DNA from: Pseudomonadota bacterium
GTDB taxonomy: Bacteria > Pseudomonadota > Gammaproteobacteria > Burkholderiales > Burkholderiaceae_C
Assembly: GCA_021845505.1 (NCBI GenBank)
Contig: JAJZVU010000034.1
Coordinates: 1 to 36,228, forward strand
Length of the DNA: 36,228 nt
Direction: 5' to 3'
The notes under the pieces were generated by a model, which saw only the letters and a list, made by a program, of their open reading frames with translations, ran no database searches and was not told where the DNA came from. Made by a program: the position numbers and the translations under genes. How positions within the stretch are numbered: position 1 is the stretch's first letter; every line of letters starts with the position of its first letter. Shown here piece by piece: positions 1 through 36,228 of this stretch.

Positions 1-1
1 G

Positions 2-232
2 CCGCCGTACTACGACTCGCTGCTGGGCAAGCTCATCGCGTGGGGCAGCGACCGCGAGGAGGCGATCGCCCGCATGCAGCGCGCGCTGGCCGAGCTGCGC
101 GTGGACGGCGTGCACACCACCGCAGCGCTCCACCACCGGCTGCTCGGCACCGCGGCGTTCCGCGACGCCGAGATCCACACCCGCTTCATCGAGGAGGAGT
201 TCCTCGCGCCGCCGGCCGCGGCGGCCGCCTGA
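2..232 (+). CDS. Biotin carboxylase (acyl-CoA carboxylase subunit), C-terminal fragment
   Basis: Only the last 76 codons are in the window; the reading frame is open to the left edge. The start of the fragment, PPYYDSLLGKLIAWG, followed by DREEAIARMQRAL and LRVDGVHTT, matches the C-terminal domain of the AccC/PccA biotin carboxylase family, which carboxylates biotin with ATP and bicarbonate for an acyl-CoA carboxylase. The protein ends in an alanine-rich tail right after the family's usual last helix, so a fused biotin-carrier domain is absent, as in stand-alone AccC-type subunits. The next gene starts 31 bases downstream on the same strand, so the two are probably cotranscribed. Which acyl-CoA is the substrate cannot be seen from this fragment. 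Confidence 0.85.
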   Translation, partial: PPYYDSLLGKLIAWGSDREEAIARMQRALAELRVDGVHTTAALHHRLLGTAAFRDAEIHTRFIEEEFLAPPAAAAA

Positions 233-263
233 GGTGGCTGCCCGCCCGCTCGGGAGGCAGGCG

Positions 264-2210
264 ATGAGCGCATCGGTGGGCGGCGACGCCTTCCTGGCGG
301 ACCTGGCCCGCAACCTGCCCCACGGCGATGCGGCCGTGAAGCTGTTCGCGCTGGCCGAGCTCAGCGGCGACAGCGGCTGCCTGCGGCGCTGGGGGCGGCA
401 CATCGGCGGGCCGCAGCCCTCGCAGTTGCGCTTCCCTCCGCAAAGCCGACGCGCCATCGATGCCAGGCTGCTCGAATGCGTCGCCCGCTGGGGCCCCGAC
501 CCCGAGACCGGGCCCGGCGATGTGCAGCGCATCCGCGGCATCCTGCACTGGGCGCTCGGCCGCCCGCCGGAGGGCGCGGAGGCCGACCTGATGTTGAAGG
601 AGATGGGGCTTTCGCACGATCTCCATGTCGACTGGGCCGCGGGAAGTCGCGTGGCCGCGGCGGACTTCAGGGTCGTCGTCATCGGCGCCGGAATCTCCGG
701 CATCGCGATGGGGATCCGCCTGAAACGCCTGGGCATCGACTTCGAGATCATCGAGCGCGAGCCGGAACTGGGGGGGACCTGGTACGTCAACCGGTATCCG
801 GGATGCGGGGTCGATACCGCGACCCACTACTACTCCTATGCCTTCCATCCGAACCCGGAGTGGCGCCGCTATTACGCGAAGCAGCCCGAGGTCCTCGATT
901 ACCTGAAGGCCACCGCGAGGACCTACGGCATCACCGAGCACATCCGCTTCCGCACCTCGGTCGCAGCGGCCCGCTACGACGAATCCAGGCGCCGATGGCA
1001 GCTGCGTCTGCTCGGCAGCGACGGCCAGGTGAGCGCAACCCGGGCCGACGTCGTGGTCAGCGCGGTGGGCTTGCTGAACAAGCCCAGCGTGCCTGCGTTT
1101 CGCGGCTTGCAGCGCTATGCGGGACGGGTCTGCCATTCCGCCTGCTGGGATCCCGATCTGGACTTGCGCGGCCAGCGCGTCGCGCTGTTCGGCGCGGGCG
1201 CCAGCGCCAACCAGATCGGCCCGGCGATCGCCGATGCCGTGCAGAGCCTGTGCGTCGTGCAGCGGACCCCCCACTGGAACGTCGGAACGCCGGAGTACCA
1301 CCAGCACGTGCCGCCGCAGGAGCAGTGGCTGCTGGCGCACCTGCCGGTCTACCGGCGCTGGCAGCGCATCCGCACGATGATCTCACAGACCGACGTCAAC
1401 CGCGCCGCGCAGCTGGTCGACCCCGACTGGAGGGCGAGCGACGGGACCATTTCCCTCGCGAACGCGCAGGCGCGCGACCAGCTGCGCCGCTACATCGTCG
1501 AGCAACTCGGCGATCGCGGCGACCTGCTGCCGCAGGTCCTGCCCGACTATCCTCCGTTTTCCAAGCGCATGCTGCGCGACAACGGCTGGTACCGCATGCT
1601 GCGCCGGCCGAATGTCGAGTTGGTCACCGGCGAGGTCGAGTTCCGGGAATCGGGATTCGTCGACGGCGCGGGTCGTCTGCACGAAGCCGACGTCTGCATC
1701 CTTGCCACGGGCTTCGCCGCGTCGAGGATGCTCGACTCCTGCCGGATCATCGGCAGGGACGGGCTCGACATCCGTCGCGTCTGGGGCGACGACGATCCGC
1801 GGGCCTACCTGGGGATCGCGGTGCCCGGATTCCCGAACTTTTTCATCCTCTACGGCCCGAACACCAATATCGCGACCGGCGGCAGCCTGTGCGCCCAGGC
1901 CGAGGCGCAGTCGGCGTATGTCGCGAAGCTGCTGCGGGCGATGCTCGAATCGGGCATCGCGGCGGTGGAATGCAAGCGCGCAGCCTTCGAGCGATACAAC
2001 CGCGAACTGGACGAGCGGCTGGCCGGGATGGTGTGGAGCGTTTCTCCGGAGGGCTCGTGGTACAGGAATGCGCGGGGCCGCGTGACGACCAACATGCCGT
2101 GGACCACCGCCGAATACTGGGCCCTCACGCGCGAGCCCCGCATCGACGATTTCGAACAGGTGCCGCTGCAGGCCGGCAGGCAGCGCGCCACGGACAGGAG
2201 AGCCCGATGA
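264..2210 (+). CDS. Type I Baeyer-Villiger monooxygenase (4-hydroxyacetophenone monooxygenase-like)
   Basis: A flavoprotein of 648 residues predicted to insert oxygen next to a ketone, giving an ester or lactone at the expense of NADPH. It has an N-terminal extension of about 130 residues before the FAD-binding GAGISG (141-146). The Baeyer-Villiger fingerprint begins at F279 (FRG, then H, then WD) and is followed by the NADP-binding GAGASA. The extension and total length resemble 4-hydroxyacetophenone monooxygenase rather than the shorter cyclohexanone enzymes. The ATG at 264 is chosen because GGGAGG lies at 252-257; a GTG at 234 in the same frame has no such site. The stop overlaps the start of the aldehyde dehydrogenase (ATGA), so translation is coupled. 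The substrate is unknown; other flavin monooxygenases of the same superfamily are the main alternative. Confidence 0.88.
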   Translation: MSASVGGDAFLADLARNLPHGDAAVKLFALAELSGDSGCLRRWGRHIGGPQPSQLRFPPQSRRAIDARLLECVARWGPDPETGPGDVQRIRGILHWALGRPPEGAEADLMLKEMGLSHDLHVDWAAGSRVAAADFRVVVIGAGISGIAMGIRLKRLGIDFEIIEREPELGGTWYVNRYPGCGVDTATHYYSYAFHPNPEWRRYYAKQPEVLDYLKATARTYGITEHIRFRTSVAAARYDESRRRWQLRLLGSDGQVSATRADVVVSAVGLLNKPSVPAFRGLQRYAGRVCHSACWDPDLDLRGQRVALFGAGASANQIGPAIADAVQSLCVVQRTPHWNVGTPEYHQHVPPQEQWLLAHLPVYRRWQRIRTMISQTDVNRAAQLVDPDWRASDGTISLANAQARDQLRRYIVEQLGDRGDLLPQVLPDYPPFSKRMLRDNGWYRMLRRPNVELVTGEVEFRESGFVDGAGRLHEADVCILATGFAASRMLDSCRIIGRDGLDIRRVWGDDDPRAYLGIAVPGFPNFFILYGPNTNIATGGSLCAQAEAQSAYVAKLLRAMLESGIAAVECKRAAFERYNRELDERLAGMVWSVSPEGSWYRNARGRVTTNMPWTTAEYWALTREPRIDDFEQVPLQAGRQRATDRRAR

Positions 2211-3685
2211 CACAAGGCTTCGAAGACGCGCTTCGCGAGCGCTACGACCACTTCTACGGCGGCGCGTCGCACCCACCCGCGAACGGGCAGTACCTGGAGG
2301 TCGAGGACCCTTCCAACGCACGCGTGGTCGCCCACGCGGCGCGCGGCGGCGACGCCGACGTCCGCGCCGCGGTCGACGCCGCGCTGGCGGGCTTCCAGGC
2401 GTGGCGCGCGCTGCTGCCGCTGGAACGCGGACGCCGCATGCTCGACGTCGCGCAGTTGCTGGTGCGCGACGTCGACCGGCTGGCCTGGCTGGAAAGCGTG
2501 GATACCGGCAAGCCGCTGTCGGCCTCGCGCGCCGACGTGCTGACCTGCGCGCGCTACTTCGAGTATTTCGCGGGCGTGGCCGACAAGCTCCTCGGCGAAG
2601 TCCTCCCCGCGACCCACGACCACCTGATGTACTCGGTGCGCGAGCCCTATGGAGTCGTCGGCCACATCATTCCGTGGAACGGGCCGATCACCCAGGCGGG
2701 TCGCGGCGCCGCGCCGGCGCTGTGCGCCGGCAATTCGGTGGTGCTCAAGCCGGCCGAGCAGACGCCGATCACCACCGTCGAATTCGCCAGGCTGTGCATG
2801 GAGGCGGGGCTGCCGGCCGGGGTCGTCAACGTGGTCACAGGCTACGGGCCGGAGGCCGGGCAGGCGCTGGTCGAGGATCCGCGGGTGCGTCGCATCAGCT
2901 TCACCGGCTCGGTGGTCACCGGGCGCGCGGTGCTGCGCGCGGCGGCCGAGCGCATCCTGCCGGCCACGGTCGAGCTCGGCGGCAAGTCGCCGTTCATCGT
3001 CTTCGCCGACGCCCACCTGAAGCGCGCCGCGGCGCTGGCGCGCAAGGCCTTCGTGTTCAACACCGGGCAGATCTGCTCGGCCGGCACGCGCCTGCTGGTG
3101 CACCGCTCGGTGCAGGAGGCCTTTGCCCGGCATCTGGCGCAGGAACTGCGCGGCGTGCGCATCGGGCCGGGGGTGAGCGATGCGGATATCGGGCCGGTCA
3201 TCTCCAGGCGCCAGCTCGAGCGGGTGTGCGGCTACCTCGAGCTGGCGCAGCGCGAGGGCGCGCGTCTGGTGCACGGAGGAGGGCGCCCGCGCATGCCTGC
3301 CGAGGTGCAGGACGGCTACTACGTCGAGCCGACGCTGTTCGCCGACGTGAGCAACTCGATGCGCATCGCGCGCGAGGAGATCTTCGGCCCGGTCGGCGTG
3401 CTGATCCCCTTCGACACCGACGACGAGGCGGTGGCGATCGCCAACGACAGCGAATACGGGCTGGCCGCGGCGATCTGGACGCGCGACGTCGGCCGCGCGC
3501 ACCGGCTGGCGGCGCGGCTGGAAGCGGGCCAGGTGTATGTCAACGACTACCAGCCGATCGGCGTCGAGGCGCCGTTCGGCGGCTACAAGCAAAGCGGCTA
3601 CGGGCGCGAGAAGGGCCTCGCGGCGCTGCACGACTACACCCAGCTGAAGACGGTGATCGTCTATAGAGGCGACGAATCGCTGTGA
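2207..3685 (+). CDS. NAD(P)-dependent aldehyde dehydrogenase
   Basis: A 492-residue member of the aldehyde dehydrogenase superfamily, oxidising an aldehyde to the acid. The general base E256 lies in VELGGKSPF and the catalytic C290 in NTGQICSAG; a C-terminal GYKQSGYGRE motif is also present, and the length is normal for the family. AGGAG at 2196-2200 serves the ATG at 2207, which overlaps the stop of the monooxygenase gene. A GTG just before its own stop could couple it to the alcohol dehydrogenase. In this operon it could oxidise the aldehyde formed from an alcohol that is released when the Baeyer-Villiger product is hydrolysed; that role is inferred. Betaine-aldehyde-type or semialdehyde dehydrogenases are equally possible by sequence. 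Confidence 0.92.
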   Translation: MTQGFEDALRERYDHFYGGASHPPANGQYLEVEDPSNARVVAHAARGGDADVRAAVDAALAGFQAWRALLPLERGRRMLDVAQLLVRDVDRLAWLESVDTGKPLSASRADVLTCARYFEYFAGVADKLLGEVLPATHDHLMYSVREPYGVVGHIIPWNGPITQAGRGAAPALCAGNSVVLKPAEQTPITTVEFARLCMEAGLPAGVVNVVTGYGPEAGQALVEDPRVRRISFTGSVVTGRAVLRAAAERILPATVELGGKSPFIVFADAHLKRAAALARKAFVFNTGQICSAGTRLLVHRSVQEAFARHLAQELRGVRIGPGVSDADIGPVISRRQLERVCGYLELAQREGARLVHGGGRPRMPAEVQDGYYVEPTLFADVSNSMRIAREEIFGPVGVLIPFDTDDEAVAIANDSEYGLAAAIWTRDVGRAHRLAARLEAGQVYVNDYQPIGVEAPFGGYKQSGYGREKGLAALHDYTQLKTVIVYRGDESL

Positions 3686-3738
3686 CTTCATCCGGCCCGC
3701 CTCAGCTGGGGCCGAGGCTTCGATGCGCAGGAGGGATC

Positions 3739-4833
3739 GTGGAAGACCAAGGTACGCTGGCCTACATGTTGCGTCCGGGAACCCTGGAGCTGCGGCACTA
3801 TGCGGTGCCGCGGGACGTGGAGCCCGGCGCGCTGCTGCTGCGCGTCGTGCAGACCAACGTCTGCGGGTCGGACCTGCATGTGTTCGAAGGCCGCCATCCC
3901 CATGTGAAGTCCGGCGGCCTCGGCCACGAGATGGTCGGCCGCATCGCCCGCCTCGGCGCCGGGGTCGACCGCGACAGCGCGGGCGAGCCGGTGCGGGTGG
4001 GCGATCGCGTCGTGCCGGTCTACACCTCGTCTTGCGGGCGCTGCCAGTCCTGCAGTCGCGGCGATCCGGAGCATTGCGCGACGGGCTTCCGGCGCTTCGG
4101 GCGCGTCGACGAGGCGCCGCATTTCCACGGCAGCACCTTCGCGACCCACTACTACCTGCATCCCGACCAGAAGTTCTACCGCGTACCCGACCGCGTGTCC
4201 GACGCCGCGGCGTCCGCGGCGAACTGCGCGTTGTCGCAGGTGCTCTACGGCCTCGACCTGGTGGAGGTCGGAGTCGATGAGACGGTGGTCGTGCTGGGCG
4301 CGGGCGGACTCGGCGTGCTGGCGACGGCCATCGCCCGCAAGCGCGGCGCGCGGGTGATCGTGCTCGACCGCGTCGCGTCGCGGCTCGAGGTGGCGCGGGC
4401 GTTCGGCGCCTGCGAGACCGTCGAGGTCGATCGCTTCGCCGGCGCGGACGAGTTGCGCGCGCAGGTCGATGCCCTCACGGGCGGCGGCGCCGATGTGGTG
4501 GTGGAGGCCAGCGGCGTGCCCGCGGTGTTCGCGCAGGGCCTGTACTACCTGCGGACCAAGGGGCGCTACGCGGTGATGGGAACGATCTCCCCCGGGCTGA
4601 CGACGGACTTCGACCCGGGGACGCTGGTGCGTCGCTCGGTGACCCTGCACGGCATCAACCGCTATCCGCCCGACTATCTGCGCCGGGCGCTGCGCTTCCT
4701 CGCAGCGCACGAGGGCGAGTTCCCGTTCGCGCGCCTGTTCGATGCGCAATTCCCGCTGGAGCAGGTGCAACTCGCGCTGGACAAGTCCAGGCGACGCGAA
4801 GTCCAGCGAGCGGCGATTCGCGTCGCGCCCTGA
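3739..4833 (+). CDS. Zinc-dependent alcohol dehydrogenase (MDR family)
   Basis: A 364-residue medium-chain dehydrogenase that should interconvert an alcohol and an aldehyde or ketone with NAD(P). Catalytic zinc ligands are visible as C42 in NVCGSD and H63-E64 in GHE. The structural zinc site is C99, C102, C105 and C113, and the Rossmann glycine motif is LGAGGLGVLA. The GTG at 3739 is preferred because CAGGAGGG ends a few bases upstream. An in-frame GTG at 3682 overlapping the preceding stop would add 19 residues of non-conserved sequence. Third gene of the monooxygenase operon. Threonine or sorbitol dehydrogenase-type relatives cannot be excluded, so the substrate stays open. A GC-rich hairpin follows the stop. 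Confidence 0.9.
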   Translation: MEDQGTLAYMLRPGTLELRHYAVPRDVEPGALLLRVVQTNVCGSDLHVFEGRHPHVKSGGLGHEMVGRIARLGAGVDRDSAGEPVRVGDRVVPVYTSSCGRCQSCSRGDPEHCATGFRRFGRVDEAPHFHGSTFATHYYLHPDQKFYRVPDRVSDAAASAANCALSQVLYGLDLVEVGVDETVVVLGAGGLGVLATAIARKRGARVIVLDRVASRLEVARAFGACETVEVDRFAGADELRAQVDALTGGGADVVVEASGVPAVFAQGLYYLRTKGRYAVMGTISPGLTTDFDPGTLVRRSVTLHGINRYPPDYLRRALRFLAAHEGEFPFARLFDAQFPLEQVQLALDKSRRREVQRAAIRVAP

Positions 4834-4853
4834 CTCGGCGGGCGGCGGGCGGC

Positions 4854-4875
4854 GGCACCGGCTTGCGCCGGCGCC
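4854..4875. terminator. Hairpin between convergent genes
   Basis: GGCACCGGC (4854-4862) and GCCGGCGCC (4867-4875) form a nine-pair stem with one A-C mismatch and a TTGC loop, just between the alcohol dehydrogenase stop and the stop of the convergent MFS gene. There is no T-run on either side, so it is a weak candidate for a bidirectional terminator. Confidence 0.4.
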
Positions 4876-4882
4876 GCGCCGC

Positions 4883-6229
4883 TCAGCCGGCAGCCGGGTT
4901 GCGGCTTTGCACCATGTCCTCGATCTGCTCCAGGCTCATGCCGCGGGTCTCGAAGCCGAAGGACAGCAGCACCACGAACAGCACCACGTTGGCGACGATG
5001 AACACGTCGAGCAGGCGCTGGAAGCCGAACGCGGAGAGGAACACCGGCACGCCGAAGGCGGCGACCGCTGCGCCGATGCGGTTCATCGCCCCGGCGTAGC
5101 CGGCGCCGGTGGCGCGCAGCCGGGTGGGGAAGATCTCCGACTGGTAGACCCAGGCAGGACCCCATGCGCCCAGCACCGAGACGTAGGCGAAGGCGCAGAA
5201 GGCGCCGAGGAACAGCGGGAAGTCGCTCGGCGAGGTGCGCGACAGCACCCACAGCAGCAGCGCCGCGCCCAGGCTGCCGAGGTAGCTCAACGGTCGCCTG
5301 CCGACCTTGTCGACGATGAGGGCGCAGGTGACCATGCCCAGCAGGATGAGCACCCAGCTCAGCGCGCCCACGTACAGCGAGTTGTGGAACCCGGTCAGCC
5401 CGAGCTTCGCGAAAATCTGCGCCGGGTAGATCGACAGCAGCAGCCCGGTGGCGGCGAACACGAACATGAACGTGCCCTCGAACAGCGCCAGCCGCCAGTA
5501 GCGGGTGAACAGCGCGCCGTAGCCCAGGTCGCCGCCGTCGCGTGAGGGCCGCGCCTCGGGCTGCGCGCTCAGCCCGAGGCTCGAGGCGGCCCGCGCCGCC
5601 TCGTCGTGCCGCCCCTGGGCCTGCAGCCAGCGCGGGCTCTCGGGAACGCCCCGCCGCAGCACCAGCACGATGATCGCCGGCACCGCTCCGGAGGCCAGCA
5701 GCAGGCGCCACGCGATGGCCCCCAGCGGCAGCAGCGCCAGCGCCACCAGGAACGACGCCAGCCCGCCCAGCGCCCAGAAGGTGAACATCATCGACACCAG
5801 GCGGCCGCGCTTGCCGGTGGGCGCCGTTTCGCAGATCAGCGTCCAGGCCACCGGCAGGTCGATGCCGATGGCCACTCCGATCAGCAGGCGCAGGAAGATG
5901 AGTTCCTGCACGTTGCTGACCAGCGCCTGCAGCGGCGCGACGACCACGAACAGCAGCAGGTCGAGCACGAACAGCACGCGCCGGCCCGCCGCGTCGCTGT
6001 AGCGCCCGGCCAGCAGCGACGCGAGGATCGCGCCGACGAAGGCCGCCGAGTTGGCCAGCGCGATGTCCGACGGCGTCACCACCAGCTGATGGAAGGACTT
6101 GGCGATGAACGTCGCCGCGCCCACCGAGATCAGGTCGTAGGAGTCGAGGAAGCCGCCCATCGCGGCCAGCACCACCAGCAGCCAGAGGCTGCCGGAAACG
6201 GCGTTGTCGTCCTTCTTCGGGGTTTGCAT
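4883..6229 (-). CDS. MFS transporter (sugar/organic acid:H+ symporter type)
   Basis: A 448-residue inner-membrane carrier with about 12 predicted transmembrane segments. The N-terminal half carries GGFLDSYDL in helix 1, the loop motif GRYSDAAGRR between helices 2 and 3, and after helix 6 the PESPRWL motif typical of the sugar/aromatic-acid porter branch. It is the last gene of a six-gene minus-strand operon, 34 bases after a second MFS gene, and probably imports a substrate or exports an intermediate of the pathway. The two carriers resemble each other in layout but are clearly diverged, so they likely serve different solutes. The solute cannot be read from the sequence. Confidence 0.88.
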   Translation of the reverse strand: MQTPKKDDNAVSGSLWLLVVLAAMGGFLDSYDLISVGAATFIAKSFHQLVVTPSDIALANSAAFVGAILASLLAGRYSDAAGRRVLFVLDLLLFVVVAPLQALVSNVQELIFLRLLIGVAIGIDLPVAWTLICETAPTGKRGRLVSMMFTFWALGGLASFLVALALLPLGAIAWRLLLASGAVPAIIVLVLRRGVPESPRWLQAQGRHDEAARAASSLGLSAQPEARPSRDGGDLGYGALFTRYWRLALFEGTFMFVFAATGLLLSIYPAQIFAKLGLTGFHNSLYVGALSWVLILLGMVTCALIVDKVGRRPLSYLGSLGAALLLWVLSRTSPSDFPLFLGAFCAFAYVSVLGAWGPAWVYQSEIFPTRLRATGAGYAGAMNRIGAAVAAFGVPVFLSAFGFQRLLDVFIVANVVLFVVLLSFGFETRGMSLEQIEDMVQSRNPAAG

Positions 6230-6263
6230 CGAGTCACTCCGCGAGCTTTCGGTCGGTTCGTGG

Positions 6264-7592
6264 TCAATCCAGCGCCTGGCCCTTGGTTTCCTTGCCGAAG
6301 ATCAGCATCGCCAAGGTCGCGAGCACCGCGTCGAGGCAGAAGACGGTCATCGACAGGTGCAGTCCGCCGGCCTTCATCATGATCGGGAACAGCAGGATCC
6401 CGGTGATCGCCCCCATGCGTCCGAGCGCTGCCGCCAGCCCGGTTCCGAAGGCGCGGATCTCGGTGGGGAAGCACTCGGGGGCGACCACGCCGACGAGCCC
6501 CGCCGGGCCGATCCAGGCGACGTACTGGAACAGGCTGAACAGCAGCAGCAGCACCCAGAAGATCTGCGCCTGGCTGACCAGCACCAGGCCGAAGTCGATC
6601 AGCGCCAGCAAGCCGAATCCCAGCGTGGCCAGCGCCTTGCGGCCGACCTTCTCCACCGAGAAGAACATGGTCACCGAACCGGCGATGGCGAACAGCGAGA
6701 CGATCACGCCGCCGAGCAGCGACAGCCCCGCGGTGAACCCCAGGGTCTTGAAGATGTAGGGGGTGAAATACCCGACGCCGTAGGTGTTGAAGGTGATGCA
6801 GAACCACATGAAGAAGATGTACAGCGTGCGGTGCGCCTGTTCGCGATTCGGGAACAGCGCTCCCAGGCGAAGCGAACCTTGCGATTCCTGGTGGGTGGCA
6901 TGCTGCAGGTGCTGGCCGCTGCCGGGAACCGCGACTTCCATCGCTGCACGGGCTTCGTCGATGCGGCCCTGCTTGACCAGCCAGCGCGGCGACTCGGGGA
7001 TGCTCCTGCGTCCGATCAGCACGATCAGCGAGGGGATCAGCGCCAGGCCGAACAGGATGCGCCAGGTTTCGTCGTGCGCGATGGGGTGCAGCGCGTAGCT
7101 GATCACATAGGTGCAGGCGCTTGCGACGGTCCACAGGATCCACGTGCTGGCGTTGAGCTTGCCGCGGATGCGCTTGGGAGCGAACTCGGCGATGATCGTG
7201 AAGCTCAGCGCCTGGTCGGCGCCGATCGCGAAGCCCAGGCCGATGCGCGCGATCAGCAGCATCGTGTAGGAGGTCGACACCGCGCTGAGCAGCGCGAACA
7301 GCGCGTACATGCTGATGTCGAACAGGTACATGAACTTGCGCCCCAGGCGATCGGCCAGGTAGCCGATGGCCACCGCGCCGACGATGGTGCCGATGTACGT
7401 CGACGAGGCCAGCAGCGCGATCTGCGCCGGCTTGAGGTGGAAGTACGGAACGAGGAAGATCAGCGCCGAGGCGATGTTGGTGAAGTCGTAGCCTTCCAGG
7501 AACACTCCCATTCCCGAAAGGAAGGTCACCTTGCGGTGGAACCGGTTCAGCGGCGCCTCATTGAGCGCCTGGAATCCTGTGACACTGGCCAT
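6264..7592 (-). CDS. MFS transporter (sugar/aromatic acid porter type)
   Basis: A 442-residue carrier with about 12 predicted transmembrane segments. Diagnostic pieces are GVFLEGYDFTNI in helix 1, GYLADRLGRK in the loop between helices 2 and 3, a charged helix 4 (RIGLGFAIGADQ), and IPESPRWLVKQGR after helix 6. This pattern is shared by the metabolite:H+ symporters of the MFS. The ATG at 7592 follows a GGGAGACGAGG ribosome-binding region. It lies 66 bases after the lactonase-type gene and is cotranscribed with it by position. It probably takes up the compound degraded by this operon; an aromatic or organic acid is the best guess from the family. Confidence 0.9.
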   Translation of the reverse strand: MASVTGFQALNEAPLNRFHRKVTFLSGMGVFLEGYDFTNIASALIFLVPYFHLKPAQIALLASSTYIGTIVGAVAIGYLADRLGRKFMYLFDISMYALFALLSAVSTSYTMLLIARIGLGFAIGADQALSFTIIAEFAPKRIRGKLNASTWILWTVASACTYVISYALHPIAHDETWRILFGLALIPSLIVLIGRRSIPESPRWLVKQGRIDEARAAMEVAVPGSGQHLQHATHQESQGSLRLGALFPNREQAHRTLYIFFMWFCITFNTYGVGYFTPYIFKTLGFTAGLSLLGGVIVSLFAIAGSVTMFFSVEKVGRKALATLGFGLLALIDFGLVLVSQAQIFWVLLLLFSLFQYVAWIGPAGLVGVVAPECFPTEIRAFGTGLAAALGRMGAITGILLFPIMMKAGGLHLSMTVFCLDAVLATLAMLIFGKETKGQALD

Positions 7593-7658
7593 CCTCGTCT
7601 CCCTCGTTGGTTTGCAAGCTATCAGGCGCGGCGGGTCATCGCCCGCCGCGGTACGTCG

Positions 7659-8396
7659 TCAGGCATTCAAAGGCGGGTTCGGCGTGCGCACCGGCCAGGC
7701 CGGCACCATGTCGTGCCCCGGGTACAGCATGTCGATGCCGTTGCGCCGCACCACGGTCAGCGCGGCGATGCATTCGGCCAGGTCGCTCAGGATCCCGGAG
7801 GGGATGCATTCGGAGAAGTTGCGGTACAGCGGGATCGCGTCGCCGCAGATCAGAGCCTTGCCGTAGGAGGTCTGCACCTGCACCATCTGCGAGCCCGGGG
7901 TGTGGCCGCCGACGCGGAACACCTCGATGCCCTCGCGGAAGGCCTGGCGCGGCGGCAGCCCGACGATGCGGCCCTGTTCGATCAGGCCGCGCAGGTCGGT
8001 GTCTGCGCTGAAGAACCGATTGAAGGCCGGGTGCCGCCGCTTGCGGCTGCGGTAGAAGGCCAGTTCGCGCTGCTGGGCGTGGAACACCGCGCGCGGCAGG
8101 CACAGCGCGTTGGCCGCGTGGTCCCAGTGCAGGTGGGTGAGCAGCACGCTGGACACCGCGCCCGCGTCGATGCCCAGTCGCGCCAGGCCCTCGTCCAGCG
8201 CCACCACGTTGCGCAGCCCGCGCTGCGCAGCCTCGCGCAGCGGCGGCCCGGTGTCGACCAGCACCACCTCGTCGCCGCGGCGCAGCACCCAGGCCCGGTA
8301 GGCGATCTGCAGCGGCACGCCGATGTCGGTCAGGTGCAGGAACATCGAACTCTCGGCGGTGCGCTGCCCGAGTTCGACGGTGTCGATGGTCCACAT
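7659..8396 (-). CDS. Metallo-beta-lactamase-fold hydrolase, N-acyl-homoserine-lactonase-like
   Basis: A 245-residue metallohydrolase. All dinuclear metal ligands are present: H88, H90, D92 and H93 in THLHWDH, H165 in GGHTPGS, D186 in CGDAIP and H228 in YPGHD. The layout and length resemble the AHL-lactonase branch, whose members open lactone rings, although many relatives hydrolyse other esters. The ATG at 8396 begins two bases after the stop of the upstream gene, and conserved sequence starts at once; a much longer open frame upstream is an artefact of high GC. In an operon with oxidoreductases, and opposite a Baeyer-Villiger enzyme that can make lactones, ring opening of a catabolic lactone is a reasonable inference. 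Quorum quenching is the alternative. Confidence 0.85.
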   Translation of the reverse strand: MWTIDTVELGQRTAESSMFLHLTDIGVPLQIAYRAWVLRRGDEVVLVDTGPPLREAAQRGLRNVVALDEGLARLGIDAGAVSSVLLTHLHWDHAANALCLPRAVFHAQQRELAFYRSRKRRHPAFNRFFSADTDLRGLIEQGRIVGLPPRQAFREGIEVFRVGGHTPGSQMVQVQTSYGKALICGDAIPLYRNFSECIPSGILSDLAECIAALTVVRRNGIDMLYPGHDMVPAWPVRTPNPPLNA

Positions 8397-8398
8397 GC

Positions 8399-8875
8399 TC
8401 AACCCTTCGCGGCGGCAGCGCGAGGCTTGCCCGCGCGGGGCCGCCTGGGCGTTGCCGCGCCGTCGGCCGCGGGGGCGGGCGCCGCCCGCAGTTCCTCGAG
8501 CAGGATCGGCACGCCGAGGTTGAAGCCGTGGATTCCCAGCACCGTGGTCAGCTCGATCGCCTCGACGATCTCCTCGCGGCTCGCGCCGTGGCGCAGCGCG
8601 TTGCGGATGTGCCGGCGCACCCCCGGAGCGTGCAGGTGGGTGGTCGCGACATTGATCGCGATCAGGATCAGCTCCTTGACCCTGGGCGGCAGCGGACCCT
8701 TGCGGAAGGGCACGCTGCGCAACGCGAGGTAGGCCTCGAGGAAGTCGGGATCGACCTCGCTGAACTGGTCCCACAGGGGATTCCAGTCGCCGCTGGCGCG
8801 CTGCGCGTCGGTGTAGGGGGTCGGGCTGGTGGCGCCGGCCTTGGCGGCGTGCCGCGGGGTGCGATCCTTAGCCAT
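8399..8875 (-). CDS. Carboxymuconolactone decarboxylase (CMD) family protein
   Basis: A 158-residue all-helical protein with the CMD/AhpD-like core at about residues 60-130 (KELILIAINVATTHLHAP, then HGASREEIVEAIELT and GIHGFNLG). The CxxC pair used by AhpD peroxidases is replaced by TTHLH, so a thiol-based peroxidase role is unlikely and a decarboxylase or lactone-handling role more likely. The C-terminus is an Ala/Pro/Arg-rich tail of about 30 residues. The ATG at 8875 lies within the last bases of the upstream GMC gene (8-base overlap), and the lactonase gene follows after two bases, so the three are translationally linked. The reaction is not known. Confidence 0.82.
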   Translation of the reverse strand: MAKDRTPRHAAKAGATSPTPYTDAQRASGDWNPLWDQFSEVDPDFLEAYLALRSVPFRKGPLPPRVKELILIAINVATTHLHAPGVRRHIRNALRHGASREEIVEAIELTTVLGIHGFNLGVPILLEELRAAPAPAADGAATPRRPRAGKPRAAAAKG

Positions 8876-10499
8876 GGTTCCTGTGGTCCTCCTGGATCAG
8901 GTCGGCCGCCCGCTCGCCGATCATCAGGCAGGCGGCGTTGGTGTTCGAAGACGCGAGCGTGGGCATCACCGAGGCGTCGGCAATGCGCAGCCCCTGCACC
9001 CCGTGCACCCGCAGGCGCGGGTCGACGACCGCGCTGCCGGCCGGGCCGATGCGACAGGTCCCGACGCTGTGCCATGCAGTCTGACCGATGTCCCGCGCGT
9101 AGTCGAGGAGTTCCTCGTCGGCCTGGGCCTGCGGCCCGGGGCGCGATTCGGCCACGATGTGCCGGCGCATCGCCGGCTGGCCTGCGATGCGCCGGATGGC
9201 CTGCAGCAGCGGGGCGACGTCGGCGACGTCCTCCGGGTCGGTGAGGTAGTTCGGCTGGATCAGCGGATCGCTGAGCGGGTCGCTGGACGCGGCGTGGACC
9301 CAGCCGCGCGACTTGGGGTAGAGCTTGAAGCCGCCTATGGAAAACCCCGAATAGGGGTCGATTCCGGCGCCGGGCGAACGGGAGTACCGGTCCTTGCCGC
9401 TGATGTGGTAGATGCGGATCATCACGTCCGGGTGGGGCAGCTGCTCGCGCGTGCGGGTGATCGCATGGGCGGTCGACGAGGTTCCCGCCATCAGCCCGCG
9501 CCGGGTCAGCAGGTACTGCAGCCCGGTGCGCGCGCGGACCCACGGACTGCGCATCAGGTCGTTGATGGTGATCGGCAGGTCGGTGCGGTAGGTGCAGCGC
9601 ACCTGCAGGTGGTCGATCATGTTCTCGCCGACCATGGGGTTGTCGGCCAGCACCGGCAAGCCCAGTTGCTGCAGCCGCGCTCCATCGCCGATGCCCGACA
9701 GCTCGAGGAGCTGCGGCGACTTGAAGGCGCCCGCGCACAGCACGATCTCGCGCGCCGCGCTGGCGCGCTCGAGCCGGCCCGCGCGCAGGTACTCGACCGC
9801 GCAGGCGCGCCGGCCGTCGAACACGATGCGGGTCACCACCGCCTCGGTCTGCAGCAGCAGGTTGGGGCGCCGCGGCGGGCGCAGGTAGGCCGTCGCCGCG
9901 CTCCAGCGGCGACCGCGCCACGCGGTCTGCTCCAGGTAGCGCGCTCCTTCGTAACTGTCGGCGTTGTAGTCGGGGGTCTCGGCGATTCCCGCTTCGACGC
10001 AGGCCTGCACGAAGGCGTCCGACAGCGCGTCGCGGTCGCGGTACTTGCGATCGGTGATGCGCACCGGCCCGTCGTGGCCGCGGCGCGGGTCGGAGTTGTC
10101 GTCGTAGTTCTCGAGCCTGCGGAAATACGGCTGCAGCTCGGCGTAGCTCCACCCCGGGCAGCCCAGCTGCGGCCAGCGGTCGTACTCGGCCGGGTCGCCC
10201 CAGACGTAGGCCATGCCGTTGACCGCGCTCGAGCCGCCCAGCACGCGCCCGCGCGGCGAGTAGATGGCCTGGCCCTTCATGCCCGACTGCGGCTGGCTGT
10301 CGAACTTCCAGGCGAAGCGCGGGTTGGTCAGCAGCTTGCCGACCCCCAGGGGGATATGCAGCCACAGATTGCGATCGACGCCTCCGGCTTCCAGCAGGAG
10401 CACCCGCGCCTGCGAATCCTGGCTCAGGCGGGCGGCCAGCGCGCAGCCCGCCGAGCCGGCGCCGATCACAATGTAGTCGGCCTGCAGCTCGTCGCTCAT
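8868..10499 (-). CDS. GMC-family FAD-dependent alcohol dehydrogenase/oxidase
   Basis: A 543-residue glucose-methanol-choline oxidoreductase, predicted to oxidise a primary or secondary alcohol. FAD is bound by GAGSAG (residues 13-18). Signature 1 is GGSSAVNGMAYVWG and signature 2 is GAFKSPQLLELSGIGD. The catalytic His lies in WHSVGTCRIG and the partner Asn in SSNTNAAC. No signal peptide is seen, so it resembles cytoplasmic or membrane-associated choline dehydrogenase/AlkJ-type enzymes that pass electrons to the quinone pool. The ATG at 10499 overlaps the stop of the preceding thiamine-diphosphate enzyme gene by four bases (ATGA). The open frame continues upstream, but only out-of-frame shadow sequence precedes the ATG. 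Confidence 0.92.
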   Translation of the reverse strand: MSDELQADYIVIGAGSAGCALAARLSQDSQARVLLLEAGGVDRNLWLHIPLGVGKLLTNPRFAWKFDSQPQSGMKGQAIYSPRGRVLGGSSAVNGMAYVWGDPAEYDRWPQLGCPGWSYAELQPYFRRLENYDDNSDPRRGHDGPVRITDRKYRDRDALSDAFVQACVEAGIAETPDYNADSYEGARYLEQTAWRGRRWSAATAYLRPPRRPNLLLQTEAVVTRIVFDGRRACAVEYLRAGRLERASAAREIVLCAGAFKSPQLLELSGIGDGARLQQLGLPVLADNPMVGENMIDHLQVRCTYRTDLPITINDLMRSPWVRARTGLQYLLTRRGLMAGTSSTAHAITRTREQLPHPDVMIRIYHISGKDRYSRSPGAGIDPYSGFSIGGFKLYPKSRGWVHAASSDPLSDPLIQPNYLTDPEDVADVAPLLQAIRRIAGQPAMRRHIVAESRPGPQAQADEELLDYARDIGQTAWHSVGTCRIGPAGSAVVDPRLRVHGVQGLRIADASVMPTLASSNTNAACLMIGERAADLIQEDHRNHG

Positions 10500-12181
10500 G
10501 AAGCCGCGCCCGCGCGGTGGGCGAAGGAATCGCGGCGGAAGCTGTACAGCGCCGCGGGGTCGATCTGCACGTCGACCACCGCGGGCTTGCCGCAGGTCAG
10601 CGCGGCGTGCAGCGCCTGCGGCAGCTGCTCGGCGCGATCGACGCGGAACCCCTCGGCGCCGAACAGCCTGGCGAGCTGGTCGTAGGGCGGGTTGACCACG
10701 TCGGCGCCGATGTAGCGTCCGCCGAAGAAGTCCCGCTGGTAGGCCTTCTCGGCGCCCCAGCAGCCGTTGTTCATGACCACGCACACGGTGGCCAGGTTGC
10801 TCTGCACCGCGGTGCTGAGTTCGCTCATGGTCATGCCGAAGCCCCCGTCGCCCATCAGGCTGACGACCGGGCGCTCGGGCAGCGCGAGCTTGGCCCCCAG
10901 CCCGCACGCGTACGAGAACCCCACCAGCCCGAAGTCCAGCGGGGTGAACAACGCCGGCGACTGCAGGTAGCGCATCTGGTCGGTGGCCTGCAGGCACAGC
11001 GTGCCGGCGTCCATCGTGAACACCGTATCGTCCGGGCAGGCGTCGCGCAGGGCCTTGAACAACGTGGCGGGCTGCATCGGCTGGGTGACCCTCGACGCCT
11101 GTTCGTCGCGTTCGGCCAGCAATTGCTCGCGGCGCCTGCGGAACTCCTCGGCCCACTGCAGCGCCTGCGTCGGGCGGTGCGACGACAGCTCGCCGGCCAG
11201 CTGCTGCGCGACCACCGCGGCGTCGGCATGCAGCCCCTGCGCGACCGGAACCAGGCGGCCGATCGCGGTGGGTTCGGTCTCCACCTGGATGATCTGCGCA
11301 TCCCGGTTCAGGTTGTCGTAGGTGTAGAAGGTGGTGTTGAACCCCAGCCTGGTGCCCAGCGCCAGGATCACGTCGGCCTGGCTGGCCAGCCAGGACGCCA
11401 CGGCATTGCCGCGCGGCCCCATCTGCCCGGCATACAGCGGGTGCTGCGCGGACACGGCGTCGCCGTGGCCGGGGGACATCACGATGGGGGCGCTGAGGAT
11501 TTCCGCCAGCCGGGTCACCGCGGCCGCGCAGCGCCGCGCCTTCACGCCGCCTCCGGCGAGGATCAGCGGCCGCTTGGCGCCGGCCAGCAGCGCGACCGCG
11601 CGCTGGATCGAATCGGCCTGGGCCGCGGGCGGCTCGCCGCCGCGCCAGCTGCTCAGCCCGTGGTCGAACTCGATCATCTCGGCGAGCAGGTCGCGCGGCA
11701 GGTTCAGCGCCACCGGCCCCTGGCGCGGGCTCAGCGCGGTGCGGAAGGCCTCGTGCACCATTTCCGGCAGCCGTGCCGCCTTGGTGACCGTCCAGGTCTT
11801 CTTGGTCACCGGGCGCAGCAGCGCCTGCTGGTCGACCTCCTGGAAGGCATCGCGCCAGACATGCGCGCTGGACAGCGATCCGGCCAGCGCGACCACGGGC
11901 GAATACGCGGCCGACGCCTGCGCCAGTCCGGTGACCAGGTTGGTCACGCCCGGTCCGTTCTGGCCGGCGATCATCACCCCGGCCTTGCCCGAGGCCCGCG
12001 CATAGCCGTCGGCCATGTGGGTGCCGGTGCGCTCGTCGCGCACGCCGATGAAGCGGATCTCGGGGGTCGCGTACAAGCCGTCGAACAGCTCCATGCCGGC
12101 CGAGCCGATGAGCCCGAACACCGCTTGCACGTCTTCGCTGAGCAGGGTCTGCGCCACTGCCTTGCCACCTGTGATTGCCAT
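10496..12181 (-). CDS. Thiamine-diphosphate-dependent enzyme (acetolactate synthase/lyase superfamily)
   Basis: A 561-residue protein with the three-domain plan of acetolactate synthase, benzaldehyde lyase and oxalyl-CoA decarboxylase. The cofactor-activating E50 lies in RDERTGTHMADGYAR. The central domain is at about 190-330, and the ThDP/Mg motif GDGG begins at residue 444 and ends at VVMNN about 27 residues later. It is the promoter-proximal gene of the six-gene operon, and its leader contains the palindromic operator. No small regulatory subunit is nearby, which argues against housekeeping valine/isoleucine synthesis. Forming or cleaving a C-C bond of a 2-keto or 2-hydroxy compound in the pathway is inferred. 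The ATG at 12181 starts conserved sequence (MAITGGKAVAQ). Confidence 0.9.
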   Translation of the reverse strand: MAITGGKAVAQTLLSEDVQAVFGLIGSAGMELFDGLYATPEIRFIGVRDERTGTHMADGYARASGKAGVMIAGQNGPGVTNLVTGLAQASAAYSPVVALAGSLSSAHVWRDAFQEVDQQALLRPVTKKTWTVTKAARLPEMVHEAFRTALSPRQGPVALNLPRDLLAEMIEFDHGLSSWRGGEPPAAQADSIQRAVALLAGAKRPLILAGGGVKARRCAAAVTRLAEILSAPIVMSPGHGDAVSAQHPLYAGQMGPRGNAVASWLASQADVILALGTRLGFNTTFYTYDNLNRDAQIIQVETEPTAIGRLVPVAQGLHADAAVVAQQLAGELSSHRPTQALQWAEEFRRRREQLLAERDEQASRVTQPMQPATLFKALRDACPDDTVFTMDAGTLCLQATDQMRYLQSPALFTPLDFGLVGFSYACGLGAKLALPERPVVSLMGDGGFGMTMSELSTAVQSNLATVCVVMNNGCWGAEKAYQRDFFGGRYIGADVVNPPYDQLARLFGAEGFRVDRAEQLPQALHAALTCGKPAVVDVQIDPAALYSFRRDSFAHRAGAAS

Positions 12182-12258
12182 GGTCCTGTGCCTGAAGTTG
12201 CCGGAAAGGGCCGCGCGTGAAGCCGCGTGGACGAGCCGACGCCGCAGCCTGGACCCGC

Positions 12259-12290
12259 ATCTTGCCTGAATGTCGACATTCAGGCAATAT
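12259..12290. promoter_or_regulatory. Palindromic operator with two overlapping divergent promoters
   Basis: A perfect 26-bp palindrome spans 12262-12287; its left half is TTGCCTGAATGTC. The core TGTCGACA fits the GT-N(0-1)-AC dyads bound by FadR/VanR-type GntR regulators. Each end of the palindrome is TTGCCT on its own strand and works as a -35. On the + strand it is followed after 17 bases by CAATAT (12285-12290), on the - strand after 17 bases by CAAGAT (12264-12259). The site is thus operator and divergent promoter pair in one for the regulator gene and the six-gene operon. Binding by the adjacent regulator is inferred. The rest of the 12182-12415 gap shows nothing else. Confidence 0.7.
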
Positions 12291-12415
12291 TCCCCGGAGT
12301 ATCCGATGCGTTGCGGCGACAGTTGCGCGGCGCTGCCCGGGGTCGAGCCGCGCGCCTGCGCAGGCGCCCCGGCGGGCGATGTACAGTGCGATGGTGTGCC
12401 ACGTCGACGAGCCCC

Positions 12416-13171
12416 ATGTCCACCCCGACTTTTGACACCCGACTGGCGGCGACACTGGCCTTGCAGGTCGCCGAGCAGATCGGCAAGGCCATCCTGGAGG
12501 AACGCCTGCAGCCCGGCGAGCGCATCCGCGAGGTCGAACTGGCCACGGCGTTTACGGTCAGCCGGGCGACCATCCGCGAGGCGCTGCGCATCCTGCAACA
12601 GCGCGGGCTGGTGCGCATCGTGCCGCAACGCGGCGCCACGGTGACCCAGTTGTCGCTGGCCGAGTTGCAGAACCTGTTCGAGATCCGCTCGGTGCTGCTG
12701 GGGCTGGCGTCGCGTCGCGCGGCGCGGCAGTTCCAGGCGCCGCAGCGGGCGCGCCTGCAGCAGGGCCTGGCCGCGCTCAGGCAGGCGCAGGGCGATCCCG
12801 AGGCCTACATCGCCGCCAGCCGGCAGATGGTCCATCTGCTGGTCGAGTTGTCGGGCAACCCGCAGCTCGGGCAGATCATCCAGGAATACGCCGAGCGCAT
12901 CGGCCGCTACGTGCGGCGCGGCCTGAGCGACCCGCGCCGCCACAAGCTGTCGCTGCAGACCTGGCGCGAACTGGTGGAGGCGGTCTGCGCGCGCGACGAG
13001 GTCGCCGCGGAAACCATCCACCGCAGGCTCGCCGACGACAATCGCGATGCCGCGATGGCGTTGATCGTCGCGCAGTCCGAGCCGTCGCTGCAGGTCGCGC
13101 CGGCGGCCCGCAAGCCGCGGCGTGCAAGGCCCGTGCCGGCCGGACCGGCGACGACGACGAGGATTTTGTAA
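12416..13171 (+). CDS. GntR-family transcriptional regulator with FCD ligand domain
   Basis: A 251-residue regulator. The winged helix occupies about residues 15-78 (EQIGKAILEERLQPGERI, then FTVSRATIREALRIL and GLVRIVPQRGATV). The C-terminal all-helical FCD domain follows (EIRSVLLGLASRRAA and HLLVELSGN), which in this family binds organic acids and often a metal. The ATG at 12416 is chosen because the family-typical N-terminus begins there; the open frame continues upstream through the promoter palindrome and cannot be coding there. It is divergent from the ThDP-enzyme operon and is its probable ligand-responsive repressor and autoregulator. The C-terminus is a basic Ala/Pro/Arg tail of about 25 residues. 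Confidence 0.9.
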   Translation: MSTPTFDTRLAATLALQVAEQIGKAILEERLQPGERIREVELATAFTVSRATIREALRILQQRGLVRIVPQRGATVTQLSLAELQNLFEIRSVLLGLASRRAARQFQAPQRARLQQGLAALRQAQGDPEAYIAASRQMVHLLVELSGNPQLGQIIQEYAERIGRYVRRGLSDPRRHKLSLQTWRELVEAVCARDEVAAETIHRRLADDNRDAAMALIVAQSEPSLQVAPAARKPRRARPVPAGPATTTRIL

Positions 13172-13267
13172 CAGCGGGGAGCGGCTCGCGCTGCTAACCT
13201 TGTGCGCTGCAGCAGACGGTTCGGGTCATCCCCCGAGCGTCTGCGGACGGCCACGAGGGAGGTGAGC

Positions 13268-14437
13268 ATGCCCACCGAAAAACCCGGCAGACGACCCGTC
13301 GATGCCCGCTGCGCCCAGGCGCAGTGCATCCTGGTGTTGCAAGGCGGGGGAGCCCTGGGCGCCTACCAGGGCGGCGTCTATCAGGTGCTGACGTCGATCC
13401 ACCGCGAGCCCGACTGGGTTGCCGGGGTGTCGATCGGCGCCATCAATGCGGCGTTGATCGCCGGCAACCCGCCGCAGCGCCGGCTGGCCAGGCTGCGCGA
13501 GTTCTGGGACCAGGTGAGTTCACCGATGCCGCCCGCGCTCGACGGCGTGCTGCGCAGCAGCTTCAACGAGGCCAGCGCGCTGCGCGGCGTGCTGTTCGGC
13601 GTGCCCGGGTTCTTCGTTCCGCGGGTTCCGCCGGCGACCTGGCAGCCGCGGGGAACCGCCGGCGCGATCAGCCATTACGACACCTCGCCGCTGGCGCGGA
13701 CGCTCGACAGGCTGGTCGACTTCGATCGCATCAACGACGGCGCGACGCGGCTGTCGGTGGGGGCGGTCAACGTGCGCACCGGCAACTTCGAGTATTTCGA
13801 CTCGACCAGCCGGCGCCTCGATGCCCGCCACGTGATGGCCAGCGGCGCGCTGCCTCCGGGTTTCCCGCCGGTGGAAATCGACGGCGAGCATTACTGGGAC
13901 GGCGGCCTGGTGTCGAACACCCCTCTGCAGTACGTGATCGACCAGCCCGGAGAGCAGCACCGGATGATCTTCCAGGTCGACCTGTTTCCCGCGGTCGGCC
14001 AGTTGCCGCAGACCCTGGCCGACGTGGTGGCGCGCGAGAAGGACATCCGCTTTTCCAGCCGCACCCGGCTCAACACCAGCCAGGTCGTGCAGCGCCAGCG
14101 CGTGGCCCAGGCCACGGCCAGGCTGCTCACCAAGCTGCCGCCCGCGCTGCGCAACGACCCCGACGTGCGGGAACTCGCGCGACTGCACCACTCGCCGGGC
14201 AACATGGACATCGTGCACCTGATCTACCGCAGCAAGGCCTACGAGAGCCATTCCAAGGACTACGAGTTCTCCCGCCGCTCGATGCTCGAGCATTGGCAGG
14301 CAGGCGTGGCCGACATGACCCGCACCCTGAACGACCCGAGATGGCAGAACCACGGCGCCGAGACGCAGGGGGTGCATGTGTTCGACGTTCCGGCGGACGA
14401 CTCGCGCCAGCCGGCAACCAACAGGAGCGAACCATGA
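13268..14437 (+). CDS. Patatin-like phospholipase/lipid hydrolase (DUF3734 type)
   Basis: A 389-residue serine hydrolase of the patatin family. The oxyanion loop [11 protein letters not shown] starts at residue 26, the nucleophile S55 lies in GVSIGA, and the partner D211 lies in DGGLVSN, so the Ser-Asp dyad is complete. The C-terminal third ([20 protein letters not shown], then MLEHWQAG) is typical of the DUF3734-bearing proteins next to acetoacetate decarboxylase in Burkholderiales. The ATG at 13268 follows GAGGGAGGTGAGC; an upstream ATG at 13202 lacks this. Its stop overlaps the next gene (ATGA). Hydrolysis of a lipid or of polyhydroxybutyrate-related ester is suggested by the neighbours but unproven. 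Confidence 0.9.
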
Positions 14438-15171
14438 ACATCGAGGACGTTCGGCGCAAGGCCTTCGCGATGCCGCTGACCAACCCGGCCTTCCCGCCGG
14501 GGCCCTACCGCTTCAACAACCGCGAGTTCCTGGTCGTCACCTACCGCACCGACCTCGATGCCTTGCGCGCCGTCGTGCCCGAACCGCTCGAAGTCGTCGA
14601 GCCGCTGGTCAAGTACGAGTTCATCCGCATGCCCGATTCCACCGGCTTCGGCGACTACACCGAGTCGGGGCAGGTGATCCCGGTGCGCTACCGCGGGCGC
14701 AGCGGCAGCTACGTGCATTCGATGTACCTCAACGACGAGGCGCCGATCGCCGGCGGGCGCGAGCTGTGGGGCTTCCCGAAGAAGCTCGCGGCGCCGGCGC
14801 TGCAGGTGCAGACCGACACCCTGCTCGGCACGCTGGACTACGGGCCGGTGCGGGTCGCGACCGCGACCATGGGCTACAAGCACCGCCCGGTCGACCACGA
14901 CAAGGTGCTCGCCAGCCTGCTCGAGCCCAGCTACCTGCTGAAAATCATCCCCCATGTCGACGGCAGCGCGCGCATCTGCGAACTCGTCGAGTACCACCTC
15001 GAGGACGTGGTGGTCAAGGGAGCCTGGAGCGGCCCGGTGGCGCTGCAACTCGCCGAGCATGCGCTGGCGCCGGTGGCCCGCCTGCCGGTGCTCGAGGTGG
15101 TCTCGGGCGTGCACCTGCTGACCGACCTGACGCTGGGACTGGGCCGCGTGGTGCACGACTACCTGGCCTGA
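14434..15171 (+). CDS. adc: Acetoacetate decarboxylase
   Basis: A 245-residue enzyme that converts acetoacetate to acetone and CO2. The family motif [11 protein letters not shown] is present, with K116 in the position of the Schiff-base lysine and K117 as the neighbouring lysine that lowers its pKa. The conserved stretches [13 protein letters not shown] and [17 protein letters not shown] and the length also fit. Its ATG overlaps the patatin stop by four bases, so the two are translationally coupled, and the 3-hydroxybutyrate dehydrogenase gene follows. Acetone made here would be a possible substrate for the Baeyer-Villiger enzyme encoded at the left end, which is speculation. Non-decarboxylating relatives of the superfamily exist, but the active-site motif here is canonical. 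Confidence 0.92.
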
Positions 15172-15212
15172 GCCGCCGCGGGCCGGGCGCACGGGCGACT
15201 GCAATACCCTAT

Positions 15213-15236
15213 AGGTCACAAAGGGTCACAAGGGTC
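15213..15236 (+). repeat. Short direct repeats upstream of the 3-hydroxybutyrate dehydrogenase gene
   Basis: GGTCACA occurs at 15214-15220 and 15224-15230, and GGTC again at 15233-15236, so the unit recurs every 9-10 bases, about one helical turn, some 30 bases before the ATG. It may be a binding site for a regulator of this gene, but no partner is identified. Confidence 0.4.
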
Positions 15237-15264
15237 TTTTTCATCTCGGATCACGGGAGCTTCC

Positions 15265-16047
15265 ATGAAACTTGAGAACAAGGTGTGCATCGTCACCGGC
15301 GCGGCCAGCGGCATCGGCAAGGAGATCGCGCTGACCTACGCGCGCGAGGGCGGCCGGGTGGTGATCGCCGACATCAACCTGCAGGCGGCGCAGGCCGTCG
15401 CCGACGGCATCCAGGCGGGCGGCGGCACCGCGATGGCGGTGACCATGGACGTGACCAGCGAGGCCGACGTGAACGCCGCGGTGGCCAAGGTGGTGGCCGC
15501 CTATGGCGGGGTCGACGTGCTGGTCAGCAACGCCGGGGTGCAGATCGTGCACCCGGTCGAAGAGTTCCCCTTCGCCGAGTGGAAGAAGATGCTGGCCATC
15601 CACCTCGACGGTGCGTTCCTGACGACCAAGGCCTGCGTGCCCCACATGAAGGCCTCGGGCCGCGGCGGAAGCATCATCTACATGGGCTCGGTGCATTCCA
15701 AGGAGGCGTCGGTGCTCAAGGCACCGTATGTCACGGCCAAGCACGGACTGATCGGCCTGTGCAAGACCGTGGCCAAGGAAGGCGGGCCGCACGGCATCCG
15801 CGCCAACGTGATCTGCCCGGGCTTCGTGCGCACCCCGCTGGTGGACAAGCAGATTCCCGAGCAGGCCAAGGAACTGGGGATCAGCGAGGCCGACGTGATC
15901 TCCAAGGTGATGCTCAAGGAAACCGTCGACGGCGAATTCACCACGGTGCAGGACGTCGCCGAGATCGCGCTGCTGTTCGCCGGCTTCGCGTCCAACGCGC
16001 TGACCGGCCAGTCGGTGGTGGTCAGCCACGGTTGGTTCATGCAGTAA
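15265..16047 (+). CDS. bdhA: 3-hydroxybutyrate dehydrogenase (SDR family)
   Basis: A 260-residue classical short-chain dehydrogenase, predicted to interconvert D-3-hydroxybutyrate and acetoacetate with NAD. The cofactor motif is TGAASGIG (11-18), the NAG motif is at 89-91, and the catalytic residues are S142, Y155 and K159 (YVTAK). The C-terminal part [16 protein letters not shown] and the end [15 protein letters not shown] are characteristic of the 3-hydroxybutyrate dehydrogenase subgroup. GGGAGCTTCC precedes the ATG. The 93-base gap from acetoacetate decarboxylase contains the GGTCACA repeats, so it may have its own promoter. With its neighbours it links polyhydroxybutyrate or ketone-body turnover to acetoacetate. 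Confidence 0.93.
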
Positions 16048-16052
16048 GCGCG

Positions 16053-16071
16053 GGCGGCGCCGCGCGCCGCC
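16053..16071. terminator. Hairpin between convergent bdhA and dsbB
   Basis: GGCGGCGC (16053-16060) pairs perfectly with GCGCCGCC (16064-16071) around a three-base loop, six bases after the dehydrogenase stop and ten before the end of the convergent dsbB gene. No T-run follows, so factor-independent termination is uncertain. Confidence 0.45.
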
Positions 16072-16081
16072 GGGGCCGCGC

Positions 16082-16609
16082 TCAGCGGCGGGGGCGCAGG
16101 CGGCCCGCGGCGGACGCCGCCACCGCCAGCAGCGCGCCCAGGCCGGCCAGCCCGATTCCCGACAGCAGCGGCAGCGGCAGCCCGAACAGGTAGGGAATGT
16201 CGCTGCACAGGCCGTCGGCCTCGAGCAGCCAGGGCGCCATGCGGGTGACTCCCCAGTGATTGATGCGCACGGCCAGCGGGTCGAGGCCGCAGGTCTGCTC
16301 GGGGTGGTAGACCAGCCAGACATGGCGCGCGGCAAGGCCGACGCCGATCAGCGCGGCCAGCAGGCCCAGCAGCGCCGCGCCGCGCGCCAGCCCCGGCCGG
16401 CGCAGCCCGAAGCCCGCTGCCCCGAGCAGCGCGAACACCAGCACCCCCAGGTACGCCATGCGCTGCAGCACGCACAGCGCGCAGGGCAGCGCGCCCTGGG
16501 TCTGCTGCAGCCACAGCGCGCCGCCCAGGATGGCCACGCAGGCCAGCGCGGCCAGCAGGTTCAGGCCGGTGAACAACGGGGAAACAGCGGTGTGTCGCGA
16601 CGAGGACAT
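16082..16609 (-). CDS. dsbB: Disulfide bond formation protein B
   Basis: A 175-residue inner-membrane protein with four predicted transmembrane helices. DsbB reoxidises periplasmic DsbA and passes electrons to quinone. Both periplasmic cysteine pairs are visible: C43 and C46 in [10 protein letters not shown], and C107 in QTCGLD with C135 in [11 protein letters not shown]. The quinone-site Gln and Arg after the first pair (QR) are kept. The ATG at 16609 is chosen because the first helix begins a few residues later. The open frame runs further up towards the tRNA gene, but that stretch is low-complexity. No clear ribosome-binding site precedes it. It ends convergently with the dehydrogenase gene. 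Confidence 0.9.
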
Positions 16610-16662
16610 CGAAGTAACGGAGGAGGGGACGCAGCGTGGACGGGGCACCGCGCGGCTGCCGG

Positions 16663-16695
16663 GAGGGCCCGCAAACCCCTGCGAGGGCCCGCAAA
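16663..16695. repeat. Two copies of a 13-base repeat upstream of tRNA-Pro
   Basis: GAGGGCCCGCAAA occurs at 16663-16675 and again at 16683-16695, twenty bases apart, in the gap between dsbB and the tRNA gene. Nothing else is recognisable in this gap except a possible -10 (TAGAAT, 16730-16735) for the tRNA. Confidence 0.4.
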
Positions 16696-16743
16696 GGCCT
16701 GCCGGCAAGGCCACCGGCAAGCCCATGCCTAGAATAGCAGTTT

Positions 16744-16829
<86 letters not shown>

Positions 16830-16840
16830 CGACTTGCGGG

Positions 16841-16863
16841 AGCCGGCCATGGGCCGGCTTTTT
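16841..16863 (+). terminator. Rho-independent terminator after tRNA-Pro
   Basis: AGCCGGCC (16841-16848) and GGCCGGCT (16852-16859) form a perfect eight-pair stem with an ATG loop, followed by a run of T. It ends the tRNA transcript 20 bases past the CCA. A near-identical hairpin stands at the same place after attR. Confidence 0.85.
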
Positions 16864-16877
16864 CGTGGGCGGGGTTT

Positions 16878-16903
16878 GTTGCCAATCTGTTGCCAATTGG
16901 CGC
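16878..16903 (+). repeat. Left copy of a 26-base internal repeat (candidate integrase arm site)
   Basis: GTTGCCAATCTGTTGCC continues as AATTGGCGC, and the whole 26 bases match 24047-24072 at 23 positions in the same orientation. The copies sit just inside the two ends of the element, where tyrosine integrases of this kind bind with their N-terminal arm domain. The role is inferred from position. The remaining stretch up to the relaxase stop at 17002 holds nothing else recognisable. Confidence 0.55.
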
Positions 16904-17001
16904 AGGCAGCAGCGGCTCGCGTTGCGCATGGCCGACACTGGCAGGTACTGAGCGGCCCGCACAGGGCCGTGGGGCTGATGCGGCACCCAGGGTGCTGCGG
17001 C

Positions 17002-18546
17002 TCACGCCCAGTCGTTGCCAGGCGCCTGTACGGGCGCATGGGCGGCATCGTCAGTGCCAGGGGCAAGGTCCGACCCTGCCTCGGCCATCTGGCGGCGCCT
17101 TTCCTCGCGCAATTCCGCGTCCTCGCTGGCAAGCCGGGCGGTGAGCATGGGCAAGGCGCTCGGCATCCTGTCGGTGACGAATCGCCGGATCGCGGCGATC
17201 ACCTGTTCCAGGCCCCAGGGCCGGATGCTCGGTTTCGTGGGCGGCGCCACATGCTTGCCGTCGAACTCCAGCACCATGCCGAAGTCCACAGCTATATCGC
17301 GCGGCCTGGGCCCTTCGATCAACGCATCGCTGCGCGGCTCGACCGCGTAGACGTAGCGCTGGTCCATGTGGATCACCCGGCCTTGTTCGGGTCCATGCTC
17401 GCCAGCGGGGCGAGACTGCAACCGCCAACCCAACTGAGGGTAGGGCGCGATGATCGAGCGCAGGCGCTGTGCCTGAGCCTGCGCGACCGCGAGGTCTTGC
17501 TCGGCCTTGCGCGCGCGATCTTTCTCGCGCAGCAACGCGCGGTTCATGCGATCCGCAAAGTGCGTTACCTCCTCGACCGAATAAAGCGACTGCACGGCGG
17601 TCGTTGGCCTGCTGCCGAGCAAGCCCTTCTCGGTGCCGGTGACCACCGTGACCTCGACAGGCTTGGGCATCGCGGCATCTAGTTCCGCACGTTGCCTGGT
17701 CAGGCGCGCCGTGTAGTCTTTGATGCGCTCCTCCAGTTTGGCAACGCGGGTTGCATCGACGCTGGCTTGGGCCTGCACCTTGGCGATGTCTGCCTGGGCC
17801 TTGTTCAACCGGGACTCGGTGGTGCTGGCCTTGGCCTGCAGTTCCGCGAGGTCGACGGCCACGGCCGCAACTTGTCGCTGCTTGGCGGCAAGCTCACGCG
17901 GCAGATCGGCATGCAACTGCCTCACGCTGCGGTGAACGATCTTGCTGCGGTCGTCGCCTCGCTGCATGCGCTGAATCACCGGAATGCCGCGTTGAATGCC
18001 CATCGGCGCGAAGGCCAGACCCGCAAGGTCCTGCAGTTGCGTCCCTTCACGCCGCTGGAACCGCTGCAGGACCGCGCGGCCATCGGCACCGACGCCTTCG
18101 AGCAGGAAGTGATAGTGTGGCGCGGACTCATCCCCGTGATAGACCAGCGACACCAGCTTGGCGCCGTGCCCGTGAGTTCGCGCGATCTCCTCGACCAAGG
18201 CGAGGGCGCGAGCGTGCGCTTGCTCCAGGTCTTGCTGCACGAGGGGCTGCGCGGCGCGCGAGAACGTGACGATGCCTTCCACCAGCAAGGCTTGCTTGCG
18301 CTGTACCTTCTGCCCGACCCGGTTCCGGTAACGCTCGGCGCTGGCGAGCGCTGCCGCCTTGAAGTCGCCGGCCTCCGGGCCGAACAGGACCGCGTTCAGA
18401 TGCGCGCGTGCCGGATCGACGTACCCCGGCGGCGGGCCTTGACGCAGGTTGTGGCGAGCGACGAACGCCAGGCGGGTCTTCGGCACGCCGTCCAGGCGCA
18501 CCGAGATCCTAGGCAGCAGTTCCTCGGCATGTTCATGATCCAGCAT
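17002..18546 (-). CDS. MobV/Pre-family relaxase (mobilization protein)
   Basis: A 514-residue protein predicted to nick at oriT and pilot the DNA strand during mobilization. Motif I is ARHNLRQ at 30-36, with H32 as candidate nucleophile by analogy with MobM of pMV158, followed by [14 protein letters not shown]. The metal-binding motif is [12 protein letters not shown] with H137, H144 and H146. About residues 230-320 form a long coiled coil ([20 protein letters not shown] and following). The C-terminal part is conserved in the relic beyond attR ([20 protein letters not shown]). The ATG at 18546 is chosen because GGAGGTGGG precedes it; the open frame extends 17 codons further up. A plasmid recombination enzyme (Pre) is the same family under another name. 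Confidence 0.82.
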
Positions 18547-18684
18547 GGTCCCACCTCCATCGAGCCGCACACGGTCTCGTTGTAGAGGCGATCGCATTAA
18601 GCGGGAATAGCCGAGGCGCGATGATCGAGGCCGTCAGCGCACCGGGCGACATCGGACCACCCCGTGGGGTTGGGATGGTTTCGA

Positions 18685-18738
18685 AAGGAAGGGGCACCCT
18701 TCCTTCGCCTACAGCACCCGAAGGGTGCTAGTAGGTTA
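18685..18738 (+). other. Candidate origin of transfer (oriT) with MobV-like nick site
   Basis: Two perfect inverted repeats stand side by side: AAGGAAGGG/CCCTTCCTT (18685-18693, 18697-18705) and AGCACCC/GGGTGCT (18713-18719, 18723-18729). Directly after the second comes TAGTAGG|TTA (18729-18738), which differs at two of ten positions from the TAGTGTG|TTA nick region known for MobM of pMV158, also preceded by a hairpin. Predicted cleavage lies between 18735 and 18736 on the + strand. The site is about 180 bases upstream of the relaxase gene, a usual place. The relaxase reads away from the site on the other strand, unlike pMV158. Confidence 0.55.
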
Positions 18739-19181
18739 AAGGCCGTCTCGCTGACAGGCAGCCTTTCGATGCTGAAGCGGCGGCCTCGATGCCACGGCAG
18801 CGACAACGTAGCCCACGCACATGGACGACAACGTCGCGGGGTAGGGCATGTGGTGGTGCAAGAGGAGAGCCAACACCCACCAGCCACGGCAGCCGTGCCA
18901 CGACAGCACGTGCCCCCACAACGGCACGCGCAGCAGCAACCTCCAGCGCCATGCACCCTTCGCAGGCCGCTGTCGCGGCGTGCGAAGGAAAACATTTGCC
19001 AGGAGTCAACGGTTCCCCCCACCTCGCGCCGAGAACCACGGTCCTTTGCGCACGCGGCGCCGGACGAGCTCTCGTCATGGGGCGCAACCATGCCGTGGTG
19101 GACAGACACGAGGGATCTTCGGGGGGGCGTTCAAGGCACCAAACGCGCCATCGGTGGTGCCTCGCGATCCGAATTGGCCAT

Positions 19182-19290
19182 GAACAATGGCCCATTTCCC
19201 GAGAAATGGCCACGAACAATGGCCCATTCCAATCAATGGGCCAAAGAAATGGGCCATTTCCCGAAAATGGCCTTGAACAATGGCCTATTT
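19182..19290. repeat. Cluster of direct and inverted repeats built on ATGGCC
   Basis: A sequence beginning CATTTCCCGA and ending GAACAATGGCCCATT at 19193-19228 recurs with few changes at 19255-19289, 62 bases on. A further GAACAATGGCCCATTT stands at 19182. Between the copies is a perfect inverted repeat TGGCCCATT/AATGGGCCA (19220-19228, 19235-19243), and CATTTC/GAAATG forms a second small hairpin inside copy one. The arrangement resembles iterons or a multi-site operator. Its role (replication, transfer control or segregation) cannot be told from sequence. Confidence 0.6.
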
Positions 19291-19617
19291 CTCGACGTTG
19301 GCAGATTGGCGTCACCCATGTGGCGCAAACCGCTAGAAGGCTTCGGCAGGCGAGCAGGCAGCAGGAGCCTCAACCAGGCAGCGCAATGACCTGTTGTGCT
19401 CCGCGCACGTACCCATTGCATCCAGGCGCAACGGTTGTCGCCACTGACTACCGTCCTGCGGTTGTCGGTGCAACCTCTCGCCAACGCCAGCCATGGACCA
19501 GATGCCCTTGTCGAGCCAAGGACTGGAGGTCGGCCTGACCGGACTCTCACCCGATTCCGCCTAGGGGCCGGTCACGACCCGTTGCAGTCGGTCGCACACA
19601 TTCCGGAAAACGGTCAC

Positions 19618-19940
19618 TCAACGCTCCAGCGCCAATGCATCCAGCGGGTTCACGCCCAGCACCTCGCGGTACAAGAACAGCAAGGCGCTGAGCGCCTGAT
19701 TGTGCGTGGAGGCCGACACATCGCGTTCAATCGCCAGCATAGTGAGGAAAGCCTCCACCTCGGCCTCGCCCATCTCACGCGGACGCCGCACGGCCCGCCC
19801 CGACCTTGCCAGCGAATAAAAAGGCGCACACAATACATATAAGCCTTCTCGGCGCAGGAGCTATAGAGCACGTACCAAATGCGCTTGCGAAGCTAATCGA
19901 GAAAGCGAACCGAGTGCAGCACGGGCATGCCGGGTTTCAT
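19618..19940 (-). pseudogene. intI: Integron integrase intI, decayed N-terminal remnant
   Basis: Read from the ATG at 19940 the protein begins MKPGMPVLHSVRFLD, meets a TAG at 19895-19893, continues [12 protein letters not shown] and [18 protein letters not shown], then shifts frame across about 11 extra bases near 19789-19799. It resumes as [20 protein letters not shown] and [20 protein letters not shown] before a stop at 19618. These pieces follow the N-terminal core-binding domain of IntI1-like integron integrases in order. Only about 105 of the usual 320-340 codons remain; the catalytic domain with its Arg, His and Tyr residues is gone. The gene is therefore dead three times over. Its orientation, divergent from the cassettes, is the standard integron layout. 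Confidence 0.88.
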
Positions 19941-20081
19941 GGCTCATTTATGCTTGTTTTTTTGCACAGTCCATTCCTCCGGAACCCACTGTGCAAGCCA
20001 CTTCGCAGCGCAAGATCTTGCCAGAATATCGCGCGGCCGTCGGTTTATTTTGCGGAGTTTGCGGACTACCTTACGTTAGGC
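19941..20081 (+). other. attI recombination site region
   Basis: Right next to the intI start codon lies TTCATGGCTCATTTATGCTT followed by GTTTTTTTGCACAGTCCAT, which closely resembles, from memory, the class 1 integron 5' conserved segment around its intI1 start. The region ends in the core site GTTAGGC at 20075-20081, with cleavage expected after G20075. An inverted repeat TTGCACAGT/ACTGTGCAA (19962-19970, 19988-19996) lies inside it. No RYYYAAC partner is found upstream, so it is a simple attI-type site and not an attC. A cassette promoter is expected here or in the intI remnant, but I see no convincing one. Confidence 0.72.
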
Positions 20082-20087
20082 AGCAAG

Positions 20088-20945
20088 ATGGACGAGCAGA
20101 TGCAAGACTTCTTGATTAATTCCCTGGGCATATTTTGCAGCGCAGAAATGCAGACTCTTATTGCCAAAGTGCGCGAAATCGCTGGATGCGAACTCCCCGC
20201 CGAAAAAAAGACGCCCTTCTTAGCTTTTCATAAGTTCATAACGGAACCACAGCCAAACTTCATCTCTACGCTTCGCGCTGATCCAAAGAAGGAGCATTGG
20301 TATCACGCCTTGGTAAACGGTATTCTTGGCAATGTTCAAGGCTCCTTTAGTTGCCTGCTTTATCACCAAGAACGTCTGGCGCAAACAGAGCGCGCGTTAA
20401 TGGTTGCGCTTCACGCCCACGACATAAAAGGGCTTCCCGCAAATGGAACGCTTGGTCTGGGAGGCACATCGGTGCTTGACTTTGAGTATCAAGCATATGT
20501 ACTCGCGTTCCGTAGGTGTCTCGACCAGTTGGCATGCGCTTTAGCAGCATTTTTCAAGAACAAATACAGCTCTTTCCGAACACTACCCAACTTCCTCAGC
20601 CACCGAAAGCCAAAAGAGGTTGCCAGCAAGCTTGCTGAAGTCCATGCGACGCACATAAGCAACTTCGAGTTCGTCCTGTCGGAAGGTGGCGTTACATCGG
20701 TACGGGACCGAATCGCTCACTACGAATTTGTCCAAGCGGGATGCTTCAACTTGAGCACGAGAGGCGTTGTCTTGGTAGGGGGCGGCGAAAATTTGAATTT
20801 GGCAGGAGGCGTTTCTGAAACGCTTACAGGCACCCTTCAGAGAAAATCGAACAGCCTTCATCAATGCATTTCTGAAATGATAGATGTATTTGTGCAAGAG
20901 GTGGCAATGTGGGAGGCAGATGTCTCGCAAAGAGCCAGCGAATGA
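20088..20945 (+). CDS. Cassette 1 protein of unknown function with HEPN-like RX4H motif
   Basis: A 285-residue protein I do not recognise. It is largely alpha-helical by composition, without signal peptide or transmembrane helix. Near the C-terminus SVRDRIAHYEF contains R206-x4-H211, the motif of HEPN-type ribonucleases, followed about 45 residues later by a helix (NSLHQCISEMIDVFVQEVAM). The ATG at 20088 is chosen because it lies seven bases after the attI core site, where cassette genes begin; the 94 codons of open frame upstream read across attI and the intI remnant. Codon use is clearly less GC-rich than in the flanks. A stress or phage-defence RNase or toxin is possible; the HEPN assignment rests on the motif and its helical context only. 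Confidence 0.75.
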   Translation: MDEQMQDFLINSLGIFCSAEMQTLIAKVREIAGCELPAEKKTPFLAFHKFITEPQPNFISTLRADPKKEHWYHALVNGILGNVQGSFSCLLYHQERLAQTERALMVALHAHDIKGLPANGTLGLGGTSVLDFEYQAYVLAFRRCLDQLACALAAFFKNKYSSFRTLPNFLSHRKPKEVASKLAEVHATHISNFEFVLSEGGVTSVRDRIAHYEFVQAGCFNLSTRGVVLVGGGENLNLAGGVSETLTGTLQRKSNSLHQCISEMIDVFVQEVAMWEADVSQRASE

Positions 20946-20964
20946 AGCAGCTTCGCGCTTTACT

Positions 20965-21081
20965 GCCTAACTTGTCGTTCAGCGCGAACGCCAACGCAGG
21001 CCATGCCTTCGGCATTTTCATGGCCTGTGTCGGGGCCCTCCGCACTTCGTGCTCCGGCGCCGGTTAACTAGAGCGTTAACC
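20965..21081 (+). repeat. attC1 recombination site of cassette 1
   Basis: R'' is GCCTAAC (20965-20971), followed by TTGTCGTTCAGCG. At the far end stands CGGTTAACTAGAGCGTTAACC with the core site GTTAACC at 21075-21081. Both ends follow the attC consensus (RYYYAAC and GTTRRRY with the typical L boxes). R'' is exactly complementary to the GTTAGGC that opens the same cassette. The 117-base site has long imperfect inverted repeats between the boxes, so it would fold into the single-strand hairpin that integron integrases recognise. Confidence 0.85.
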
Positions 21082-21102
21082 ATTCACTTGAAATCACCCA
21101 CT

Positions 21103-22425
21103 ATGACCGACGCTGACAACGCATTTGAGGAAGAGGAAATCGAAGCTGCGAGACCTCCCGAAGAAATCGCTGCGGCGAAAAGGCTATTAGTGGAGCGATG
21201 TTCGGCGGCAGGCATCACGCTCGAGGAGGTAAATGTTCCAGATGAGGGGCCTCGCCTTCGGGTTGGAATGAAATGCGGCCGCAACACGCGCTGGCTTGGC
21301 CTGTGGTCTGATGACAGCATTGGGCAATTTCTTTCGATTCCGTTCGAGAAATACATCTACCTTGCAGATCTTGAGGCGATATGTTCTTACGTTGATGGAA
21401 CCATAGAGGCCGCAATTCGACCCCTTGCTCCGTCATTCGGACCAGCAAGCTTCGCGTACCGGCGCCTGTTTGGGTTTGATCGCCCAGACGATCAGTTTGA
21501 TGTGGAGTCTGCCAAGATTGCCGTGCCCGCCACACAGGAAGGGTTGCCTCACATCGAGATTAGCCCCGCGTCTGAGGTTTTTACCCGACTATCGAGGTCG
21601 CCAGCCAGGCTGCGCATGACTCTGAAACTTGCTGGTTGTCATGTAACTACGCACGACTCAGCGCTAGCGTTGCTCAATAAAGCTGCGGGATCGGTCCTGT
21701 TCCAACTTGACCTACTTACTGACGTCCCAATGGGTTTGGAGAAAGCGCGCCGCCGCTTTGGCGGTGGGCGATCGCAAAGGAAGCGATCAAACCAAGCTAC
21801 CGAATTGCAGTACCCAAAGACACAGTTCGAAAACGCCCCGCTGTCGCTGTATTGGTACGGCCGAAGCGCGACGGGTATGCCCTTGCTTCAATTTCTCGCT
21901 TTCTACCAAGTCATCGAATTCTACTTTCCGATCTATTCGCAGTCAGCGGCCCAGAGAAAGCTGAAAGCGATACTAAAGGACCCGACATTCCGCGGAGACC
22001 GGGATGCTGACATTGCTAGACTCTTGGGGGCGATTTACGTGAGCCGTAGTGGTGCGTTTGGCGATGAACGCTCACAACTCCGTGCGACACTTGTGGAATG
22101 CTCAGATTCGGAAGCTTTACGCCAATTCCTAGAGGCCGAAGCTGAGCGCAAGGACTTTTTTCTCAACAAGGCGAAGTCGTCCCCGTATCACAAAATTCCT
22201 TTGGCGAACCCCTCCGCCGATCTTAGGAACGATGTGACAGACAGAATCTATGACATCCGTTGCAAGATCGTTCATACAAAGACTGATTCAAGAGACGGGG
22301 ACGTTGAATTGCTGCTGCCCTTTACTCAGGAGGCCGAGCAGCTTTCTTTCGACATAGAGCTCGTCCAGTATCTTGCACAACAGGTACTGGTGGCGGGTAG
22401 TGCTCCGTTTAACGTCCATGGCTAA
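21103..22425 (+). CDS. Cassette 2 protein of unknown function with HEPN-like RX4H motif
   Basis: A 440-residue protein without recognisable family. The first 30 residues are acidic (DNAFEEEEIEAARPPEE), a mixed region with a WLGLWSDDSIGQF stretch follows, then YWYGRSATGMPLLQFLAFYQ (about 265-285). The C-terminal helical part contains DIRCKIVHTK with R386-x4-H391, again the HEPN ribonuclease motif, followed by LLPFTQEAEQLSFDIELVQY. Such a C-terminal arrangement (R-x4-H, short linker, LLP, long helix) is common in HEPN domains of defence proteins. The ATG at 21103 lies 22 bases after the core site of attC1. The stop codon sits inside the R'' box of attC2. It is low in GC compared with the flanks. 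Function unknown. Confidence 0.78.
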   Translation: MTDADNAFEEEEIEAARPPEEIAAAKRLLVERCSAAGITLEEVNVPDEGPRLRVGMKCGRNTRWLGLWSDDSIGQFLSIPFEKYIYLADLEAICSYVDGTIEAAIRPLAPSFGPASFAYRRLFGFDRPDDQFDVESAKIAVPATQEGLPHIEISPASEVFTRLSRSPARLRMTLKLAGCHVTTHDSALALLNKAAGSVLFQLDLLTDVPMGLEKARRRFGGGRSQRKRSNQATELQYPKTQFENAPLSLYWYGRSATGMPLLQFLAFYQVIEFYFPIYSQSAAQRKLKAILKDPTFRGDRDADIARLLGAIYVSRSGAFGDERSQLRATLVECSDSEALRQFLEAEAERKDFFLNKAKSSPYHKIPLANPSADLRNDVTDRIYDIRCKIVHTKTDSRDGDVELLLPFTQEAEQLSFDIELVQYLAQQVLVAGSAPFNVHG

Positions 22426-22486
22426 CCCATCATTCCGCCAGACCTGCGCGAAAAGCCGCGCAGGCCGATGAATTCAGACGTTGGAC
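22420..22486 (+). repeat. attC2 recombination site of cassette 2
   Basis: A compact 67-base attC. R'' is GGCTAAC (22420-22426, overlapping the gene's stop codon). A central stem CCTGCGCG/CGCGCAGG encloses a six-base loop, L' is near GATGAATTCAGAC, and the core site is GTTGGAC (22480-22486). The short size, perfect stem and boxes in the right order leave little doubt. Sequence after it (22487-22618) shows no further cassette gene. Confidence 0.88.
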
Positions 22487-22551
22487 GACAGCGTTTCTCA
22501 AAGCGCAACGGCAGCAACGGGTCGACAGCCGCCTCTGGCGATGGCCAAGTA

Positions 22552-22581
22552 GGCGACGGCACGGGCCGAGGTGCCGTCGCC
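22552..22581. terminator. Strong hairpin downstream of the integrase gene
   Basis: GGCGACGGCAC (22552-22562) pairs perfectly with GTGCCGTCGCC (22571-22581) around an eight-base loop. It lies between attC2 and the end of the integrase gene, 37 bases past the integrase stop, and may end transcripts from either side. There is no T-run. Confidence 0.45.
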
Positions 22582-22618
22582 GGGCTGTCGGTGCTCGGCA
22601 GATGTCAGCGGAGCGCGT

Positions 22619-24028
22619 TCAGATGGATGACGTGTGGCGGCGCGCGGACCGTGGGAGACCCCATTGGGGGTAGTGCACCGTTGCGGTTCGCTGCCTTGCC
22701 GCAGTACCGAGCGCCACAACCGTGCGAGGGGTGTCGTTCAAGGCCGCATCGAGCGCATCGCCCAGCACGCGCCATGCCTCTCGCCGCTCTGGTAGGAGTT
22801 CCTGTCGCTGATAGGTCCGCACCACCTTGCGGTGCTCCTTGTGGTTCAGGCAGCGCTCGATCACTTCCGACATCACGCCGTTCTCGCCCATGATCGTCGC
22901 GCCGGTTCGCCGCAGGTCGTGCGCGGTCCAGCGACCGCCGTCCAGCGTCAGCGTGCCTTTGGCCTGCGTGCGGTGCTTCTTGTCCAGCGGACTCTGGCGG
23001 TCGGTGAACTGCTTGGTCAGCGCCTGCTTGCCGATCGGCGCGTCGACCTCGGGTTGAGGTGCTTCCTTGCCGGGCGCGCGTTTGCGTGCGGATGGCATGA
23101 CCCATGCCGACCAGCCGGTGAGTGTCCGAAGTTCGCGGAACTGCCGCAGCGCGAACTCCGACAGGAACACGGTGTGCGGCTGGCCGTTCTTGGTTTCGGG
23201 GAGGTACCAGACCCCGGCCTTCAGGTCGACGTCCTTCCACGCGGCCTGGCTGAGCTCCCCGACGCGCACCAGCGTCGACAGCAGAATCCAGATCGCAAGC
23301 TCGGCGTGGCGTTCCAGGTTGGCCTGCGGCAATTGATCGCGCAGCGCGCGGATCTCGTCCAGGCTGAGCACGCGGTCGCGTTCCTTGATGTCTCCACCCA
23401 CCTGCTTCTTCGCGATCCAGGTCAGCGGCGAGCGGTCGACCCAGTCGCGGGCCTCGCACCAGCGATAGAACTGCTTGAGCGCGACCAGGCAATGGTTGGC
23501 CTGCACGCGCGCGCCGCGTGCCACGATGCCGTCGAGGCAGGCGAGCAGATCGCCGCGCCCGATGCTGCGCAGGTCGCGATGGCCGAGGACGTTGATGACA
23601 TCCTTGCGCAGCATCCGCATGGCTTCGATGCCGCCGTCCTTGCGGTTGGCCAACTGCAGCTTGTGCCAGAGCGCGGCGGCGTCCCCCAGGGTGCGGCGCG
23701 AGGCGATCTCCTGCTGGCGGCGCTGCTCCTCGGCGTCGGCTGCTGCGCGGGCCTTGCGTTGTTCCTCGATCGGATCGAGGCCGTTGTCGACGACCCTGCG
23801 CAGCTGGTCGGCATCCTGGCGGGCTTCGACCAGGGACTTCAACTTGGCGTCGCCGAGGTCGACGATGCGGCGCTTGCCACCAACTGTGTAGCGCAGGCGC
23901 CAGGTCTTGGTGCCGCCAGGGCGCACGTGCAGGAACAGTCCGCCCCCATCGTTCAGCCAACGGTCCGCGCCGTCGGCGCGTGCGTTTTCGATTTCCTTGA
24001 CGGTCAGTCCGACCCTGCGTCCTGCCAT
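22619..24028 (-). CDS. P4-type tyrosine integrase (DUF4102 arm-binding domain)
   Basis: A 469-residue site-specific recombinase that should integrate and excise the element at tRNA-Pro. The N-terminal arm-binding domain (about 1-90) includes WLNDGGGLFLHVRPGGTKTW and RRIVDLGDAKLKSLVEAR. A core-binding domain follows at about 110-210. The catalytic domain has R255 (TLVRVGEL), K280, H370 and R373 (HDLRRTGA), H396 (CLNH) and nucleophile Y406 (RTYQRQE), so it looks active. The ATG at 24028 follows CAGCAGGAGG; the open frame reaches further up, but that part overlaps a candidate arm site. It lies next to attR with its start facing the end, the usual place for such integrases. Confidence 0.93.
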   Translation of the reverse strand: MAGRRVGLTVKEIENARADGADRWLNDGGGLFLHVRPGGTKTWRLRYTVGGKRRIVDLGDAKLKSLVEARQDADQLRRVVDNGLDPIEEQRKARAAADAEEQRRQQEIASRRTLGDAAALWHKLQLANRKDGGIEAMRMLRKDVINVLGHRDLRSIGRGDLLACLDGIVARGARVQANHCLVALKQFYRWCEARDWVDRSPLTWIAKKQVGGDIKERDRVLSLDEIRALRDQLPQANLERHAELAIWILLSTLVRVGELSQAAWKDVDLKAGVWYLPETKNGQPHTVFLSEFALRQFRELRTLTGWSAWVMPSARKRAPGKEAPQPEVDAPIGKQALTKQFTDRQSPLDKKHRTQAKGTLTLDGGRWTAHDLRRTGATIMGENGVMSEVIERCLNHKEHRKVVRTYQRQELLPERREAWRVLGDALDAALNDTPRTVVALGTAARQRTATVHYPQWGLPRSARRHTSSI

Positions 24029-24046
24029 GGCAACAACCCTCCTGCT

Positions 24047-24072
24047 GTTGCCATTCTGTTGCCGATCGGCGC
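24047..24072 (+). repeat. Right copy of the 26-base internal repeat
   Basis: GTTGCCATTCTGTTGCC followed by GATCGGCGC matches the copy at 16878-16903 in 23 of 26 bases, in the same orientation. It lies just upstream of the integrase start, so besides being a possible arm site it could let the integrase control its own gene. A shortened third copy stands outside the element at 24286-24305. Confidence 0.55.
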
Positions 24073-24183
24073 TAGCTGCAAACGAATTCCTGCACCGCAG
24101 CAAAAATGCATTCTTGTTAAGAATCAACAACTTGCATTTTCTCAAGGCCCGTCAAATCGAGCGTTTTTGACCCCCAAAGGCAG

Positions 24184-24237
<54 letters not shown>

Positions 24238-24248
24238 GGACTTGCGAG

Positions 24249-24271
24249 AGCCGGCCAGGGGCCGGCTTTTT
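24249..24271 (+). terminator. Displaced copy of the tRNA-Pro terminator
   Basis: AGCCGGCC (24249-24256) and GGCCGGCT (24260-24267) with an AGG loop and a run of T. It differs from the hairpin after the intact tRNA only in the loop and marks where the transcript ended before insertion, or the left end of a second element. Confidence 0.75.
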
Positions 24272-24305
24272 CGTGGGTGGGGGTCGTTGCCGATCGGTTG
24301 CGCCG

Positions 24306-24555
24306 GCATCGGTGCATCGGCGGCATCGTCCGCGACTGCGGCGAGGTCCGATCGGGCTTCGGCCATCCGCCGGTGCTGGTCGTCGCGCGGTTGCGCGACC
24401 TCGCTGGCACGCCGTCCGCTGAGCATGGTCGGCTCGCTGGCATCCTGCCGGTGACCAAGCGCCGGATCGCGGCGATCGCCTGCTCCACGCGCCAGGGCCG
24501 GATGCTCGGCCCGGCCTCGCAGCCGAGGCTTCGTCGGTGGCGCCGGTACGGCGCT
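24306..24555 (-). pseudogene. Relic of a second MobV relaxase gene (3' end)
   Basis: This stretch aligns with the last part of the relaxase gene at 17002-18546. In one frame it reads GPSIRPWRVEQAIAAIRRLV and TGRMPASRP, matching [20 protein letters not shown] and TDRMPSALP; then the match jumps frame to MLSGRRASEVAQPRDDQHRR and MAEARSDLAAVADDAADAP. At least one frameshift and an upstream truncation make it a pseudogene. The 54-bp repeat, terminator and GTTGCC site in front of it repeat the order at the element's left end, so a second, related element once stood here in tandem. Confidence 0.78.
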
Positions 24556-24647
24556 GCGAGGTTTTTCAAATTCAGCGCGCACTTCGGTTCTGAGGGGTGA
24601 CGCGGCTCGTGCAGCCGCAACTTCGACGAGACCACCAGAGGTGACGC

Positions 24648-24953
24648 ATGCGCAGGTTTCAGCAGTGGATTTCCGGTAGCCTGGTGCTGGGCGCCTGCAT
24701 GGGCGCATCCGCGTTCGCGCGGCCGGCCCGTCCACCGGTTCGGCAGACCTATTGCAACAGCGCGAGCAACCTCAACCAGGTGGCGCTGGGCGATGCGGCG
24801 ATGCGCTTCGACTGCCCGCGCATCGCGAGCGAACCCTTGAGCGTGGCCGCGCTGGGGCGATTGGGCTGGCGCGTGCAGGCCGCCATCGCGTTCGGCGACC
24901 AGACGACCCACCCGAGGGCGGGGGTGTTCCTGCTGAAGGGGCCGAAGTCATGA
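24648..24953 (+). CDS. Small exported protein of unknown function
   Basis: A 101-residue protein starting with a typical signal peptide (MRRFQQWISGSLVLGACM, cut probably after ASAFA). The mature part of about 77 residues contains two cysteines (TYCNSAS and RFDCPRI), which could form a disulfide bond in the periplasm. No family is recognised. The ATG follows GAGGTGACGC, a good ribosome-binding site. The stop overlaps the ATG of the next gene (ATGA), so the two probably act together. The position right after the relics of mobile elements leaves open whether it is host DNA or old cargo. Confidence 0.65.
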   Translation: MRRFQQWISGSLVLGACMGASAFARPARPPVRQTYCNSASNLNQVALGDAAMRFDCPRIASEPLSVAALGRLGWRVQAAIAFGDQTTHPRAGVFLLKGPKS

Positions 24954-25834
24954 TGGCGACCGTCGCTGCGCACCTGAACTACGTGGCCGCGATCATCGGC
25001 CTGATCGGCTGGGGCCTGTACTTCCGCACGCTGTTCTCCGGCCATGTCCGAACCATGCCGGTGAACTGGCTGGCCACCGCGATCATCGCGTTCACCGCCT
25101 CGGTCACGACCGCCGAGCTCAGCTCGATTCCGCACGCTGCGCTGTACCTGGTCAATGCCGTTTGCGCGCTCACCGTGGTGGCCAAGAGCCTGCGCAATCT
25201 GGAGAGGATCAGCTGGGCCGACGGCCTGCTGATCGGAGCGGGGCTGGCGATGTTCGGATGTGCGTTTCGCTGGCCGCAATACGCCGCGCTGATGGTCTCG
25301 GCGTACTACGTGGTCAACTACGCCTCGATGGGGTGGCGCGTGCTGCGCGGTCGAGGTGTCGAACATCCGGCCGGCTGGTTCGCGTGGGTCTGCGGAGCTT
25401 CGGTGTTGGCCATGGCCTTGCGTGGCCACGGCGGGTACAGCGAAGTGGTTCCGGTCACCAACATCATCGTGTGGTCGTGGATGGGCTGCATCGCCAGCTA
25501 CCGGCGCTGGCTCGGCACCCGTGCCACGGCATCGAGCGCGACGCAAGGCGCTGCGCCTGGCTGTGGCGTGGACCGTGACGAGGAAGGGCTCGGCCATGTC
25601 GATCATGGCACCGAGGCACTCGCACCGCGGCAGCAGACGACCGAGGTGGCGATCGCACCGGCACGGCGTGCGGAGGAGATCAGCCCCATCGGTGCCGGGA
25701 GCGAGGCTGCGCGACCGGATCGGGGGCTGGGGCAGTACCCCAGCGTCCTCCAATTCCGTCCTGACGGCGCCCGGCGCATGCCCTTCGGCCGCCGCGCGCG
25801 CCGTCTCGCGGCCACGGTGGCGCCAGGATCCTAG
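24950..25834 (+). CDS. Predicted multi-pass membrane protein of unknown function
   Basis: A 294-residue protein. Residues 1-195 hold about six or seven hydrophobic helices (NYVAAIIGLIGWGLYFRTLF, WLATAIIAFTASVTTAEL, ALYLVNAVCALTVVAKSL, LLIGAGLAMFGCAF and others). The spacing and short loops recall small PQ-loop-type transporters, but no signature is clear. The last 100 residues are hydrophilic, of low complexity and without recognisable features, and might be a decayed or frameshifted tail. Its start overlaps the stop of the exported protein gene; an ATG doublet (24950, 24953) makes the exact start uncertain by one codon. Confidence 0.6.
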   Translation: MMATVAAHLNYVAAIIGLIGWGLYFRTLFSGHVRTMPVNWLATAIIAFTASVTTAELSSIPHAALYLVNAVCALTVVAKSLRNLERISWADGLLIGAGLAMFGCAFRWPQYAALMVSAYYVVNYASMGWRVLRGRGVEHPAGWFAWVCGASVLAMALRGHGGYSEVVPVTNIIVWSWMGCIASYRRWLGTRATASSATQGAAPGCGVDRDEEGLGHVDHGTEALAPRQQTTEVAIAPARRAEEISPIGAGSEAARPDRGLGQYPSVLQFRPDGARRMPFGRRARRLAATVAPGS

Positions 25835-25840
25835 CGAACC

Positions 25841-26350
25841 ATGAACCTCGGCTACCCGGCGGTGGCAGGGCCCGTACTCGCCGCGGCATCGTCGGCGTGG
25901 GTTGCAGGCACGAAGTCGATCGCCGTCGCAGGCAACAGGCTGATCTGGAGTGTCGGATGCGCCATCGGGCGCGTCGTCGCACCGGTGCACGCAGCATCCG
26001 CGCCCGCACCGCAGGCTGCATCCGCCGGGTCGCCCGCCTGGATCGACGCACCCGGGGTCGACGCACCCGGGGTCGACGCACCCGGGGTCGACGCACCCGG
26101 GTCGCACGCAGCCGTCGCGGTGCAAGGCGCGAAGGGTGCCTTGCGCCTGCCGAGGACGGCCGCTGACGAGGCACCCGCCGGCGACAACGTGGCCATCGAG
26201 CCGCGCACGGTGGCCGTGCATGCGGCGGGCGAGCGCTGCACGCTCGCGCCGGCTGTGACCCCTGGGCACTGGCCGGTCGCGCGGAGGGTTGATGCCTGCG
26301 AAGCCGTGTTGCAGAATGGACCGGCAACGCAACCGGTTCTTGACCCATGA
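25841..26350 (+). CDS. Doubtful ORF with VDAPG repeats
   Basis: A 169-codon frame with GC-rich third positions as in real genes here, but with no recognised family and only a weak ribosome-binding site (AGGA, 12 bases before the ATG). It contains a hydrophobic start (AGPVLAAASSAWVAG) and then four copies of the pentapeptide VDAPG or IDAPG. The first residues MNLGYPAV resemble MKLGYARA, the start of the recombinase relic 0.5 kb further on, which could be chance or an old duplication. It overlaps the start of that relic by four bases. It may be a degenerate gene. Confidence 0.35.
   Translation: MNLGYPAVAGPVLAAASSAWVAGTKSIAVAGNRLIWSVGCAIGRVVAPVHAASAPAPQAASAGSPAWIDAPGVDAPGVDAPGVDAPGSHAAVAVQGAKGALRLPRTAADEAPAGDNVAIEPRTVAVHAAGERCTLAPAVTPGHWPVARRVDACEAVLQNGPATQPVLDP
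26045..26103 (+). repeat. Tandem repeat, 15-base unit, four copies
   Basis: GACGCACCCGGGGTC is repeated exactly at 26045, 26060 and 26075; the fourth copy at 26090-26103 lacks one G. In the doubtful ORF the unit encodes a five-residue repeat, but the one-base loss at the end shifts nothing until the last copy. Such repeats expand by slippage. Confidence 0.85.
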
Positions 26351-26619
26351 AACTCGGCTACGCCCGCGCAGCGACCAGCGAACAGCACGCCCAGGCCCGG
26401 CAGGCGGCGCTGGCGGCCGCTGGCCGCGAGCGCGTGTTCGCCGCAATCGGTTCGGGCGGGCGCTGCGACCGACCTGAGCTGTCGCGTCTGCCCGATCCCT
26501 CGCGGGCTGGCGACACGCTCGCCGTGCGCAAGCTCGGCCGGTCGAGCCGGTCGACCGTCGTCCGCCTGCAAGACCGAATATGCCGCAAGGAAGTCGAGGA
26601 CGCTTCCTTGCGACGGTAG
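26347..26619 (+). pseudogene. Serine recombinase (resolvase) N-terminal relic
   Basis: The 90-residue product follows the resolvase/invertase N-terminal domain: MKLGYARAATSEQ (family MKLGYARVSTDEQ), AAGRERVFAAIGSG, RPELSRL, and GDTLAVRKLGRSSRS (family GDTLVVWKLDRLGRS). The catalytic serine of the YARVST motif is alanine, Asp is Gly in the second motif, and the DNA-binding C-terminal half is missing; normal length is 180 residues or more. The frame ends ten bases inside the following tRNA-like gene. It is almost surely inactive, though the open frame is kept; a repurposed DNA-binding fragment is less likely. Confidence 0.75.
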
Positions 26620-26686
26620 CTCAATCGGTAGAGCGTGGTCCCTTATAAGGCCGGGGTTGTGGGTTCGATCCCCACCCGTCGCACCA
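26610..26686 (+). tRNA. tRNA-Ile(UAU)-like gene with one extra base in the anticodon stem
   Basis: The acceptor GCGACGG pairs with CCGTCGC, and the D arm is GCTC/GAGC. The T arm GTGGG/CCCAC encloses loop TTCGATC, and ACCA is encoded. The anticodon loop CTTATAA gives TAT. The stem reads TGG-T-CC against GGCCG: without T26639 it would be a perfect five-pair stem and the gene a normal 76-base tRNA. With it the stem is bulged, so the gene may be a pseudogene or poorly functional. A UAU anticodon reads AUA, a rare codon in such GC-rich DNA, and is more usual on mobile elements. An amino-acid assignment from the anticodon alone is provisional. Confidence 0.72.
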
Positions 26687-27399
26687 GGTGCTTACAGGTA
26701 CCGACGAACGGGCAAGGCCCGATGTGCGGGCTCCATCGTCAGCGCGCCATTCGAGGCGCCGACGCCGCGGTTCGCGAGGCCGATCGGCCGCCGTACGCCG
26801 AGGTCGTCGCGGCGCTGCACCGGCTGCAAGCCGCCGTCGAGCGGATGGCCAGGAACTGGGGCAAGACGCCCACAAGCGACACAGTCGCCCGAGCCGCGCC
26901 TGCCGCGCTGGCCCATCGCCGCGTTGCTGCGATGCCGATCGAGACTCCGTTGCCGGGCGCGTCGCGCAAGTCGGCACCGAGCCCATCGTCCGGCAACCGC
27001 CACGCCTCCCGCCACACCTCCCGCCACGCCTCCCGCCACACCTCCCGCCGCACCGGCAACGATTCCCGCCGCTGACCCGTCCGCACCACTGTGCAGCTGG
27101 CATCGAGGCACGCGGGCAGGTCGCCGCGCCCGATGCCGCGCGGGTCGCGGCGATCCACTGTTCCAGGCCCCAGGCGCGGCCCGCTGCGGCACTGCAACGG
27201 CCCGCCGGGCCGGTGCGCTCAGGATTCATGCGGGGATTGTGACTTTTTGCAGGGCGAGGGGGCTGTTCTTGATCGCGCCCATCGCCGCGCGGAGCCGATT
27301 GCGGCTATGGTTCGCATGCCCGACCGGGACCTCGAACCCGCGGGCGAGTTCCGGCGTGAAGCTGCCGGACCTGAGCGACCTTGCTGTGCGGAGCGGCGA
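26687..27399. other. Degenerate region between the tRNA-like gene and the GGDEF/EAL gene
   Basis: No gene I trust. A frame covering 26721-27075 (RPPYAEVVAALHRLQAAVER and a His/Ser/Arg repeat tail) starts inside the tRNA-like gene and resembles nothing known. The stretch contains a 12-base tandem repeat (27003-27050) and, around 27100-27175, a decayed trace of the relaxase 3' end: 27145-27173 matches the intact gene in about 27 of 29 bases. The region looks like the remains of old insertions. Confidence 0.5.
27003..27050 (+). repeat. Tandem repeat, 12-base unit, four copies
   Basis: CGCCTCCCGCCA and CACCTCCCGCCA alternate, so the exact unit is 24 bases (27003-27026 and 27027-27050, with one change in the last base). 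It translates as a Ser-Arg-His repeat only in a doubtful frame. No spacers, so not CRISPR. Confidence 0.8.
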
Positions 27400-30300
27400 A
27401 TGGACCCCGACGGCCCTTCAACCGAGATCAGGATTTCGCGGGCCGGCAGGCAGGCCCTGGGCTCGCTGGCCGTCGGAGAGGCGGTCGCCGGGGCATTCGC
27501 TGCCGGCCTTCGCGCCGCCGAGGACGACTCGGCGGTCGACCGCGCCCGGGCCACGCTGCAGATCATCCCGGTCGGCTTCGTCGGCAGCATCCTCCCCACC
27601 GGCGCGGTGGCCTGGGTATTGCACGAGAGAATCCTTCCCCCCACGGTCTGGTGGTGGATCGGCAGTGTGCTGCTCGCGCATGCGCTGCGCCTGAGCGTAT
27701 GGTTCAAGGCGAGGGCGGATCTGGCGCACCGGAGAAACGGTTCGCTGTGGCTGCTGCGCCTGCGCGCGAGCGTGGCCCTGCTGGGATGCACCTGGGCGCT
27801 GCTGCCGATGCTGGTGGCGCCGAGCAACGCCTTCGACGAGCTGCTTGTCACCGCGGTCGTCGCGGCGGTCTGCGGTGCGGGAGTCGCGCAGCTGGCCTCG
27901 GACGCATGGTCCGCGGCGCTGTTCATCGCACCCCCGTTCGTCCCCACCGCGCTGCGGCTGTTCGAATCGGCGGATCCATCGCTGAGGGTGCTCGGGCTGC
28001 TGATCATTCTGTATTTCGCGTTCCTGATGCTCGCGACGGTTCGCATCCAGGCCTCCTTCGTCGAACTCTCGCGAATGCGGGGAGCGGCGGCCCTGCAGTC
28101 GTTGCGCGACGCGCTGACCGGCCTGCCGAACCGCCTCGCGCTGAATCTGCACCTGCAGGAGGCGTTGTCGCGCGCGCGTCGCAGCCAGAAGGAACTCGCG
28201 GTCTGCTACATCGACCTGGACGATTTCAAGGAAGTGAACGACCGATTCGGCCACGCCGCGGGGGACTCGCTGCTCAAGGAGCTTGCCGGACGGTGGGGGG
28301 CCCAGCTGCGGCGCAGCGAACTCATCGCCCGGCTCGGCGGCGACGAGTTCGTGTTCGTCGTCGAGGAAATCGACTCCGGGCTCGCGATGCAGCAGCTGTC
28401 GACCGTCTTCGAACGCCTGCACGAAACGGTGGTCAGTCCCTTCCCGCTGGCGTCGGGCGGGTCGGCGCGCGTGGGCCTCACGATGGGGGTGGCGCGTTTC
28501 CCGCAGGACAGTCCGGATCCGGACCAGTTGCTGCGCCTGGCCGACGCCGCCATGTACCAGCTCAAGCAGAGAAAGAAGACCCGGGCCAACTGGTGGCAAA
28601 TGGGGGTCTCCGACGATCCGGTCGGGCAGGCGGAGGTTCCGCTGGACGCCTACGGAGCGGAGTGCGCGGTCCTGTTCACCGAGTACGCCAGGCTGTTCGA
28701 TCAGATCAACACCCGGTTCGTCGACGACTTCTATCGCGATCTGCAGCGCGATCCGGCCTCGCTGGCGTTGCTCGCGGGGTTGTCCGACGAGCAATTCGCC
28801 GAGCTCAAGCGCCGGCAGGCTGCGTACCTCGCGATGCTGGTGGATCCCGCGACGACCCGCGAGGGCCTGCTGGATCGGGCGGGGCAACTCGGCGCGATCC
28901 ATCTGCTCGGCGGGGTCAGCGGCTCGATGCTGGCGCGCGCCTCGATGCGCTATCGGGCGCTGCTCGCCGAGCATCTCGGCGGGGCGCGGGTTCCGGTGAC
29001 GAAGCGATACCGGTTGCTCGGACTCTTCGATCTGCGCATGCAGGACGATCTGCAGGCGCAGTTCGCCGCCGCCGAGGCCGTCAGCCGATCGTACCTGGAG
29101 GTGTTCGCACGCGAGCAGCCGGCGCAGGGCGCACGATGGTCGGATGCCTCGCAGAGGGAACTCGATTTCCTGGCGCATCTGCCCGGGGTCGTCGCGGTCG
29201 CGTTGACTCGCCTGCATCGAGACGGATCGCTGGTGGTCGAGGCCAGCGCCTGCGCGCAGGCCGCCGATCCGGTCGCCGAACTGTTCGGCAGCGTAGGCCT
29301 TCCCGAACTCGACCCCGCTTCACCGCGGGGGCGCGGCGCGACCTCGTCGGCGTGGCGCAACGAGGCGAACTCCCGCATCGATTCCTGGGCGCACGACGAG
29401 CGCGTGGCGCCGTGGCGCGACGCGGGTTCGCGGCTGGGGATCCGCTCCCACGTGGCGATCCCGTTCTGCGGGCGCGACGGGCACGTGGTCGGCGTGGTCA
29501 GTGTGTTCGGGCGGCAGACGGCCCAGTTCGCATCGTCGTGGATGCAGGAGTGGTGCGCGGCCCTGCGCAGACGCCTGGACGTGGCGTGGGGCCGCTGCGC
29601 GATGCCTGGCCGCGCGGTCGAGTTGTCGCAGGGGGCGGCCCAGCGCTGCCGGGACCGCCTGTTCGCCGGCGGCCTCGAGATGTTCGTGCAGCCGGTCGTG
29701 AACTTGCAGTCGGGCCGTGTCAGCCATGTCGAGGCGCTGGCGCGCCTGCGCATGGAGGACGGCGAGGTCATCGGTCCGTCGGTGTTCCTGCCGCCGTTGG
29801 GGGAGATCGAACTGGACCGGGTGTTTCGCATGGGACTGGATCTTTCGCTCGACGCGCTGCGCGACTGGGACGCGCGGGGACTGTCGCTCGATCTCTCGCT
29901 GAACCTGCCGCCGTCGACCCTGCTCGACCCGGAGTGCGCGCAGTGGGTTGACGCCGCGCTGCGCGCGCGCAACGTCGAGCCGCGGCGCCTGACCCTGGAG
30001 CTGCTGGAGACGCAGGAGTTCGATCCGGTCAGGCATGGCCTGGCCATCGAGGGGTTGCGCAAGGTCGGGGTCGGCGTGGCCATCGATGACCTCGGCACCG
30101 GCTACAGCAGCATCGAGCGCATTGCGGCGTTTCGCTTCGACGCGATCAAGATCGACCAGATGCTGATCCGCCGCGTCTACGACAGCCCGCTGCAGACGGT
30201 CAAGCTGGTCGGCTCGCTGGTGCTCCTGGGTCGCGACCTGGGGCAGCGCGTGGTCGTCGAGGGAATCGAGGACCGGGGAATGTTCGAGATCGCCGCGGCC

Positions 30301-30642
30301 TTCGGCGCCGACTACGTGCAGGGCTATCACTACGCCGAGCCGATGCGCGTGGGAGACCTGCCGGCGTGGATGGCGAGCTTCTCGAGGAACGCCAGCACGG
30401 ACGCCGGGCACATCCGGACCTTCGCCGGAGCCCTGGCGTACCACTGGCGCGCCATGCACACGACCGAGACGAGCCCCTCTGCCTGCGCGGTCGAATGTCC
30501 GGTGGGTCGCTTCCTCGAAGGCCGTGCCGACTGTGCGCAGGGCATTCGGCTGCACGAGCGGGCGCATGCCGCCGGCGCCGAGGGGCCCGCCGCCTCCCGG
30601 CTCCTGCTGGAGTGGCTCGCCGCGCGTGTCAGCACGCCGTAG
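27400..30642 (+). CDS. Membrane c-di-GMP enzyme: MASE-like sensor, GGDEF, globin-like, GAF-like and EAL domains
   Basis: A 1080-residue protein. Residues about 50-215 form several membrane helices. GGDEF domain at about 235-395 has an intact GGDEF motif (313-317); the inhibitory site is RRSE instead of RxxD. Residues 417-560 look like a globin-coupled-sensor domain (FVDDFYRDLQRDP, then LGAIHLLGG with candidate heme ligand H501). A GAF-like part follows at about 590-720. The EAL domain has E778-A-L, NLPPS, LLETQEF, D896-D897-LGTGYSS, KID, VEGIED and QGYHY, so phosphodiesterase activity is plausible. The last 70 residues hold H1015-W, two cysteines and HERAH, recalling zinc-binding CZB domains. 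It may make and break c-di-GMP in response to oxygen or redox state. The ATG at 27400 is a judgement; 27307 is an alternative. Confidence 0.85.
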   Translation: MDPDGPSTEIRISRAGRQALGSLAVGEAVAGAFAAGLRAAEDDSAVDRARATLQIIPVGFVGSILPTGAVAWVLHERILPPTVWWWIGSVLLAHALRLSVWFKARADLAHRRNGSLWLLRLRASVALLGCTWALLPMLVAPSNAFDELLVTAVVAAVCGAGVAQLASDAWSAALFIAPPFVPTALRLFESADPSLRVLGLLIILYFAFLMLATVRIQASFVELSRMRGAAALQSLRDALTGLPNRLALNLHLQEALSRARRSQKELAVCYIDLDDFKEVNDRFGHAAGDSLLKELAGRWGAQLRRSELIARLGGDEFVFVVEEIDSGLAMQQLSTVFERLHETVVSPFPLASGGSARVGLTMGVARFPQDSPDPDQLLRLADAAMYQLKQRKKTRANWWQMGVSDDPVGQAEVPLDAYGAECAVLFTEYARLFDQINTRFVDDFYRDLQRDPASLALLAGLSDEQFAELKRRQAAYLAMLVDPATTREGLLDRAGQLGAIHLLGGVSGSMLARASMRYRALLAEHLGGARVPVTKRYRLLGLFDLRMQDDLQAQFAAAEAVSRSYLEVFAREQPAQGARWSDASQRELDFLAHLPGVVAVALTRLHRDGSLVVEASACAQAADPVAELFGSVGLPELDPASPRGRGATSSAWRNEANSRIDSWAHDERVAPWRDAGSRLGIRSHVAIPFCGRDGHVVGVVSVFGRQTAQFASSWMQEWCAALRRRLDVAWGRCAMPGRAVELSQGAAQRCRDRLFAGGLEMFVQPVVNLQSGRVSHVEALARLRMEDGEVIGPSVFLPPLGEIELDRVFRMGLDLSLDALRDWDARGLSLDLSLNLPPSTLLDPECAQWVDAALRARNVEPRRLTLELLETQEFDPVRHGLAIEGLRKVGVGVAIDDLGTGYSSIERIAAFRFDAIKIDQMLIRRVYDSPLQTVKLVGSLVLLGRDLGQRVVVEGIEDRGMFEIAAAFGADYVQGYHYAEPMRVGDLPAWMASFSRNASTDAGHIRTFAGALAYHWRAMHTTETSPSACAVECPVGRFLEGRADCAQGIRLHERAHAAGAEGPAASRLLLEWLAARVSTP

Positions 30643-30643
30643 A

Positions 30644-30678
30644 AGGCTGTCGAACCACCGGAGGTGGCTGGACAGCCT
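30644..30678. terminator. Long hairpin between convergent genes
   Basis: AGGCTGTC (30644-30651) pairs with GACAGCCT (30671-30678), and inside it CCACC (30655-30659) pairs with GGTGG (30663-30667). It fills the gap between the stops of the GGDEF/EAL gene and the ATPase gene, so it probably ends both transcripts, though T-runs are lacking. Confidence 0.65.
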
Positions 30679-30679
30679 G

Positions 30680-32575
30680 TCAGTGGTTGGTCGCTGAGAG
30701 GACCTCGGCGAGGTCGGTCAGTCCGGCGAGCATCTTGTCGATTCCATCCTGCAGCAGCGTGGGCATGCCGCGCGCCTGCGAATGCGCGACGACGTCCCGA
30801 GCCGGAGCGCGGCGGCGCACGAGCTCGCGCAGACCCTCGTCGCTGCCGAGGAACTCGTGCAGCCCGAGGCGCCCGTGAAACCCCGTGGATTCGCAGTGCG
30901 CGCAACCCGCATGGCGGTAGCGCATCACGCGCCCCTGCGCGTCGCCGTGGAGCGAGCGCCAGCGCGCGAGCAGGGATTCGCGCGACTCCCCGGCTCCGGC
31001 GCCGCTGGCCTGGTACAGGCCGGCGATGTGCTGCAGCTCGTCTTCGGAGAGGGCTTCGCGCACGCGGCAGTGCAGGCAGAGCCTGCGCACCAGGCGCTGC
31101 GCCAGGATTCCCAGCAGCGAATCCGAGAAGGTGAAGGGATCGAGGCCGATCTCGAGCAGGCGCGCGATGCTCTCGGCCGCCGAATTGGTGTGCAGCGTGG
31201 ACATGACCAGGTGGCCGGTCAGCGAGGCCTCGACGGCGATGCGTGCGGTCTCCTCGTCGCGCATCTCGCCGATCATGATCACATCGGGATCGGCGCGCAG
31301 GAAGGTGCGCATCGCCGCGGCAAAGGTCCATCCGATGCGCGGATTGACCTGCACCTGGCGAAGCCCGGGCTGGGTGATCTCCACCGGGTCCTCGGCGGTC
31401 CAGATCTTGAGCTTCTCGGTGTTGATCTCGCGCATCACCGAATGCAGCGTGGTGGTCTTGCCGCTGCCCGTCGGGCCGCAGATCAGGATCAGCCCATAGG
31501 GCTTGACGATCACCTCGCGCAGTGCCGCCAGGTTGCGCGGGCTGAGGTCGATGCGCTCCAGCGGCATGGGCTTGAGGCCGCCGAGGAGTCGCAGCACGAC
31601 GTCTTCCAGCCCGTGCGCGGTGGGAACGACCACCATGCGCAGCTCCATGCGCGGGCCGCCGAAGCGCGCGAAATCGATTTTTCCGTCCTGCGGCTTGCGA
31701 TGCTCGGCGATGTCCAGCTCGGCCATGATCTTGAGCCTGGAGATCATCGCGAAGCCGTAGCGCGCGGGCAGGTCGAGATGGTCGACCAGGTCGCCGTCGA
31801 TGCGCAGGCGGATGCGCACGCCCGCCGGGGGCGTGCTGGTCTCCACGTGGATGTCCGACGCGCGAAGCCGGATCGCATCGGCGATCAGCGAGTTGATGAA
31901 CAGCACCAGCGTGCTGTCGGATTCGTTCGCGGCCGCGATGTCGGCGGCCAGCGCCGGCTCCGGCTGACGCGCGAGTGCGGCGGCCAGCTCGCGGGTGTCG
32001 AGCGGCCGCGCCGCGCCGGGATGGCCGGCTTCGCGATAGGCGCGAGCGATCGCGGGGGCCAGCGTTCCGGGGGCGGCCGCCACGGGCAGGATGTCCAGGC
32101 TGGTCAGCAGGCGCAGTTGGTTGAGCAGGTTGCGGTCGTTCCACGGGTCGGCCAGTGCGACGACCAGGTGGCCGTCGCGCAGCATCAGCGGCAGCACGGC
32201 TTCGCGCTCGGCGAAGCCCGCGGGCACCAGGCGCAGCGCCTGGGGCTGCGGAGTCAGCTCGCTCAGGTCCACGACGTGGACCCCCAACCAGTCGGAGATC
32301 GCCTGATCCATCTGCTCGGCGCGCAACGTGCCGTCGTCGACCAGGATCGCCCCAAGCGGGCGGCGCGGATGGTTGCTCGCCTGGTGGGCCAGTGCCTTGG
32401 CGAGCTGGGCCTGCGTGACGAGCCCACGCTGCACCAGAGCCTCCCCGAGATGCCGCGCCGGGTCCTGCGCATGGCTGCGCAAGGCCTTCCACAGCGCGTC
32501 CATCGAGGCGCTTGCGGGCGTGGTCGGAGGGGTGGACGCAGGGGGTTCGCTGGTCGGCAGGGTGTCGGTTTGCAT
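30680..32575 (-). CDS. GspE/PilB-family secretion or pilus ATPase
   Basis: A 631-residue cytoplasmic ATPase of the type II secretion / type IV pilus class. The N-terminal MshE-N-type domain (about 45-185, LGEALVQRGLVTQAQLAKAL and following) in some relatives binds c-di-GMP. Walker A is GPTGSGKT (367-374), the Asp box lies around RASDIHVE (238-245), Walker B is DPDVIMIGEMRDEET, and the zinc site has C500, C503, C558 and C561. All catalytic parts are kept. It stands alone, without secretin, pseudopilin or inner-membrane partner in the window. Being convergent with a c-di-GMP enzyme gene makes a functional link tempting but unproven. The start is uncertain: an internal ATG 24 codons on (32503) is also possible. 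Confidence 0.9.
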   Translation of the reverse strand: MQTDTLPTSEPPASTPPTTPASASMDALWKALRSHAQDPARHLGEALVQRGLVTQAQLAKALAHQASNHPRRPLGAILVDDGTLRAEQMDQAISDWLGVHVVDLSELTPQPQALRLVPAGFAEREAVLPLMLRDGHLVVALADPWNDRNLLNQLRLLTSLDILPVAAAPGTLAPAIARAYREAGHPGAARPLDTRELAAALARQPEPALAADIAAANESDSTLVLFINSLIADAIRLRASDIHVETSTPPAGVRIRLRIDGDLVDHLDLPARYGFAMISRLKIMAELDIAEHRKPQDGKIDFARFGGPRMELRMVVVPTAHGLEDVVLRLLGGLKPMPLERIDLSPRNLAALREVIVKPYGLILICGPTGSGKTTTLHSVMREINTEKLKIWTAEDPVEITQPGLRQVQVNPRIGWTFAAAMRTFLRADPDVIMIGEMRDEETARIAVEASLTGHLVMSTLHTNSAAESIARLLEIGLDPFTFSDSLLGILAQRLVRRLCLHCRVREALSEDELQHIAGLYQASGAGAGESRESLLARWRSLHGDAQGRVMRYRHAGCAHCESTGFHGRLGLHEFLGSDEGLRELVRRRAPARDVVAHSQARGMPTLLQDGIDKMLAGLTDLAEVLSATNH

Positions 32576-32942
32576 GCTGTGCGGCTTGCGCAGGGTGGTG
32601 GATCCCGGGCTGGCTGCCGGGTCCGGGGCGTCCAGCCATCGGACTCAACGATATTCGATTACGCCGCATGCAGGCGAGCGCAAAGGCCGCGAACCACGCG
32701 AAAGTGTGCAGTCCTTCACGATGTCCGGTGTTCCGGGGCGAGTCGATCCGCGCATGCCCACCGGGTTGATGGCAACCGATACCGGGGAATGGCCCGTCGC
32801 GAAGGGGGACCCTGAATCGGTGCGAGCGCGCCGGTGGACACGACACCGTTGCTCTGCACTTTCGGCCTTTCTGGAAGGGTTCCGGCGGCTTGCCACCGAA
32901 GTTGCTGTCGGTTTGGCTGGCGTCACGACGGCGCCAGTCCGC
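32576..32942. other. Intergenic region without recognisable gene
   Basis: A gap of 367 bases between the ATPase gene and the end of the amidohydrolase gene. The open frames across it are shadows with no recognisable motif. It should contain the promoter of the ATPase gene, but I cannot name a convincing -35/-10 pair. Confidence 0.5.
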
Positions 32943-34022
32943 TCATTCGAGGCCTTGCCCATCCAGTCGATAGCAGCGGGCCGCGTTCCCGGCAAAGAGC
33001 CCCTCGATCTCGGCGACCGAGTAGTTGCCGGCGATCCGCTTGAAGGCGTTCCACAGCACCGGATAGCTGCAGGTCCTCTTGTCCACGGGGAAGTTGCTCT
33101 CGAACATGCAGCGCTGCGCCCCGAAGACGTCGATGCAGGTCTCGATGGAAGGCCGCCATGCCGCTGCGAGCTCGACCGAGGACGGCGGCTCGGGGCGCTC
33201 GCTGAAGTCGAATCCGCCGAGCTTCATGCCGAGTCCGCCGAGCTTGACCCAGACGTTCGGGAGCTGCGCAAGATGGCGCATTGCGCGCTCCCACTGGACG
33301 GCCACCTCATCGCGCTTGCCTTGATACGGGCCGATTCCGATCGGCCCGCCCAAATGATTCAGCACGATTCGCGTCTGGGGGAAATGCGCCGCCAGGTCGT
33401 GGAGTTCGTTCAATTGCGGGTGATAGAGCCAGGCATCGAAGGCCAGGCCCAACGGCGCGAGGTGCGCGAACCCCGCGCGGAACGCCGAATCGGAATACAG
33501 CGCGGGCGGCGGGATGGGCCCGGAAACACGGACCCGGCTGTCGGCATCCCGCGCGCCGATCTGGCGAATTCCCTTGAGGCGGCCACCCGCCGCCGCGACA
33601 TGCGCCTCGAGCACGGGCCTGGCCCGTTCGCCCAGCCGCAAGTCCACCGCCCCGATGATCCCGGCGCACACGCGGCATGTTCCGTAGAGGCCACTCGCGC
33701 TCATCGCAGCGATCCCGTTGACGAACTCGGTCTGCCCCAGCGAGCGCAGTGCCTCCGGCCCGTGCGCGCGGTACATCTCACGGCATTCGACGAACACGGT
33801 GGCGAGCACGTGGTGGCCGCTTCCGACGTCGGCAAGGAGGTCCTCCAACCGATAGCTCGGCTGGTGCGACCCGTACCAGAAATGATGATGCGGGTCGATG
33901 ACGGGCAGGTCCGGGAGCAGGATGTCTTCCTGCCTGCGCTCGAGCCATCGCACGTCGAACATCGCGGCGGCAGGCGGCTGCTGCGGTCCGGAGGGATCTG
34001 GTAGCGGTTCGGAATTCGCCAT
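32943..34022 (-). CDS. Amidohydrolase-family (amidohydrolase 2) TIM-barrel hydrolase
   Basis: A 359-residue metal-dependent hydrolase. The barrel starts with VIDPHHHFW (H45-H47 region, the HxH metal motif). Later come LNHLGGPIG at the end of a barrel strand and MFESNFPVD with the conserved Asp. This set is typical of the branch that includes fuconolactonase-like and 2-pyrone-4,6-dicarboxylate hydrolase-like lactonases. The ATG at 34022 starts MANSEPLPDP after AAGGGCC; the open frame extends 93 codons further up into the gap and the neighbouring gene. It lies 38 bases after an aldehyde dehydrogenase gene and probably forms an operon with it and the TRAP permease. A lactone or a related ring compound may be the substrate; decarboxylase activity is also known in this family. 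Confidence 0.87.
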   Translation of the reverse strand: MANSEPLPDPSGPQQPPAAAMFDVRWLERRQEDILLPDLPVIDPHHHFWYGSHQPSYRLEDLLADVGSGHHVLATVFVECREMYRAHGPEALRSLGQTEFVNGIAAMSASGLYGTCRVCAGIIGAVDLRLGERARPVLEAHVAAAGGRLKGIRQIGARDADSRVRVSGPIPPPALYSDSAFRAGFAHLAPLGLAFDAWLYHPQLNELHDLAAHFPQTRIVLNHLGGPIGIGPYQGKRDEVAVQWERAMRHLAQLPNVWVKLGGLGMKLGGFDFSERPEPPSSVELAAAWRPSIETCIDVFGAQRCMFESNFPVDKRTCSYPVLWNAFKRIAGNYSVAEIEGLFAGNAARCYRLDGQGLE

Positions 34023-34060
34023 GAAGTCGGCCCTTGCGCGGGGTGCCGTGGGCAACCGTG

Positions 34061-35503
34061 TCAGCCGGCGGAGATCGTGACCATTCTCAGGTCGGACATT
34101 TCCTCGATCGCGTAGCGCGGCCCCTCTTTGCCCCATCCGCTGTGCTTGACCCCGCCGGAAGGCTCCTGGTCGGTTCTCGCGCGGGACGCCGCGTTGACGT
34201 TCACTGTGCCGTACTGCAGGCGCCGGGCCGCCGCCAGTGCCACGTCCAGCGAGCGTGTGAAGATTCCCGACTTCAATCCCCAGGGGGTTGCATTGGCGCA
34301 TTGCAGCGCCTCGTCCAGCGTGTCGTACGGGCTGACCGTGACCACAGGACCGAAGACTTCATCGCAGACCACTTTCATCCGGGGATCGACGTCGGTCAAC
34401 ACCGCCGGTGCCAGCAGGGTGCCGTTGCGCTGACCACCGCAGCGCAGCTTCGCTCCCTGCGCGACGGCCTCCTGGATCCAGGCCTCGATGCGAATCGCAG
34501 CCGCTTCGTTGATCATCGGGCCCGTATCGGTGGCCGTGTCGAGCGGATCGCCGAGTTTGCGCGCGCTCACGCCGGCGACGAGCCGATCCACGAAGGCCTC
34601 GTAGACGGGGCGCTGCACATAGATGCGCTGCGTCGAGATGCAGCTCTGCCCGGTCAGGCCGAAGCCAGCCTCGATGCATTGGGGCACCGCCTTGTCCAGG
34701 TCCGCGTCGCCGTGCACGATGGTGGGCGCGTTGCCACCCAGTTCGAGCAGTGCGCGCTTCAACCCTATCGATCGCAGGATCTGGTCGGCGACCTTTCCAC
34801 TGCCCGTGAAATTCACCAGTGCGACGCGAGGGTGCTCGACCAGCGCGGCGCCGATGTCCGCGCCGCCATGGACCATATTGAACACGCCGGCGGGCAGGCC
34901 CGCCTCGAGGGCCAGTTGGCCGAGCATGGCCGTCACCCCCGAACCGTGCGGGTGGGGTTTGACTACCAACGTGTTTCCCGCTGCCAGTGCCGGGCCCAGT
35001 TTGTGGCACAGCGTGCTGAGTGGCGCATTGAAGGGCGTAATGCCTGCGACGACGCCAACCGGAACGCGAAGCGTGAAGCCCAGCTTCCCGGCGCCGGGCG
35101 CGACGGCATCCATGGGCACCATTTCGCCATGGATGCGCTTGGCCTCCTCGGCGGAAATCTCCATCGTCGAAATGGAGCGCAGTGTCTCGGTCCTGGCCTC
35201 GCGCAGCGTCTTGCCGGTCTGCAGCGTCATCACCCGTGCCAGTTCGTCCGCATGCTGCTCCATCCGACGCGTGATCTTCTGGAGCATGGAGGCTCTCTGG
35301 TAGGCGGGTGTCTCGGCCCAGGCGGGGCCGGCGGCGGCTGCCGCCTCGACCGCATCCTGCGCATCCTGGTGCGTGCTCTGGTGGACCCTGCCCGCAGGCC
35401 TGCCGTCGTAAGGCGACGGGACGAGCGTCGTTTCGCCCTCCCGCCAGCTCCCGCCGACCAGCGTGCGGGCTTCGTGGATCTCATGGTTTGCCTGGGTACT
35501 CAC
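34061..35503 (-). CDS. Aldehyde dehydrogenase family protein
   Basis: A 480-residue NAD(P)-dependent aldehyde dehydrogenase. The base E254 lies in LLELGGNAP and the nucleophile C288 in LTGQSCISTQ; VAGITPFNAPLS forms the cofactor-binding start and VKHSGWGKEGPRYA the end. It is clearly diverged from the enzyme at 2207-3685 and closer to the semialdehyde/glyceraldehyde-type branch. It begins with GTG at 35503, preceded by TGAGGA; no ATG in frame is nearby. It is the middle gene between a TRAP permease and an amidohydrolase. Oxidation of an aldehyde or semialdehyde made from the imported compound is inferred. Confidence 0.92.
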   Translation of the reverse strand: MSTQANHEIHEARTLVGGSWREGETTLVPSPYDGRPAGRVHQSTHQDAQDAVEAAAAAGPAWAETPAYQRASMLQKITRRMEQHADELARVMTLQTGKTLREARTETLRSISTMEISAEEAKRIHGEMVPMDAVAPGAGKLGFTLRVPVGVVAGITPFNAPLSTLCHKLGPALAAGNTLVVKPHPHGSGVTAMLGQLALEAGLPAGVFNMVHGGADIGAALVEHPRVALVNFTGSGKVADQILRSIGLKRALLELGGNAPTIVHGDADLDKAVPQCIEAGFGLTGQSCISTQRIYVQRPVYEAFVDRLVAGVSARKLGDPLDTATDTGPMINEAAAIRIEAWIQEAVAQGAKLRCGGQRNGTLLAPAVLTDVDPRMKVVCDEVFGPVVTVSPYDTLDEALQCANATPWGLKSGIFTRSLDVALAAARRLQYGTVNVNAASRARTDQEPSGGVKHSGWGKEGPRYAIEEMSDLRMVTISAG

Positions 35504-35562
35504 GATGGCGTCCTCATTCGCATGGAAAGATGGAGAAAGGCCGAAGCACTGCAGCCATGGCG

Positions 35563-36228
35563 TCAGCCATGAGCCAGATGGGGTAGCCAGGAGGTCAGCG
35601 TCGGCAGCCCGATGACCAGCACCAGGTCGCAGCAGGCCGCGATCACATAGGGCAAGGCGGCGGCAGCCGCCCGTTCCAGCGACGAGTGAATGACGGCCAC
35701 CGATACCAGCAGCGTGAGACCGATCGGCGGCAACACCATGCCGATCGCCCCGCAGATCATCACGACGACTCCGAATTGCAGCGGGGGCACGCCCACGCTG
35801 GTGACCAGCGGCAGCATGATCGGAATGACGGCGATCAGGATGGCCGGCGGCTCGAGCACGATCGACAGTCCGATCAGTGCCACGGAAATCAGCGCGAGGG
35901 TCGGGATGGCTTGATGTGTCAGCGAGCCGACGTACGTCGCCACGGTCTGCGGAACCTGCTGGCTCGTCAGGACCCAGGCGAGCACCGACGCATTGGCGAT
36001 GATGAACAAGACCATGGCCGAGGTCTTCGCGCCGTCGACAAGGGCGCCGCCATAGCTGCGCGCCGAGCGCGCGCGCACGAGCGCACCGACGATGGCAACG
36101 TAGACTGCGGCAACCGCGCCGGCCTCGTACGGTGTGAATACGCCTCCCAGGATTCCACCGATGACCACGGCTGGCGCGACCAGCGCGGGGATGGCGTGCA
36201 CGAAGGCAGCGCCGATGCCCGCCAGCCC
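35563..36228 (-). CDS. TRAP transporter large permease subunit (DctM family), C-terminal part
   Basis: The frame is open to the right edge, so only the last 221 codons are present; a GTG at 36201 lies inside the gene and is not the start. The sequence has about five or six membrane helices with family motifs GGVFTPYEAGAVAAVYV, VLEPPAILIAVIPIMLPL and CGAIGMVLPPIGLTLLV. DctM is the channel-forming unit of sodium-driven TRAP uptake systems for carboxylates, working with a small DctQ subunit and a periplasmic binding protein, both expected beyond the edge. The aldehyde dehydrogenase gene follows 59 bases downstream. The ligand is probably an organic acid of the downstream pathway. Confidence 0.9.
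   Translation of the reverse strand, partial: GLAGIGAAFVHAIPALVAPAVVIGGILGGVFTPYEAGAVAAVYVAIVGALVRARSARSYGGALVDGAKTSAMVLFIIANASVLAWVLTSQQVPQTVATYVGSLTHQAIPTLALISVALIGLSIVLEPPAILIAVIPIMLPLVTSVGVPPLQFGVVVMICGAIGMVLPPIGLTLLVSVAVIHSSLERAAAAALPYVIAACCDLVLVIGLPTLTSWLPHLAHG

Follow-up and report, generated by a model that had tools for sequence, protein, structure and literature searches.

The window analysed here (the whole stretch of 36,228 nucleotides) contains an integron that is dead in its integrase gene and whole in the reading frames of both its gene cassettes. The array is carried as cargo by a putative integrative mobilizable element (IME) seated in a tRNA-Pro gene (Table 1). Our explanation, which as a whole we consider probable, is that a chromosomal integron of the type found in this genus was captured in the cargo slot of the element and then frozen, and that its cassettes encode HEPN-type defence proteins.

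Table 1. Features of the tRNA-Pro element and its integron cargo, in window coordinates.
Feature	Position	Strand	Basis
tRNA-Pro(TGG), integration site of the element	16744..16820	+	ARAGORN; Rfam tRNA 16744-16817
Left att repeat (tRNA-Pro 3' end and beyond)	16776..16893	.	118-nt direct repeat, 93% to 24184-24301
MobV-like relaxase, 531 aa	17005..18597	-	NCBIfam MobV, Pfam Mob_Pre
Four 31-nt repeats, AATGGCC..GGCCATT type, just before the cargo slot	19172..19295	.	
Left flank of integron platform	19530..19617	.	Imperfect inverted counterpart of right flank
Cargo slot occupied by the integron	19537..22563	.	G158 (L080) homology ends 19536, restarts 22564 (blastn)
C-terminal intI end with stop codon	19618..19648	-	blastn vs G240
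intI remnant, N-terminal SAM-like domain, second frame	19649..19788	-	TIGR02249, PF13495 on 19621-19788
intI remnant, first frame, TAG at 19895-19893	19789..19940	-	PRK15417 on 19791-19892; G240 alignment
attI region, core 20075-20081	19941..20081	+	Sequence; 84% to L090 8513-8945 over 19649-20081
Gene cassette 1, 1000 bp	20076..21075	+	Core sites and attC
Cassette 1 protein P0002, 285 aa, R206-DRIA-H211 motif, HEPN-like candidate	20088..20945	+	Alignment A7; structure second look
attC of cassette 1 (attC1)	20965..21081	+	R1 23.6 bits, E 3e-4; 84% to L059 attC sites
Gene cassette 2, 1405 bp	21076..22480	+	Core sites and attC
Cassette 2 protein P0001, 440 aa, R386-CKIV-H391 motif, C-terminal HEPN-like candidate	21103..22425	+	DzbB; alignment A6; structure second look
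attC of cassette 2 (attC2)	22420..22486	+	R1 31.8 bits, E 2e-6; 88% to L053 attC
Right flank / array end	22487..22572	.	Common to G240 and, partly, G049
Arm-type tyrosine recombinase, 508 aa, element integrase	22622..24145	-	Arm-DNA-bind_3 2.9e-20, Phage_integrase 3.7e-19 (Pfam)
Right att repeat	24184..24301	.	118-nt direct repeat

The carrier is a relaxase/integrase element of about 7.4 kb, with a site-specific integrase and att repeats (7408 bp apart and 93% identical) at a tRNA gene. Its putative relaxase is recognised by matches below the family cut-offs: NCBIfam MobV, at 6.7e-8 and 32.9 bits (cut-off 100), and Pfam Mob_Pre, at 4.2e-5. Together the tRNA-Pro gene, the repeats, the MobV-like relaxase and the arm-type integrase bracket the array, as expected from the preliminary description, which had placed the integron inside a mobilizable element. 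Repeats resembling the four 31-nt units were also seen, by eye, in loci L080 and L082. The end of the array has counterparts as well: 22479-22572 is 80% identical to L090 12614-12707 (from genome G240), and 22441-22521 is 86% identical to L082 10334-10413 (from genome G049). An Rfam scan at gathering thresholds returned two tRNA matches and nothing else. A scan for promoter-like sites (2 found, 1.3 expected) and terminator-like sites (4 found, 3.6 expected) was uninformative.

The integrase gene survives in pieces. On the minus strand, the piece at 19621-19788 matches TIGR02249 (integrase_gron, 1e-14) and Pfam PF13495 (1.7e-14), and its sole PDB match is the integron integrase IntI4 (2a3v, 8.6e-7); the piece at 19791-19892 matches PRK15417 at 1.1e-4. 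The TIGR02249 and PRK15417 scores lie far below the whole-protein cut-offs, as those of fragments would. An ordinary phage integrase was weighed as the identity of the remnant and rejected: NCBIfam and PDB both rank IntI first, and the Pfam match is to a generic SAM-like domain.

The preliminary description had reported intI pieces in two frames, with a TAG codon, about 11 extra bases and loss of the catalytic half. Alignment with G240, a genome of the same genus, bears out the stop codon and the loss, and replaces the extra bases with another lesion. The in-frame TAG, at 19895-19893, stands where G240 has CAG. Near 19790 the reading frame shifts by 1 nt. The catalytic half is missing through an internal deletion of about 687 bp, equivalent to L090 7826-8512, which joins approximately model position 82 to the last 10 or so codons; the C-terminal codons and stop are kept at 19618-19648. 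(This gap was placed by blastn; a global alignment misplaces it, with the shared end still readable there.) On either side of the junction the window is 95% (19530-19648) and 84% (19649-20081, against L090 8513-8945) identical to G240. A second 1-nt difference, near 19917, we attribute to a change on the G240 side, as the ATG-led frame of the window is the IntI frame there. As for the extra bases, they belong to a natural loop, 4 residues (12 nt) longer than that of class 1 IntI (by eye, against the L007 protein). The same longer loop is present in the intact 334-aa IntI of G737 and G730; the lesion is therefore the 1-nt frame change, not an insertion of 11 bases. Judged by sequence, the remnant is an integron integrase inactivated in three ways, and no working integrase remains at the array.

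The attI core site also holds up: GTTAGGC lies at 20075-20081 beside intI, in a region that is 84% identical in G240. Within the genus, the intI/attI stretch is matched in 7 of 28 genomes, the window's own included.

Both cassettes end in attC sites. The covariance model used to find them (R1) was trained on attC sites from relatives, 12 in all and none from the window (alignment A4; structure assigned by hand). Its training left out the L053 and L059 sites, the closest to the window's own among those then available. Scanning the 36 kb, R1 recovered the two sites that had been proposed, at 22420-22486 (31.8 bits, E 2e-6) and 20965-21081 (23.6 bits, E 3e-4); the one other match at E ≤10 was a 15-nt hairpin (13.1 bits, E 0.18). 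Applied to 33 relative loci at E 0.1, it gave 117 matches (about 11 being its own training sites), of which all except one share a single strand within their locus. Among the 150 of 9325 candidates scored in the window's own genome, attC1 alone was recovered. attC1 is 84% identical to attC sites in the L059 array of a family member, and attC2 is 88% identical to one L053 attC. The boxes agree with the proposal that each cassette end matches its own start: R'' at 20965-20971 is the exact complement of the core at 20075-20081, and R'' at 22420-22426 matches the complement of 21075-21081 at 6 of 7 positions. A hand-made scan (box plus arm pairing) was dropped in favour of the covariance model, being uninformative in this GC-rich window: its best score, 41, lay in the 35-48 range spanned by the maxima of 60 resampled windows; attC2 reached 39, and attC1 was absent from the eight sites listed on its strand.

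Where else do the element and the platform occur? A relaxase search of 348 family genomes at E 1e-20 found three carriers: the window's own genome, G158 and G049. G721 was identified separately, in a different way. G158, from the same genus, has the same element (relaxase 90% and integrase 95% identical in amino acids), with about 3970 bp of unrelated genes replacing the integron in the slot. These read as a short-chain dehydrogenase, AraC-type regulators and an acetyltransferase, from their translations rather than from database matches, and the best attC-model score there is 10.1 bits (E 1). In G721 a single 9.8-kb contig carries the same relaxase (88% in amino acids), a left flank 93% identical to window 19530-19651, and an intI whose catalytic half is retained, with its first codons missing and its frame shifted. 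The contig also encodes a KAP-type NTPase (PADLOC PDC-S49, 2.6e-141) and an HNH protein (mREase_IV, 3.4e-20); within its 9.8 kb there is no element integrase and no attC by the model at E 0.01. G049, from another genus, has a relaxase of the same family (60-61% in amino acids), then three attC sites with three other cassettes, then an arm-type integrase; we take these to be one element. At its array no integron integrase scores above the cut-off, and a short intI stub was recognised by eye.

The fourth relative is the integron platform of G240, which has the same flanks, three attC sites and different cassettes. Its intI is also broken, by changes other than the window's; neither window cassette protein is matched in G240, and no relaxase is matched within the 20 kb fetched around the platform. 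Sister elements with other cargo, like the probable HEPN and defence content of the array, go beyond the first reading of this DNA. Defence-like genes sit in the same platform or slot elsewhere: a Lit-like gene in G240 and PDC-S49 in G721.

The preliminary description allowed that the array had been either captured by the element or built inside it, and then frozen. The second half stands: intI is dead, and nothing above the family cut-off for integron integrases was found in the window's own genome (99.48% complete), so the array is frozen in cis, and no helper was identified in the strain. On the first half, the comparison favours capture, because G240 has the platform and both flanks without a relaxase match in 20 kb, and G158 has the element with unrelated cargo. 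The same two genomes weigh against construction within the element, which we consider unlikely. On that scheme an active integron entered the lineage long ago and exchanged cassettes, and each copy decayed separately. It draws on the three elements of the relaxase family that carry integron parts (the window, G721 and G049), in which the lesions differ: a deletion in the window, 5' loss and a frame change in G721, and near-total loss in G049. Independent captures, however, account equally well for this pattern.

It is also conceivable, if quite improbable, that the integron unit is a transposable block bounded by inverted repeats, which jumped whole into the slot. The flanks are indeed imperfect inverted copies of each other (63 of 106 positions in the window, and 77 of 126 in G240, the latter without a shuffle control), and stretches of the left flank turn up at other places in G049 and G240. 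However, the maximum among 500 shuffles (44) exceeds the window score of 33 (95% level, 27); neither a transposase nor a target duplication is in evidence; and a search of a plasmid collection with the 111-nt left flank found nothing at E 1e-5.

Capture followed by decay thus remains the preferred account. A chromosomal-type integron of the genus, flanks included, would have entered the cargo slot of the small tRNA-Pro element. Its cassettes would have been gained through ordinary IntI-mediated exchange while an integrase worked; this is suggested by the different cassettes of the G240 platform and by the close relative of cassette 1 found in another attC array. The nonsense codon, the 1-nt frame change and the large internal deletion would then have destroyed the integrase, leaving attI and two cassettes that could no longer be shuffled in cis. 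The array would now be inherited as fixed cargo, and would transfer with the element if the latter is still mobile. Spread need not be confined to the whole element, as the preliminary description had it: a foreign IntI could still use the attC sites in trans, and the available text of PMC12444791 states that CALIN can be mobilised in this way.

What do the cassettes encode? The cassette 1 protein, P0002, has no Pfam or PADLOC family match. A relative with 80-84% identity lies in an attC array of the metagenome-assembled genome SKS1.bin42, split across the ends of two contigs and treated as one gene. One attC ends just 5' of its start, another lies 3' of its end, and more lie beyond. (These attC matches are not independent, as three L043 and four L042 sites trained R1; the boxes are directly readable.) More distant relatives are one from a viral contig (47%) and one from Pseudoxanthomonas mexicana (38%). 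The cassette 2 protein, P0001, resembles the defence family DzbB in its C-terminal part (PADLOC, 1e-10), and matches Pfam MauJ below the cut-off (1.6e-5). Six of its relatives come from viral contigs; two adjoin genes that look, by eye, like prophage repressors.

HEPN RNases are recognised by a conserved R-x4-6-H motif, a helical fold and RNase activity. Both cassette proteins contain RxxxxH, which is common by chance; the evidence therefore lies in the conservation of the motif, not in its presence. In P0001 the motif (R386/H391) is invariant in all seven rows of alignment A6: P0001, five near-full-length relatives and one partial. In P0002 (R206/H211) it is shared with P0004, P0007 and L044 (as RDLISH), in four of the five rows of alignment A7; the fifth row falls short of it. 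Foldseek gave no match at E ≤0.001 for either protein, and HEPN structures are among the better second-look matches of both predicted models, weakly scored. Our best guess from sequence and predicted structure is that the products, if expressed, are HEPN-like RNases acting in anti-phage defence. We doubt the contrary view, that they are unrelated helical proteins, neither nucleases nor defence factors. The weak structure scores, the lack of a Pfam or PADLOC family for P0002 and the MauJ label of P0001 speak for it; the invariant P0001 motif, the DzbB profile match and the relatives in viral contigs speak against it.

Each cassette protein was found in one of 349 family genomes, the window's own, and a P0001 profile found that genome alone among 369 genomes of the class. 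Among plasmids, P0002 had no match and P0001 a single distant one, a MauJ.

Together, these results outline a concrete route by which the cassettes of "sedentary" chromosomal integrons could pass from strain to strain as one frozen unit. They also add two candidate defence families; both have relatives in viral contigs, and that of cassette 1 has one in another integron array as well. The link of prophage-borne to integron-borne defence thereby becomes testable. A wider proposal, which we put forward tentatively and at less than even chances, is that this relaxase family, in two or more genera, comprises elements whose slot is dedicated to cargo and has time and again received integron arrays of chromosomal type, along with other defence modules; that these elements act as vehicles; and that HEPN defence genes are a common payload. 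If true, "sedentary" integron arrays are carried between genomes by small relaxase/integrase elements.

Islands of the SGI1 type are mobilizable tyrosine-recombinase islands that carry a class 1 integron and depend on a helper for transfer. The window integron is likewise cargo of a tyrosine-recombinase element. It differs in that its platform resembles the chromosomal integrons of the genus and in that none of its cassettes was recognised as a resistance cassette. Probable anti-phage genes have reportedly been described as integron cassettes in Darracq 2025, Getz 2025 and Kieffer 2025. Compared by description, the window cassettes are similar in carrying candidate anti-phage genes; P0001 is DzbB/MauJ-like, and P0002 is without a Pfam or PADLOC match. 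Unlike RnlA and LsoA, which are RNase toxins, the cassette proteins gave no match to such a sequence family in the libraries used, and no antitoxin partner was recognised.

A literature search brought no description of this element to notice, which does not prove that there is none. In the available text of the IntegronFinder 2.0 survey (PMC9024848), CALIN (2961) and complete integrons (2760) are about equally common. The window array answers to the definition of a CALIN (at least two attC sites without an integron integrase), having two attC sites and no functional IntI nearby; unlike a CALIN as that text presents it, it keeps attI and a recognisable intI remnant, and it sits in a mobilizable element. 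The chromosomal integrons of Xanthomonas, as far as the portion of PMC12444791 at hand describes them, have an intI killed by a stop, a frameshift or a deletion, and retain their cassettes, some of them defence cassettes. The window shares the dead intI and the retained cassettes; unlike this tRNA-Pro cargo, the Xanthomonas integrons are sited downstream of ilvD, apart from two that the portion names as exceptions. Defence cassettes in integrons are already published, by the accounts given in the accessible parts of PMC12409362 and PMC12444791. None of the ingredients is new, and we regard their combination as a neat illustration, not as a new principle; its added interest lies in the occurrence of integron arrays within elements of one relaxase family in two genera.

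In five genomes of the family (loci L050-L054), matches to intI end at roughly model position 83-99 and cover nothing beyond it, and the attC covariance model, built from sites of relatives, matches four of these five loci, the exception being L052. Because the integrase matches are confined to the N-terminal part and attC matches accompany most of them, decay may repeatedly leave N-terminal intI stubs adjoining arrays.

Imperfect inverted sequences lie on either side of the window integron. Parts of its left flank are found again in G049 (another genus), in the same-genus platform G240, and in G032 (30 nt). An array end similar to the window's follows the last attC-like site of L056, a class 1-like integron.

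Directly past the right att repeat, stretches of 129 nt (76% identity) and 71 nt (90%) match the relaxase gene in its C-terminal part. These fragments resemble a relic of an earlier tandem element.

Cargo of related arrays and slots, and sequences bordering the window integron and element
Feature	Position	Content or match
Inverted sequences	window 19530-19617 and 22487-22572	imperfect
Relaxase-gene fragments	window 24300-24509	C-terminal part
G721 element slot cargo	L097 1241-6180	PDC-S49-type KAP NTPase; RNAIVHH-motif neighbour; HNH/type IV-like protein
Cassettes 3' of cassette 1 relative, MAG SKS1.bin42	L042 1879-3199	likeness to HEPN_AbiU2 and DUF4145 / PD-T7-4
Lit-like cassette, G240 array	L090 10955-11878	PADLOC 1.5e-11; Pfam Peptidase_U49 barely above cut-off

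Judged by its encoded proteins, the slot cargo of the G721 element is probably a defence module; the RNAIVHH-motif protein beside the KAP NTPase has no family match. Among the SKS1.bin42 cassettes, the DUF4145 and PD-T7-4 matches reach 1.4e-16 and 3.2e-9, respectively, and the HEPN_AbiU2 match (0.0027) falls under the cut-off. The predicted product of the G240 cassette resembles Lit, a phage-exclusion protease.
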